NCBI GenBank assembly: GCA_009835325.1
Contig: VXWP01000013.1
Coordinates: 1-51,350, forward strand
DNA length: 51,350 bases
Direction: 5' to 3'
DNA from: Gemmatimonadota bacterium
Lineage (GTDB): Bacteria; JAAXHH01
How positions within the stretch are numbered: position 1 is the first letter of the stretch; each line of letters starts with the position of its first letter. Position numbers and translations under genes: made by a program. Below are positions 1 through 51,350 of this stretch, piece by piece. A model generated the notes under the pieces. It searched no databases, had not been told where the DNA came from, and saw only the letters and a list, made by a program, of their open reading frames with translations.

Positions 1-2
1 TC

Positions 3-2804
<2,802 letters not shown>

Positions 2805-2807
2805 AGG

Positions 2808-2873
2808 TTGCAATCAGCCGGCGTAAAACTTGCAATCGGCCGATAACAAACTTGCAATTGGACGACATAAAAC
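2808..2873. repeat. Three tandem 22-bp repeats after dnaE2
   Basis: Three head-to-tail 22-bp units (2808-2829, 2830-2851, 2852-2873) each begin TTGCAAT and end in AAAC after a variable GC-richer centre. A degraded fourth copy begins at 2874 (CTGCTATCAG). They start four bases after the dnaE2 stop. 22 bp is not a multiple of three and no gene uses the stretch, so it is noncoding. It could be a binding array on one DNA face (two helical turns) or a replication-slippage product. Confidence 0.8.
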
Positions 2874-2891
2874 CTGCTATCAGACAGCAGG
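2873..2891. terminator. Possible hairpin between dnaE2 and the TfoX-N gene
   Basis: A perfect 6-bp inverted repeat, CCTGCT (2873-2878) and AGCAGG (2886-2891), with a 7-base loop lies between the two convergent genes. There is no T-run on either side, so it is at best a weak intrinsic terminator shared by dnaE2 and the minus-strand gene. Confidence 0.3.
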
Positions 2892-2908
2892 AAGCGGATT
2901 CCGTATGG

Positions 2909-3235
2909 CTACTTCGCCGGCAGGGACGCGGCGTAGTCGGCGGCCCGGGCCACCCAGGTCGCCAGGTCGTCCTCGCTCGCAATGCCCGCCGGCTCCACCA
3001 GGGCCCATCCCCTCATGGTCCGACCCGCGATGTCCGCGGGTCTGGTGTGCGGTTCGGCCAGTGTCTCCTCGTGATTCTCCCGCTCGAGCCGCACGATGAG
3101 CGAACCCTTCCAGGTCCCCACGCACATGTTGCCGTGGATCATGAAGCAGACGCCACCGAACATGTTTTTCTCGGTGTAGCCCGGATGCGGTGAAAGCAGA
3201 GGCCGTATCCGGCCGGCCAACGTGTTGTCGCTCAT
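2909..3235 (-). CDS. TfoX N-terminal domain protein
   Basis: A 108-residue protein consisting essentially of the TfoX/Sxy N-terminal domain. Hallmarks are EKNMFGGVCFMIHGNMCVG near residues 22-41, the following beta-hairpin LIVRLERE, and the late segment GRTMRGWALVEP. Stand-alone TfoX-N proteins are widespread; the link to competence regulation in TfoX/Sxy cannot be transferred, because the C-terminal domain is absent and no competence genes are nearby. A GGAAGG element about 12 bases upstream of the ATG supports the start. It is convergent with dnaE2 and transcribed away from the GNAT gene. Function unknown. Confidence 0.85.
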   Translation of the reverse strand: MSDNTLAGRIRPLLSPHPGYTEKNMFGGVCFMIHGNMCVGTWKGSLIVRLERENHEETLAEPHTRPADIAGRTMRGWALVEPAGIASEDDLATWVARAADYAASLPAK

Positions 3236-3331
3236 CTTGACCCGCCTTCCGGCAAATATGGTCGCTTTCGTTCCAGTTTAATCATTATCATTCCTCAATA
3301 TAAGTCGACATCAGTTACTTCAACATGGTAT

Positions 3332-3364
3332 CGCGATTCCAACGCGATTCCAACACGATTCAAG
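3332..3364. repeat. Three 11-bp tandem repeats upstream of GNAT gene
   Basis: CGCGATTCCAA occurs twice exactly (3332-3342, 3343-3353) followed by a degenerate third unit CACGATTCAAG (3354-3364). The last unit merges into the ribosome binding site AAGGAGA of the acetyltransferase gene, so the array is in its 5' leader or promoter. Confidence 0.8.
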
Positions 3365-3377
3365 GAGAGACGCACAA

Positions 3378-3824
3378 ATGGTAAACCTGGTCATTCGTGA
3401 ATGCGAACCCGAAGACGTGGAAGCCGTTCATCAGCTGGACCTGGACTGGGAATCCGAAGGGGTAACATACGGTTTCGGACCTAGTTCTCCAGACGAAATA
3501 AGGGAAGCCCTGGGACCCTATTTGCTCGTGGCCGTCGCAGAGGACGAAGTCATCGGGTACAGCCGCGGCGAGGTCCACGTCAGCCGCGACCTGTGTATAT
3601 TCGAAGAGGGGGAGCAACACCTCGAAATATACGATCTGTACGTCAGGGAACCCTTCCGAAGCGCGGGAATCGGCGGCAAGCTGGTTGAACGCATGAAGGA
3701 GATTGCCGGGCGGAACGGCATCCGGCGGTTCCGCGTACACTCGGCCACCATGGACCTGGACCGTGTGCTCAGGTTCTACCGGAATCACGGCTTTAAGACG
3801 TGGTGCCTGGAGATGTTCATATGA
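3378..3824 (+). CDS. GNAT family N-acetyltransferase
   Basis: A single-domain GNAT acetyltransferase of 148 residues, expected to move an acetyl group from acetyl-CoA to an amine; the substrate is unknown. The acetyl-CoA pyrophosphate-binding motif A is seen as REPFRSAGIGGKLVERM (residues about 90-106, R/Q-x-x-G-x-G pattern). The strand before it, HLEIYDLYV, and the C-terminal LRFYRNHGFK are also typical. A clear Shine-Dalgarno AAGGAGA sits 8 bases before the ATG. The gene stands alone between the divergent TfoX-N gene and the LRR lipoproteins. Confidence 0.88.
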   Translation: MVNLVIRECEPEDVEAVHQLDLDWESEGVTYGFGPSSPDEIREALGPYLLVAVAEDEVIGYSRGEVHVSRDLCIFEEGEQHLEIYDLYVREPFRSAGIGGKLVERMKEIAGRNGIRRFRVHSATMDLDRVLRFYRNHGFKTWCLEMFI

Positions 3825-3937
3825 AGTCGGACGACGCAATATGATGAAGTTTATATCTCCGTAATTGATGTTGACTATCAAAAACGAACAGTTCATTTTG
3901 TGAAACTATTGCTCGAAACGTATCCGGGAGTCTTCCG

Positions 3938-5725
3938 TTGACCAGCATGCTTCGCGGTCTCATAGCATTCACAACGACCCTGTCGCTGTTCGTACTGTTC
4001 TCGTGCGGGAAAGACGGTCCCACGGAACCGCCGGCGCAGGTGCCTGCCACAATCAACCTGTCTTCATACGAAGTCTCGCTTACCGCCGTCGGCCAGATGA
4101 TCCAAATCACTGCCACGGTACTGGACCAGGAAAGCAGGATAATTCCGGGCGCGTCGGTTACCTGGTCGAGCAGCAATCCCAACGTTGCCAGGATCGACCC
4201 GGGTGGAACGGTAACCGCGGCATCGAACGGATCTGCACAGATCACCGCTTCGTTCGATCAGGCCAGGGCGACCGCGTCGGTCAGCGTCCGGCAGGAGCCG
4301 GCAAGTATCGCCATCACACCGGCATCCGCGACGCTGACGACGGTCGGCGAGACCGTTCAACTGGAAGCCGTGGTGTACGATAGCGGTGACACGGTCATCC
4401 CCGGCGCAACGATAGTCTGGACCAGCAGTCTTCCCGCCGTCGCAACGGTCGGCGCCAACGGACTGGTGACCGCGGTTTCCGACGGGACCACGCAGATCAA
4501 CGCCGCATCGGGCACCGCGACGATGGTGGCCACGGTCTCGGTCTTCTTCCCTCCTGAGGCGTTCAGTATCACCCTCGATATTTCTTCCGCCACGCTGACC
4601 GAAGTCGGACAGACCCTTCAGCTGGCGGCCAAGGTGTACGATATCGATGGCGAGGCCATCCCCGGCGCGCCGGTGACATGGTCCAGCAGCAACCCCGCGG
4701 TGGCCACGGTCGATGAAACCGGGTTGGTTACCGCGGTGTTTAACGGTACCACGCAGATCACCGCCACATCGGGCGACGCCAGGGAATCCGCGCGGATTTC
4801 CGTCGACATCAGCGGCACCGGACCCCGGCCCTCGGTCGATCGGGAAGCGCTGATCGCCTTCTACAACGAAACGGGTGGACCGGACTGGACGAACCGTTCG
4901 AACTGGGTGAGCAACACGCCCATCGGGACCTGGTACGGGGTTTCCGCGGATGGCGACGGGCGGGTGGTCGGACTGCGCCTGAGAGACAACAACCTCTCGG
5001 GGTCGATGCCCGCGGACCTGCGACACCTGGGTGAGCTGAAGACTATGGACCTGGGTCTGAACCGGTTGACGGGAGGGCTACCGCCTGAACTTGGACATTT
5101 GCTGAAACTGGCCGAGTTGTCGCTGGACGGGAATCAACTGACGGGCAGCATTCCGGCCGAACTGGCCGACATGGTCAACCTGGTGTCATTGAATCTAGGC
5201 GCCAACCGGATATCGGGTGGTATTCCGCCTGAACTGGGCCGGCTGGGCAGACTGAAAGCCATGCATCTCCAGGAGAACGATCTGACGGGTGGCATTCCTC
5301 CCGAACTCGGCCGACTAACCGCGCTCGAAACCATCAGGCTCGACAACAACCGGCTGTCCGGCGCTGTTTCCCCGGCGTTCGGACAGTGGACCAGACTAAC
5401 TCATCTCGGTTTGCACGACAATCAACTGACGGGCACCATTCCCCCCGAACTCGGGCAACTTACAAGTCTCGTCGGGTTCGAACTGCACAACAATCAACTG
5501 TCCGGAGGTGTGCCCTCCGAATTGGGCCATCTCACCACCATGCGATCGCTTCATCTTAGAAACAACCGCGGTATGGCCGGTCCGTTGCCCCTGTCGCTGA
5601 CCGGCGTAAGCCTGACCAGCCTGTCGCTGGATTCCACCCAGTTGTGCGTACCACCGGATTCCGCGTTTCAGACCTGGTTGGCGCGCATAGCAGAGGTGTC
5701 GGGCGTTACTGAATGCTCGCCGTGA
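3938..5725 (+). CDS. Big_2 and leucine-rich-repeat lipoprotein (595 aa)
   Basis: Predicted surface or periplasmic lipoprotein. Residues 1-22 form a signal peptide ending VLFS before Cys23. Three Big_2 immunoglobulin-like domains follow (about 37-115, 117-200, 205-290), each with the pattern TAVGQ...IPGA.VTWSSSNP.VA.VD..G.VTA...G...ITA. From about residue 300 comes a plant-type LRR N-cap (ALIAFYNETGGPDWTN) and about nine 24-residue repeats of the L..N.L.G.IPPELG.L type, closed by a cap containing LCVPPDSAFQTWL and a final Cys. The TTG start is chosen because GGGAG lies 7 bases upstream; an ATG three codons later is the alternative. Such proteins are thought to bind proteins or glycans; the ligand is unknown. 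It is a paralogue of the next gene. Confidence 0.85.
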   Translation: MTSMLRGLIAFTTTLSLFVLFSCGKDGPTEPPAQVPATINLSSYEVSLTAVGQMIQITATVLDQESRIIPGASVTWSSSNPNVARIDPGGTVTAASNGSAQITASFDQARATASVSVRQEPASIAITPASATLTTVGETVQLEAVVYDSGDTVIPGATIVWTSSLPAVATVGANGLVTAVSDGTTQINAASGTATMVATVSVFFPPEAFSITLDISSATLTEVGQTLQLAAKVYDIDGEAIPGAPVTWSSSNPAVATVDETGLVTAVFNGTTQITATSGDARESARISVDISGTGPRPSVDREALIAFYNETGGPDWTNRSNWVSNTPIGTWYGVSADGDGRVVGLRLRDNNLSGSMPADLRHLGELKTMDLGLNRLTGGLPPELGHLLKLAELSLDGNQLTGSIPAELADMVNLVSLNLGANRISGGIPPELGRLGRLKAMHLQENDLTGGIPPELGRLTALETIRLDNNRLSGAVSPAFGQWTRLTHLGLHDNQLTGTIPPELGQLTSLVGFELHNNQLSGGVPSELGHLTTMRSLHLRNNRGMAGPLPLSLTGVSLTSLSLDSTQLCVPPDSAFQTWLARIAEVSGVTECSP

Positions 5726-5761
5726 CGCGTTTATGAACCATCCAGTAAGGGTATCGTATAG

Positions 5762-8700
5762 ATGAGGTTCGCTCCCGGGTCTCGCTTCCTGCCCCTTTTC
5801 GTGGGTCTGGCCCTAACGCTGTCCCTGCAGCCCGCCTGCCTGACGAATCCCTCGGGTCCGCCGACGCAGGAACCCACTACGATCACGCTGTCGACCTACC
5901 GGATCGTGTTCACGGCCGTCAACGACCATGTGCGTATCGACGCCACGGTGCTGGACCAGGACAGCAGGGTGATCGCCGACGCCACGGTGAACTGGCGCAG
6001 CGCGGACAACAGCGTGGCCCGGGTGACCGACCGGGGCGTGGTGACGGCCGCGGGAGCCGGAACGACGCAGATCACCGTCTCATCGGGTTACGCCACGGCA
6101 ACCGCGACGGTCTCGGTGGAGCAGGTGGCGGACAGCATCGAGATCTCCCCTTCTTCCATCACACTGGCGCAGGTGGGCGAGACAGGTCAGTTCACGGCGG
6201 TGGTTTTCGATGCAAACGACCGGATCATTCCGGGCGCGGCGGTGGTGTGGTCGAGCAGTAACCCCGAAATCGCCACGGTGGACGCCAGCGGCCTGGTGAC
6301 GGCGGTGTCGCCCGGGGATGCCCTGGTCACGGCTTCCTCGGGCGGAGTCTCCACGTCCCGTCCCGTCTACGTCGAGGTCGCGCCGGAGCCGTCGCGCATC
6401 GTGCTCAACATATCGGAAGCGACGCTGGCGGCCGTGGGCCAGAGCCTGCAGCTGGACGCCCAGGTGTACGATTCGGATGGCGCGGCCATCCCGGGCGCGG
6501 TGGTGATGTGGTCGAGCAGCCGCCCGGACGTGGCCACGGTGGCCGCGGGCGGCCTGGTGATCGCGGTGTCGAACGGCACGACGCAGGTCACGGCTTCCTC
6601 GGGCGACGCGTCGGCGCAGGCGTTGATCCACGTGGTCATCGAGGGCACAGAGCCGCCGGACCCACCGGACCCGCCACCGCCTCCTCCTCCCCCGCCGGAA
6701 ACGTCGACAGATCGTGACGTATTAGTCGCACTATACGAGGCCACGGACGGTCCGAACTGGACGAACAACACAAACTGGCTGAGTGATGCGCCGATTGGGG
6801 ATTGGTACGGGGTGGACGCGAATGCCAGCGGGCAAGTGATTAATCTAAGGCTGAACAATAACGCGTTGTCTGGGCATATACCTGTCGAACTGGGTGAAAT
6901 GGCTGAACTGCGTCTTCTGAGTGTCGGTTTTAACGCGCTAACCGGTAGTATTCCCCTCGAAATGGGAAAACTTGTCAACCTGCACTTTCTACGGCTGGAC
7001 CACAACGAACTGACCGGTAGCATCCCCCCAGTTCTGGGTGAGTTAACTAGACTACGCACGCTGGATCTGGCGAAAAACGTATTGACCGGACGCATTCCCC
7101 CGGAACTTGGAAAACTGGCAAACCTGAAGGCACTGAGCATTGCCCGTAACCAGTTAACCGGCAGTATCCCTTCAGAATTAGGCGCATTGGCCAACCTTAC
7201 AGAACTGAGTGCCGGTGCCAACCAATTGACCGGCAGTATCCCTCCTGAACTGGGAAGTCTTTCCAAACTTAGTATACTCGAACTACTTCAAAACGGTTTG
7301 ACGGGGAATATACCTCCCGAATTGGGTCGGTTGACCAACCTGGAAAGGCTGTATCTGAACGAGAATCAACTCACAGGAGAGGTACCTTCCGAGTTTGGCG
7401 GCCTTGCCAGTCTAAAAACGCTTAATCTCCAGGACAACACAGGGTTGACCGGTCCGTTGCCTGCTTCGCTGACCAACGTGAGTCTGATCGAATTGTCGAT
7501 GGGATATACGCAGTTGTGCGTGCCTTCAACCGACGAATTCAGGGTGTGGCTGGATTCAATAGAAAACGCAACAGGTGTCACGTTCTGCGAACCCGAACCT
7601 TCATCCGACCGCGACGTTCTGGTCGCCCTATACAATGCCACGGACGGTCCGAACTGGACGGACAACACCAACTGGCTGAGTGAAGAGCCGATTGGAACCT
7701 GGTATGGAGTAACGACAGACAACGATGTGAAAGTGATTAGACTGCGACTAAACGAGAACAACCTGAGCGGAGTGCTCCCCCCCGAGATCGGACAATTGTC
7801 CAATCTGCGAACGCTGCGACTCTTCAGTAACGCCTTGAGTGGTCCGATTCCTCCCGAGATAGGGCAATTGGCCAGTTTACGATACCTGGACATTTCAGAT
7901 AACAAATTCACCGGAGTTATTCCACCCAGTTTCGGACAGTTAGTAAATTTAAGAGACCTGATCCTGTCCTATAACCAATTTACCGGAAATATCCTGCCTG
8001 AAGTCTGGCAACTAAGCAATCTGGTCTTCCTGGATTTGGCCGATAATCAACTCACGGGTATAATCCCGCCCGAAATCGGGCAACTTGTGAAATTGCGTAC
8101 CTTGTCGCTTCATGGCAACCGGTTAACGGGTGTAATTCCACCCGAAATTGGACAGCTTGTAGAACTTGGAGGCCTGTTGTTACACGCGAATTTACTGACC
8201 GGCGAAATCCCATCGGAAATCGGACAGCTTGTAAATTTGAACGGCCTGAGGTTGGAAAGAAACCGGTTATCAGGCGAAATCCCGTCCGAAATCGGGCAAC
8301 TTGTCGGTCTTAAAGGCCTCCATTTAAGCGAGAACCAGTTGACCGGAGATATACCATCCGAAATCGGAAATTTGACTGTTCTTGAGCGGCTGACCCTTTT
8401 TGAAAACCAGTTATCAGGGGGAGTTCCACCAGAAATAGGTGGAGTCACCAAGCTGTTGGTGTTGGATCTACGAGACAATCAACATATGTCAGGTCCCCTT
8501 CCGACTGCAATCACCTCTCTTTCGTCTTTGAACCGCCTGGCCCTTGAAGGGACGGAGCTTTGCGTTCCATCCAATGAGACTTTCCGAGCGTGGCTGGGCA
8601 GCATCGACAGACATTCCGGTGTCATTTTCTGCGAGGATGCGCCCGAACCATTGTCTGACCGCGACGCACTGGTCGCGCTTTACCACGCCACGGACGGCCC

Positions 8701-10450
8701 GAACTGGACGAATAACACCAACTGGCTAAGCGACAAGCCGATTGGAGATTGGTACGGAGTGTCCACGGACGCCGATGGGAGGGTGACCTGGCTCGCACTG
8801 GAACTGAATCGGTTGAACGGTGTCATTCCACCAGAAATCGGCGATCTTGGCAACCTTGTTGATCTCAATCTCTATGCCAACCAACTGAGGGGCCACATTC
8901 CACCGGAAATCGGATTGCTATCTAATCTTACATTCCTGAATCTGGGTCATAACAGCTTGACCGGACCTATCCCGGCAGAAATCGGACTACTTAGTGCAAT
9001 CCGAGAATTACAAATCTACGAGACCAAGTTGTCGGGGTCCATACCGCCGGAGATCGGACAACTCAGTACACTGGTTGAGCTTTTGCTGTATGGTAACGAA
9101 CTGACTGGCGCGATCCCACCCGAACTCGGCAATTTGCGCGTCCTTGAAACGCTACATCTAGGGGCTAATGATTTGGAAGGCACCATCCCGTCTGAACTCG
9201 GCAATCTGAATAGCCTGAAGAATCTCTCACTTGATAGCACGCAACTGACAGGCACCCTACCTCCCGAATTAGGCAATCTTGTTGCGCTTGAAAGGCTGAG
9301 TATTACTAACAACCAGTTGTCGGGCGGAATCCCTCCTGAATTCGGTCATCTCGACAAGCTGGAATCGTTGCAACTACAATACAATGAGCACATGGTTGGA
9401 CGGTTACCTATCGAATTAACCACCATCTCCACCTTGAGTTACTTGAATCTGGAAAGTACAAAGTTGTGCGTACCCGACCAATCCGCTTTCAGGGCGTGGC
9501 TGGCCGGTATAGAGAGACAATCCGGTGTCGTTTATTGCGAGGACGAACCCGAACCACTGTCCGATCACGACGCGTTGGTTGCGTTCTACCACGCCACGGA
9601 CGGTCCCAACTGGACGAACAATACCAACTGGATTAGCCAAGAACCGCTCGGTGAATGGTACGGGGTGAGTTTGGGTGACGACGGAAGGGTGATTGAACTG
9701 CATCTAAACGAAAACAATCTGGTAGGTTCGATTCCTTCGGTCCTGGGGAATCTATCTTACCTGACCGGACTCTACCTTCGAAGCAACGAACTTTCGGGTT
9801 CCATCCCGCCGTCGTTGGGCAATCTAACGGAATTGAAACAACTGGACTTAGACCACAACCGACTGTCGGGTCCGATTCCCCATACACTGGTCGAACTCAC
9901 GGGACTGCAGGACCTGAGACTCCAGGACAATGAGCTGTCGGGTTCTATTCCTTCTTCACTGGGCGATCTTTCTAACTTGCGGGATCTTAGCCTGGCCAGG
10001 AACGCATTGACGGGCTCTATCCCTTCTTCGCTGGGGAATTTACAGAAACTGCAGTTCTTCTCTCTCTTCGAAAATGAGTTGTCAGGTCCCATCCCTTCTT
10101 CACTGGGTGGCCTGATCGGGGTCGAGCTTTTCTACCTCCACTCGAACGCGTTGACGGATTCCATCCCTTCTACAATGGGGAACCTGGTTAAGGTCCGGGA
10201 CTTCAGGCTCGATAGCAACGAACTGACGGGTTCCATACCTCCAACACTGGGCAATCTGGCGGAAGTGACCCAGTTACTGCTTGGTTCCAACAGGTTAACG
10301 GGTGAAATCCCATCGTCTCTGGGCAGTCTTGCGAAATTAAGATCTCTCGGCCTTTCCGGCGGAAACGAGTTCAGCGGTTGCATTCCGATATCGCTGCATA
10401 ATGTAGCCCAGAATGACCTGGCCGGGCTCGACCTGCCTGATTGCCCCTGA
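5762..10450 (+). CDS. Big_2 and four-module leucine-rich-repeat protein (1562 aa)
   Basis: Large exported protein, paralogous to the preceding gene and 36 bases behind it. The signal peptide ends QPA before Cys26, a weak lipobox. Three Big_2 domains fill about residues 40-290, followed by a Pro-rich linker with a run of eight or more Pro near residue 305. Four LRR modules follow, each starting with SDRDVLVALY.ATDGPNWTNNTNW (about residues 316, 613, 963, 1265); the first three end with a cap of the LCVP...F..WL..I...SGV..C form. The fourth ends differently (GCIPISLHN...DCP). Repeats have a module-specific consensus: PPELG in module 1, PPEIGQL in 2, mixed PPEIG/PPELGNL in 3, PSSLGNL in 4, suggesting local duplication or gene conversion. 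The LRR part is visibly richer in A+T than its neighbours. Likely an adhesion or recognition protein; ligand unknown. Confidence 0.87.
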   Translation: MRFAPGSRFLPLFVGLALTLSLQPACLTNPSGPPTQEPTTITLSTYRIVFTAVNDHVRIDATVLDQDSRVIADATVNWRSADNSVARVTDRGVVTAAGAGTTQITVSSGYATATATVSVEQVADSIEISPSSITLAQVGETGQFTAVVFDANDRIIPGAAVVWSSSNPEIATVDASGLVTAVSPGDALVTASSGGVSTSRPVYVEVAPEPSRIVLNISEATLAAVGQSLQLDAQVYDSDGAAIPGAVVMWSSSRPDVATVAAGGLVIAVSNGTTQVTASSGDASAQALIHVVIEGTEPPDPPDPPPPPPPPPETSTDRDVLVALYEATDGPNWTNNTNWLSDAPIGDWYGVDANASGQVINLRLNNNALSGHIPVELGEMAELRLLSVGFNALTGSIPLEMGKLVNLHFLRLDHNELTGSIPPVLGELTRLRTLDLAKNVLTGRIPPELGKLANLKALSIARNQLTGSIPSELGALANLTELSAGANQLTGSIPPELGSLSKLSILELLQNGLTGNIPPELGRLTNLERLYLNENQLTGEVPSEFGGLASLKTLNLQDNTGLTGPLPASLTNVSLIELSMGYTQLCVPSTDEFRVWLDSIENATGVTFCEPEPSSDRDVLVALYNATDGPNWTDNTNWLSEEPIGTWYGVTTDNDVKVIRLRLNENNLSGVLPPEIGQLSNLRTLRLFSNALSGPIPPEIGQLASLRYLDISDNKFTGVIPPSFGQLVNLRDLILSYNQFTGNILPEVWQLSNLVFLDLADNQLTGIIPPEIGQLVKLRTLSLHGNRLTGVIPPEIGQLVELGGLLLHANLLTGEIPSEIGQLVNLNGLRLERNRLSGEIPSEIGQLVGLKGLHLSENQLTGDIPSEIGNLTVLERLTLFENQLSGGVPPEIGGVTKLLVLDLRDNQHMSGPLPTAITSLSSLNRLALEGTELCVPSNETFRAWLGSIDRHSGVIFCEDAPEPLSDRDALVALYHATDGPNWTNNTNWLSDKPIGDWYGVSTDADGRVTWLALELNRLNGVIPPEIGDLGNLVDLNLYANQLRGHIPPEIGLLSNLTFLNLGHNSLTGPIPAEIGLLSAIRELQIYETKLSGSIPPEIGQLSTLVELLLYGNELTGAIPPELGNLRVLETLHLGANDLEGTIPSELGNLNSLKNLSLDSTQLTGTLPPELGNLVALERLSITNNQLSGGIPPEFGHLDKLESLQLQYNEHMVGRLPIELTTISTLSYLNLESTKLCVPDQSAFRAWLAGIERQSGVVYCEDEPEPLSDHDALVAFYHATDGPNWTNNTNWISQEPLGEWYGVSLGDDGRVIELHLNENNLVGSIPSVLGNLSYLTGLYLRSNELSGSIPPSLGNLTELKQLDLDHNRLSGPIPHTLVELTGLQDLRLQDNELSGSIPSSLGDLSNLRDLSLARNALTGSIPSSLGNLQKLQFFSLFENELSGPIPSSLGGLIGVELFYLHSNALTDSIPSTMGNLVKVRDFRLDSNELTGSIPPTLGNLAEVTQLLLGSNRLTGEIPSSLGSLAKLRSLGLSGGNEFSGCIPISLHNVAQNDLAGLDLPDCP

Positions 10451-10515
10451 TTTCTGAAGTGGGTCAGGCCGGTAAATTCGTGGCACGCTGCGGATCCCGC
10501 ATCGCAGGAGGAGGC

Positions 10516-11373
10516 TCACCCTGCCCCCACCATCCCCCTCAGCCGATCCCACTCCTGCACATATTCGGCCAGGTGACCGTTCTCCGGTGATTTCGCCTTC
10601 TCTTCGAGCATGGACCGCACCAGGTCCTGTTCCTCCTGATACTGGTCGTCGTTGAAGAACCCGGCGAAATGGGCGATGCGAAGCCAGACGAGGTAGGTCG
10701 TCACGGCGTCGTGCTGGTTGTACTGGGCAATGCGCCGGATGCCGCCGTCGAGCCAGGCTTCGGCGACGCTGTCCCCGTCGAAACCGCCCATCTTGCCCGG
10801 GATGCCCGACAGCACCGCCATCTCCTTCAGGGAGGGGCGCGCCTTGCCCCACTCTCCGATGGCCATCATCAGGTCCACGTTCCATTCGCTGGCCCGCGAG
10901 AAGTAATCGTAGCCCTCCCACGGCTTGTCCGGCCGCTTGCAGAACCCGGCCGCGGTGATGCCCTTGATGATCCCTCGCTGGATCATGATTGGCAGGTCCG
11001 ATCCGGTGGAATTGAAGCCTACGAGTTGGGGCAGGCGGCGCCCCACGCTCTCGAGGAACCGGGACAGGATCGTGGCTTCGTCGCAGTCATCGGGGTTGTC
11101 CGGGTCCCGAGGTTGTACGCGCAGGTCGATCGTGACGTTTCCCTGGGGATCCTGGCTCCGGGTCACCATGGCGATGGAGACCAGGCGGGACATGGCATAC
11201 TTGAGAAAGGGCCGCGGCTTTTCTTCGGTGGCCCCGTTCTGGCGCCACATCTCCTGGACGACTTCGAAGTCGGGCATTTCGGCCGGCAGGTCGTAGAGCA
11301 GGCGCCCCGCGTCGGGGTCAGGCACCCATTCCGCGTCGAAGGCCCACACATCGTGTTTTACGCTTTTGAACAT
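10516..11373 (-). CDS. PolB-like DEDDy 3'-5' exonuclease
   Basis: A 285-residue protein matching the predicted 3'-5' exonucleases related to the PolB proofreading domain. The acidic motifs are all present: ExoI FDAEW (Asp13, Glu15), ExoII GFNSTGSDLP (Asn121, Asp126) and ExoIII YNQHDAVTTY (Tyr218, Asp222). It lacks any polymerase domain and probably degrades or trims single-stranded DNA ends. It lies 54 bases behind the GIY-YIG gene on the same strand. The ATG has only a weak Shine-Dalgarno, but a 16-codon open frame with a good AAAGGA site (11358-11408) overlaps the start in another frame and may couple translation. Confidence 0.85.
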   Translation of the reverse strand: MFKSVKHDVWAFDAEWVPDPDAGRLLYDLPAEMPDFEVVQEMWRQNGATEEKPRPFLKYAMSRLVSIAMVTRSQDPQGNVTIDLRVQPRDPDNPDDCDEATILSRFLESVGRRLPQLVGFNSTGSDLPIMIQRGIIKGITAAGFCKRPDKPWEGYDYFSRASEWNVDLMMAIGEWGKARPSLKEMAVLSGIPGKMGGFDGDSVAEAWLDGGIRRIAQYNQHDAVTTYLVWLRIAHFAGFFNDDQYQEEQDLVRSMLEEKAKSPENGHLAEYVQEWDRLRGMVGAG

Positions 11374-11427
11374 GATCGGTCCCGGGTTTGGATGATTGAC
11401 TCAGTCATAATTGTCCTTTCTGCTAAA

Positions 11428-12285
11428 CTACTGAACAGGTGATTCTCCATCGATATTATCGGCAATGCGCTCATCCGTAGCAAGGAACAGCGCGTCCCGC
11501 TCGTCCTGAGGTACGTAGGTTCCCGGATGGCCTGCCGATTCCATGGCCGCGCGCAGCGGAGCGAGATCCTGTTCGTGAAAGTGCGCCAGAAACCGGATGT
11601 TCCGCTGGACTTCCGAAGCGCTGAGACGGGCGACGGGTTTCTCCAGCAGGCCGTGGGTCAGGGGCACGAGGGCGTCGGGTCCGGTGCCGGACAGGAAGCG
11701 TTCAAGGGAGGCAACGACTTCCGGCGGCACCTGGCGAAAGCCGGTCAGGCGGGAACCCCTGATGCGTTCGTGGGGCGGAAGATGGCGGACCGGTTCGATA
11801 TGTCCGATCAGCTTCAGCACGTAGACCAGCGCGTCGAAGGCGGCCAGGGCGCGCCGCCGCGACTTGAACACGCCGTACCACTTGAGGTCCAGATCCTTCC
11901 ACGCGTCCACATGGGTCGTGAAGCAGAGCAGGACCTGCTTCTCCGTGCCGCCCAGGCCGAGGGCCGGGTAAAGGAAGTCCCAGGTGCCGTCTTCGTTGTA
12001 AGGCGGCCTCAGCTTGCGGATCAGTTCGTTCTCGAGCAGCAGGGCCTCGCGTTCCGATTCCCGCGGCATGATCTCGAGGGCGCTCGCCTCCCGGACCAGC
12101 GTCCGCATCTTGCGGTGCACCTTGCGGCGCGAGGCGTTTCGGTACTGCTGGAGTCGCCGCCTTATGTTCGCGGCCTTGCCGACGTAGATAACGGTGCCCT
12201 GCCCGTCCTTGAACAGGTAGACCGCCGGCGTCATGGGCGATTCATCGATGAGGCGCTCGCCGAATTTCCGGTCGAACTGGCGCAT
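11428..12285 (-). CDS. GIY-YIG nuclease-domain protein (UvrC/Cho-like N-terminus)
   Basis: The N-terminal about 100 residues form a GIY-YIG endonuclease domain as in UvrC and Cho: AVYLF (residues 21-25, the GIY position), IYVGKA (33-38, the YIG position), an arginine cluster IRRRL, and a Glu in ALLLENELIRKLRPPYN (about residue 85) at the catalytic acid position. The remaining about 185 residues lack the UvrC UvrB-binding and RNase H-like regions I would recognise, so this is not a complete UvrC. The start is set at Met before RQFDRKFGE (12285), because an upstream in-frame ATG would add 19 residues encoded by the repeat and promoter region. Probably a DNA repair or structure-specific nuclease; likely an operon with the exonuclease downstream. 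Confidence 0.8.
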   Translation of the reverse strand: MRQFDRKFGERLIDESPMTPAVYLFKDGQGTVIYVGKAANIRRRLQQYRNASRRKVHRKMRTLVREASALEIMPRESEREALLLENELIRKLRPPYNEDGTWDFLYPALGLGGTEKQVLLCFTTHVDAWKDLDLKWYGVFKSRRRALAAFDALVYVLKLIGHIEPVRHLPPHERIRGSRLTGFRQVPPEVVASLERFLSGTGPDALVPLTHGLLEKPVARLSASEVQRNIRFLAHFHEQDLAPLRAAMESAGHPGTYVPQDERDALFLATDERIADNIDGESPVQ

Positions 12286-12315
12286 GGTGTAGTCGTATCT
12301 ACAATGTATATACAG

Positions 12316-12353
12316 TGCATCTGCGTTGCATAATCGTTGCATCTGCGTTGCAT
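12316..12353. repeat. Two exact 16-bp repeats with 22-bp period
   Basis: TGCATCTGCGTTGCAT occurs at 12316-12331 and again at 12338-12353, spaced 22 bp start to start. The second copy ends exactly on the -35 element of the predicted promoter of the M20 gene, and both lie between divergent genes. This arrangement fits an activator or repressor site pair on one face of the helix. Confidence 0.75.
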
Positions 12354-12376
12354 GTAGGCCTGACGACAGTTATAAT
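12348..12376 (+). promoter_or_regulatory. Predicted sigma-70-type promoter of the M20 amidohydrolase gene
   Basis: TTGCAT (12348-12353), 17-bp spacer, perfect TATAAT (12371-12376). Transcription would begin about 70 bases before the chosen ATG, which rules out upstream in-frame start codons for the amidohydrolase. Confidence 0.6.
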
Positions 12377-12455
12377 ATACCCTTGTATACCGCATCGACA
12401 TCCCAAATCCCTCATTTTCCACGAATATTCCGTGCACCGACCGGAGAGCCCGACC

Positions 12456-13862
12456 ATGACCGCGGAAAAACTGATCATCGATTACATAAGCGACCAGGAC
12501 GACGACCTGTCCCGGATGGCCATGGACATCTGGGACCATCCGCAGATCGCGATGCAGGAGACCTACGCGTCGAAACTGCAGGCAAAGGATCTGGAAGCGG
12601 ACGGCTTTACCATCGAGTGGGGCGCCGGGGGGATGGAAACGGCCTTCGTCGCCACCTGGGGCTCGGGAGATCCCATCATCGGTTACCTGGGGGAGTATGA
12701 CGCACTGCCCGGCCTGTCCCAGACGGTTTCCGCCGAGCGGGAAGCCATCGAACCGGGCGGCCCCGGCCACGGCTGCGGCCACAATCTCTTCGGCACGGCG
12801 TGCCTGGGTTCCGTAAAGGCCCTGAAGCGCGCGATGGAACGGGATGGCATCGGCGGCACGATCCGGTACTACGGCTGTCCCGCGGAAGAACAGGTGGTGG
12901 GCAAGGTGCTCATGGCGAATGACGGCGTCTTCGACGACCTCGACGCCGCCATCACCTGGCATCCCGGCGCAACGAACGTGGTCTGGAACGGTTCGTCGCT
13001 CGCGCTCAACTCCTTCAAGGTGAATTTCCACGGCGTGGCCGCCCATGCCTCGGCCATGCCGCACCAGGGTCGCAGCGCCCTCGACGGCGTGATGCTGATG
13101 GACGTGGGCATGAACTACCTCCGGGAGCACGTGATCCCGGAAGCGCGCATCCACAGCGTGGTAACGAGCGGCGGGGAAGCGCCGAACGTGGTGCCGGCCT
13201 TTGCCCAGGTGTGGTACTACATCCGATCGCCGAAACGCGCCGAGGTGGACGAGATGTACGAACGGGTACTCGACATCGCGAAGGGTGCCGCGCTGATGAG
13301 CGGCACGACCCACGATATCGAGTTTATCGGGGGCGCCTACGAGGTCCTGCCGAACGGCACGATCTCCGATCTGATGCTGAAGAACATGCAGGCGGTGAAC
13401 GATCTCGCCTTCACCGCCGAGGAACGGCGCTTCGCCCGGCAGCTCCAGGCGACTTTTCCCGAGAACGCGGTCCGGTCGGCCTACGAGCGGATGGAGAAAT
13501 CGACGGTCAAGGATTCCATTGCCGAAAGCATCGAGAATCCCCTCTGGACCCAGGTGCTTCCCCATACCGATACCCCGCCGCACGTGGAAGGTTCGACGGA
13601 CGTGGGCGATGTGAGCTGGATCGCGCCCACGGGGCAGCTCACGACCTGCTGCTGGCCCCTGGGCACGCCGGCCCACAGCTGGCAGATGGTCGCCTCCTCC
13701 GGTTCGAGCATCGGTAGCAGGGGCATGCTCTTCGCGGCCAAGTCCCTGGCGCTTACGGGCCTCGACCTGTTGCGGGACCCGGACCTGCTCAAACGCGCCA
13801 ACGAGGAATTCGACGAGGCGCGGGACGGCAAGACCTACAAGAGCGCGCTGCCTGAGGCGTAG
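12456..13862 (+). CDS. M20-family amidohydrolase (AbgB-like)
   Basis: A 468-residue zinc amidohydrolase of the M20 family, closest in motif layout to the p-aminobenzoyl-glutamate hydrolase subunit AbgB and related amidases. Metal-site motifs are IGYLGEYDALPG (residues 76-87), GHGCGHNLFG (104-113) and YYGCPAEEQ (138-146), with a conserved His in the dimerisation domain (FHGVAAHASAMPHQG) and a late HTDTPPHVEGSTDVGDVS segment. It likely cleaves an amide of an acylated amino acid or an aminobenzoyl-glutamate-like compound in the cytoplasm. The start is the ATG at 12456, with GGAGAG 8 bases upstream and the promoter at 12348-12376. It abuts the PhyH gene, whose possible GTG start overlaps its stop. 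Confidence 0.86.
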   Translation: MTAEKLIIDYISDQDDDLSRMAMDIWDHPQIAMQETYASKLQAKDLEADGFTIEWGAGGMETAFVATWGSGDPIIGYLGEYDALPGLSQTVSAEREAIEPGGPGHGCGHNLFGTACLGSVKALKRAMERDGIGGTIRYYGCPAEEQVVGKVLMANDGVFDDLDAAITWHPGATNVVWNGSSLALNSFKVNFHGVAAHASAMPHQGRSALDGVMLMDVGMNYLREHVIPEARIHSVVTSGGEAPNVVPAFAQVWYYIRSPKRAEVDEMYERVLDIAKGAALMSGTTHDIEFIGGAYEVLPNGTISDLMLKNMQAVNDLAFTAEERRFARQLQATFPENAVRSAYERMEKSTVKDSIAESIENPLWTQVLPHTDTPPHVEGSTDVGDVSWIAPTGQLTTCCWPLGTPAHSWQMVASSGSSIGSRGMLFAAKSLALTGLDLLRDPDLLKRANEEFDEARDGKTYKSALPEA

Positions 13863-13888
13863 TGCGCTGCCGGATGCGCGAGGACCAG

Positions 13889-14716
13889 ATGACAAGTACC
13901 ATTTCGAAGGCGGCCATTTCTCCGGAGCCGAAGGTCGGTATTCCCCCGGACGCCGGCGAACGGTACCGGCGAGACGGCTTCTTTTTCTCGCCGCCCATCA
14001 TCCCCACCGACCTGATCAGCCGGGTCACGGCCAGCATGGACGCGGTCATGGCCGGCGAATACGAGACCGGGGAACCGCCGCGCCGTTCATGGAACCCGGG
14101 CGACGACCCGAAGTGCATCCGCAAGATCGACCAGGCGCACCTGTCGGACCGGACGATCTACGAACTGGCCTCGCACCCCGCCATCGGGCACTGGGCGTCC
14201 GTCCTGCTGGGGGCGAAGCGCGTCCAGCTGTGGGCGTCCCAGATGCTTTACAAGCCACCGGCCGGCCCTGACGGCGGGGTGACCGGCAATGTCGGCTGGC
14301 ATCAGGACAAGCAGTACTGGAGGTACCTGGAAGGCGAGCTGTTCACGGCATGGGTTGCCGTAAGCGACGTGACGGCGGCGTCCGGCCCCATGCGGTTTCT
14401 GCGGGGCTCGCACCGGTGGGGGCTGCTGGACAGCGGCGACTTCTTCGGCCACGACCACGAGGCGCAGCGGAAGGACATCCCCGTACCCGAGGGAGAAAGC
14501 TGGGTTGAGGTCGAGGCGGTCCTGCCTCCCGGCGCGGTCAGTTTCCACGACCGCCATACCTACCACGCCAGCGGGCCGAACGTATCGAACGCACCGCGCC
14601 GCAGTTTCGCCTTTCACCTGCGGACTGAAAACACCCGGCCGGTGGAAGGCCGCAACGACTACTACCTGCAGCACCTGGACGATCCCGCCTATTGCCCGGT
14701 GCTATACGAGGCGTGA
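13889..14716 (+). CDS. Phytanoyl-CoA dioxygenase (PhyH) family protein 1
   Basis: Fe(II)/2-oxoglutarate-dependent oxygenase of the PhyH superfamily, 275 residues. The iron ligands are WHQD (His138, Asp140) and the distal His in TYHASGPN (His226); the Arg in the following RRSFAFH fits the 2-oxoglutarate carboxylate contact. The middle segment AWVAVSDVTAASGPMRFLRGSH is characteristic. These enzymes hydroxylate diverse small molecules; the substrate here is unknown. The ATG at 13889 is preceded by a GAGGA element; a GTG at 13862 overlapping the TAG of the amidohydrolase is an alternative implying coupling. Together with the amidohydrolase it may form a catabolic pair. Confidence 0.87.
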   Translation: MTSTISKAAISPEPKVGIPPDAGERYRRDGFFFSPPIIPTDLISRVTASMDAVMAGEYETGEPPRRSWNPGDDPKCIRKIDQAHLSDRTIYELASHPAIGHWASVLLGAKRVQLWASQMLYKPPAGPDGGVTGNVGWHQDKQYWRYLEGELFTAWVAVSDVTAASGPMRFLRGSHRWGLLDSGDFFGHDHEAQRKDIPVPEGESWVEVEAVLPPGAVSFHDRHTYHASGPNVSNAPRRSFAFHLRTENTRPVEGRNDYYLQHLDDPAYCPVLYEA

Positions 14717-14737
14717 TTTAACAAGGAGTCACCCGGT

Positions 14738-14932
14738 ATGAGCGATGTATTGGATGCGGTCTTTATCTTTCCACTGATGCTCGTGGGCATGTCTCTCTTC
14801 ATCACGGGCCTGCTCGCCATGGCCGGCGGCAACAACATGGGGCGTATCGGCCTTTCCACCCCCAGGCGCGGCAAGATCGCCATGGCCGTGGGGGTGGTCA
14901 TAAACACCATCGGGATTACCTTGCTGACCTGA
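14738..14932 (+). CDS. Small two-helix membrane protein A
   Basis: A 64-residue protein with two predicted transmembrane helices (about residues 8-28 and 46-63) joined by a short basic loop containing GRIGLSTPRRGK. A strong ribosome site AAGGAG lies 10 bases before the ATG. It is a paralogue of the next small gene: both have a Gly-rich first helix, then RIGL(S/T)T, a basic turn and a second helix. No family is recognised. It follows the PhyH gene by 21 bases and is probably co-transcribed with it. Confidence 0.72.
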   Translation: MSDVLDAVFIFPLMLVGMSLFITGLLAMAGGNNMGRIGLSTPRRGKIAMAVGVVINTIGITLLT

Positions 14933-14972
14933 CTTTTCCCAGGACCCATAGTCTCAGCAGCGGGCCAGCATC

Positions 14973-15137
14973 ATGAGCGTGTTACTGATCGCCGCCGGGC
15001 TCTACCTTTTCGTATCGGGCGTGGTCGTATGGGCCGGCGGCAGGACGGTGGAGCGGATCGGGCTCACCACCCGGAACCGTGGATTGATCGCGCTCATCCT
15101 GGGCGCTGGCCTGTTGATCTACGCCATAGCCTACTAG
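14973..15137 (+). CDS. Small two-helix membrane protein B (54 aa)
   Basis: An ATG-to-TAG frame of 54 residues starting MSVLLIAAGLYLF. It has two predicted membrane helices separated by AGGRTVERIGLTTRNRG. It resembles the preceding protein: the RIGL(S/T)T, basic turn and hydrophobic second helix align without gaps. The conserved order and 40-base spacing argue that it is real despite its small size. It is the last gene before a 362-base gap. Function unknown; a small membrane partner or modulator is possible but unproven. Confidence 0.62.
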   Translation: MSVLLIAAGLYLFVSGVVVWAGGRTVERIGLTTRNRGLIALILGAGLLIYAIAY

Positions 15138-15499
15138 CCGTCGTCACCTGTACCAGCTTCCGTCACCTATCGCAAAAACCCTTGCCGCCCAGTATCTTCC
15201 GGACATTTTCCGACTTTCTGATGTAGGCGGCCACCCAGGGGTACATATCCGCTCCGGCTGGTTACCTTCGGTCCGGAATCCTCCGGTAGCCATGGATGCG
15301 CCGCACCTGTGCTCGCCGCTGCGCCCGCGATCGAGAAATCCGGCGCGGGGATCGCACTCAACACTTGATTGTAACAAAGAAATCGACTTCCTTCTTAAGT
15401 ATAGCACTTTCCTTCGCCGGACCGTTTAGCCGTATGCGCGAAAGTTCACCGGAAACGCGCCGGTCCGTCTGAAACCGAAATCTCAAGATCAGAATTCCC
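15138..15499. other. 362-base intergenic gap without a recognised gene
   Basis: No credible gene was found between small protein B and lhr. A short minus-strand frame (about 27 codons, ending near 15170, beginning MYPWVAAYIRKSENV) has a protein-like composition but follows an in-frame stop and has no visible start signal, so it may be a gene remnant. The last about 130 bases are AT-richer and probably hold the lhr promoter, but no convincing -35/-10 pair with normal spacing is visible. Confidence 0.5.
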
Positions 15500-19990
<4,491 letters not shown>

Positions 19991-20052
19991 TGCGCATGAG
20001 AAGCGGACCGACGGTCCTTGACGGCCCTTGCGGCCGGTCCCGGGCGGCAGGC

Positions 20053-20706
20053 ATGAAGAAAGTCTTCATCATCCTACTGGCTTCCGTAATCTCGTTGTCG
20101 GCAACCGGCAAGGGATTCGCCCAGGTCGCCCAGGTCGCCCAGGTCCCCGAAAAGCGCATGTCGATCAGCCTGGGTGGCGGGAGGAGTATCCCTCTAGGCG
20201 ATTTTGCGGACGGAAAAACCAGGGGATCTTTATTCCTCCTTGGGGTGACGGTACGCGTTTCCGAATCCCTTCATCTCGCGTTCAACGGCCATGACAACCT
20301 CTTTTCAGTAAAACACGGTCGACACGACAGGGATCGCCTGAGCGACGAAGCGCTGCAGAGACTTGGACCGGACGTGGATGCCAACGTAAGCCTGGAAGGC
20401 GCCAACTTCGGATTGATGTACAAGACCACCACTTCCCCCGCAGCCGTTTACGGGATCGGCGGCATCGGCTACGCCAGGGCAATCGACCGGTTCTTCGGTA
20501 CCGTGCGCGGCACGAAGTTGACCGCGTTCAGTTCAGAGGCTTCTTTCAGTGTCCTTCTGGGCGGCGGCGTGCACATGCCCGTTACGGACACGGTCGGCCT
20601 GGCGCTGGACGTGAGATACATTCGCGCCTTCAACGACCGGAACATCCAGTGGATTCCGGTCGCCGCCTCTGTGGTCTTCAATTTCTGGAAGGTAGCACCT
20701 CAGTAG
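20053..20706 (+). CDS. Outer-membrane beta-barrel protein
   Basis: A 217-residue secreted protein: signal peptide MKKVFIILLASVISLSATGKGFA, then alternating amphipathic strands with aromatic girdles (SISLGGGRSIPLGDF, GANFGLMYKTTT, AVYGIGGIGYARA, FSVLLGGGVHMPV, VGLALDVRYIRAF) and a C-terminal strand SVVFNFWKV. This fits a small eight-stranded OmpA/OmpW-like barrel, though the family cannot be fixed by eye. Just after the cleavage site the codons for Gln-Val-Ala repeat as a 9-bp tandem unit (20122-20148). The start is the ATG before KKVFII; longer in-frame extensions would overlap lhr and lack a signal peptide. Presence of the gene supports a Gram-negative envelope. Confidence 0.75.
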   Translation: MKKVFIILLASVISLSATGKGFAQVAQVAQVPEKRMSISLGGGRSIPLGDFADGKTRGSLFLLGVTVRVSESLHLAFNGHDNLFSVKHGRHDRDRLSDEALQRLGPDVDANVSLEGANFGLMYKTTTSPAAVYGIGGIGYARAIDRFFGTVRGTKLTAFSSEASFSVLLGGGVHMPVTDTVGLALDVRYIRAFNDRNIQWIPVAASVVFNFWKVAPQ

Positions 20707-20740
20707 GTACCCCGGCGCGGCGCTGATCGCCCGGCGTCCT

Positions 20741-21754
20741 CTACGCTTCCATCATCGTCTTCAATACGTCTACCAGTTGCGCGGGCGAGGCCGTTCCCGT
20801 GACACCCAGTTGACGGACGGTAATCGAAGCCGCGAGGTTTCCGACCAGGGCGGCCTCCATGAGCGTCGCGCCGGCGGCCAGCGAGGCCACGATCCCGGCC
20901 GTGACGCTGTCCCCGGCCCCAACGGTGTCCACGGGTTCCGGAACGCGTATGCCGGGCACATGCCGGCGGTCATCGCCGTCGATCAGCAGCAGGCCGTCCG
21001 CGCCGAGGGTGATGTAAACCGGCCGTGCCGTTCCTTCGTCCGCTCCGCCCATCTCACCCGGCCGGTCCGTTCTATTGTCCGCTCCGCGCATCTCGTCCCG
21101 GTTTCCCTTGCGGATGACGTGGTGGAAATCGCCGATGCGTTCGCGCGAATCCGCCAGGATGACTTTCTCCGGCAGGTTCTTGCCGAGGTCGCCGATCGCA
21201 TCACGGACCCGGTCCGTGACGACTCCGGTGTTGGGTCTCCCCACCTGGTCCAGGACGGCCACACCGTCCACCCCGGTCGTCATGTCTTCCATGAATTCGA
21301 TCAACCGGCCTTCCAGGGCCCGTGGCGTGGGCGTCCGGTTCTGTATGTCGATGCGGCTTGATTCCCGTTCTCCGCCCGGCTCCCGGTTCATGGGCTTGAT
21401 GTAGGTGGGCGTGAACCGGTCCGGGGATTCGACCAGTCCGTCGAGGCGGACTCCCATGGCCGCCAGGCCCTGCCTGAGCTCGTACCCCTCCCCGTCGTCG
21501 CCCGTGATCCCCACGGCGAACAGGTCTCCGACGCCCAGGGCGTGCAGGTTGGCCATGACCGTGCCCGCGGCGCCGGGCATGCAGCGTCTGGCGACGACCT
21601 GGCGCGCGGCCAGCCCCGTCTCCAGGGACGGTTCGTCCAGTGCCGGATCGAGGACCAGGTACTTGTCCAGGAAGAAGTCGCCCACGACCATGATGGATAG
21701 GCCGGCGAAGCGGGACAGCAGGCTTTCGAGGCGGTGTGGAGTCATCTCAGGCAA
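20741..21754 (-). CDS. PfkB-family kinase, HldE N-domain (RfaE1)-like
   Basis: Ribokinase/PfkB-fold sugar kinase of 337 residues. N-terminal GLSIMVVGDFFLDKYL, GGAA-like PGAAGTVMANLHALG and the C-terminal anion hole and catalytic motif DTVGAGDSVTAG (catalytic Asp about 282) are clear. Sequence flavour is closest to the heptose-7-phosphate kinase domain of HldE, but the cytidylyltransferase half is absent and no other LPS heptose genes are nearby, so the substrate is unproven. Residues 221-245 contain an imperfect tandem duplication (EMRGADNRTDRPG then EMGGADEGTARP) before the strand VYITLGADG. The gene is divergent from the ABC operon and convergent with the beta-barrel gene. Confidence 0.82.
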   Translation of the reverse strand: MPEMTPHRLESLLSRFAGLSIMVVGDFFLDKYLVLDPALDEPSLETGLAARQVVARRCMPGAAGTVMANLHALGVGDLFAVGITGDDGEGYELRQGLAAMGVRLDGLVESPDRFTPTYIKPMNREPGGERESSRIDIQNRTPTPRALEGRLIEFMEDMTTGVDGVAVLDQVGRPNTGVVTDRVRDAIGDLGKNLPEKVILADSRERIGDFHHVIRKGNRDEMRGADNRTDRPGEMGGADEGTARPVYITLGADGLLLIDGDDRRHVPGIRVPEPVDTVGAGDSVTAGIVASLAAGATLMEAALVGNLAASITVRQLGVTGTASPAQLVDVLKTMMEA

Positions 21755-21771
21755 TGTAAGATCCAGCGGAC

Positions 21772-21797
21772 GTAAATAAAAGTATTTACAGTAAATA
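21772..21797. promoter_or_regulatory. GTAAATA operator-like triplet between divergent genes
   Basis: GTAAATA (21772-21778) and its exact reverse complement TATTTAC (21783-21789) are separated by 4 bases, and a second GTAAATA follows at 21791-21797. The cluster lies just upstream of the minus-strand kinase gene in a 259-base AT-rich divergent region, as expected of a regulator site. The regulator is unknown. Confidence 0.45.
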
Positions 21798-22013
21798 AAC
21801 GATTTCGGCAGGCTGCTTTTCCTTGATTTTCGGGCTCAGAAAGTGTACCTTTGCGAACTGGATTGAGCCGCGATTTCCTCACACTTTCCCAGGACATCAA
21901 ACCGCATTCGAAGCATTGTAGCGTTACGGATGCATCCACTTTATTGATATATGACCGGTTCCGTTCATTCCTCAAGTCGGCACGCCCCGCAGCAAGGTCC
22001 CAAAGGAAGTTAC

Positions 22014-24215
22014 ATGCGCCTGGCCGATCCCCTGCCGGATCAGATTCAGAAGAAACTCTACCCCGTACTGGAAACCGACGAAGAAATCCACATCACCCTG
22101 GAATCGGACCTGGACGCGAAAGGCCGGTTCCAGCCCTCCTGGCTCATCGTAACCGACCGCCGCGTCATGGCCCTTGAACTCAACGGCGCCGGCGACGACA
22201 TCGCCGTCCCGCTGGATGACCTGACCAGGGTGGCGGTGGAACCCCTGGTAGGCGGCTCCTGCCTGGAGGTCTCCACGGCCGAAGACACGATTCCGCTGAT
22301 CCGATATTCCCAGAGCCGCGTGGACGTCTTCAACGAGGCGCAGCGCGGCATCGAGCAGCACATCGAGGAAAAGCCGTTCCAGGTCAAGACGGAGTTCCCC
22401 CGGGTGGTCTGCGACACCTGCGGCAGGCGCCTGCCCACCCGGGACGGACTGTGTCCCGCCTGCGTCAGCAAGTGGGGTATGCTCAAGCGGATCTGCTCCT
22501 ACCTGGGCGCCCACCGGACCAAGGCCATCGCCATGGTGGCGCTGTTCGCCGTGCTCAGCGTGGCGGAACTGCTGCCGCCCAAGATTACGCAGCTCATCAT
22601 CGACGACGCCTTCGCGAACGAAGACGTGGACCTGCTGTTCTGGTTCGTCGCGGCCATGGCCGGCCTGCTCGTCCTCCGCTGGCTGGGCGAGATGGCGAAC
22701 GGCTGGCTGACGGCCTGGGTGGGCGCCCGCGTGGTGGCGGATATCCGGGCCCAGGTGTACCAACACGTCGAATACCTTTCGCTGGGGTTCCACGACAAGC
22801 AGAAGACGGGCGGCCTGCTTTCGCGCGTGACGCGGGACACCCGGAACGTGCGCAGCTTCCTGGTGGACGGCCTGCCCTTCCTCATCCTCCGCTGGATGAC
22901 GACGCTCGGGATCATCGGCATACTGTTCTACACCAACTGGGTGCTCACGCTCTACATCCTCATCCCCGTGCCGCTCATCATCATCTGGGGCCGGGTCCTG
23001 TACCGGAGGTTGCGGACCTACTACACCCGCATGTGGCGCCAGTGGGAAGGTTTCTTCACCCACATCCAGGAATCCCTGTCGGGGATACGGATCGTCAAGG
23101 CTTTCGCCCAGGAGAACAGGGAGGTTAACCGGTTCAAGCGCAACGCGAGGGACATGTTCGCTCTGGAGTACTGGACCGAGAAACAGTGGATCTACTACTT
23201 CTCCACCATGGGCCTGCTGAACTTCCTGGGCTTCATCGTGGTATGGCTGGTGGGGGGCGGGCAGGTGCTCGGCCAGGAACTCACCCTGGGCGAACTGATC
23301 CTGTTCTACTTCTACCTGCAGATGTTCTACGGTCCGCTGCGGTGGCTCGGCCGGGTCAACAGCTGGATGACGCGGGCCATGAGCGCCGCCGAAAGGGTCT
23401 TTGAGCTAATCGACATGGAACCGGAGAATTACGAGGACAAGAACGCGAAGCAGATGCTGCAGACGCGGGGCGAGATCAGGTTCCACGGCGTGACGTTCGG
23501 GTACGACGCCGCGCTGCCGGTGCTGCGGGACGTCAATCTACATATCCGGCCCGGCGAGATGATCGGGCTGGTCGGCAAGTCGGGTGCCGGGAAGAGTACG
23601 ACCATCAATCTCATCTGCCGGTTCTACGACGTGAACTACGGTTCGATTACGCTGGACGGCGTGGACCTGCGGGACATCCGGCTCGAGGACCTGCGCGGCC
23701 ATATCGGTGTCGTCCTGCAGGAACCGATCCTTTTCAACGGGACGATCCGGGAGAACATCGCCTACGGCAAGCCCGCGGCGAGTTTCGAAGACATCATGGC
23801 GGCGGCGCGGGCGGCCAACGCCCACAACTTCATTCTCGCGAAGCCCGATGGATACGATACGATTCTCGGGGACAAGGGCACGGGACTGTCGGGCGGCGAG
23901 AAGCAGCGCGTCTCCATCGCCCGGGCGATCCTCCACGACCCCCGCATCCTGATTCTTGACGAGGCGACGTCCTCGGTGGACGCCGAGACGGAGAAGCAGC
24001 TCCAGGAAGCCATCGCGCGGTTGATCAAGGGGCGCACGACCATCGCCATCGCCCACCGCCTGTCCACGCTGCGGGACGCCGACCGGCTGGTGGTGCTGGA
24101 GCAGGGCCGGGTCGTCGAGGAAGGCACCCACGAGGAACTGATCGCGAACCGCGGCCACTTCCATCACCTGGTACGGCTGCAGAAGGCCACATCCGAGATC
24201 ATGGAGGTGGCATGA
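22014..24215 (+). CDS. ABC exporter half-transporter with N-terminal PH-like domain and zinc ribbon (1)
   Basis: Half-size type I ABC exporter (733 aa) with an unusual N-terminal extension. Residues 1-120 form a PH-like beta domain (WLIVTDRRVMAL, VPLDDLTRVAVEPLVGG, LEVSTAEDTIPLIRYS). Residues 133-150 are a zinc ribbon with Cys133, 136, 147 and 150. A six-helix membrane domain (about 160-450) and an ATPase follow: Walker A GKSGAGKST (about 520), LSGGEKQR (about 625), Walker B ILILDEATSSVD (about 645-656) and AHRLSTL. All catalytic elements look intact. The start is the ATG with AAAGGAAG 6 bases upstream; an earlier in-frame start lacks a ribosome site. It overlaps the next half-transporter by ATGA, implying a heterodimer. 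I recall this architecture being annotated beside DUF1854 in cyanophycin-related loci, but no cyanophycin genes are here. Confidence 0.88.
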   Translation: MRLADPLPDQIQKKLYPVLETDEEIHITLESDLDAKGRFQPSWLIVTDRRVMALELNGAGDDIAVPLDDLTRVAVEPLVGGSCLEVSTAEDTIPLIRYSQSRVDVFNEAQRGIEQHIEEKPFQVKTEFPRVVCDTCGRRLPTRDGLCPACVSKWGMLKRICSYLGAHRTKAIAMVALFAVLSVAELLPPKITQLIIDDAFANEDVDLLFWFVAAMAGLLVLRWLGEMANGWLTAWVGARVVADIRAQVYQHVEYLSLGFHDKQKTGGLLSRVTRDTRNVRSFLVDGLPFLILRWMTTLGIIGILFYTNWVLTLYILIPVPLIIIWGRVLYRRLRTYYTRMWRQWEGFFTHIQESLSGIRIVKAFAQENREVNRFKRNARDMFALEYWTEKQWIYYFSTMGLLNFLGFIVVWLVGGGQVLGQELTLGELILFYFYLQMFYGPLRWLGRVNSWMTRAMSAAERVFELIDMEPENYEDKNAKQMLQTRGEIRFHGVTFGYDAALPVLRDVNLHIRPGEMIGLVGKSGAGKSTTINLICRFYDVNYGSITLDGVDLRDIRLEDLRGHIGVVLQEPILFNGTIRENIAYGKPAASFEDIMAAARAANAHNFILAKPDGYDTILGDKGTGLSGGEKQRVSIARAILHDPRILILDEATSSVDAETEKQLQEAIARLIKGRTTIAIAHRLSTLRDADRLVVLEQGRVVEEGTHEELIANRGHFHHLVRLQKATSEIMEVA

Positions 24216-26551
24216 CCGACACCGCGACCACCTACAAAGAGCGGATGCCCGACGCGCTGGCCGACCGTTGCCGGGCGGCGCTGCGGGAAGGAGAGTCCGT
24301 CCGCATCGCGGCGGCGACCGACCTGACGGAAGACCTGCGGTTCGAGGAACGCTGGCTCCTCGTGACGGACCAGCGCCTGTTGCGGTTCGATTCGAACGGG
24401 GCAGGCACGGGAAACGGGGCAGGCACGGGGAACGGGGACGGGTCCATCGAATTGTCCGATGCCAAAAGCGCCGCCGTGGAAGAACTGGTCGGCTCGGGCC
24501 GGATCAACGTGGTGATCGGGAACGAAGAGGTCGAGGTCATCCGCTATACCCCGTCCCAGCGCGCCAAGTTCGCGCGGATCGCCCGGGGTATCGACCAGCT
24601 CATCAAGGAAGATCCGGTCGACATGCAGGGGGAGGTCGACAAGACCCGGTGCGACCGGTGCGGACGCCTCCTGCCCGAACCGAACGGGATTTGTTCGGCG
24701 TGCACCAACCGGCTCGCGATGATGCAGCGGATCGCCCGATACGCCCTGCCGTTCAAGGGCAAGCTCGCGCTGATGGTCTTCCTGTCGCTCCTGTTCACCC
24801 TGGCCGAACTCGGCCCGCCCTATATCATGGGGCGCATCATCGACGACGTGCTGGGCGTCCCGGCCGGCGGTGTTCCGGCCGGCGGCGTCCCTGCCGACGG
24901 TGTGGCCGGGGACCCGTTCGCGTTCCTCTACCTGCTCGTCGTCGCCTACGCGGTCATCCGACTCGTATCCTTCGTCCTGGAGATCTTCAAGGACCGCCTT
25001 TCCGTATGGCTCGGCGGCCGCGTGATCGTGTCCGTCCGCGAAGACCTGTACGAAAACCTCTCCCGCCTGAGCATGAAATTCTACAACAAGCGGCAGGTGG
25101 GATCCCTGATCTCGCGGGTCTCCAACGACACGGAAAGCATGATGTGGTTCCTGGTCGACGGCGTGCCCTATATCCTGACCAACCTCCTGCTCCTGGTGGG
25201 GATCCTGGTCCTGCTCTTCGTGACCAGCTGGCAACTGACGCTCATGGTGCTCATTCCCATACCTTTGCTCGTCATCGGCGGGGGGTATTTCTGGGTCCGG
25301 CTGATCCGGGCGTTCCGGACGAAATACTACCGCTGGGGCAAGCTGGTGGGCATGGCGGGCGAGATGCTTTCCTCGGTGCGCGTCGTAAAGACCTTCGTCC
25401 AGGAAAAGCGGGAGATGCGCCGGTTCAGAAGCAGCAACGAAGGGGTCTTCCGGGGCGATTACGAGAGCGAAAAGGAAGCGGCCGTTTTCTTCAGCACGGT
25501 CAGCATGCTGACGTCGTCCGGAATGATCCTGGTCTGGTACTACGGGGGAATCGCCGTCATTGACGACACCTTCACCACCGGCGCCCTCATCATGTTCATC
25601 GCCTACCTCTGGATGCTGTACGAACCCCTTCGGTGGTTCGGCGAGCTGAACACCTGGTCGAGCCGGGCCATGAGCGGTGCGGAGAAGGTCTTCGAAATCG
25701 TCGACACCCCCGCGGAAACCGAGGACCGGGACGACCCGGTCGAGATGAAGGACATGAAGGGCGAGGTGGAATTCGAAGACGTGACCTTCGCCTACGAGGC
25801 GGGCAAGCCCGTTCTCCACGACATCAGCCTCCACGTGCAGCCCGGCGAGATGATCGGGCTGGTGGGCAAGTCCGGGTCGGGCAAGACGACGATGACCAAC
25901 CTGCTCTGCCGGTTCTACGATATCGACGACGGCAACCTGGAGATCGACGGCGTACCGATCCGGGACATCGGCCTGGAAGACCTGCGAAGGCAGATCGGCG
26001 TCGTGCTGCAGGACTCCTATTTCTTCAGCGGATCCATCGCGGAGAACATCCGGTACAGCAGTCCGGACGCCTCGATCGATCAGATCATGCGGGCGGCGCG
26101 GACGGCGAACGCCCACGATTTCATCTGCGCGAAGCCCGACGGATACGACACGCAGATCGGCGAGAACGGCAAGGAACTGTCGGGTGGCGAAAAGCAGCGG
26201 ATCGCCATCGCGCGGGCCATCATCCACGATCCACGCATCCTGGTCCTGGACGAGGCCACTTCGTCGGTGGACACCCACACGGAGAAGCTCATCCAGGAGG
26301 CCATCGCCAACCTCGTGAAGGGCCGGACGACTTTCGCCATCGCCCACCGGCTTTCGACCCTCCGCCGGGCGGACCGGCTGGTGGTACTGGACGCGGGAAA
26401 GATCGTGGAGACGGGCACCCATGAGGAACTGCTGGACATGAAGGGCCATTTCTACCGCATGGTCGAAACGCAGCGGGCGAGCACCGCGGTCATGGCCGTG
26501 GGCGGGGGCAAGGCCGACCCGAACCGCGGCGCCAACGGACATAGTTCTTAA
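24212..26551 (+). CDS. ABC exporter half-transporter with N-terminal PH-like domain and zinc ribbon (2)
   Basis: Second half-transporter (779 aa), same architecture as its partner: PH-like domain (about 1-130, RWLLVTDQRLLRFD and EVEVIRYTPSQ), zinc ribbon Cys147, 150, 161, 164, membrane domain (about 170-470) and ATPase with Walker A GKSGSGKTT (about 552), LSGGEKQR (about 655), Walker B ILVLDEATSSVD and AHRLSTL. Both members of the pair keep canonical ATPase motifs, so neither site looks degenerate. Unlike its partner it carries two tandem expansions: an 18-bp unit twice in the PH-like loop (24398-24433, GAGTGN) and a 15-bp unit three times after the first membrane helix (24857-24901, VPAGG). 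Translationally coupled to the first gene by an ATGA overlap. Transported substrate unknown. Confidence 0.88.
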   Translation: MTDTATTYKERMPDALADRCRAALREGESVRIAAATDLTEDLRFEERWLLVTDQRLLRFDSNGAGTGNGAGTGNGDGSIELSDAKSAAVEELVGSGRINVVIGNEEVEVIRYTPSQRAKFARIARGIDQLIKEDPVDMQGEVDKTRCDRCGRLLPEPNGICSACTNRLAMMQRIARYALPFKGKLALMVFLSLLFTLAELGPPYIMGRIIDDVLGVPAGGVPAGGVPADGVAGDPFAFLYLLVVAYAVIRLVSFVLEIFKDRLSVWLGGRVIVSVREDLYENLSRLSMKFYNKRQVGSLISRVSNDTESMMWFLVDGVPYILTNLLLLVGILVLLFVTSWQLTLMVLIPIPLLVIGGGYFWVRLIRAFRTKYYRWGKLVGMAGEMLSSVRVVKTFVQEKREMRRFRSSNEGVFRGDYESEKEAAVFFSTVSMLTSSGMILVWYYGGIAVIDDTFTTGALIMFIAYLWMLYEPLRWFGELNTWSSRAMSGAEKVFEIVDTPAETEDRDDPVEMKDMKGEVEFEDVTFAYEAGKPVLHDISLHVQPGEMIGLVGKSGSGKTTMTNLLCRFYDIDDGNLEIDGVPIRDIGLEDLRRQIGVVLQDSYFFSGSIAENIRYSSPDASIDQIMRAARTANAHDFICAKPDGYDTQIGENGKELSGGEKQRIAIARAIIHDPRILVLDEATSSVDTHTEKLIQEAIANLVKGRTTFAIAHRLSTLRRADRLVVLDAGKIVETGTHEELLDMKGHFYRMVETQRASTAVMAVGGGKADPNRGANGHSS

Positions 26552-26565
26552 GCGGGGAGATCGAG

Positions 26566-27114
26566 ATGCCGGATGAACCTGGCGTAGACGCGCCGGACAC
26601 CTTTGAATTCGAGACGGGGATCGAGAACGCCCCCGTCGAACCCTACCAGGCGAGCGAGATCCGGGTCTTCCGGGCGCCGAAGAACACCGTGCGCATGACG
26701 GTCCGCGACGAGCGGTCCTACATCCGCGTCCGGCCGGTCAACGCCTCCCCCATGGCTCACTCGGACCGGTACGTGTCGCTCCTGGACATCAAGAACGAGG
26801 AAGTGGCCTTCATCAAGGACCTGAACGACCTGGACGAAGATTCCCGAAAGGTCATCGAGGAAGAGCTGGCCCACCGGTACCTGCGGGCGACGATCGAGCG
26901 GGTGAACTCCATACAGATGGAATACGGCGTCACCTACTGGGACGTCATGACCGACCGGGGCAAGCGAGAGTTCGTCATCCGCGGCCACGAGAACACCCAC
27001 TGGGCGTCGGATTCGCGGCTCTTGCTCACCGACGTCGACGGCAACCGGTTCGAGGTGGTGGACTACACCCGCCTGGATGCCCACAGCATCCAGTTGATCG
27101 AGACCAACGTGTGA
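26566..27114 (+). CDS. DUF1854 family protein
   Basis: A 182-residue cytoplasmic protein. After an acidic N-terminus of about 35 residues, the rest matches the DUF1854 pattern: VRPVNASPMAHSDRYVSLLD, FIKDLNDLDEDSRKVIEEEL, HRYLRATIERV, YWDVMTDRGKREFVIRG and the C-terminal LLLTDVDGNRFEVVDYTRLD. It follows the second ABC gene by 14 bases with a GGGGAG ribosome site, so it is surely co-expressed. From memory, DUF1854 genes recur next to ABC exporters of this type. A role as accessory factor of the transporter is inferred from linkage only; the biochemical function is unknown. Confidence 0.85.
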   Translation: MPDEPGVDAPDTFEFETGIENAPVEPYQASEIRVFRAPKNTVRMTVRDERSYIRVRPVNASPMAHSDRYVSLLDIKNEEVAFIKDLNDLDEDSRKVIEEELAHRYLRATIERVNSIQMEYGVTYWDVMTDRGKREFVIRGHENTHWASDSRLLLTDVDGNRFEVVDYTRLDAHSIQLIETNV

Positions 27115-27127
27115 CGGAAGGAAGATC

Positions 27128-27967
27128 ATGGCGCGACGGACGGCGCAGGATAAGTACGACCAGCTGCTGCGGGACGGCTTCTGCGTAGTCGAGGGGGTGC
27201 TGAAGCCCGAAATGCTGGAACGTGTGCGGACCGTTTCCGACCGGCTTCTCGACGCCCAGCCCCCGTCCCACTTCGTGGAGCAGAAGTCCACGGGCAGCAT
27301 GATCAGCGTCTTCGACGACGTGTTCTTCGCCGAACTGGTCTCGTATCCTCCGGCGCTCGCCGCGCTCGCCGATCTCGGGTTCGACCGGCCCAGCTGGTAC
27401 TCCGGGTACGTCATCAGCAAGCCGCCCCGCAGCCCGGCGCTGTTCTGGCACCAGGACTGGTGGGGGTGGGACGATCCCTGCAGCTACGAGCCGCCGCCGC
27501 AGCAGGTCTTCCTGATGTACTACCTGGTCGATACCGACCGGCACAACGGCTGCCTCCGCGTGATCGCCGGATCCCACCTGAACCGCCATCCCCTTCACCA
27601 GTATGTCGAGGAGGCGCACACGGGCGACCTGCGGGCCATGGCTGACCCCGATCACCCGGCCTACCAGCCCGCCGCGAACGAGGTGGACGTGCCGGTCCGG
27701 GCCGGCGACCTGGTCATCGGGGATTCCCGGCTGCTGCACGCGGCTCACGGGAACAAGAGCGACCAGCGGCGCACGGTGATCACCCTGTGGTACATTCCCC
27801 TGTATCACCAGCTGCCCGGTCGCATCCAGGCCTACCTGGCGCGCCATCCCCGGCCGGATACGTGGACGGACGCGACCCGGGGTGCGCTGAAGCCGCTGAC
27901 TGCGATATACGAAGGCGAAGCGGAACCCATCGCGCGGAACCGCGTGCCCGGGCAGGCGCTGAAGTAG
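27128..27967 (+). CDS. Phytanoyl-CoA dioxygenase (PhyH) family protein 2
   Basis: A 279-residue Fe(II)/2-oxoglutarate oxygenase. The facial triad is WHQD (His108, Asp110) with a distal His in RLLHAAHGNKSDQRRT (His204 or 207), followed by the oxoglutarate-binding Arg of the same segment. QVFLMYYLVDTDRHNGCLRVIAGSH is the typical PhyH core strand set. Only 13 bases follow the DUF1854 stop, with GGAAG before the ATG, and 9 bases separate it from the GH32 gene, so it is probably in the same transcript. Low similarity to the other two PhyH proteins in the window suggests different substrates; none can be named. Confidence 0.87.
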   Translation: MARRTAQDKYDQLLRDGFCVVEGVLKPEMLERVRTVSDRLLDAQPPSHFVEQKSTGSMISVFDDVFFAELVSYPPALAALADLGFDRPSWYSGYVISKPPRSPALFWHQDWWGWDDPCSYEPPPQQVFLMYYLVDTDRHNGCLRVIAGSHLNRHPLHQYVEEAHTGDLRAMADPDHPAYQPAANEVDVPVRAGDLVIGDSRLLHAAHGNKSDQRRTVITLWYIPLYHQLPGRIQAYLARHPRPDTWTDATRGALKPLTAIYEGEAEPIARNRVPGQALK

Positions 27968-27976
27968 CGGATCGCA

Positions 27977-29446
27977 ATGACCAACGATACCCTCTACCAG
28001 GAAGCCCTCCGCCCCCAATTCCACTTCACGGCGCAAAAACACTGGATCAACGATCCGAACGGTCTGGTGTATTTCGACGGGGAGTACCACCTCTACTTCC
28101 AGCATACGCCAGGCAGCATGGTGCACGGCCGCACGACCTGGGGCCACGCGGTCAGCACGGACCTGGTGCACTGGAAGCAGCTTCACACCGCCGCGCTGGA
28201 CGTGGACGAAACGGGCTGGATGTGGTCGGGGTCCGCGGCGGTGGATCATCATAACACCGGCGGGTTCAGGGACGGAGACGCGCCGCCGCTGATCGCCTTC
28301 TACACGGCGGGCGGCGAACGAGTGTTCCCTGATCGCCGGTGTATACAATGTATAGCCCACAGCAATGATCGGGGCCGGACGTGGACGAAGTACGCGGGCA
28401 ATCCGGTCATCGGCCATATCCGCGCGGAGAACCGGGATCCGAAAGTGGTCTGGCACGAACCGACTTCGCGGTGGATCATGACGCTGTTCATAGATGACAA
28501 CGACTATGCCCTGTTCGCGTCCCCGGACCTGAAGTCGTGGACGCACCTGCAGGACCTGACCCTGCCCGGCGTGTCCGAATGTCCCGATTTCTTCGAACTG
28601 CCGGTGGATGGGGACCCTTCGAATACGCGGTGGGTTTTCTGGGGCGCGAGCGGCGGCTACCTGCTGGGAAGGTTCGACGGACGCGAGTTCACGCCCGAGA
28701 CGGATGTCCTGCAGGCGGAGCAGGGCGCCAACGGTTACGCCGCCCAGACGTGGAGCGACATCCCCGAGGAGGACGGCAGGCGGATCCAGATCTCGTGGAT
28801 GCGGGGCGGCCGGTACCCGGCCATGCCCTTCAACCAGCAGATGTCCTTCCCCGTGGAACTGACGCTCAGGACGTTGCCGGACGGGATCCGGCTGTGCAGG
28901 GAGCCGGTGCGGGAAATCGAGCTGCTGCATACCGGGACGCACACCTGGCCTGTCGGCGACCTGGCGGTATTGGCGGCCGAACAGTTCCATCAGCGGTTCG
29001 AATCGGGAGCGATCAGCAGCTACGCAGTCACGGACCTGCGCGAGGCCGAAAGCCGGCTAGTCCTGGCAGACGAGGGCGACCTGTTCGACGTGCGGATGGA
29101 GGTTGAGGTGGAAGCCCAGGCCGGAGGGTTTTCCGTCGAAGTCCAGGGCCATTCCTTGGAATACGATGCGGAAGCGGGGACGTTGTCCTGTATGGGACGA
29201 ACCGCGCCGCTGCGTACCATCGACGGTCGCGTCAGCCTCCAGTTGCTGATCGACCGGACCTCGCTGGAGATCTTCGGCAACCGGGGCGAAGTGTCCATGT
29301 CCTTCTGCTTCCTGCCGGCCGCGACCAATCACCGGCTGGCCTTAAAGGCGAACCGTGGAAGCGTGCACGATGAAAGTGTGCACGGCGGCGTCCGCATCGT
29401 ATCACTCGTAGTTCACGAACTTCGGTCCGCGTGGGAAACGGGTTGA
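27977..29446 (+). CDS. Glycoside hydrolase family 32 (beta-fructosidase)
   Basis: A 489-residue GH32 enzyme acting on beta-fructosides such as sucrose, levan or inulin-type oligosaccharides. The family signature is present: HWINDPNG with nucleophile Asp26, the transition-state motif RDPKV (about 152-156) and the acid/base Glu in SECPDFFELP (about 200). The N-terminal five-bladed propeller (about 15-310) is followed by the C-terminal beta-sandwich (about 330-489, with TSLEIFGNRGEVSMS). There is no signal peptide, so it works in the cytoplasm on imported sugars. It lies 9 bases after the PhyH gene and 7 before the desulfhydrase-like gene. Exact specificity (invertase or fructanase) cannot be read from the sequence. 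Confidence 0.92.
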   Translation: MTNDTLYQEALRPQFHFTAQKHWINDPNGLVYFDGEYHLYFQHTPGSMVHGRTTWGHAVSTDLVHWKQLHTAALDVDETGWMWSGSAAVDHHNTGGFRDGDAPPLIAFYTAGGERVFPDRRCIQCIAHSNDRGRTWTKYAGNPVIGHIRAENRDPKVVWHEPTSRWIMTLFIDDNDYALFASPDLKSWTHLQDLTLPGVSECPDFFELPVDGDPSNTRWVFWGASGGYLLGRFDGREFTPETDVLQAEQGANGYAAQTWSDIPEEDGRRIQISWMRGGRYPAMPFNQQMSFPVELTLRTLPDGIRLCREPVREIELLHTGTHTWPVGDLAVLAAEQFHQRFESGAISSYAVTDLREAESRLVLADEGDLFDVRMEVEVEAQAGGFSVEVQGHSLEYDAEAGTLSCMGRTAPLRTIDGRVSLQLLIDRTSLEIFGNRGEVSMSFCFLPAATNHRLALKANRGSVHDESVHGGVRIVSLVVHELRSAWETG

Positions 29447-29453
29447 TCCCATC

Positions 29454-30509
29454 ATGAACAGCCCGCTCACCAAAGCCATCGAGAAGTTCCCCCGGGTCCG
29501 GCTGGGCTACGCCCCGACGCCGCTGGACGCCGCTCCGCGTCTGGGTGCGGCCCTCGGCATCGAGCTGTGGATCAAACGGGACGACTGCACAGGGCTGGCC
29601 ATGGGCGGCAACAAGGTCCGACAGCTCGAATTCCCCCTGGGCGAGGCGCAGTACCGGGATGCCGACACCCTGTTGATCACGAGCGCGGTGCAGTCGAACT
29701 ACGTCCGCGTGGCCGCTGCAGCCGGACGCCAGCTCGGCATGGAGACCCACATTCAGATGGAAGAGCGCGTACCGGACGTGGACGCCCTCTATAGGTCATC
29801 CGGCAACGTGCTGCTCGACCGGCTCTTCGGCGCGACGCTGCATACCTTCCCGGTCGGCGACAACGAGCCCGCGGCGGACGCGTCGCTGGACCTGCTTGCC
29901 CAAATGCTTGCGGAAGAAGGCCGCAGGCCCTACGTGATCCATCTCGCCCCCGCCTATCCGCCGCTCGGTGCGCTCGGTTACGTGCTCGCGGCCGAGGAGA
30001 CCCTGGCGCAGGCCCGCGACCTCGACCTCGATTTCGACGCCGTGATCTGTCCCACGGGCAGCGCACTTACACACGCGGGGCTTCTGGTAGGCTTCCGGGC
30101 CCTGGGCAAGAAGGTGCCTGTATTCGGGATTTGCGTGCGGCGCGACACCGGCAGCCAGGTGGCACGTGTAAGCAAAGTAGCGGAGCAACTGGCTTCGATG
30201 ATCGACCGTCCAGAGGTGTTCGACGCGGACGACATTATGGCGTTCGACGGCGTCCTGGCGCCCGGTTACGGCCGGATTAACGACGCGGTGAGCGAGGCGA
30301 TCGCCCTGGCGGCCCGCCAGGAGGGGCTGCTCCTCGACCCGGTCTACACGGGCAAGACGATGGCGGGATTGATCGACCACGTGCGATCCGGCGTGATCCC
30401 GGCCGGCAGCCGCGTGCTGTTCGTCCATACGGGTGGACTGCCGGCCCTGTTTGCCTACGGAGACAAGCTGGGGAGCTGGCTGTCGGATGTGCCGTGGGGG
30501 GAAGGGTAA
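29454..30509 (+). CDS. PLP-dependent D-cysteine desulfhydrase / ACC deaminase family protein
   Basis: A 351-residue fold-type II PLP enzyme. The PLP lysine is in MGGNKVRQLEF (Lys54), preceded by WIKRDDCTG. Further family blocks are TSAVQSNYVR, ALGYVLAAEE, GSALTHAGLLVG, APGYGRIND and DPVYTGKAMAG-like LLDPVYTGKTMAGLI, ending with LFVHTGGLPALFAY. Layout matches D-cysteine desulfhydrase (DcyD) better than ACC deaminase; a Tyr (SNYVR) replaces the usual His of the SNHVR motif, so the substrate may differ. It would release pyruvate, ammonia and sulfide from D-cysteine or a similar amino acid. Last gene of the tight plus-strand run. Confidence 0.85.
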   Translation: MNSPLTKAIEKFPRVRLGYAPTPLDAAPRLGAALGIELWIKRDDCTGLAMGGNKVRQLEFPLGEAQYRDADTLLITSAVQSNYVRVAAAAGRQLGMETHIQMEERVPDVDALYRSSGNVLLDRLFGATLHTFPVGDNEPAADASLDLLAQMLAEEGRRPYVIHLAPAYPPLGALGYVLAAEETLAQARDLDLDFDAVICPTGSALTHAGLLVGFRALGKKVPVFGICVRRDTGSQVARVSKVAEQLASMIDRPEVFDADDIMAFDGVLAPGYGRINDAVSEAIALAARQEGLLLDPVYTGKTMAGLIDHVRSGVIPAGSRVLFVHTGGLPALFAYGDKLGSWLSDVPWGEG

Positions 30510-30541
30510 GATTTCCGACTCAAGTTTCCGGTCATATTACA

Positions 30542-30565
30542 ACTGTATTCAGTCGTATATACAGT
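30542..30565. promoter_or_regulatory. ACTGTAT/ATACAGT inverted repeat upstream of higBA
   Basis: ACTGTAT (30542-30548) and ATACAGT (30559-30565) form a perfect 7-bp inverted repeat with a 10-bp spacer, just upstream of the predicted higBA promoter. It could be an operator or a weak terminator for the preceding operon; no T-run follows. Confidence 0.4.
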
Positions 30566-30588
30566 AGTTGGGAAGGTTAAACTTCAAC

Positions 30589-30617
30589 TTGTCAGATATT
30601 GATGAAATTGTTATCCT
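30589..30617 (+). promoter_or_regulatory. Candidate promoter of higBA
   Basis: TTGTCA (30589-30594), 17-bp spacer, TATCCT (30612-30617): five and four of six matches to the sigma-70 consensus. It would leave an unusually long leader of about 128 bases before higB. Confidence 0.4.
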
Positions 30618-30752
30618 ACCAGCAGATTGGTATTGGATTTTAAAGCTGACCCGATGTGTTGGAAAAGCGAAGCATCCCTGTGAGGCCTTGGTCGCTGTCC
30701 GGCAGGATTATCGTTGTTTATAGAGAAAACTCGCAGCCCATTACAGTGAAAC

Positions 30753-31028
30753 ATGAGAATCAGGCACAAGGGTCTGCGAGCACTTCATGAGTGGGACAAC
30801 GCCACGCGTGGGCTGCCTACTGAACTGGTGCCACGGCTCCGACGCATCCTGTTTCGGCTGCAAGAGGCGACGCATCCGCGTGACGCCGACGCACCGGGCT
30901 TCCGGCTGCATCCCCTGAAGGGTGACCGTGCGGGCCAGTGGAGCGTCCGAGTTTCAGGTAACTGGCGGGTAGTGTTTCGGTTTGAGGACGGTGAAGTCGT
31001 GGATGTAGACCTGGTCGACTATCATTGA
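30753..31028 (+). CDS. higB: HigB-type toxin (RelE superfamily mRNA interferase)
   Basis: A 91-residue RelE-fold toxin of the HigB (plasmid maintenance killer) group, expected to cleave mRNA on the ribosome. It shows RHKGLRALHEW at the N-terminus and the diagnostic C-terminal block GFRLHPLKGDRAGQWSVRV followed by NWRVVFRFEDGEVVDVDLVDYH. The ATG at 30753 is the first possible start, since an in-frame stop lies two codons upstream. As usual for HigBA, the toxin precedes the antitoxin, here by 18 bases. It may have been acquired horizontally, as such modules often are. Confidence 0.93.
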   Translation: MRIRHKGLRALHEWDNATRGLPTELVPRLRRILFRLQEATHPRDADAPGFRLHPLKGDRAGQWSVRVSGNWRVVFRFEDGEVVDVDLVDYH

Positions 31029-31046
31029 CAAGGGAGAGTGACGATC

Positions 31047-31361
31047 ATGCGCGATGTTGATAGCGATCGCGTTGGCCCGATGCTGAATCCGCCGCACTTG
31101 GGCGAACTGATCCGCGAGAGCATGGACGATGTGGGTTGGAACGTAACAGAGACGGCCACTCGGCTCGGTTGTGAGAGAGGGACGCTGTCGCGTCTTCTGA
31201 ACGGTAAAGCGAGGATATCCGCCAAATTGGCACTGGCGCTGGAAGACATAGGCTGGAGTACTGCCGATCATTGGATGCGGTTACAGGCGAGCTACGAGCT
31301 TGCGCAGGCGCGCCGTGATCGCGCCTCTGCCCAACGGCGCGCGGGTGCAATACACGTATGA
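31047..31361 (+). CDS. higA: HigA-type antitoxin (XRE family)
   Basis: A 104-residue antitoxin with an HTH domain of the HigA type: HLGELIRESMDDVGWNVTE, TATRLGCERGTLSRLLNGKARIS (helix-turn-helix, about residues 30-60) and LALALEDIGWSTADHWMRLQASYEL. It neutralises HigB and normally represses its own operon. The ATG at 31047 is preferred over a GTG three codons earlier because AAGGGAGAG sits at the proper distance from the ATG. The C-terminal tail QARRDRASAQRRAG is basic. Confidence 0.92.
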   Translation: MRDVDSDRVGPMLNPPHLGELIRESMDDVGWNVTETATRLGCERGTLSRLLNGKARISAKLALALEDIGWSTADHWMRLQASYELAQARRDRASAQRRAGAIHV

Positions 31362-31554
31362 TTTGTTGCTGTGTTTGTGTTATGGGTCGGACCAAAGATT
31401 GATGCCTGCACGATTACGTTTTCCACTTATTGCTATGTGGATTGAAATCCCGCCGGTCTGAAAACAGCACTTACCCCCCCGATCTCTTCGTTTCGTAACG
31501 ATTTCTCGACAACCTCGCTGGTCATGTCAGACAGACTAGCGACGTATTGCCGAC

Positions 31555-32292
31555 TCACCCAAACGCCGCGGCAAACTTCCGCGAGCGCGTGTTGAGCAGG
31601 CTGTAGAACCCGCGCACTTCAGGATCGGGGTGGTCGCGCCAGAGGCCCGTGGGGATGGTGGTGAACTGGCTGAGGATGGGTCCGTCGCGATGGCCGTAGT
31701 AAACCTGGACGGACTTGCGTTCGTGGGTAGTTTTCCTCACGGTGGCAGCGTGGACCGCGGACAGGTTGAAGAGGATGACCGTGCCGGCCGGTCCGTGCAG
31801 GTGGACCCCGCCGCGCACTTTGACCTGTTCCTCGATGTCCAGTATGGGGCCGTCGCAGGGTTCAGGCGAGATCGAAAAGCAGTGCGTTTCCTCGCTTACG
31901 TCGGACAGGTATAGCATCATGTGGAGGTAGCCGCACCGGTAGGGCCGGTCGGTCATGTGCCGCCGGTCACGGTGCCAGACCTCCACCGGGTCGCCCTCGT
32001 GCGGCGCCATGTGGCGCAGGCAGGCCTCCGCGAGGCAACTGGGACCTTCGAAGATGGTCTCGATCGGGTCGATGAGCGCGGGATGGCGAATGAGCCCGTC
32101 GAATTCCGGGGAGGAGATGAGCGGCTCGCAGTTCACGCTCTGGTGGCCATCGAAGGCGATGGGCCGCCAGAAATACCCCGTCTCCGAACGGTCGCGGTCG
32201 TACAGTTCGATGTAGCGGCTCAGCTCTTCCTCGGTAAAGAGCTGGCCGAGACTTACGTAGCCGTTTTGCTTGAAGAATTCGAGATCGACCAT
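31555..32292 (-). CDS. Phytanoyl-CoA dioxygenase (PhyH) family protein 3
   Basis: A 245-residue member of the Fe(II)/2-oxoglutarate PhyH superfamily. Iron ligands are WHRD (His107, Asp109) and the His in NLSAVHAATVR (His181), with the Arg in THERKSVQVYYG (about 192) for 2-oxoglutarate. The N-terminal FFKQNGYVSLGQLFTEEEL is a typical PhyH opening. It starts 37 bases after the aminotransferase gene on the same strand, so it is probably the last gene of an aldolase, aminotransferase and dioxygenase transcript. It faces higA across a 193-base gap in which I recognise no gene. Substrate unknown. Confidence 0.86.
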   Translation of the reverse strand: MVDLEFFKQNGYVSLGQLFTEEELSRYIELYDRDRSETGYFWRPIAFDGHQSVNCEPLISSPEFDGLIRHPALIDPIETIFEGPSCLAEACLRHMAPHEGDPVEVWHRDRRHMTDRPYRCGYLHMMLYLSDVSEETHCFSISPEPCDGPILDIEEQVKVRGGVHLHGPAGTVILFNLSAVHAATVRKTTHERKSVQVYYGHRDGPILSQFTTIPTGLWRDHPDPEVRGFYSLLNTRSRKFAAAFG

Positions 32293-32329
32293 GGTTGGAG
32301 CGTCCTCCTCCTCCTGCCCAGCCCGCAGC

Positions 32330-33427
32330 CTATACCCCGTTCATGACCTCCCGGAACAGCTCCGAGAAGACGGCCCGGTCCCCGGGCGTGCCCACCGTGA
32401 CCCGGACCAGGCGGTCCAGTCCCGGCGCGGCGGGTTTTCTCAGGAACACGCCGCGCTCGATGAGGGTATTCATCACGGCGCCGGCCCGCTCGCCCGTACC
32501 AAAATCGAAGGCGACAAAGTTGGTCTGGGAAGGCAGCGAGGAAATCCCCGCGTCCCCGGCCAGTTCACGGTAGTCTTCCCTTCCCGCTTCCACGGCCTTA
32601 ACCACGCTCGCCACGAATTCCGGGTCGCGCAGGGACGCCAGCGCGCCGGCCTGCGCCACCAGGCTCACACCGAAATGCAGACGGACCTTGTCGAAGGTCC
32701 GGATGACGTCCCGGTGGGCGATGGCGTAACCGACCCGAGCGCCAGCCATTCCGTGGGCCTTGGAGAAGGTGCGCACCCGGATCAGCCGGGGGTCTTCCAC
32801 GTCGATGGGGAGTATGGTGTCCGGTGGCACGAAGTCGAGGTAGGCCTCGTCGAGAATGAAGAGGCAATCGGGCGGCACGCGGTCCAGGAGATCGGAGACG
32901 GCGTTGCTGCCGTAGTACGAACCCGTAGGGTTGTCCGGATTGGACAGGTAGAGGATGGAGGCTTTCTGTTTCTCGGCCAGGTCCGTCAGCGCAGCCAGAT
33001 CGTTGCGGTCGTTGCGGTAGGGCACCGTTTCCAGCCTGCCGCCGAAGCCGTCGACGTGATAGACGAAGGTGGGGTAGCATCCGAGAGACGCGGCGACCGC
33101 GTCGCCCGGGTCCATGTACATGCGGACGATCAGCCCCAGCAGGTCGTCGATCCCGGCGCCGAGGGTCACGTTCTCGATGTCCACACCATGCATCGCGGCC
33201 AGTTCGGCCCGCAGTTCATAGCCTTCCGGGTCGCAGTACCAGGCGACGCCCTGCGCGGCTTCGCTCATGGCCGCTGCGGCCCGGGGCGACACGCCGAAAG
33301 CGCTTTCGTTGGCGCCGATGCGCACCCGGAAGGCTTTTCCCTGCTGTCGTTCGATGGTCTCGGGACCTACGAAGGGGGTCACGGAAGGCAGGTTCGCTAC
33401 GATTTCGGAGTAAGGGGGTCTGGACAT
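32330..33427 (-). CDS. hisC: Histidinol-phosphate aminotransferase family (HisC-like)
   Basis: A 365-residue fold-type I PLP aminotransferase. The PLP lysine lies in TFSKAHGMAGARVGYAIA (Lys223); NPDNPTGSYY, FILDEAYLDF, the N-terminal LPSVTPFVGPETIER and the substrate-side RIGANESAFGVSP match HisC-type enzymes. It may make histidinol phosphate or act on aromatic amino acids; no other his genes are present, so the role is not fixed. The start is placed at MSRPPYSEI; a Met 12 codons upstream (33463) is possible. Longer extensions would overlap the aldolase gene. Neither start has a strong ribosome site. Downstream of the aldolase by under 50 bases on the same strand. Confidence 0.82.
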   Translation of the reverse strand: MSRPPYSEIVANLPSVTPFVGPETIERQQGKAFRVRIGANESAFGVSPRAAAAMSEAAQGVAWYCDPEGYELRAELAAMHGVDIENVTLGAGIDDLLGLIVRMYMDPGDAVAASLGCYPTFVYHVDGFGGRLETVPYRNDRNDLAALTDLAEKQKASILYLSNPDNPTGSYYGSNAVSDLLDRVPPDCLFILDEAYLDFVPPDTILPIDVEDPRLIRVRTFSKAHGMAGARVGYAIAHRDVIRTFDKVRLHFGVSLVAQAGALASLRDPEFVASVVKAVEAGREDYRELAGDAGISSLPSQTNFVAFDFGTGERAGAVMNTLIERGVFLRKPAAPGLDRLVRVTVGTPGDRAVFSELFREVMNGV

Positions 33428-33473
33428 CGGATCCGGCGCGGTCGGGCTGGCCAGTCTGGCCATGCCGGCCAGG

Positions 33474-34499
33474 CTATGCCGCGGTTTCCATGTCGGCGCT
33501 GTACGTGCCGGTCCGGGCGGCGCTGTTGCACATGGCACGGTGGTAAAAGGCTTCTTGCCCTGCTTTGAAACGGGCGGGATCTCCACCCCATGCCCGCAGC
33601 GGGGCCGCCTGCAGTGCGCGGCCGTAGGAGAAACTGAGTTCCCACGGAAGCTCGCCGAACATGCGGTTCATGGCGTTCAGATGCGCCGTGGCGGTCTCGG
33701 AGGACTGACCGCCCGACAGGAAGGCGACGCCGGGTACATCCCGCGGGATGTTACGCAGGAAATTGTTCACCGTGCGGCGCGCGACTTCCTCCACGGAAGC
33801 CTGCTCAGGACATTCCGAACCCGAGATGACCATGCTGGGTTTCAGGACGATCCCATCCAGCTTGACCTCGTGCACGGCCAGGGCCTCGAACACTTGCCGC
33901 AGCGTAACGCCGGTAACCTCGTCGCACCGGTAGATGTTATGGTCGCCGTCCATCAACACCTCGGGTTCGACGATCGGTACGATGCCGCATTCCTGGCAAA
34001 GGGCGGCGTAACGCGCGAGGGCATGGGCGTTGGCGTCGATGCATACGTCAGTGGGAATGCCTTTCCCCACGGTAATGACCGCCCGCCACTTGGCGAAAGC
34101 GGCGCCCAGCTTCCCGTACCTGGTAAGGCGCGCGCGCAGGCCGTCGAGCCCCTCGGTGACTTTCTCACCGGGGAAACCGGCCAGGTCATGGATGCCGGTA
34201 TCCACCTTGATTCCCGGAATCACGCCTTTGTCGGACAACAGTCTGGGAAAGGGCGTTTCGGCTTCGTCCAGGGCTTTCTGGCGCAGGGTCTCGTCGTAGA
34301 GGATGACGCCGCTTATGAATTGCTCCATGCCTTCGGTGGTGAACAGCATGTGCCGGTAGGCGCGGCGGTTCTCCTTTGTCGAGGGCAGTCCGATGGCGTT
34401 GAACCGGCTCCTGATGGTGCCGCTGCTTTCGTCCGCGGCCAGGATCCCCTTGTCCGGGGCGACCATGGCACGGGCGATCTCATTCAGTTTGGAAGGCAT
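33474..34499 (-). CDS. Fructose-bisphosphate aldolase, class I
   Basis: A 341-residue glycolytic class I (Schiff-base) aldolase, interconverting fructose 1,6-bisphosphate with glyceraldehyde 3-phosphate and dihydroxyacetone phosphate. The catalytic lysine is in DGIVLKPSMV (Lys220); GILAADESSGTI near the N-terminus, AKWRAVI (Lys137), PIVEPEVL (Glu178, Glu180) and FLSGGQSSETAT are the family motifs. This is the animal/plant-type class I enzyme, without a metal site. GAGGAG lies about 12 bases before the ATG. It is divergent from the FGGY kinase and upstream of the HisC-like gene. Confidence 0.95.
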   Translation of the reverse strand: MPSKLNEIARAMVAPDKGILAADESSGTIRSRFNAIGLPSTKENRRAYRHMLFTTEGMEQFISGVILYDETLRQKALDEAETPFPRLLSDKGVIPGIKVDTGIHDLAGFPGEKVTEGLDGLRARLTRYGKLGAAFAKWRAVITVGKGIPTDVCIDANAHALARYAALCQECGIVPIVEPEVLMDGDHNIYRCDEVTGVTLRQVFEALAVHEVKLDGIVLKPSMVISGSECPEQASVEEVARRTVNNFLRNIPRDVPGVAFLSGGQSSETATAHLNAMNRMFGELPWELSFSYGRALQAAPLRAWGGDPARFKAGQEAFYHRAMCNSAARTGTYSADMETAA

Positions 34500-34568
34500 C
34501 TTCTGTTGTAACTCCTCGACCGGTTTACTTCATTCCTACTCCGAGTGTCCACTGTAGCGTGGATCGGT

Positions 34569-34597
34569 AAAAAACGCGCCTGAAGCCCGTCTGTCAA
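34569..34597 (-). promoter_or_regulatory. Candidate minus-strand promoter of the aldolase gene
   Basis: On the minus strand, a perfect TTGACA (34592-34597) is followed after 17 bases by TTTTTT (34569-34574), a poor -10. It is about 70 bases before the aldolase ATG. Confidence 0.35.
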
Positions 34598-34623
34598 TCC
34601 TTTCTTGGCCGCTCGCTTTTGGC

Positions 34624-34652
34624 TTGAATCGCGATCCACCCGACCATATAAT
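34624..34652 (+). promoter_or_regulatory. Predicted promoter of the FGGY kinase gene
   Basis: TTGAAT (34624-34629), 17-bp spacer, perfect TATAAT (34647-34652) about 108 bases before the kinase ATG, in the divergent region shared with the aldolase gene. Confidence 0.55.
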
Positions 34653-34760
34653 ACCGCCTGCGGACATTAACCGCTCCCCGCTCCGCGTCCGATGATCACA
34701 GCCGGACCGCCCGGCGCCAGGACGCGGTGAATTCATTGATCAGAATGTCAGGCCTCGTCC

Positions 34761-36287
34761 ATGCCCCGCGTCAGTGATCAGCCGTTCCCCGACCCGACTC
34801 CGTCGCCCCGCGTGCTGGCCATCGACATCGGCACGTCGTCCGTACGGGCGATCCTCTTCGACCGGACGGCCCGGATCGCATCCCCCGCCTTTCAAAAAAC
34901 CTACGACATGGATACCACGCCGGACGGCGGTGTTCACATCGACGCGGACCGCCTGGCGGCGGAGGTGGCTTCGGTGCTCGACGACTTCTGTGCCTGGGGC
35001 GGACAGGCAACGGGCGGCCATCCCATGGGCGGCCATCCCGCGATCGACGGCGTGGCCATGACCACGTTCTGGCACAACGTCGTGGGCGTGGAGGGAGACC
35101 GCGCCGTGACCCCGCTGATCAGCTGGGCCGACACGCGGCCGGGGACGGCCATCCCCGAGCTGGCTGAGCGTCTCGACGCCGCAGCCACACACGGGCGCAC
35201 CGGGTGCGTGCTCCACGCGTCCTATTTGCCCGCCAAAATATGCTGGTTCGCCCGGACCGATCCCGATACGTTCGCCCGGGTGGAACGCTGGATGTCCATC
35301 GGCGAATACCTCTTCCTCAGGTGGTTCGGCGCGCCGGCCTGCAGCGTTTCCATGGCATCCGGCACCGGGTTGTTCAACGCCCACCGATGCGACTGGGACG
35401 ACGAGACGCTGGCCGTGCTGCCGGTGGAACGGGACCAGCTGACGCTAATAAGTGACGTGGACGAACCGGTACGGGGCCTGAAGGACGAATTTGCTTCCCG
35501 CTGGCCCGTCCTGGCAGGAGCGTCCTGGTATCCCGCCATCGGCGATGGAGCCTGCAACAACATCGGCAGCGGTTGCGTGGACGAGGACCGCATCGCCCTG
35601 ATGGTGGGCACTTCCGGCGCCATGCGGGTCATGCGGCGTGTCCAGGAGTTCTCGATCCCGGAGGGCCTGTGGTGTTACCGGTCGGACCGCCGCAGGATCC
35701 TCATGGGCGGCGCCCTGAGCAACGGCGGTAACGTCTACGGATGGATGCTCGACACGCTGCGCCTCGCCGGCGAACAGCAAGTCGAACGGGACCTGGGCGG
35801 GATGTCGCCGGACAGCCACGGCCTTACGGTGCTGCCCTTCTGGGCGGGCGAACGCAGCCCGGGCTGGCACGACGCCGCCAGGGCGGCCATTACCGGCATG
35901 ACGCTCCACACCACGCCGTTGGACGTCATGCGGGCCAGCCTGGAGGCCACGGCCTACTGTTTCGCGAATATCCACGACCGGTTGCGGTCGATCTGGGGAG
36001 ATGCCGGCGAAATCGTCGCTTCGGGCGCGGGCCTGCTGCAGTCGCCCGTCTGGATGCAGATGCTGGCCGACGTACTGGAACGGCCCATCACCGCCTCCAC
36101 CGTGACCGAGGCCTCGAGCCGCGGCGCCGCGCTGCTGGCGTTGGAGGCCTCCGGCGCGCTGGAAGACCTGGCCGCCGCGCCGGTACCCCTGGGAAAGACC
36201 TATGCACCGGATCCGGCGAACCGCGACCGCTACCGGGAAGCGATGAAACGGCAGCAGGATCTGTACGATATGATGATGGACAGTTGA
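34761..36287 (+). CDS. FGGY-family carbohydrate kinase (gluconokinase-like)
   Basis: A 508-residue FGGY sugar kinase. Domain 1 starts with VLAIDIGTSSVRAILFD (phosphate-1 loop). The hinge and second-domain signatures are GDGACNNIGSG, VGTSGAMRVM, GGALSNGGNVYGWM and IVASGAGLLQSPVWMQMLADVL. The pattern most resembles gluconate kinases; xylulose or another sugar acid cannot be excluded. The 15-bp unit encoding GGHPM is tandemly duplicated at 35013-35039. Transketolase follows 104 bases downstream, consistent with a route from gluconate into the pentose phosphate pathway. Confidence 0.85.
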   Translation: MPRVSDQPFPDPTPSPRVLAIDIGTSSVRAILFDRTARIASPAFQKTYDMDTTPDGGVHIDADRLAAEVASVLDDFCAWGGQATGGHPMGGHPAIDGVAMTTFWHNVVGVEGDRAVTPLISWADTRPGTAIPELAERLDAAATHGRTGCVLHASYLPAKICWFARTDPDTFARVERWMSIGEYLFLRWFGAPACSVSMASGTGLFNAHRCDWDDETLAVLPVERDQLTLISDVDEPVRGLKDEFASRWPVLAGASWYPAIGDGACNNIGSGCVDEDRIALMVGTSGAMRVMRRVQEFSIPEGLWCYRSDRRRILMGGALSNGGNVYGWMLDTLRLAGEQQVERDLGGMSPDSHGLTVLPFWAGERSPGWHDAARAAITGMTLHTTPLDVMRASLEATAYCFANIHDRLRSIWGDAGEIVASGAGLLQSPVWMQMLADVLERPITASTVTEASSRGAALLALEASGALEDLAAAPVPLGKTYAPDPANRDRYREAMKRQQDLYDMMMDS

Positions 36288-36391
36288 AGGGCCGGGTTGT
36301 ATCTTAGCGGGCGTCTGAAACTGGCGAACTTGAACAAACGAACCACATTAACGAGCCGCATATAAAACCCGAACCGAAAAGGACGCGAACC

Positions 36392-38446
36392 GTGTCTGTA
36401 AACGATCTGGAGCAACGATGCATCAACACTATACGCATGCTGGCCGTCGACGCCGTCCAGCAGGCCAACAGCGGCCACCCGGGCCTTCCCATGGAAGCCG
36501 CGCCCATCGCCTACGTGCTGTGGACGCGCCTCATGCGGTACAACCCGAAGAACCCCGACTGGCCGAACCGCGACCGCTTCGTGCTCTCCGGCGGGCACGG
36601 GTCCATGCTGCTCTACGCCATGCTGCATCTCACCGGTTACGACCTCTCCCTCGATGAGATCAGGAACTTCCGGCAGTGGGAAAGCCAGACGCCCGGCCAT
36701 CCCGAGTACGGCGATACGCCCGGCGTGGAGACCACCACGGGACCGCTCGGACAGGGCATCGCGAACGCCGTGGGCATGGCCATGGCCGAGGCCCACCTGG
36801 CGGCGCGGTACAACCGCCCCGGCCACGAGATCGTCGACCACTACACCTATGTCATCGCCAGCGACGGCGACATGATGGAGGGCGTCGCCTCCGAGGCCTG
36901 CTCCCTCGCGGGGCACCTCGGCCTGGGCAAGCTGATCGTCCTCTACCTGGACAACAGCATCACGATCGACGGCGGCACGGACCTGGCCTTCTCGGAGAAC
37001 ACGGGCCTGCGCTTCGACTCCTACGGGTGGCACGTGCAGCGGGTCCTGGACGGCAACGACCTCGCCCGGGTCGAAGCCGCGGTCGAAATGGCGCGGAACG
37101 AGACGGATCGACCCTCGATCATCGTGTGCCGCACGGTCATCGGCTACGGCAGTCCCAACAAGGCCGGTACGTCCAAGGCCCACGGCGAGCCCCTCGGCGA
37201 AGAGGAAGTCGAACTGACCAAGCAAAACCTCGGGTGGCCGTTGAAACCCAAGTTCCTGGTCCCGGAGGACGTGCGCGCCTGGTTCCAGCAGATGGTCCCA
37301 TACGGCAAGGGCTGGGAACTGGCCTGGCGTCAGGCCGTGGATGCCTATGCGACCGCCTTTCCCGAACTGGCGGAGACCTGGAAACGGGCCATGGACGGGG
37401 AACTGCCGGCCGGCTGGGACGAAAACCTCCCGACCTTTTCGCCCGACCAGGGGGACATGGCCACGCGGCAGGCGTCCGGCGTGACCATCAACGCGCTATC
37501 CCGGCGCATCCCGGGCCTGCTGGGCGGTTCGGCGGACCTGGCCGGGTCCAACAACACCATGGTGGAAGCCGAATCGAACTACGCCTCCGGAAACTACGCG
37601 GGCCGCAACCTGCACTTCGGCGTGCGCGAACACGCCATGGCCTCCGCGCTGAACGGGATGACGCTCCACGGGGGCCTGCGACCCTACGCCGGCACGTTCC
37701 TTGTGTTCTCGGACTACATGCGGCCGGCCATTCGCCTGGCGGCCCTCATGGGCATCGCGCCGGTCTACGTCTTCACCCACGACAGCGTGGGACTGGGCGA
37801 GGACGGTCCGACCCACCAGCCCATCGAGCACTACATGGCGCTGCGGGCCATCCCCAACCTCACCCTGATCCGCCCCGCCGACGCCGCCGAGACCGCGGAA
37901 GCGTGGGTGGCCGCGCTAAGGCGCACGGACGGCCCCGTCGCCCTGGCCCTGACCCGGCAGAAGCTCCCCGTGCTGAACCGGGAAGGACACGGTGTGGCAC
38001 CCGCCGAGGGTCTGGCACCCGCCAGGGGTCTGGCGTCCGCCGACGGCCTGCACCGGGGCGCCTACGTCCTCGCCGATGCCGACGGAACGCCGGACGTGAT
38101 CATCATCGCTTCCGGTTCGGAGGTCTACCTGGCGCTCGAGGCACGGGAGACGCTGGCCGGTGACGGGGTGGCCGCGCGCGTGGTCAGCATGCCGAGTTGG
38201 GAACTGTTTGAAGCGCAGGCCGAGGAATACCGGGAGTCCGTGCTCCCGGCGTCGGTCACCGCGCGCCTGGCCGTGGAACCCGGCGTCACGCTGGGCTGGG
38301 AACGGTACGTGGGCTCGCGGGGCGACGTCATCGGCCTGGAACGCTTCGGCGCATCGGCGCCTTACCAGGACGTGTTCGAGCACCTGGGCTTCACGGCGGA
38401 AAACATCGCCGGCAGGGCGAAGGCGCTGATCGGTGCAGGCGGGTAA
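36392..38446 (+). CDS. tkt: Transketolase
   Basis: A 684-residue TPP-dependent transketolase of the non-oxidative pentose phosphate pathway. The TPP domain shows [37 protein letters not shown] and the metal motif [10 protein letters not shown] with [11 protein letters not shown]. The Pyr domain has [12 protein letters not shown] (activating Glu), [15 protein letters not shown] and [12 protein letters not shown]. The start is GTG, with AAAAGGA about 9 bases upstream. Three tandem 18-bp units (37991-38044, residues 534-551: [18 protein letters not shown]) form an extra loop between TRQKLPVL and YVLADADG. Convergent with the two-domain GNAT gene, 15 bases apart. Confidence 0.95.
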
Positions 38447-38448
38447 TC

Positions 38449-38478
38449 AGAGCCCGACCTCCTAGAACCCGACTTCCT
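38449..38478. repeat. 15-bp tandem duplication across the GNAT stop codon
   Basis: AGAGCCCGACCTCCT (38449-38463) and AGAACCCGACTTCCT (38464-38478) match at 13 of 15 positions. The second copy encodes the C-terminal KEVGF of the GNAT protein and the first runs over and past its stop codon, so the duplication may have moved or protected the stop. Confidence 0.6.
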
Positions 38479-39466
38479 TGAACACCTCCAGCGGTATCTC
38501 CCGCTCAAAATCCTTGAAATACTGGTAGTTGGTGTCTACGACCCGGTACCCCATGTTGGTGTACAGGAGAATGGGCCGGGGGCTGCCCGTGTTCGCCTGG
38601 GTGGTAGCGTGGCGGTATCCGAGCTGGCGCATTTCCCTGAGCAGCACTTCCATCATGTACCGCCCGAACCCCTTGCCCTGCTCTCCCTCGCTGACCCGTC
38701 CTCCCACCGGGCTGCCTTCGATGGAGAACCACGGGATGTAGAAGGTATCCTGCGCCAGAGACGACCGGCAGAAATCCCCCAGCGACTGGGCGAATCCCTG
38801 GCCGATGCACTGGTCTCCCCGGAAGAGCTGGAACTCCATGTTGGGCAGCCTGCCGCGTCCGGGCTTGACGTCGAACCGCGTGGTCACACCGGGATCCGTC
38901 AGTACGGGATCGGGTACCTCGAAATCCGGGAGTTCGAGGAGGATGATCCCCCGCGTAATACGGTAATCGTTTATGCAGAGCAGGGCGCCGACATGGGCCA
39001 TCCGGTCGGATTGGAACGCGTGGCAGAAGCGATGGAACCGGTATCCGAAGTAGCTGAAGGCCCGAATCTGGCCGACACCGAAATCCCGCAGGCGCGCTTC
39101 CGCCGCTTCCAGCAGCGCCTGCCCGGCCGGCCTTGCCCCAGCCCGGTAGTGTAAGAAGCGGATGAGACCTATGCGGTCCTCCAGCAGCTCCTCAATCGGA
39201 TGAAGTCCGATGCGGTCTTCCTCCTCGCCCTTGCGGCAGATGGCCACGTGGGCGAATCCCGCGACGTCGCCGCCGTCGTCTTCCACCACCAGGATCGACT
39301 CTTCAGACAGGTCTTCGTAGGGCCTGTCCTCCTCTTCATGCCACAGAACACCGGTCCGGAATTCATCCTCGGTGACCGGATAGCAGTACGGCATCCCGGA
39401 GAACTGTTCATTGTAGAAGTCCGTCAGGACGGACGCCTGGTCGAGTTCGAGGGTGCTGATTTTCAT
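38462..39466 (-). CDS. GNAT acetyltransferase, two-domain
   Basis: A 334-residue protein with two GNAT-like halves. The C-terminal half carries a clear acetyl-CoA motif (SEGEQGKGFGRYMMEVLLREM, about residues 262-282) and the following TNMGYRVVDTNYQYF. The N-terminal half (about 1-150) has GNAT-like secondary structure (ILVVEDDGGDVAGFAHVAI, LLEAAEARLRDFGV) but a degenerate motif A, so only one active site is likely. Substrate unknown. It is convergent with transketolase and its start faces the serine hydrolase gene across a 267-base regulatory region. Confidence 0.8.
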   Translation of the reverse strand: MKISTLELDQASVLTDFYNEQFSGMPYCYPVTEDEFRTGVLWHEEEDRPYEDLSEESILVVEDDGGDVAGFAHVAICRKGEEEDRIGLHPIEELLEDRIGLIRFLHYRAGARPAGQALLEAAEARLRDFGVGQIRAFSYFGYRFHRFCHAFQSDRMAHVGALLCINDYRITRGIILLELPDFEVPDPVLTDPGVTTRFDVKPGRGRLPNMEFQLFRGDQCIGQGFAQSLGDFCRSSLAQDTFYIPWFSIEGSPVGGRVSEGEQGKGFGRYMMEVLLREMRQLGYRHATTQANTGSPRPILLYTNMGYRVVDTNYQYFKDFEREIPLEVFKEVGF

Positions 39467-39491
39467 GGTGGTTGGGTCCCAGGGTGATGGT

Positions 39492-39519
39492 CGTGTACCA
39501 ATGGCCGTGTTCCGATGGC
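39492..39519. repeat. 14-bp tandem duplication in the divergent region
   Basis: CGTGTACCAATGGC (39492-39505) and CGTGTTCCGATGGC (39506-39519) match at 12 of 14 positions, just upstream of the GNAT gene. Confidence 0.6.
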
Positions 39520-39621
39520 TGTACTTGTCGGGGCACTTGACTGATACAAATTTGGATGCATGGATACGGACCTGCTTGAGGGTTCTTGGTCGGAATCCGG
39601 TTCACGGTGTTTCTGCAATTA

Positions 39622-39660
39622 AGCGTGAATAGCACGCATTTACACGGGTAAATTCACGCT
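39622..39660. promoter_or_regulatory. AGCGTGAAT inverted repeat upstream of serine hydrolase promoter
   Basis: AGCGTGAAT (39622-39630) and its exact reverse complement ATTCACGCT (39652-39660) flank a 21-bp spacer, ending 3 bases before the -35 box. A further GCGTG/CACGC pair (39623-39637) and an AACGTGAAC inside the promoter spacer (from 39674) repeat the same core, suggesting a regulator binding array. Confidence 0.5.
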
Positions 39661-39663
39661 AAA

Positions 39664-39692
39664 TTGACAATATAACGTGAACAGATTAGTAT
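39664..39692 (+). promoter_or_regulatory. Sigma-70-type promoter of the serine hydrolase gene
   Basis: A perfect TTGACA (39664-39669), 17-bp spacer and TAGTAT (39687-39692), about 42 bases before the ATG. The best -35 in the window. Confidence 0.6.
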
Positions 39693-39733
39693 AACCGCAT
39701 CGCCTCTACAACCCCCCTAAAGGAACGGAAATC

Positions 39734-41041
39734 ATGTTGTCAATATGGTCAATTTATAAATTCCGCATTCTACTACCTCTGCTCGCGGCGTCGCTCCTCT
39801 GCGTACCCGCCGCGCTTACCGCGCCGCGGGTCTTCGCCCAATCCTTTGTCCAGGCCACCCCCGAGAAGGTCGGCGTGTCCTCCGATCGGCTGGCGCGCAT
39901 CGATGCGGCGCTTGAAGCCTATGTCGAGGAAGAACGCCTCCCGGGCGCCGCGCTCGTGATCGGGCGGCGCGGGCACGTGGTCTACGCCAAGGCCTTCGGC
40001 TACCGGGACCGCGAGGCGGGGGAGCCGCTCGAGATCACGGACCTGTTCCGCATCGCTTCTCAGACCAAGGCGGTCATCTCGGTGGGCGTGATGATCCTCC
40101 AGGAGCAGGGGCGTCTGTTGATCGACCAGGACCTGGGCGACTTCATTCCCGAGTTCGACAGCACGACCGTCGCCGTTGCAACCGGGGACGGGGGCTACGA
40201 GGTGGTCCCCGCAGATCGCAAGATCACCGTACGCGACCTGCTCACCCACACCGCCGGCATCGGGTACGGGTGGGGCCCCGGCACCCGGGCCTGGGAGGAG
40301 GCCGGCATCGTGGGCTGGTATTTCGCGGACCGCGAAGAACCGATTGCCGATACCGTCGAGCGCATGGCGGATCTGCCCATGGCTGGCCAGCCGGGAGGGG
40401 CATTCGTGTACGGCTACGCCACGGATATCCTGGGCGTGGTGATCGAGCGAGCCTCCGGCATGCCGCTGGACGAATTCCTGCGGGTCGAGATCCTCGAGCC
40501 GCTGGGCATGGTTGACACGCACTTCTACGTGCCGCCGGAGAAAGCGGAACGGCTCACCGTCGTGTACTCGGTAACGGATGAAAAGGGGATGGAGCGCGCG
40601 CCTGATCCGGGCCACATGGTCGGACAGGGCATGTACCTCGAGGGACCGCGCAAGAGCTTCTCGGGCGGCGCGGGACTCGTGTCCACGCCGGGAGACTACG
40701 CCCGCTTTCTCGAGGCGCTCCGGCGCGGGGGCACGCTGGACGGGGCGCGCATCCTGTCGCCCAAGACCGTGGAGCTCATGACCGTCGATCATGTGCACGA
40801 CGCGTGGCAGGGCGACGGCGGCGGGTTCGGCCTGGGGTTCGGTATTACGGAGGAGATCGGCTGGAGCGGCCTGCCGGGTTCTCCGGGCGCCTACAACTGG
40901 GGAGGAGCCTATCACTCCACGTACTGGGTCGATCCGGTAGAGGAACTGGTGGTTTCCTACATGACGCAGGTCATCCCCGCCCAGGGTCTTGACGACCATC
41001 AGCGCATCCGGGCGCTCGTCTACCAGGCGCTGGTGGACTGA
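39734..41041 (+). CDS. Secreted serine hydrolase, beta-lactamase/class C (DD-peptidase-like) family
   Basis: A 435-residue exported protein. The signal peptide covers about residues 1-36, ending FAQ. The serine-lysine motif is SQTK (Ser109, Lys112) in LFRIASQTKAVISVGVM. ITVRDLLTHTAGIGYG, the Tyr-containing VYGYATDILG and the C-terminal GGAYHSTYWVDP (replacing the K-T-G strand) mark the broad beta-lactamase-related esterase/peptidase family. Proteins of this subgroup are usually esterases or peptidases, not antibiotic resistance enzymes. It has its own promoter with nearby inverted repeats and is convergent with the M24 peptidase gene, with 7 bases between the stops. Confidence 0.87.
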   Translation: MLSIWSIYKFRILLPLLAASLLCVPAALTAPRVFAQSFVQATPEKVGVSSDRLARIDAALEAYVEEERLPGAALVIGRRGHVVYAKAFGYRDREAGEPLEITDLFRIASQTKAVISVGVMILQEQGRLLIDQDLGDFIPEFDSTTVAVATGDGGYEVVPADRKITVRDLLTHTAGIGYGWGPGTRAWEEAGIVGWYFADREEPIADTVERMADLPMAGQPGGAFVYGYATDILGVVIERASGMPLDEFLRVEILEPLGMVDTHFYVPPEKAERLTVVYSVTDEKGMERAPDPGHMVGQGMYLEGPRKSFSGGAGLVSTPGDYARFLEALRRGGTLDGARILSPKTVELMTVDHVHDAWQGDGGGFGLGFGITEEIGWSGLPGSPGAYNWGGAYHSTYWVDPVEELVVSYMTQVIPAQGLDDHQRIRALVYQALVD

Positions 41042-41048
41042 AGCGGCG

Positions 41049-42188
41049 TTACAACTCGAACACCTTCTCCAGCCGCGTCAGGTTGACGCACCCGCTTTCG
41101 GTCACGACCACATTGTCCTCGATCCGAACGCCACCGCCGAGATCAGGGTAGTACAAACCCGGTTCCACGGTCACGACGTGGCCGGCCACGAGGACCTGGG
41201 ACACCTTGGAAATGCGGGGCGGTTCGTGGATTTCCAGGCCGAAGCCATGGCCCGTGCCGTGGAAGAAGCCCTGCATGCGGCCGTTTTTCGCGCCCGTCTC
41301 GTAACCCTTGCTTTCGAACAGCCGTTCCACTTCTCCGTGGATATCACGTCCGTCCACCCCGGCTCGGACTCGCGAGAGCGCGATTTCCTGTCCTTCCAGC
41401 ACCGTATCGTATAGCCTTCGGAACGTGTCGGATACCGGCCCCTTTGCCACGGTGCGCGTGATATCCGCGTAATATCCGGTCTTCGCGGACTTGGGAAACA
41501 GGTCGAAGATGATGGGCTCGCCGGCGCGCAACGGTCCGGAACCCCCGTTGTGGGGGTCGCAGCCCTGGACGCCGCCGGCGATGATCGTGTGCTGGGCGAT
41601 GCAGTCCCGTTCCAGCAGGTAGACGTGGATACGCTTCCGGATGTACTCGGAAGTCAGCGGCCCTTCCGGCCCGTGGAGCAGGCCGTCCTTCACGGTAGCT
41701 TCGGCCAGGATATCGAAAGCCATGCGCAGGGCGTCTTCCGTGTGGCGGGAGGCGTTCGAGATGGCCGCGACCTCGTCGTCGGTCTTCACCGGGCGCTGGT
41801 CCCAGAAGGGATCCTCCTTCGACGCCACCGCGAATCCCCGATCCCGAAGCTTGTCGGCGTAACCCAGGGGGAAACCGTTCGGTACGCTGACACATTTCAC
41901 TTCCCGCTCCCGGAGCAGTTCGACCACGGCATCCATGAGTCCCGGATCCGCGTTGCCGGTCTTCTTCGCACGGTTCGTATAGTCCGTGAGCGATACCACT
42001 TCATCGACCTTCGACTGCGCCCGCGCACGGTCGATTTCCAGGTCGCTCATCATGATGGTCGTCCGGCCCTCCACCCGGAGAAATGTGAAAGGGTCCGGCA
42101 CGAACAGCCCCGCGGCGTAGAGCATGTCGGCGTCGCGCTCGCTGTCCGCAATGAGCAGGATGGCCTCGTTACCGGGTGATGCGGTCAT
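41049..42188 (-). CDS. M24B metallopeptidase (Xaa-Pro aminopeptidase/dipeptidase-like)
   Basis: A 379-residue pita-bread peptidase. The five metal ligands are all present: Asp229 and Asp242 (IIFDLFP, YADITRTV), His314 (GTGHGFGLEIHEPP), Glu342 (TVEPGLYYP) and Glu357 (GVRIEDNVVVTE). The N-terminal creatinase-like domain spans about residues 1-140. It probably removes an N-terminal residue before proline or cleaves X-Pro dipeptides in the cytoplasm. Its promoter region contains a perfect 16-bp palindrome between -35 and -10, so repression by a dimeric regulator is likely. Confidence 0.9.
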   Translation of the reverse strand: MTASPGNEAILLIADSERDADMLYAAGLFVPDPFTFLRVEGRTTIMMSDLEIDRARAQSKVDEVVSLTDYTNRAKKTGNADPGLMDAVVELLREREVKCVSVPNGFPLGYADKLRDRGFAVASKEDPFWDQRPVKTDDEVAAISNASRHTEDALRMAFDILAEATVKDGLLHGPEGPLTSEYIRKRIHVYLLERDCIAQHTIIAGGVQGCDPHNGGSGPLRAGEPIIFDLFPKSAKTGYYADITRTVAKGPVSDTFRRLYDTVLEGQEIALSRVRAGVDGRDIHGEVERLFESKGYETGAKNGRMQGFFHGTGHGFGLEIHEPPRISKVSQVLVAGHVVTVEPGLYYPDLGGGVRIEDNVVVTESGCVNLTRLEKVFEL

Positions 42189-42248
42189 TCAGGTGCCTTT
42201 CGTTTTAATAAGCCGGTCGAATACGTCACAATGATATTAATGGCCTTG

Positions 42249-42275
42249 GTTATATTGTACAATTGTACAAGTCAA
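42249..42275 (-). promoter_or_regulatory. M24 peptidase promoter with embedded perfect palindrome operator
   Basis: On the minus strand, TTGACT (42270-42275) and TATAAC (42249-42254) are separated by 15 bp, occupied by TTGTACAATTGTACAA (42255-42270), a perfect 16-bp palindrome. The position, about 60 bases before the peptidase ATG and inside the promoter, is classic for a repressor site. The TTGTACAA half-sites resemble operators of GntR-type regulators; no regulator gene is adjacent. Confidence 0.6.
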
Positions 42276-42322
42276 TACCGGCATGGATGGCTTCTGGGCT
42301 TGTACGATCGGGATCTCTCGGG

Positions 42323-43174
42323 TCAATCATATGTGTAGAACCCCTGGCCGGCCTTGCGCCCGTTCATCCCGGCGGCGACCATCTGGCGCAGCAGGGGCGG
42401 GGCAGCGTAGCGGTCGGTGCGGAAGGCGTCATGTAGCACTTCCGCGATGTAGAGCGTGGTGTCCAGGCCGATGAAGTCGAGCAGCTTGAGTGGACCGAGG
42501 GGGTGGCTGCACCCCAGGACCATGCCCGCGTCGATGTCCTCCTTCGTGGCCACGCCGGATTCGACCAGGCGCACCGCGTCCAGCAGGTAGGGGATGAGGA
42601 GGTAGTTGACGATGAAGCCCGGCGTATCCTTGACCTGGATCACCTGCTTGCCCAGCGATTCGCCGAACTGCCGGGCCGTTTCTACGGTCTCCTCGCTGGT
42701 CTGCAGTCCGACGACCATTTCGATAAGTCCCATGACGGGCACGGGATTGAAGAAATGAAGGCCCAGCACCTGCTCCGGCCGGTCTGTCGCCGCGGCCAGT
42801 TCGGTGATGGAAATGGAGGAGGTGTTGCTGGCCAGGATGGCGCCGGGCGGTGCGATGCCGTCGAGGGTGCGGAAGACCTCCTGCTTGGTTTCCAGGTTCT
42901 CGGTCACCGCTTCGATCACCAGGTCGCATTCGTCGAGGTCGCCGAATTCGGTCGTACCCGTGATGCGCCCGAGCACGGCCGCCTTTTCGTTTTCCGTCAT
43001 GCGTCCCTTGGAGACGTTCCGCGACAGGAGGCCGTCGATCCGACCGATGCCTCCGGCCACCAGCTCGTCGGATGCCTCGCGGACGATCGTCCGGTAACCC
43101 GCCTGGGCGCACACCTGCGTGATGCCCGATCCCATCAATCCACATCCAATGACGCCCACGGTCTCAATGGCCAT
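42323..43174 (-). CDS. 3-hydroxyacyl-CoA (3-hydroxybutyryl-CoA) dehydrogenase
   Basis: A 283-residue stand-alone NAD-dependent 3-hydroxyacyl-CoA dehydrogenase. Rossmann motif GVIGCGLMGSG (residues 7-17), ASNTSSISITELA, the catalytic His in LGLHFFNPVPVM (His140), Asn190 in DTPGFIVN and the C-terminal helical domain (SHPLGPLKLLDFIGLDTTLYIAE) are canonical. It oxidises 3-hydroxybutyryl-CoA in fatty-acid or butanoate metabolism. It lacks the hydratase half of FadB/FadJ. It lies 53 bases behind murD on the same strand; no other beta-oxidation genes are nearby. Confidence 0.93.
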   Translation of the reverse strand: MAIETVGVIGCGLMGSGITQVCAQAGYRTIVREASDELVAGGIGRIDGLLSRNVSKGRMTENEKAAVLGRITGTTEFGDLDECDLVIEAVTENLETKQEVFRTLDGIAPPGAILASNTSSISITELAAATDRPEQVLGLHFFNPVPVMGLIEMVVGLQTSEETVETARQFGESLGKQVIQVKDTPGFIVNYLLIPYLLDAVRLVESGVATKEDIDAGMVLGCSHPLGPLKLLDFIGLDTTLYIAEVLHDAFRTDRYAAPPLLRQMVAAGMNGRKAGQGFYTYD

Positions 43175-43227
43175 GCCGGATCCTCCGGGTGCTGTACTTC
43201 AGGTTATTCGGTGCTACGCGCGACTAC

Positions 43228-44718
43228 TCACTTCAGCGCCGCCACGGCTTCCCTGAACCGCTGGCCGCGTTCCTCGAAGTTGGTAAACATGTCGTAACTG
43301 GCACAGGCGGGCGACAGCACGACCACGTCGCCGGGCCGCGCAAGACGGGCGCTTTGCCGCACGGCGTCATTGAGCATTTCGGCGCGGACGATGACGGGCG
43401 GATGCGCATCAGCACCGGCTTTCCCGATCGCAGTCTCAATCGCGTCCGCGGTCGTGCCGATCAACACGGCTGCCCGGGCGCGCCGGACGATTTCCTTCGC
43501 CATGTCGTCGAAGGCCGTCCCCTTGTCGTACCCACCTGCGATCAGGACGACCGGCGCGTCGAATGCCCGGAGCGCCGTGACCGTCGACGCCGGCGTGGTG
43601 CAGGCCGAATCGTTGTAGTATCTCACGCCATCGATAACGGCGACCTCTTCCAGGCGGTGCTCCACGCCGCGGAACGCCTCGACCGTCGACCGGATGACCG
43701 ATGGCGGGATCCCGCCCAGGCATGCGGCCGTCACCGCGGCCAGCAGGTTGACCAGGTTATGCGGACCCGGCAGCCGGAGGGCGTCCACGGGACAAATGGC
43801 GTGTTCGCCGGAACTGTCGCGGAAGACCACCTGTCCGTCCCGCACGTGGCATCCGGTCTCGACGGGACCTTCCATGCTGAACCACGCGACCCGTCCCGGG
43901 CAGAATGCCGCCCATTTACGCAGCCGCTCGTCATCGGCGTTCAGGACGACCGCGTCCTCCGGCGACTGATAGTGCACGATGTGCCGCTTGGCCTGTTCGT
44001 AGGCGTCGAAGGTCCCGTGCCAGTCCAGGTGATTGGGCGACAGGTTCGTCACCACCGCCAGGCCCGGACTTCGCCGGATCCAGGCCAGCCGGTGCAACTG
44101 GAAGCTGGAAAGCTCGAGGACCACGGGACTGCCGGCGGCCGCCTCCCCGGATTCGGCCGCCTCCCCGGATTCGGCCGCCTCGTCCTGACCGTCGACCGTA
44201 CCGCCAGGACCTGCGCCTCCGCCTGGCTCTCCTGTTCCCGTGCGATCCCCTTCAATCTCGTTGAGCACGGCCCGGCCGATGTTCCCGCCCACCAGCGTAT
44301 CCGGGTCGACCGCCTGGTGCAGCGCCCCGAGAAGGCGGGTCGTGGTGGTCTTTCCGTTGCTGCCCGTGATGCCGATGACCGGCCGGCGGCAGGTCTCGAA
44401 GACCAGGTTGATCTCGGTGGTCAGCGCAACGCCCCGGTCCCGCGCCAGCTGGAGAAACGGACTGTCGTCCCGGACGGCGGGCCCGACCACCACGAGGTCC
44501 GCGCCGGTGATGTCCTCCTCCCGGTGCTCCCCGAGCACGTAGCGGACCGGCCATGGATCCAGTGCGGCGATGGACTTCCGGAGGGCTTCCGCGGGCAGCA
44601 GGTCGGTGACGGTAACGTCCGCTCCCCGCGCGGCGAAATACCGCGTGGACGCGGCGCCGCCGGAGAGCACGCCGAGCCCCAGTACGGTAACCCGTTTGCC
44701 TTTGAATTCCCTTGACAC
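43228..44718 (-). CDS. murD: UDP-N-acetylmuramoyl-L-alanine:D-glutamate ligase
   Basis: Cytoplasmic peptidoglycan ligase adding D-glutamate to UDP-MurNAc-L-Ala, 496 residues against about 440-450 for typical MurD. Visible are the N-terminal VTVLGLGVLSGGAAS, ATP-binding GITGSNGKTTTT (116-127), NIGRAVLNEI, LELSSFQLHRL, TNLSPNHLDWHG, NLVNLLAA and FRGVEHRLEEV. The excess length comes mainly from a Gly/Glu/Ala/Ser-rich insert at residues about 157-196, including tandem 18-bp units (44137-44154, 44155-44172) encoding repeated GEAAES. The start is GTG with a poor ribosome site. It follows the DUF2064 gene by 42 bases. A lone murD away from a dcw cluster is noteworthy. Confidence 0.93.
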   Translation of the reverse strand: MSREFKGKRVTVLGLGVLSGGAASTRYFAARGADVTVTDLLPAEALRKSIAALDPWPVRYVLGEHREEDITGADLVVVGPAVRDDSPFLQLARDRGVALTTEINLVFETCRRPVIGITGSNGKTTTTRLLGALHQAVDPDTLVGGNIGRAVLNEIEGDRTGTGEPGGGAGPGGTVDGQDEAAESGEAAESGEAAAGSPVVLELSSFQLHRLAWIRRSPGLAVVTNLSPNHLDWHGTFDAYEQAKRHIVHYQSPEDAVVLNADDERLRKWAAFCPGRVAWFSMEGPVETGCHVRDGQVVFRDSSGEHAICPVDALRLPGPHNLVNLLAAVTAACLGGIPPSVIRSTVEAFRGVEHRLEEVAVIDGVRYYNDSACTTPASTVTALRAFDAPVVLIAGGYDKGTAFDDMAKEIVRRARAAVLIGTTADAIETAIGKAGADAHPPVIVRAEMLNDAVRQSARLARPGDVVVLSPACASYDMFTNFEERGQRFREAVAALK

Positions 44719-44760
44719 CCGAAGTCCGCCCGGTTTAATATACGGCGTTGATTCGCGGGT

Positions 44761-45510
44761 TCAATCCGCGAAGTCCAGTCGTTCGTCGAGCGCCGTCAGA
44801 AAGGTGTTGGTTTCCGGTGCGTCGACGGTTTCAGGACCGCGCATCAACTGCACCAGGTCTTCGATCGTATCGATGTCCAGCAGGCGGAACTCGTCGAGCA
44901 CCTCGTGGGTGATCCGGCGCCGCCGAAGCAGGGCGACGGTCTCCTCGAGTTCCGATCCCGAACTCCAGCGCGAGATATCGAATATGCGGTGCGGCTTGCG
45001 CATGCCGATAAGATTGTACGCGCCGTCCTGGGCCGGGACAAGCACAATATCGTGGGATGAGAGGGACTCGCGGGCTCGATCGATGACCGTTTCCTCCAGC
45101 CGGGGCATGTCGCTCCCGGAGATCAGCACGTACGGGTATCTACCGAGCAGATCCTCGAACAGGCCGAGCATCATCTCACCCAAATTCGCGCCGGACACTG
45201 CGTGGTACGGGACGTCCGGCCCGGTAATCGAGCGAAAGGCGTCCGCGTATTCGGGCTGGGACGTGGCCAGCAGGACGTCGTAGTCCCGTCCCCGGTGCGC
45301 CGCGAACCGGTCCACCAGGAACGCGCGGTACATACCGGCCGCCAGGCGATGGGCTACGTCCGGACCGAGCACATTGCCCGACCGGTCGCGGATGTCCTTG
45401 AGGCCGGCATAGCCGTTCGCCGCCGTGCCATGGACCAGCCGGGTCTTGACGTTACCGGGTTCGGGATACTTGGCGAGCAGGACGAGTGCGGTGGGCGGAT
45501 AGGAAATCAT
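44761..45510 (-). CDS. DUF2064 / TIGR04282-type glycosyltransferase-fold protein
   Basis: A 249-residue GT-A-fold protein. The N-terminal ALVLLAKYPEPGNVKTRL is the hallmark of the DUF2064 group (TIGR04282-like glycosyltransferases), followed by DVLLATSQPEYADAF, LISGSDMPRLEETVIDRA and IVLVPAQDGAYNLIGMRKPH, matching nucleotide-binding and acidic positions of the fold. Biochemical function is not settled; some relatives are linked to arsenosugar synthesis. The start is Met before ISYPPTALVLL; upstream in-frame starts would run through the divergent promoter region and overlap the kinase gene. Upstream of murD on the same strand. Confidence 0.8.
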   Translation of the reverse strand: MISYPPTALVLLAKYPEPGNVKTRLVHGTAANGYAGLKDIRDRSGNVLGPDVAHRLAAGMYRAFLVDRFAAHRGRDYDVLLATSQPEYADAFRSITGPDVPYHAVSGANLGEMMLGLFEDLLGRYPYVLISGSDMPRLEETVIDRARESLSSHDIVLVPAQDGAYNLIGMRKPHRIFDISRWSSGSELEETVALLRRRRITHEVLDEFRLLDIDTIEDLVQLMRGPETVDAPETNTFLTALDERLDFAD

Positions 45511-45570
45511 TGGCCGGAAGGCATGGCTTGGCGCGATGGGAATCGCGCTCGCGATGAAGCCACTTTGGTC

Positions 45571-46548
45571 ATGAACATCGACAAAGATAATGTAGCGGAG
45601 TACGTTCACACAAGACATCTATTGGCCCCGCCGCGGGAAGGTTCCTGCACGGTGGAAGAACTGGGCGGCGGGTTTCTGAATACCGTGCTGCGGGTCACCG
45701 CCGACGACCGATCGGTCGTGGTGAAACAGGCCCTGGACGCGTTGCGGCTCTTCCCGGACCTCAAAGTCACCACCGACCGGATCGTCTACGAGACGCGGGC
45801 CCTCCGGGTTTTGAACGGACTGTTCCCCGAGGGGACCGTTCCGGCCGTCCTGCACTTCGACGACGCGGATCGCATCCTGGTCATGTCGGATCTGGGAAAG
45901 CGCCCGTCCCTGGAATCCGAGTTGGAGCGGGGACGCGTCGATCCTGCCGTGGCGGAGCAACTCGGCGGGTTTCTTTCGACCCTGCACCGGCAGACCTGGG
46001 ACGACCGGGAACTGCGCGGGCAATTCGACAACGAGGCCATGCAGGGCCTGAGGTACAAGTACTGTTTCTATTTCGTAGAAGATCCGGCGTTGAACCGAGT
46101 CGCCCGCCGGTTGGCGGAGACTTTCACGGAGACGAAGCAGACGCTGCTCCACGGCGACTTCTGGACGGCCAGCGTGATCGCCGCGGAAAAACGGGTCCGT
46201 ACCTTCGACCTGGAATTCGTCAACTACGGGCACCCGGCCCAGGACGCGGGTTTCATCATGGCCCACTACCTGCTGCACGCATACAACAAACCACGGGTCG
46301 CGGACGCGGTCTTCGACGCTGTCGAACTCATTTGGAGCACTTACGCGGAGGGCATGGGCGACCTGCTGCCTGAAGCAACGGAAACGATGGCCCTTCAGCA
46401 GGCCGGTCTCGAGATGCTGTTCCGCATCGACGGGATCAACCAGGTGCGGTATATCACCGACGACGGGGTCAGGGCACGCATTCGCCAGGCCGCCCGACCC
46501 ATGATGCTGGATGACGAAATAACGGTGGCGGGATTGCGCCACATTTGA
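45571..46548 (+). CDS. APH-fold small-molecule kinase, methylthioribose-kinase-like
   Basis: A 325-residue aminoglycoside-phosphotransferase-fold kinase. Residues 25-60 (VEELGGGFLNTVLRV, VVVKQALDALRLFPD, nucleotide-binding Lys52), the catalytic HGDFWTASVI (Asp196) and the metal motif FDLEFVNYGHPAQDAGF (DxE instead of DxD) resemble 5-methylthioribose kinase (MtnK) more than antibiotic kinases. No other methionine-salvage genes are nearby, so the substrate is inferred only. The ATG at 45571 is chosen because earlier in-frame codons overlap the divergent DUF2064 gene. Probably not a resistance gene. Confidence 0.72.
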   Translation: MNIDKDNVAEYVHTRHLLAPPREGSCTVEELGGGFLNTVLRVTADDRSVVVKQALDALRLFPDLKVTTDRIVYETRALRVLNGLFPEGTVPAVLHFDDADRILVMSDLGKRPSLESELERGRVDPAVAEQLGGFLSTLHRQTWDDRELRGQFDNEAMQGLRYKYCFYFVEDPALNRVARRLAETFTETKQTLLHGDFWTASVIAAEKRVRTFDLEFVNYGHPAQDAGFIMAHYLLHAYNKPRVADAVFDAVELIWSTYAEGMGDLLPEATETMALQQAGLEMLFRIDGINQVRYITDDGVRARIRQAARPMMLDDEITVAGLRHI

Positions 46549-46601
46549 ACTGCATGCACGGCACATAAACACCCTCAACACAACGGGCAAGGAGCGATAT
46601 C

Positions 46602-49454
46602 TTGGGCAGATTCAGATCACTACTCTTCATAGCGGCCGCAGTCGTAATCGGTCTGTGGATCCTCAGCGGATTCTGGGCCAACATCTTCGTCGAGGCGCTC
46701 TGGTTCGGCCAACTGGGCTTCGACGACGTGTTCTGGACGACGATCGGCGCCAAGTTCTTCACGGGACTGGTCTTCGGACTGGTCGCGCTGGTGGGCCTCG
46801 GGGCGAATGTCTACCTTGCGCGGTACTTCTCCACGCGCCTCACCGAACTTCACCTGTTCAACGAGGAGATGTCGGAACTCGAACAGCTTTTCTCCAACTC
46901 CAGGCTGATCGAGGTCGTGACGATCATCGGCATCCTGGTCATTGCCGCCATCATGGGCCTGATCGGCCTGGCCAACTGGGACGGTATGCTCCGGTTCTTC
47001 AACCAGGAGGCCTTTGGCGCCACCGATCCCATATTCAATATCGATATCGGGTTCTTCGTCTTCTCGCTGCCGATCTGGCATTTCGTCCGGTTCTGGCTGC
47101 TGCTCCTCGTCGTGGCCTCGGCCATCGCGGTCACCCTCTATTATCTCTACCGGGGCGCCGTCACCATCGAAGAGCGTGGCATACAGATCCGGTCGTACGC
47201 CCGCAACCACATCTGCGTCCTGGGCGCCATCGTCTTCCTGCTCATGGCCTGGGGCTACCGGCTCGACATGTACCGCCTGCTGTTTTCCGAGTCGGGATTC
47301 GCCTTCGGCGCGGGGTACACCGATCTGCACGCCCGGATGTACGCGCTGTGGATCATGCTCTTCGTGGCCATTGGCTGCGCCGGGCTGTTCCTGATGACGC
47401 TCCGCTCGCAGCGCCGCAACCTGCCGTTCATTGCCATCGGCGGCATGATCGTCTCGTCCCTGGTCGTCGGTTCGGTGTATCCCGGACTCGTCCAGTATTT
47501 CGTGGTGGCGCCCAACGAGTACGACCGGGAGGCGCCGTACATCCAGCACAGTATCGATTATACGCTGCAGGCATACGGCCTGGAAGGGGTCGACGAAGTG
47601 CCCTTCCAGATCCAGGAGAACCTCGGCGCGGGGGACATCCAGAACAACATCACGACCATCAACAACCTCAAGGTCCAGGACAAGCGTCCGCTCCGGCGCA
47701 CGTACCAGCAGCTCCAGGAGATCCGGACCTACTACGATTTCTCCAGCGTGGACGAGGACCGGTACATGATCGACGGTCAGTACCGCCAGGTCATGCTGGC
47801 GGCCCGGGAGTTGTCCTACGCCCAGCTGCCATCGCCCACCTGGCAGAACCGGCACCTGTTCTACACCCATGGCTACGGCCTGTGCCTGAGCCCGGTGAAC
47901 ACCGCCACGCCCGAGGGACTGCCGGACCTCTTCGTCAAAGACATCCCGCCCGTTTCCACGAGCGACGACCTCGTCGTGCGGCGGCCGGAATTGTACTTCG
48001 GCGAGAACATGGACGCCTACGCGGTCGTGAAGACCACGCAGGAGGAGTTCGACTATCCGGAGGGCGACGAGAACAAGTTCAGCCGGTACCAGGACGACGG
48101 CGGGGTGGAGCTCAGCTCCTACTTCCGCCGCCTGGCCTTCGCCCGATATTTCAGCGAGGTCAATTTCGTCATCAGCCCGCTGATCACCGACGAAAGCCAG
48201 GTGATGTTCTACCGTCAGCTGCAGAGCCGGGTGGAGAACGTCGCGCCTTTCCTGGACTATGATCACGATCCCTACCTGGTCATCGCCAACGGCAAGCTGT
48301 ACTGGATGATCGACGCCTACACGACCACGGGCTCCTATCCCTATTCGCAACGTTTCAGCGGTCTCCTGCAGATGCCGGACTCGGGCGACCTGGGCACCGG
48401 GCCGCAATCGGATATTCCCGGGCTGAATCCGCCGCCGCAGCGCAGGTTCGTACAGAACCAGCCCACGCTGCAGAACATCAACTACATCCGCAACTCGGTG
48501 AAGGTGGTCATCGACGCCTATACCGGCGAGACCGACTTCTACCTCGTGGACGAGACGGACCCGATGGTGCTGACGTACCAGAAGATCTTCCCGACGCTGT
48601 TCAAGCCGCTGAGCGAGATGCCGCAGCCGATCCGCGATCATATCCGGTATCCCCGCGACCTCTTCGCCATCCAGGCGGCCATGTACCGCATCTATCACAT
48701 GCGCAATCCCCAGGTGTTCTACAACAAGGAAGACCTCTGGGCGGTGCCCCAGCAGGTATACGCGGAGCAGGAACAGCAGGTATACCCGTACTACGCCGTG
48801 ATGAAGACGGCCCTGATGGAGAGGGAGGAAATGCTCCTCCTGCTGCCCTTTACGCCGGCCAACAAGGAGAACATGATCGGCTGGATGGCCGCCCATTGCG
48901 ACGCGCCGCTCTACGGCCGCATCAAGGTCTACAACTTCCCGAAGCAGGAACTGGTCTACGGCCCCATGCAGATCGAGGCGCGGATCACCCAGGACGCCGA
49001 CATCGCGAAGGAGCTCACCCTCTGGAACCAGGAGGGCTCCCAGGTGATCCGCGGCGACATCATCGTCGTGCCGATCCAGGAATCGCTGCTCTATATCGAG
49101 CCGCTTTACCTGCGGCAGCGGTCCACCCGGGGTGGTTTGCCCGAGCTCAAGCGCGTGATCGTCGCCTACGGCAACCGCATCGCCATGCGGGAGACGCTCG
49201 ACCAGGCACTTTCGGCCATTTTCGCCTTCGACGGCGCGACCCTCGCCCTGGAGACGACGCAGACGAGCGACGGACAGGTCGTTCCGCAGCCGAGGAGTGT
49301 CACGCTGAACGATCTGGCCAGGCGGGCGGTGTCCCACTTCGACGAGGCCCAGGGCCACCTCCAGGCGGGCGACTGGTCCGAATACGGGGCTTCGCTGCAG
49401 CAGCTGGAGAACGTACTCCGGCGTCTGTCGGACGAGGCCGCCCAGCTGGAGTAG
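46602..49454 (+). CDS. UPF0182 family membrane protein
   Basis: A 950-residue protein of the UPF0182/COG1615 family. It has seven predicted transmembrane helices in the first third (about 5-23, 50-73, 103-124, 160-182, 204-219, 246-266, 275-294) and a large extracytoplasmic region. Diagnostic stretches are LWFGQLGFDDVFWTTIGAK, YYDFSSVDEDRYMIDGQYRQ, WQNRHLFYTHGYGLCLSPVN, PELYFGE and TPANKENMIGWMAA. The start is TTG, with AAGGAG 7 bases upstream; no closer ATG or GTG fits. The C-terminal about 60 residues are a soluble helical tail (LARRAVSHFDEAQGHLQAGDW). Function unknown across the family. 54 bases downstream of the kinase gene. Confidence 0.9.
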   Translation: MGRFRSLLFIAAAVVIGLWILSGFWANIFVEALWFGQLGFDDVFWTTIGAKFFTGLVFGLVALVGLGANVYLARYFSTRLTELHLFNEEMSELEQLFSNSRLIEVVTIIGILVIAAIMGLIGLANWDGMLRFFNQEAFGATDPIFNIDIGFFVFSLPIWHFVRFWLLLLVVASAIAVTLYYLYRGAVTIEERGIQIRSYARNHICVLGAIVFLLMAWGYRLDMYRLLFSESGFAFGAGYTDLHARMYALWIMLFVAIGCAGLFLMTLRSQRRNLPFIAIGGMIVSSLVVGSVYPGLVQYFVVAPNEYDREAPYIQHSIDYTLQAYGLEGVDEVPFQIQENLGAGDIQNNITTINNLKVQDKRPLRRTYQQLQEIRTYYDFSSVDEDRYMIDGQYRQVMLAARELSYAQLPSPTWQNRHLFYTHGYGLCLSPVNTATPEGLPDLFVKDIPPVSTSDDLVVRRPELYFGENMDAYAVVKTTQEEFDYPEGDENKFSRYQDDGGVELSSYFRRLAFARYFSEVNFVISPLITDESQVMFYRQLQSRVENVAPFLDYDHDPYLVIANGKLYWMIDAYTTTGSYPYSQRFSGLLQMPDSGDLGTGPQSDIPGLNPPPQRRFVQNQPTLQNINYIRNSVKVVIDAYTGETDFYLVDETDPMVLTYQKIFPTLFKPLSEMPQPIRDHIRYPRDLFAIQAAMYRIYHMRNPQVFYNKEDLWAVPQQVYAEQEQQVYPYYAVMKTALMEREEMLLLLPFTPANKENMIGWMAAHCDAPLYGRIKVYNFPKQELVYGPMQIEARITQDADIAKELTLWNQEGSQVIRGDIIVVPIQESLLYIEPLYLRQRSTRGGLPELKRVIVAYGNRIAMRETLDQALSAIFAFDGATLALETTQTSDGQVVPQPRSVTLNDLARRAVSHFDEAQGHLQAGDWSEYGASLQQLENVLRRLSDEAAQLE

Positions 49455-49493
49455 GAACGGGTCGGACGCGGACCAGGCGGACTGGGGACAGCC

Positions 49494-50717
49494 ATGCCCG
49501 TTCAGACGCTCAGCTTTCCCAATGACCACGGCGACCAGCTTGCCGCGCGGCTCAGCCTGCCGCCCGACGGCAGGCCGGTCGCCTACGCCCTCTTCGCCCA
49601 CTGCTTCACCTGCAACCGGAACCTGAACGCCGTACGGCGCATCAGCCAGGAGATGTCCGACCACGGCATGGCCGTGCTGCAGTTCGACTTCACCGGGCTC
49701 GGCGACAGCGAAGGCGACTTTTCCGATACCGGTTTCGCGTCCAACGTGGACGACCTGGTTGCCGCGGCGAGGTATCTCGCGTCCCGCCACGAGGCGCCCC
49801 GGGTGCTGATCGGGCACTCCCTCGGCGGCGCGGCCGTGCTCAAGGCGGCGGCGTCCATTCCTTCCTGCAAGGCCGTCGTGACCATCGGCGCGCCGGCCGA
49901 TCCGAAGCACGTGGCCCACCTGATCGGGGATGCCCGGGAGACCATCGAACAGACCGGCCAGGCGACTGTCACGCTCGCCGGCCGTTCTTTCCTGATCAAG
50001 AAGCAGTTCCTGGAAGACCTGGAAGAGACGGGGATGGAAGAGACGATCCGTGGGTTGCGGCGCGCCCTGCTGGTGTGCCACTCCCCCATCGACCAGACGG
50101 TCGGGATCGAGAACGCCGCCCGGATCTTCCAGGCCGCCATGCATCCCAAGAGCTTCCTCTCCCTCGACAAGGCGGACCACCTGCTTTCGAACGAGGCCGA
50201 TGCCTTCTACGTGGGCCGGGCCGCCGCGGCGTGGGCGACGCGGTACCTGGACGTGCCCGCCGTGGCGGACGGTGATCCCGATGCAGCGGGAAGCCAGGTG
50301 GTGGTGCGCACGGGACGGGAACACTACTATACCGAGGTCGTGGCCTCGGGCCACCGCATGACGGTGGACGAACCCGTATCGGTGGGAGGCACGGACCGGG
50401 GCGGGACGCCCTACGACCTGCTGCTCGGGGCGCTGGGTTCCTGCACGTCCATCACCCTGCGGATGTACGCCGACCGGAAGTCCTGGCCGCTGGAGGAGAT
50501 CGTCGTCCGGCTCAGTCACGCGAAGATCCACGCCAGCCACTGCGAGACCTGCGAGACCACCGAGGGGAAGGTGGACCGCATCGAGCGCGAAATCGAACTG
50601 ATCGGCGACCTGTCCGGTGAGCAGCAGGCCCGCCTGCTCGAAATCGCCGACCGCTGTCCCGTGCACCGGACGCTCCATTCGGAGATCCTGGTAGAGACCC
50701 GGCTATACGACCCATGA
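49494..50717 (+). CDS. Alpha/beta hydrolase - OsmC fusion protein
   Basis: A 407-residue two-domain protein. The N-terminal alpha/beta hydrolase (1-about 250) has the nucleophile elbow GHSLGG (Ser109), with likely catalytic Asp200 (CHSPIDQTVG) and His229 (DKADHLLS). The C-terminal OsmC domain (about 265-407) has the peroxidatic and resolving cysteines Cys317 (LGALGSCTSITLRMYA) and Cys388 (DRCPVHRTL). Such fusions are known; OsmC domains reduce organic or fatty-acid hydroperoxides, so the hydrolase may release or present the acyl substrate. An extra Cys350/Cys353 CxxC lies in the OsmC part. Its stop overlaps the next start (ATGA), so the AcpH-like gene is coupled. Confidence 0.9.
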   Translation: MPVQTLSFPNDHGDQLAARLSLPPDGRPVAYALFAHCFTCNRNLNAVRRISQEMSDHGMAVLQFDFTGLGDSEGDFSDTGFASNVDDLVAAARYLASRHEAPRVLIGHSLGGAAVLKAAASIPSCKAVVTIGAPADPKHVAHLIGDARETIEQTGQATVTLAGRSFLIKKQFLEDLEETGMEETIRGLRRALLVCHSPIDQTVGIENAARIFQAAMHPKSFLSLDKADHLLSNEADAFYVGRAAAAWATRYLDVPAVADGDPDAAGSQVVVRTGREHYYTEVVASGHRMTVDEPVSVGGTDRGGTPYDLLLGALGSCTSITLRMYADRKSWPLEEIVVRLSHAKIHASHCETCETTEGKVDRIEREIELIGDLSGEQQARLLEIADRCPVHRTLHSEILVETRLYDP

Positions 50718-51350
50718 ACTATCTTGCCCATCTTTATTTCGCCGAAGACACGCCTGAGTCCTGCGTGGGGAACCTGATGGCGGATTTCGTCCGGGGACCC
50801 GTGGACCGGCAGCCGTACATCGGCGCCGTCATGCGGGGCATGCGGAACCACGTGGCCGTGGACCGCTATACCGACGGCCACGACGTGGTCCGCGAGAGCA
50901 AAGCGCTCATCAGCCCCACCCGCCGCCGTTTCGCCGGGATCATCGTCGATATCTGCTACGACCATTTTCTCGCGCATAACTGGCCGCGCTTCTCGGACGA
51001 GCCGCTCTCCGCGTTCATCGAGCGGAGTTACCAGTCCCTCATCGACTATCGGGGCGACATGCCGCCGGTCCTGGCGCGGGTGATCCGGCACATGGTGAGG
51101 CACGACTGGCTGCACGGCTACCGGGAAACCGCGGGGATCGGCCGGGCGCTGGACGGTCTTTCCATGCGCGTCCGGCGGCCCAACACGCTGGCGGGTTCCG
51201 TGGAGGAACTCGAGGCCAACTACGACGAAATGGAAGGGCAGTTCCTGCGGTTCTTCCCGGACCTGGTCCGGCACATGGAGACCGGACCTGGTCAGACTCG
51301 TGAGGGGGCGCGGCCTGCACCAGCCGGCACCACGCTCGAGGGGGCGGGGG
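50714..51350 (+). CDS. Acyl carrier protein phosphodiesterase (AcpH)-like, 3' truncated
   Basis: The frame runs off the right edge; 212 residues are visible. The N-terminus MNYLAHLYFA, GNLMADFVRG, HVAVDRYTDGHDVVRESKALISP, RRRFAGIIVDICYDHFLAHNW and LEANYDEMEGQFLRFFPDL match ACP phosphodiesterase (AcpH), an HD-like hydrolase that removes the 4'-phosphopantetheine prosthetic group from acyl carrier protein. The usual protein of about 190 residues would end near FFPDLVRHM; here the frame continues into a Gly/Ala/Pro/Thr-rich extension to the window end. It overlaps the OsmC fusion stop by ATGA. The true C-terminus is unseen. Confidence 0.85.
   Translation, partial: MNYLAHLYFAEDTPESCVGNLMADFVRGPVDRQPYIGAVMRGMRNHVAVDRYTDGHDVVRESKALISPTRRRFAGIIVDICYDHFLAHNWPRFSDEPLSAFIERSYQSLIDYRGDMPPVLARVIRHMVRHDWLHGYRETAGIGRALDGLSMRVRRPNTLAGSVEELEANYDEMEGQFLRFFPDLVRHMETGPGQTREGARPAPAGTTLEGAG

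Follow-up and report, generated by a model that had tools for sequence, protein, structure and literature searches.

A 16-bp palindrome upstream of an M24 peptidase gene as the probable operator, distributed in trans, of a PIN–Phd/YefM toxin–antitoxin module

The palindrome TTGTACAATTGTACAA, located within the 134-bp gap (42189-42322) between the genes for a 3-hydroxyacyl-CoA dehydrogenase and an M24 peptidase, is probably a copy of the operator of a PIN–Phd/YefM toxin–antitoxin operon that has been distributed in trans, with the antitoxin acting as a genus-wide regulator. The window studied here, a stretch of 51,350 nucleotides with a GC content of 63%, comes from contig C13, one of the 119 contigs into which the 3.68-Mb genome is assembled. 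How often the word recurs, how well it is conserved, where it stands and that it accompanies the module both within the genus and beyond were all established by computation. An operator served by a regulator acting in trans had already been proposed in the initial annotation, and it appears to be the best reading of the site; the promoter geometry offered with it fails. It had also been pointed out, correctly, that no regulator gene adjoins the palindrome; none was named, and the candidate is now the Phd/YefM antitoxin encoded on another contig, C76. What the present work adds is a probable regulator and the finding that copies of its putative operator are dispersed in a conserved way.

The features of the locus are given in the table. 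The perfect palindrome is present as claimed and comprises two 8-bp units, but it does not fill exactly the spacer between a -35 and a -10 element on the minus strand, as had been stated: the spacer is one base shorter than the palindrome, which runs into the -35 hexamer, a consensus promoter scan requiring a spacer of 16-18 nt reports no promoter at 42249-42275, and the pair of elements is not conserved in orthologues. Among the six M24 orthologues that have the site, inspection by eye found TTGACT directly before the palindrome in our genome only. Nor is the site special merely as a palindrome, a possibility that was rejected since the window holds four perfect 16-bp palindromes (the other three at 45704-45719, 33736-33751 and 396-411) against 1.4 expected.

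Table. Features of the M24 peptidase locus (positions in the window)
Feature	Position	Strand	Remarks
M24 metallopeptidase gene, 379 aa	41049..42188	minus	PF00557; presumed target
-10-like TATAAC of the initial annotation	42249..42254	minus	15 bp from TTGACT; promoter scan: none
TACAAT	42254..42259	minus	Same hexamer as the -10 of the toxin–antitoxin operon (TTGACA-16-TACAAT there); no good -35 here
Perfect 16-bp palindrome TTGTACAATTGTACAA	42255..42270	.	Candidate operator; both of its TTGTACAA units contain a TGTACA core
-35-like TTGACT of the initial annotation	42270..42275	minus	Base 42270 common to the palindrome; not conserved in orthologues (by eye)
3-Hydroxyacyl-CoA dehydrogenase gene, 283 aa	42323..43174	minus	PF02737, PF00725; upstream neighbour, same strand as the M24 gene

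The genome search that had been suggested as a way to define the regulon did return further sites: the genome holds six perfect copies, one of them overlapped by a degenerate third unit, plus one copy with a single mismatch (ATGTACAATTGTACAA), while the composition of the window leads one to expect 5.1e-5 perfect copies from base composition and 2.7e-5 from a first-order Markov model, and the reversed control word has no perfect copy in the same genome. With up to two mismatches allowed, 96 forward matches were obtained in the 12 genomes of the genus versus one for the reversed control. At three mismatches the signal is drowned in our genome (10 matches versus four for the control), and a match of this kind at 7788-7803, in what looks by eye like leucine-rich-repeat coding sequence, was dismissed as being at noise level. 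Perfect copies number two to eight per genome and occur in all 12 genomes of the genus. The class sample comprised 16 genomes, and the four outside the genus, from four other genera and two of them 83-85% complete, have no perfect copy.

The places where the copies stand bear out the operator-like nature attributed to the palindrome, as they recur across our genome and those of the genus and are conserved at the same gene boundaries. We examined 90 loci with a site of no more than two mismatches, together with one of three mismatches (L034) that was left out of the grouping, and ten recurrent positions account for 77 of the 90. Four of these are occupied in 11 of the 12 genomes, namely those upstream of the PIN gene, a short-chain dehydrogenase, a PhyH dioxygenase and a PQQ dehydrogenase. 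The site lies upstream of the M24 peptidase in six of the 12 genomes, of a 515-aa protein with no Pfam or NCBIfam match in six, of an L-piperidine-6-carboxylate-type aldehyde dehydrogenase in five, of a MOSC protein in four and of an Mrp-type ATPase in two; the tenth position is 3' of a WelO5-like enzyme (10 genomes). Copies of the word thus occupy unlinked, conserved positions on the promoter side of genes, with one of the ten positions being 3'. Outside the ten positions are four further sites 3' of an esterase-like gene, and the remaining nine loci are two perfect sites in genome G012 and seven imperfect ones, several of them within predicted frames.

In the nine groups with at least four members each, the mean pairwise identity of the 16-mer is 0.963-0.989 versus 0.23-0.66 in 20-bp blocks of the flanks, these flank statistics being drawn from 76 of the 77 grouped sites, with L115 and any site less than 60 bases from the end of its locus excluded. 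Mismatches affect 30 positions, of which 28 belong to the two outermost of an arm, mostly on one side only; the centre varies no more than the arms do. A third unit resembling TTGTACAA accompanies four of the 77 grouped sites and two of the esterase group. After the esterase-like gene, three units in a row were seen by eye within perfect palindromes of at least 30 bp, at about L063:351-382 and about L096:4001-4034.

The M24 position illustrates how such a site may be lost. All 12 genomes have the M24 peptidase gene, and the site upstream of it is perfect in three and has one mismatch in three others; the six genomes without it (G002, G003, G005, G007, G009 and G010) lack nearly all of the segment corresponding to 42189-42322, which leaves a gap of about 40 bp to the upstream gene. 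In the gene tree the site is found in the deep branches G004, G011, G006/G008 and G012, and also in our genome (G000), which belongs to a crown group of seven whose other six members do not have it. The simplest reading would be that an ancestral site was lost together with its segment, the forks inside the crown group being unsettled.

The operon from which the operator would originate consists of a PIN toxin gene (PF01850, 46.4 bits) followed by a Phd/YefM antitoxin gene (PF02604), and is found in 11 of the 12 genomes of the genus. Its antitoxin scores 35.7 bits for PF02604, for which the curated threshold is 29.8, and 21.3 for TIGR01552 (curated threshold 20.8), and in all 11 operons the PIN gene is 7 or 12 bp upstream of the antitoxin gene. 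In the 11 genomes the word covers the -10 element of the σ-70 promoter of the operon and GTACAATTGTACAATA is invariant, with TTGACA-16-TACAAT being exact in seven of the 11. Correspondingly, the best -35 match in the PIN group averages 5.36 of six bases, the control with shuffled flanks giving 2.82. For the remaining groups this mean is 1.8-3.5 versus 2.65-2.85 in the control, with slight excesses for PhyH (3.36 versus 2.69), the dehydrogenase (3.27 versus 2.71) and the two Mrp sites (3.5 versus 2.85). Outside the toxin–antitoxin operon, the flank statistics therefore disclose no consistent σ-70 -35 element at the sites, and for this reason the mode of action on the promoter is not visible at most of the dispersed ones.

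The antitoxin has residues R10 and R30 aligned with the DNA-contact residues R10 and R31 of YefM, and both are invariant in all eight aligned relatives, although the overall similarity to the solved YefM is weak (E 0.09 for the single sequence, 5e-4 as a profile). The top rows of the profile search against solved structures were designed repeat proteins with repeated weak matches, which were taken as artefacts. Among the 11 antitoxins of the genus, codons 1-42 vary at 28 codons and at a single residue, so that 41 of the 42 residues are invariant; pairwise codon differences amount to 624 synonymous and 27 non-synonymous in this part, versus 338 and 333, respectively, in codons 43-72. The PIN protein has 83 of 135 columns invariant. 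So tightly held a DNA-binding part would fit a large number of dependent sites, but strict autoregulation alone might suffice as well. Within the class, the genomes of other genera are without both the antitoxin and the word. G012 has six sites (two perfect and four with one mismatch) and no antitoxin was detected in it.

The association of the word with the module extends beyond the genus. When one genome per species was scanned, 17 antitoxin loci were obtained, seven in the genus and 10 elsewhere. In a proteobacterial bin (L195), whose antitoxin is 49% identical, TTGTACAATTGTACAT, with one mismatch, stands 15 bp before the start of the PIN gene, and in a Lentisphaerae bin (L190) TTGTACAATTGTCCCA, with two mismatches, stands 20 bp before it. 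At L190:2232-2481 the PIN gene has an early stop and a deletion, the antitoxin frame is open and the palindrome is largely kept. An Entotheonella locus (L186) has a looser version, ATGGTAGACAATTGTACCAT, which is four mismatches away from the word and lies within TTGACA-16-TACCAT. The other seven of the 10 outside loci are without the motif, and a search for PIN there found C-terminal pieces in L187, L189, L191 and L194 and nothing in L188, L192 and L193. Apart from the operon copy, the L195 and L190 assemblies have no match with up to two mismatches, so the word is apparently a part of the module; among the assemblies compared, copies at other genes were seen in the genus only. Searches of plasmids with two antitoxins gave no match, and in 385 genomes of the class of L195, with no more than 14 candidates scored per genome, only the L195 genome itself matched. 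Viral contigs yielded one match of 33 residues, and in 17 of them with TTGAC-N14-17-GTACAATTGTAC no PIN or Phd/YefM gene was recognised by eye in the translated frames that follow.

This arrangement has parallels among known systems. In published accounts, YefM operators are described as paired palindromes with TGTACA cores, one of them over the -10 element, the cores of YefM–YoeB being spaced 12 bp from centre to centre, and R10 and R31 of YefM as needed for binding. As in YefM–YoeB and Axe–Txe, the operon site seen here in 11 genomes pairs palindromes with TGTACA cores and has one of them lying over the -10 element, and the N-terminal Phd/YefM domain of the antitoxin has both DNA-contact arginines. 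Unlike in YefM–YoeB, the toxin is a PIN protein, the toxin gene comes first and extra copies of the operator stand away from the operon; the cores are 8 bp apart and not 12, for which reason we regard the site as one that would work like a YefM–YoeB operator without classifying it as such. A second parallel is MqsA of E. coli, also the antitoxin of a toxin-first module, which was proposed as a global regulator binding operator-like palindromes at other promoters; this best-known example of such a claim was not confirmed by a later study, which weighs against the present reading. The case presented here differs from MqsA in that as many as 11 of the 12 genomes keep exact copies at the same boundaries. 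Versions of the word of 16, 14 and 12 bases were not found in a text search of the literature covered, and among the matches listed, in which subscription papers are mostly uncovered, titles and the beginnings of abstracts mention no Phd/YefM regulon in trans.

We envisage that the palindrome is the operator of the type II module on C76, with copies kept at unlinked gene boundaries throughout the genus. Dimers of the antitoxin, with or without the PIN toxin, would sit side by side on the two TGTACA cores and, by covering the -10 element, repress the antitoxin's own promoter. In trans, the antitoxin would control the M24 peptidase and mostly catabolic genes, the proposed targets being the short-chain dehydrogenase with an isomerase-like gene, the PhyH dioxygenase with a creatininase, the PQQ dehydrogenase and the aldehyde dehydrogenase, among others. 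Changes in free antitoxin, through proteolysis or the toxin:antitoxin ratio, would then change the expression of the target genes. Binding by the antitoxin, repression and the direction of regulation in general, the effector logic and the physiological purpose are what we infer from these patterns.

The fourteen 3' sites (10 after the WelO5-like gene and four after the esterase-like one) do not fit simple promoter blocking. In the WelO5 group, the word is found about 20-40 bp after the stop codon in 10 genomes, e.g., at L028:2419-2434, and the genes behind it vary. Cobalamin riboswitches (RF00174) share stretches with sites of this group at L028:2576-2779, L072:4155-4358, L039:3219-3422 and L057:7341-7545. 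That these sites are part of a B12 operon was considered and rejected, because the site stays near the stop codon of the WelO5-like gene while the following genes vary; the riboswitch starts about 140 bp after the L028 site. Also behind the WelO5-like gene, genes of HigA type, for a DNA methyltransferase and of HicB-type appearance were seen by eye (L039:3656-3961, L073:4743-5963 and left of the site in L101). Because different genomes carry different genes there, this place may be an insertion hot spot.

Regulators other than the antitoxin have to be weighed. It is unlikely that the word is recognised by a protein encoded elsewhere, for example of the ribbon-helix-helix, GntR/FadR or BlaI/CopY type, with the toxin–antitoxin operon being merely one more of its targets. 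Each site does consist of two or three 8-bp palindromic units that adjoin without gaps, as in the met-box arrays of MetJ, whose sequence is different; TTGTACAA and TACANNTGTA also resemble FadR-type and CopY/BlaI-type sites; and G012 keeps its sites with no antitoxin detected. The L195 and L190 assemblies, with the word at the toxin–antitoxin operon only, argue against such a protein by tying the word to the module. Less probable still is that the palindrome is bound by the divergent MarR-family regulator (PF01047) beside the operon, which would then control the operon together with the dispersed genes. Palindromes of this size are common among MarR operators, and the gene adjoins the operon in all 11 genomes that bear it (L033:748-1254, minus strand, where it has a conserved upstream block of its own), but in L033 about 320 bp separate the site from the start of MarR, and no TTGTACAA occurs in the conserved block closer to that gene, so the word does not mark the promoter of the MarR gene itself. 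Furthermore, L195 has the word at the same place of the operon, and the two neighbours of that operon look by eye, in the first 2.6 kb, like sugar-nucleotide genes and not MarR. The G012 assembly, in 520 contigs and 90% complete, yielded no MarR close to the neighbouring one, and since the antitoxin is likewise undetected there, this genome does not separate the two candidates. A function of the word at the RNA level, in chromosome maintenance or in recombination is very improbable: it would suit the fourteen sites directly after stop codons, and an RNA form could give, as judged by eye, a 6-bp stem with an AAUU loop, but the invariant centre and the mostly one-sided mismatches at the arm ends speak against it, as do the position over the -10 element of the toxin–antitoxin operon, where the word is mostly untranscribed, and the fact that copies hold the same gene neighbours across species.

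With the antitoxin as the preferred regulator, a further step is suggested by an operator apparently under selection at unlinked boundaries, a frozen DNA-binding part and a drifting C-terminal part: the antitoxin may well be a domesticated one that now serves these Latescibacterota-type bacteria as a transcription regulator throughout the genus. Candidatus Latescibacterota and Gemmatimonadetes bins of this kind come from marine sponges, and the bacteria are known here from metagenome assemblies only. It is a matter of dispute whether antitoxins encoded in the chromosome control any genes other than those of their own operon, and the present case brings to this debate operator copies that are exact and conserved at the same boundaries in as many as 11 of the 12 genomes, a regulator candidate that can be named, and two assemblies from outside the genus with the word only at the operon, so that the question can now be tested with one small protein and short DNA duplexes. 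If the proposal is true, metabolism in this genus would, like toxin expression, be set by the level of the antitoxin or by the toxin:antitoxin ratio.
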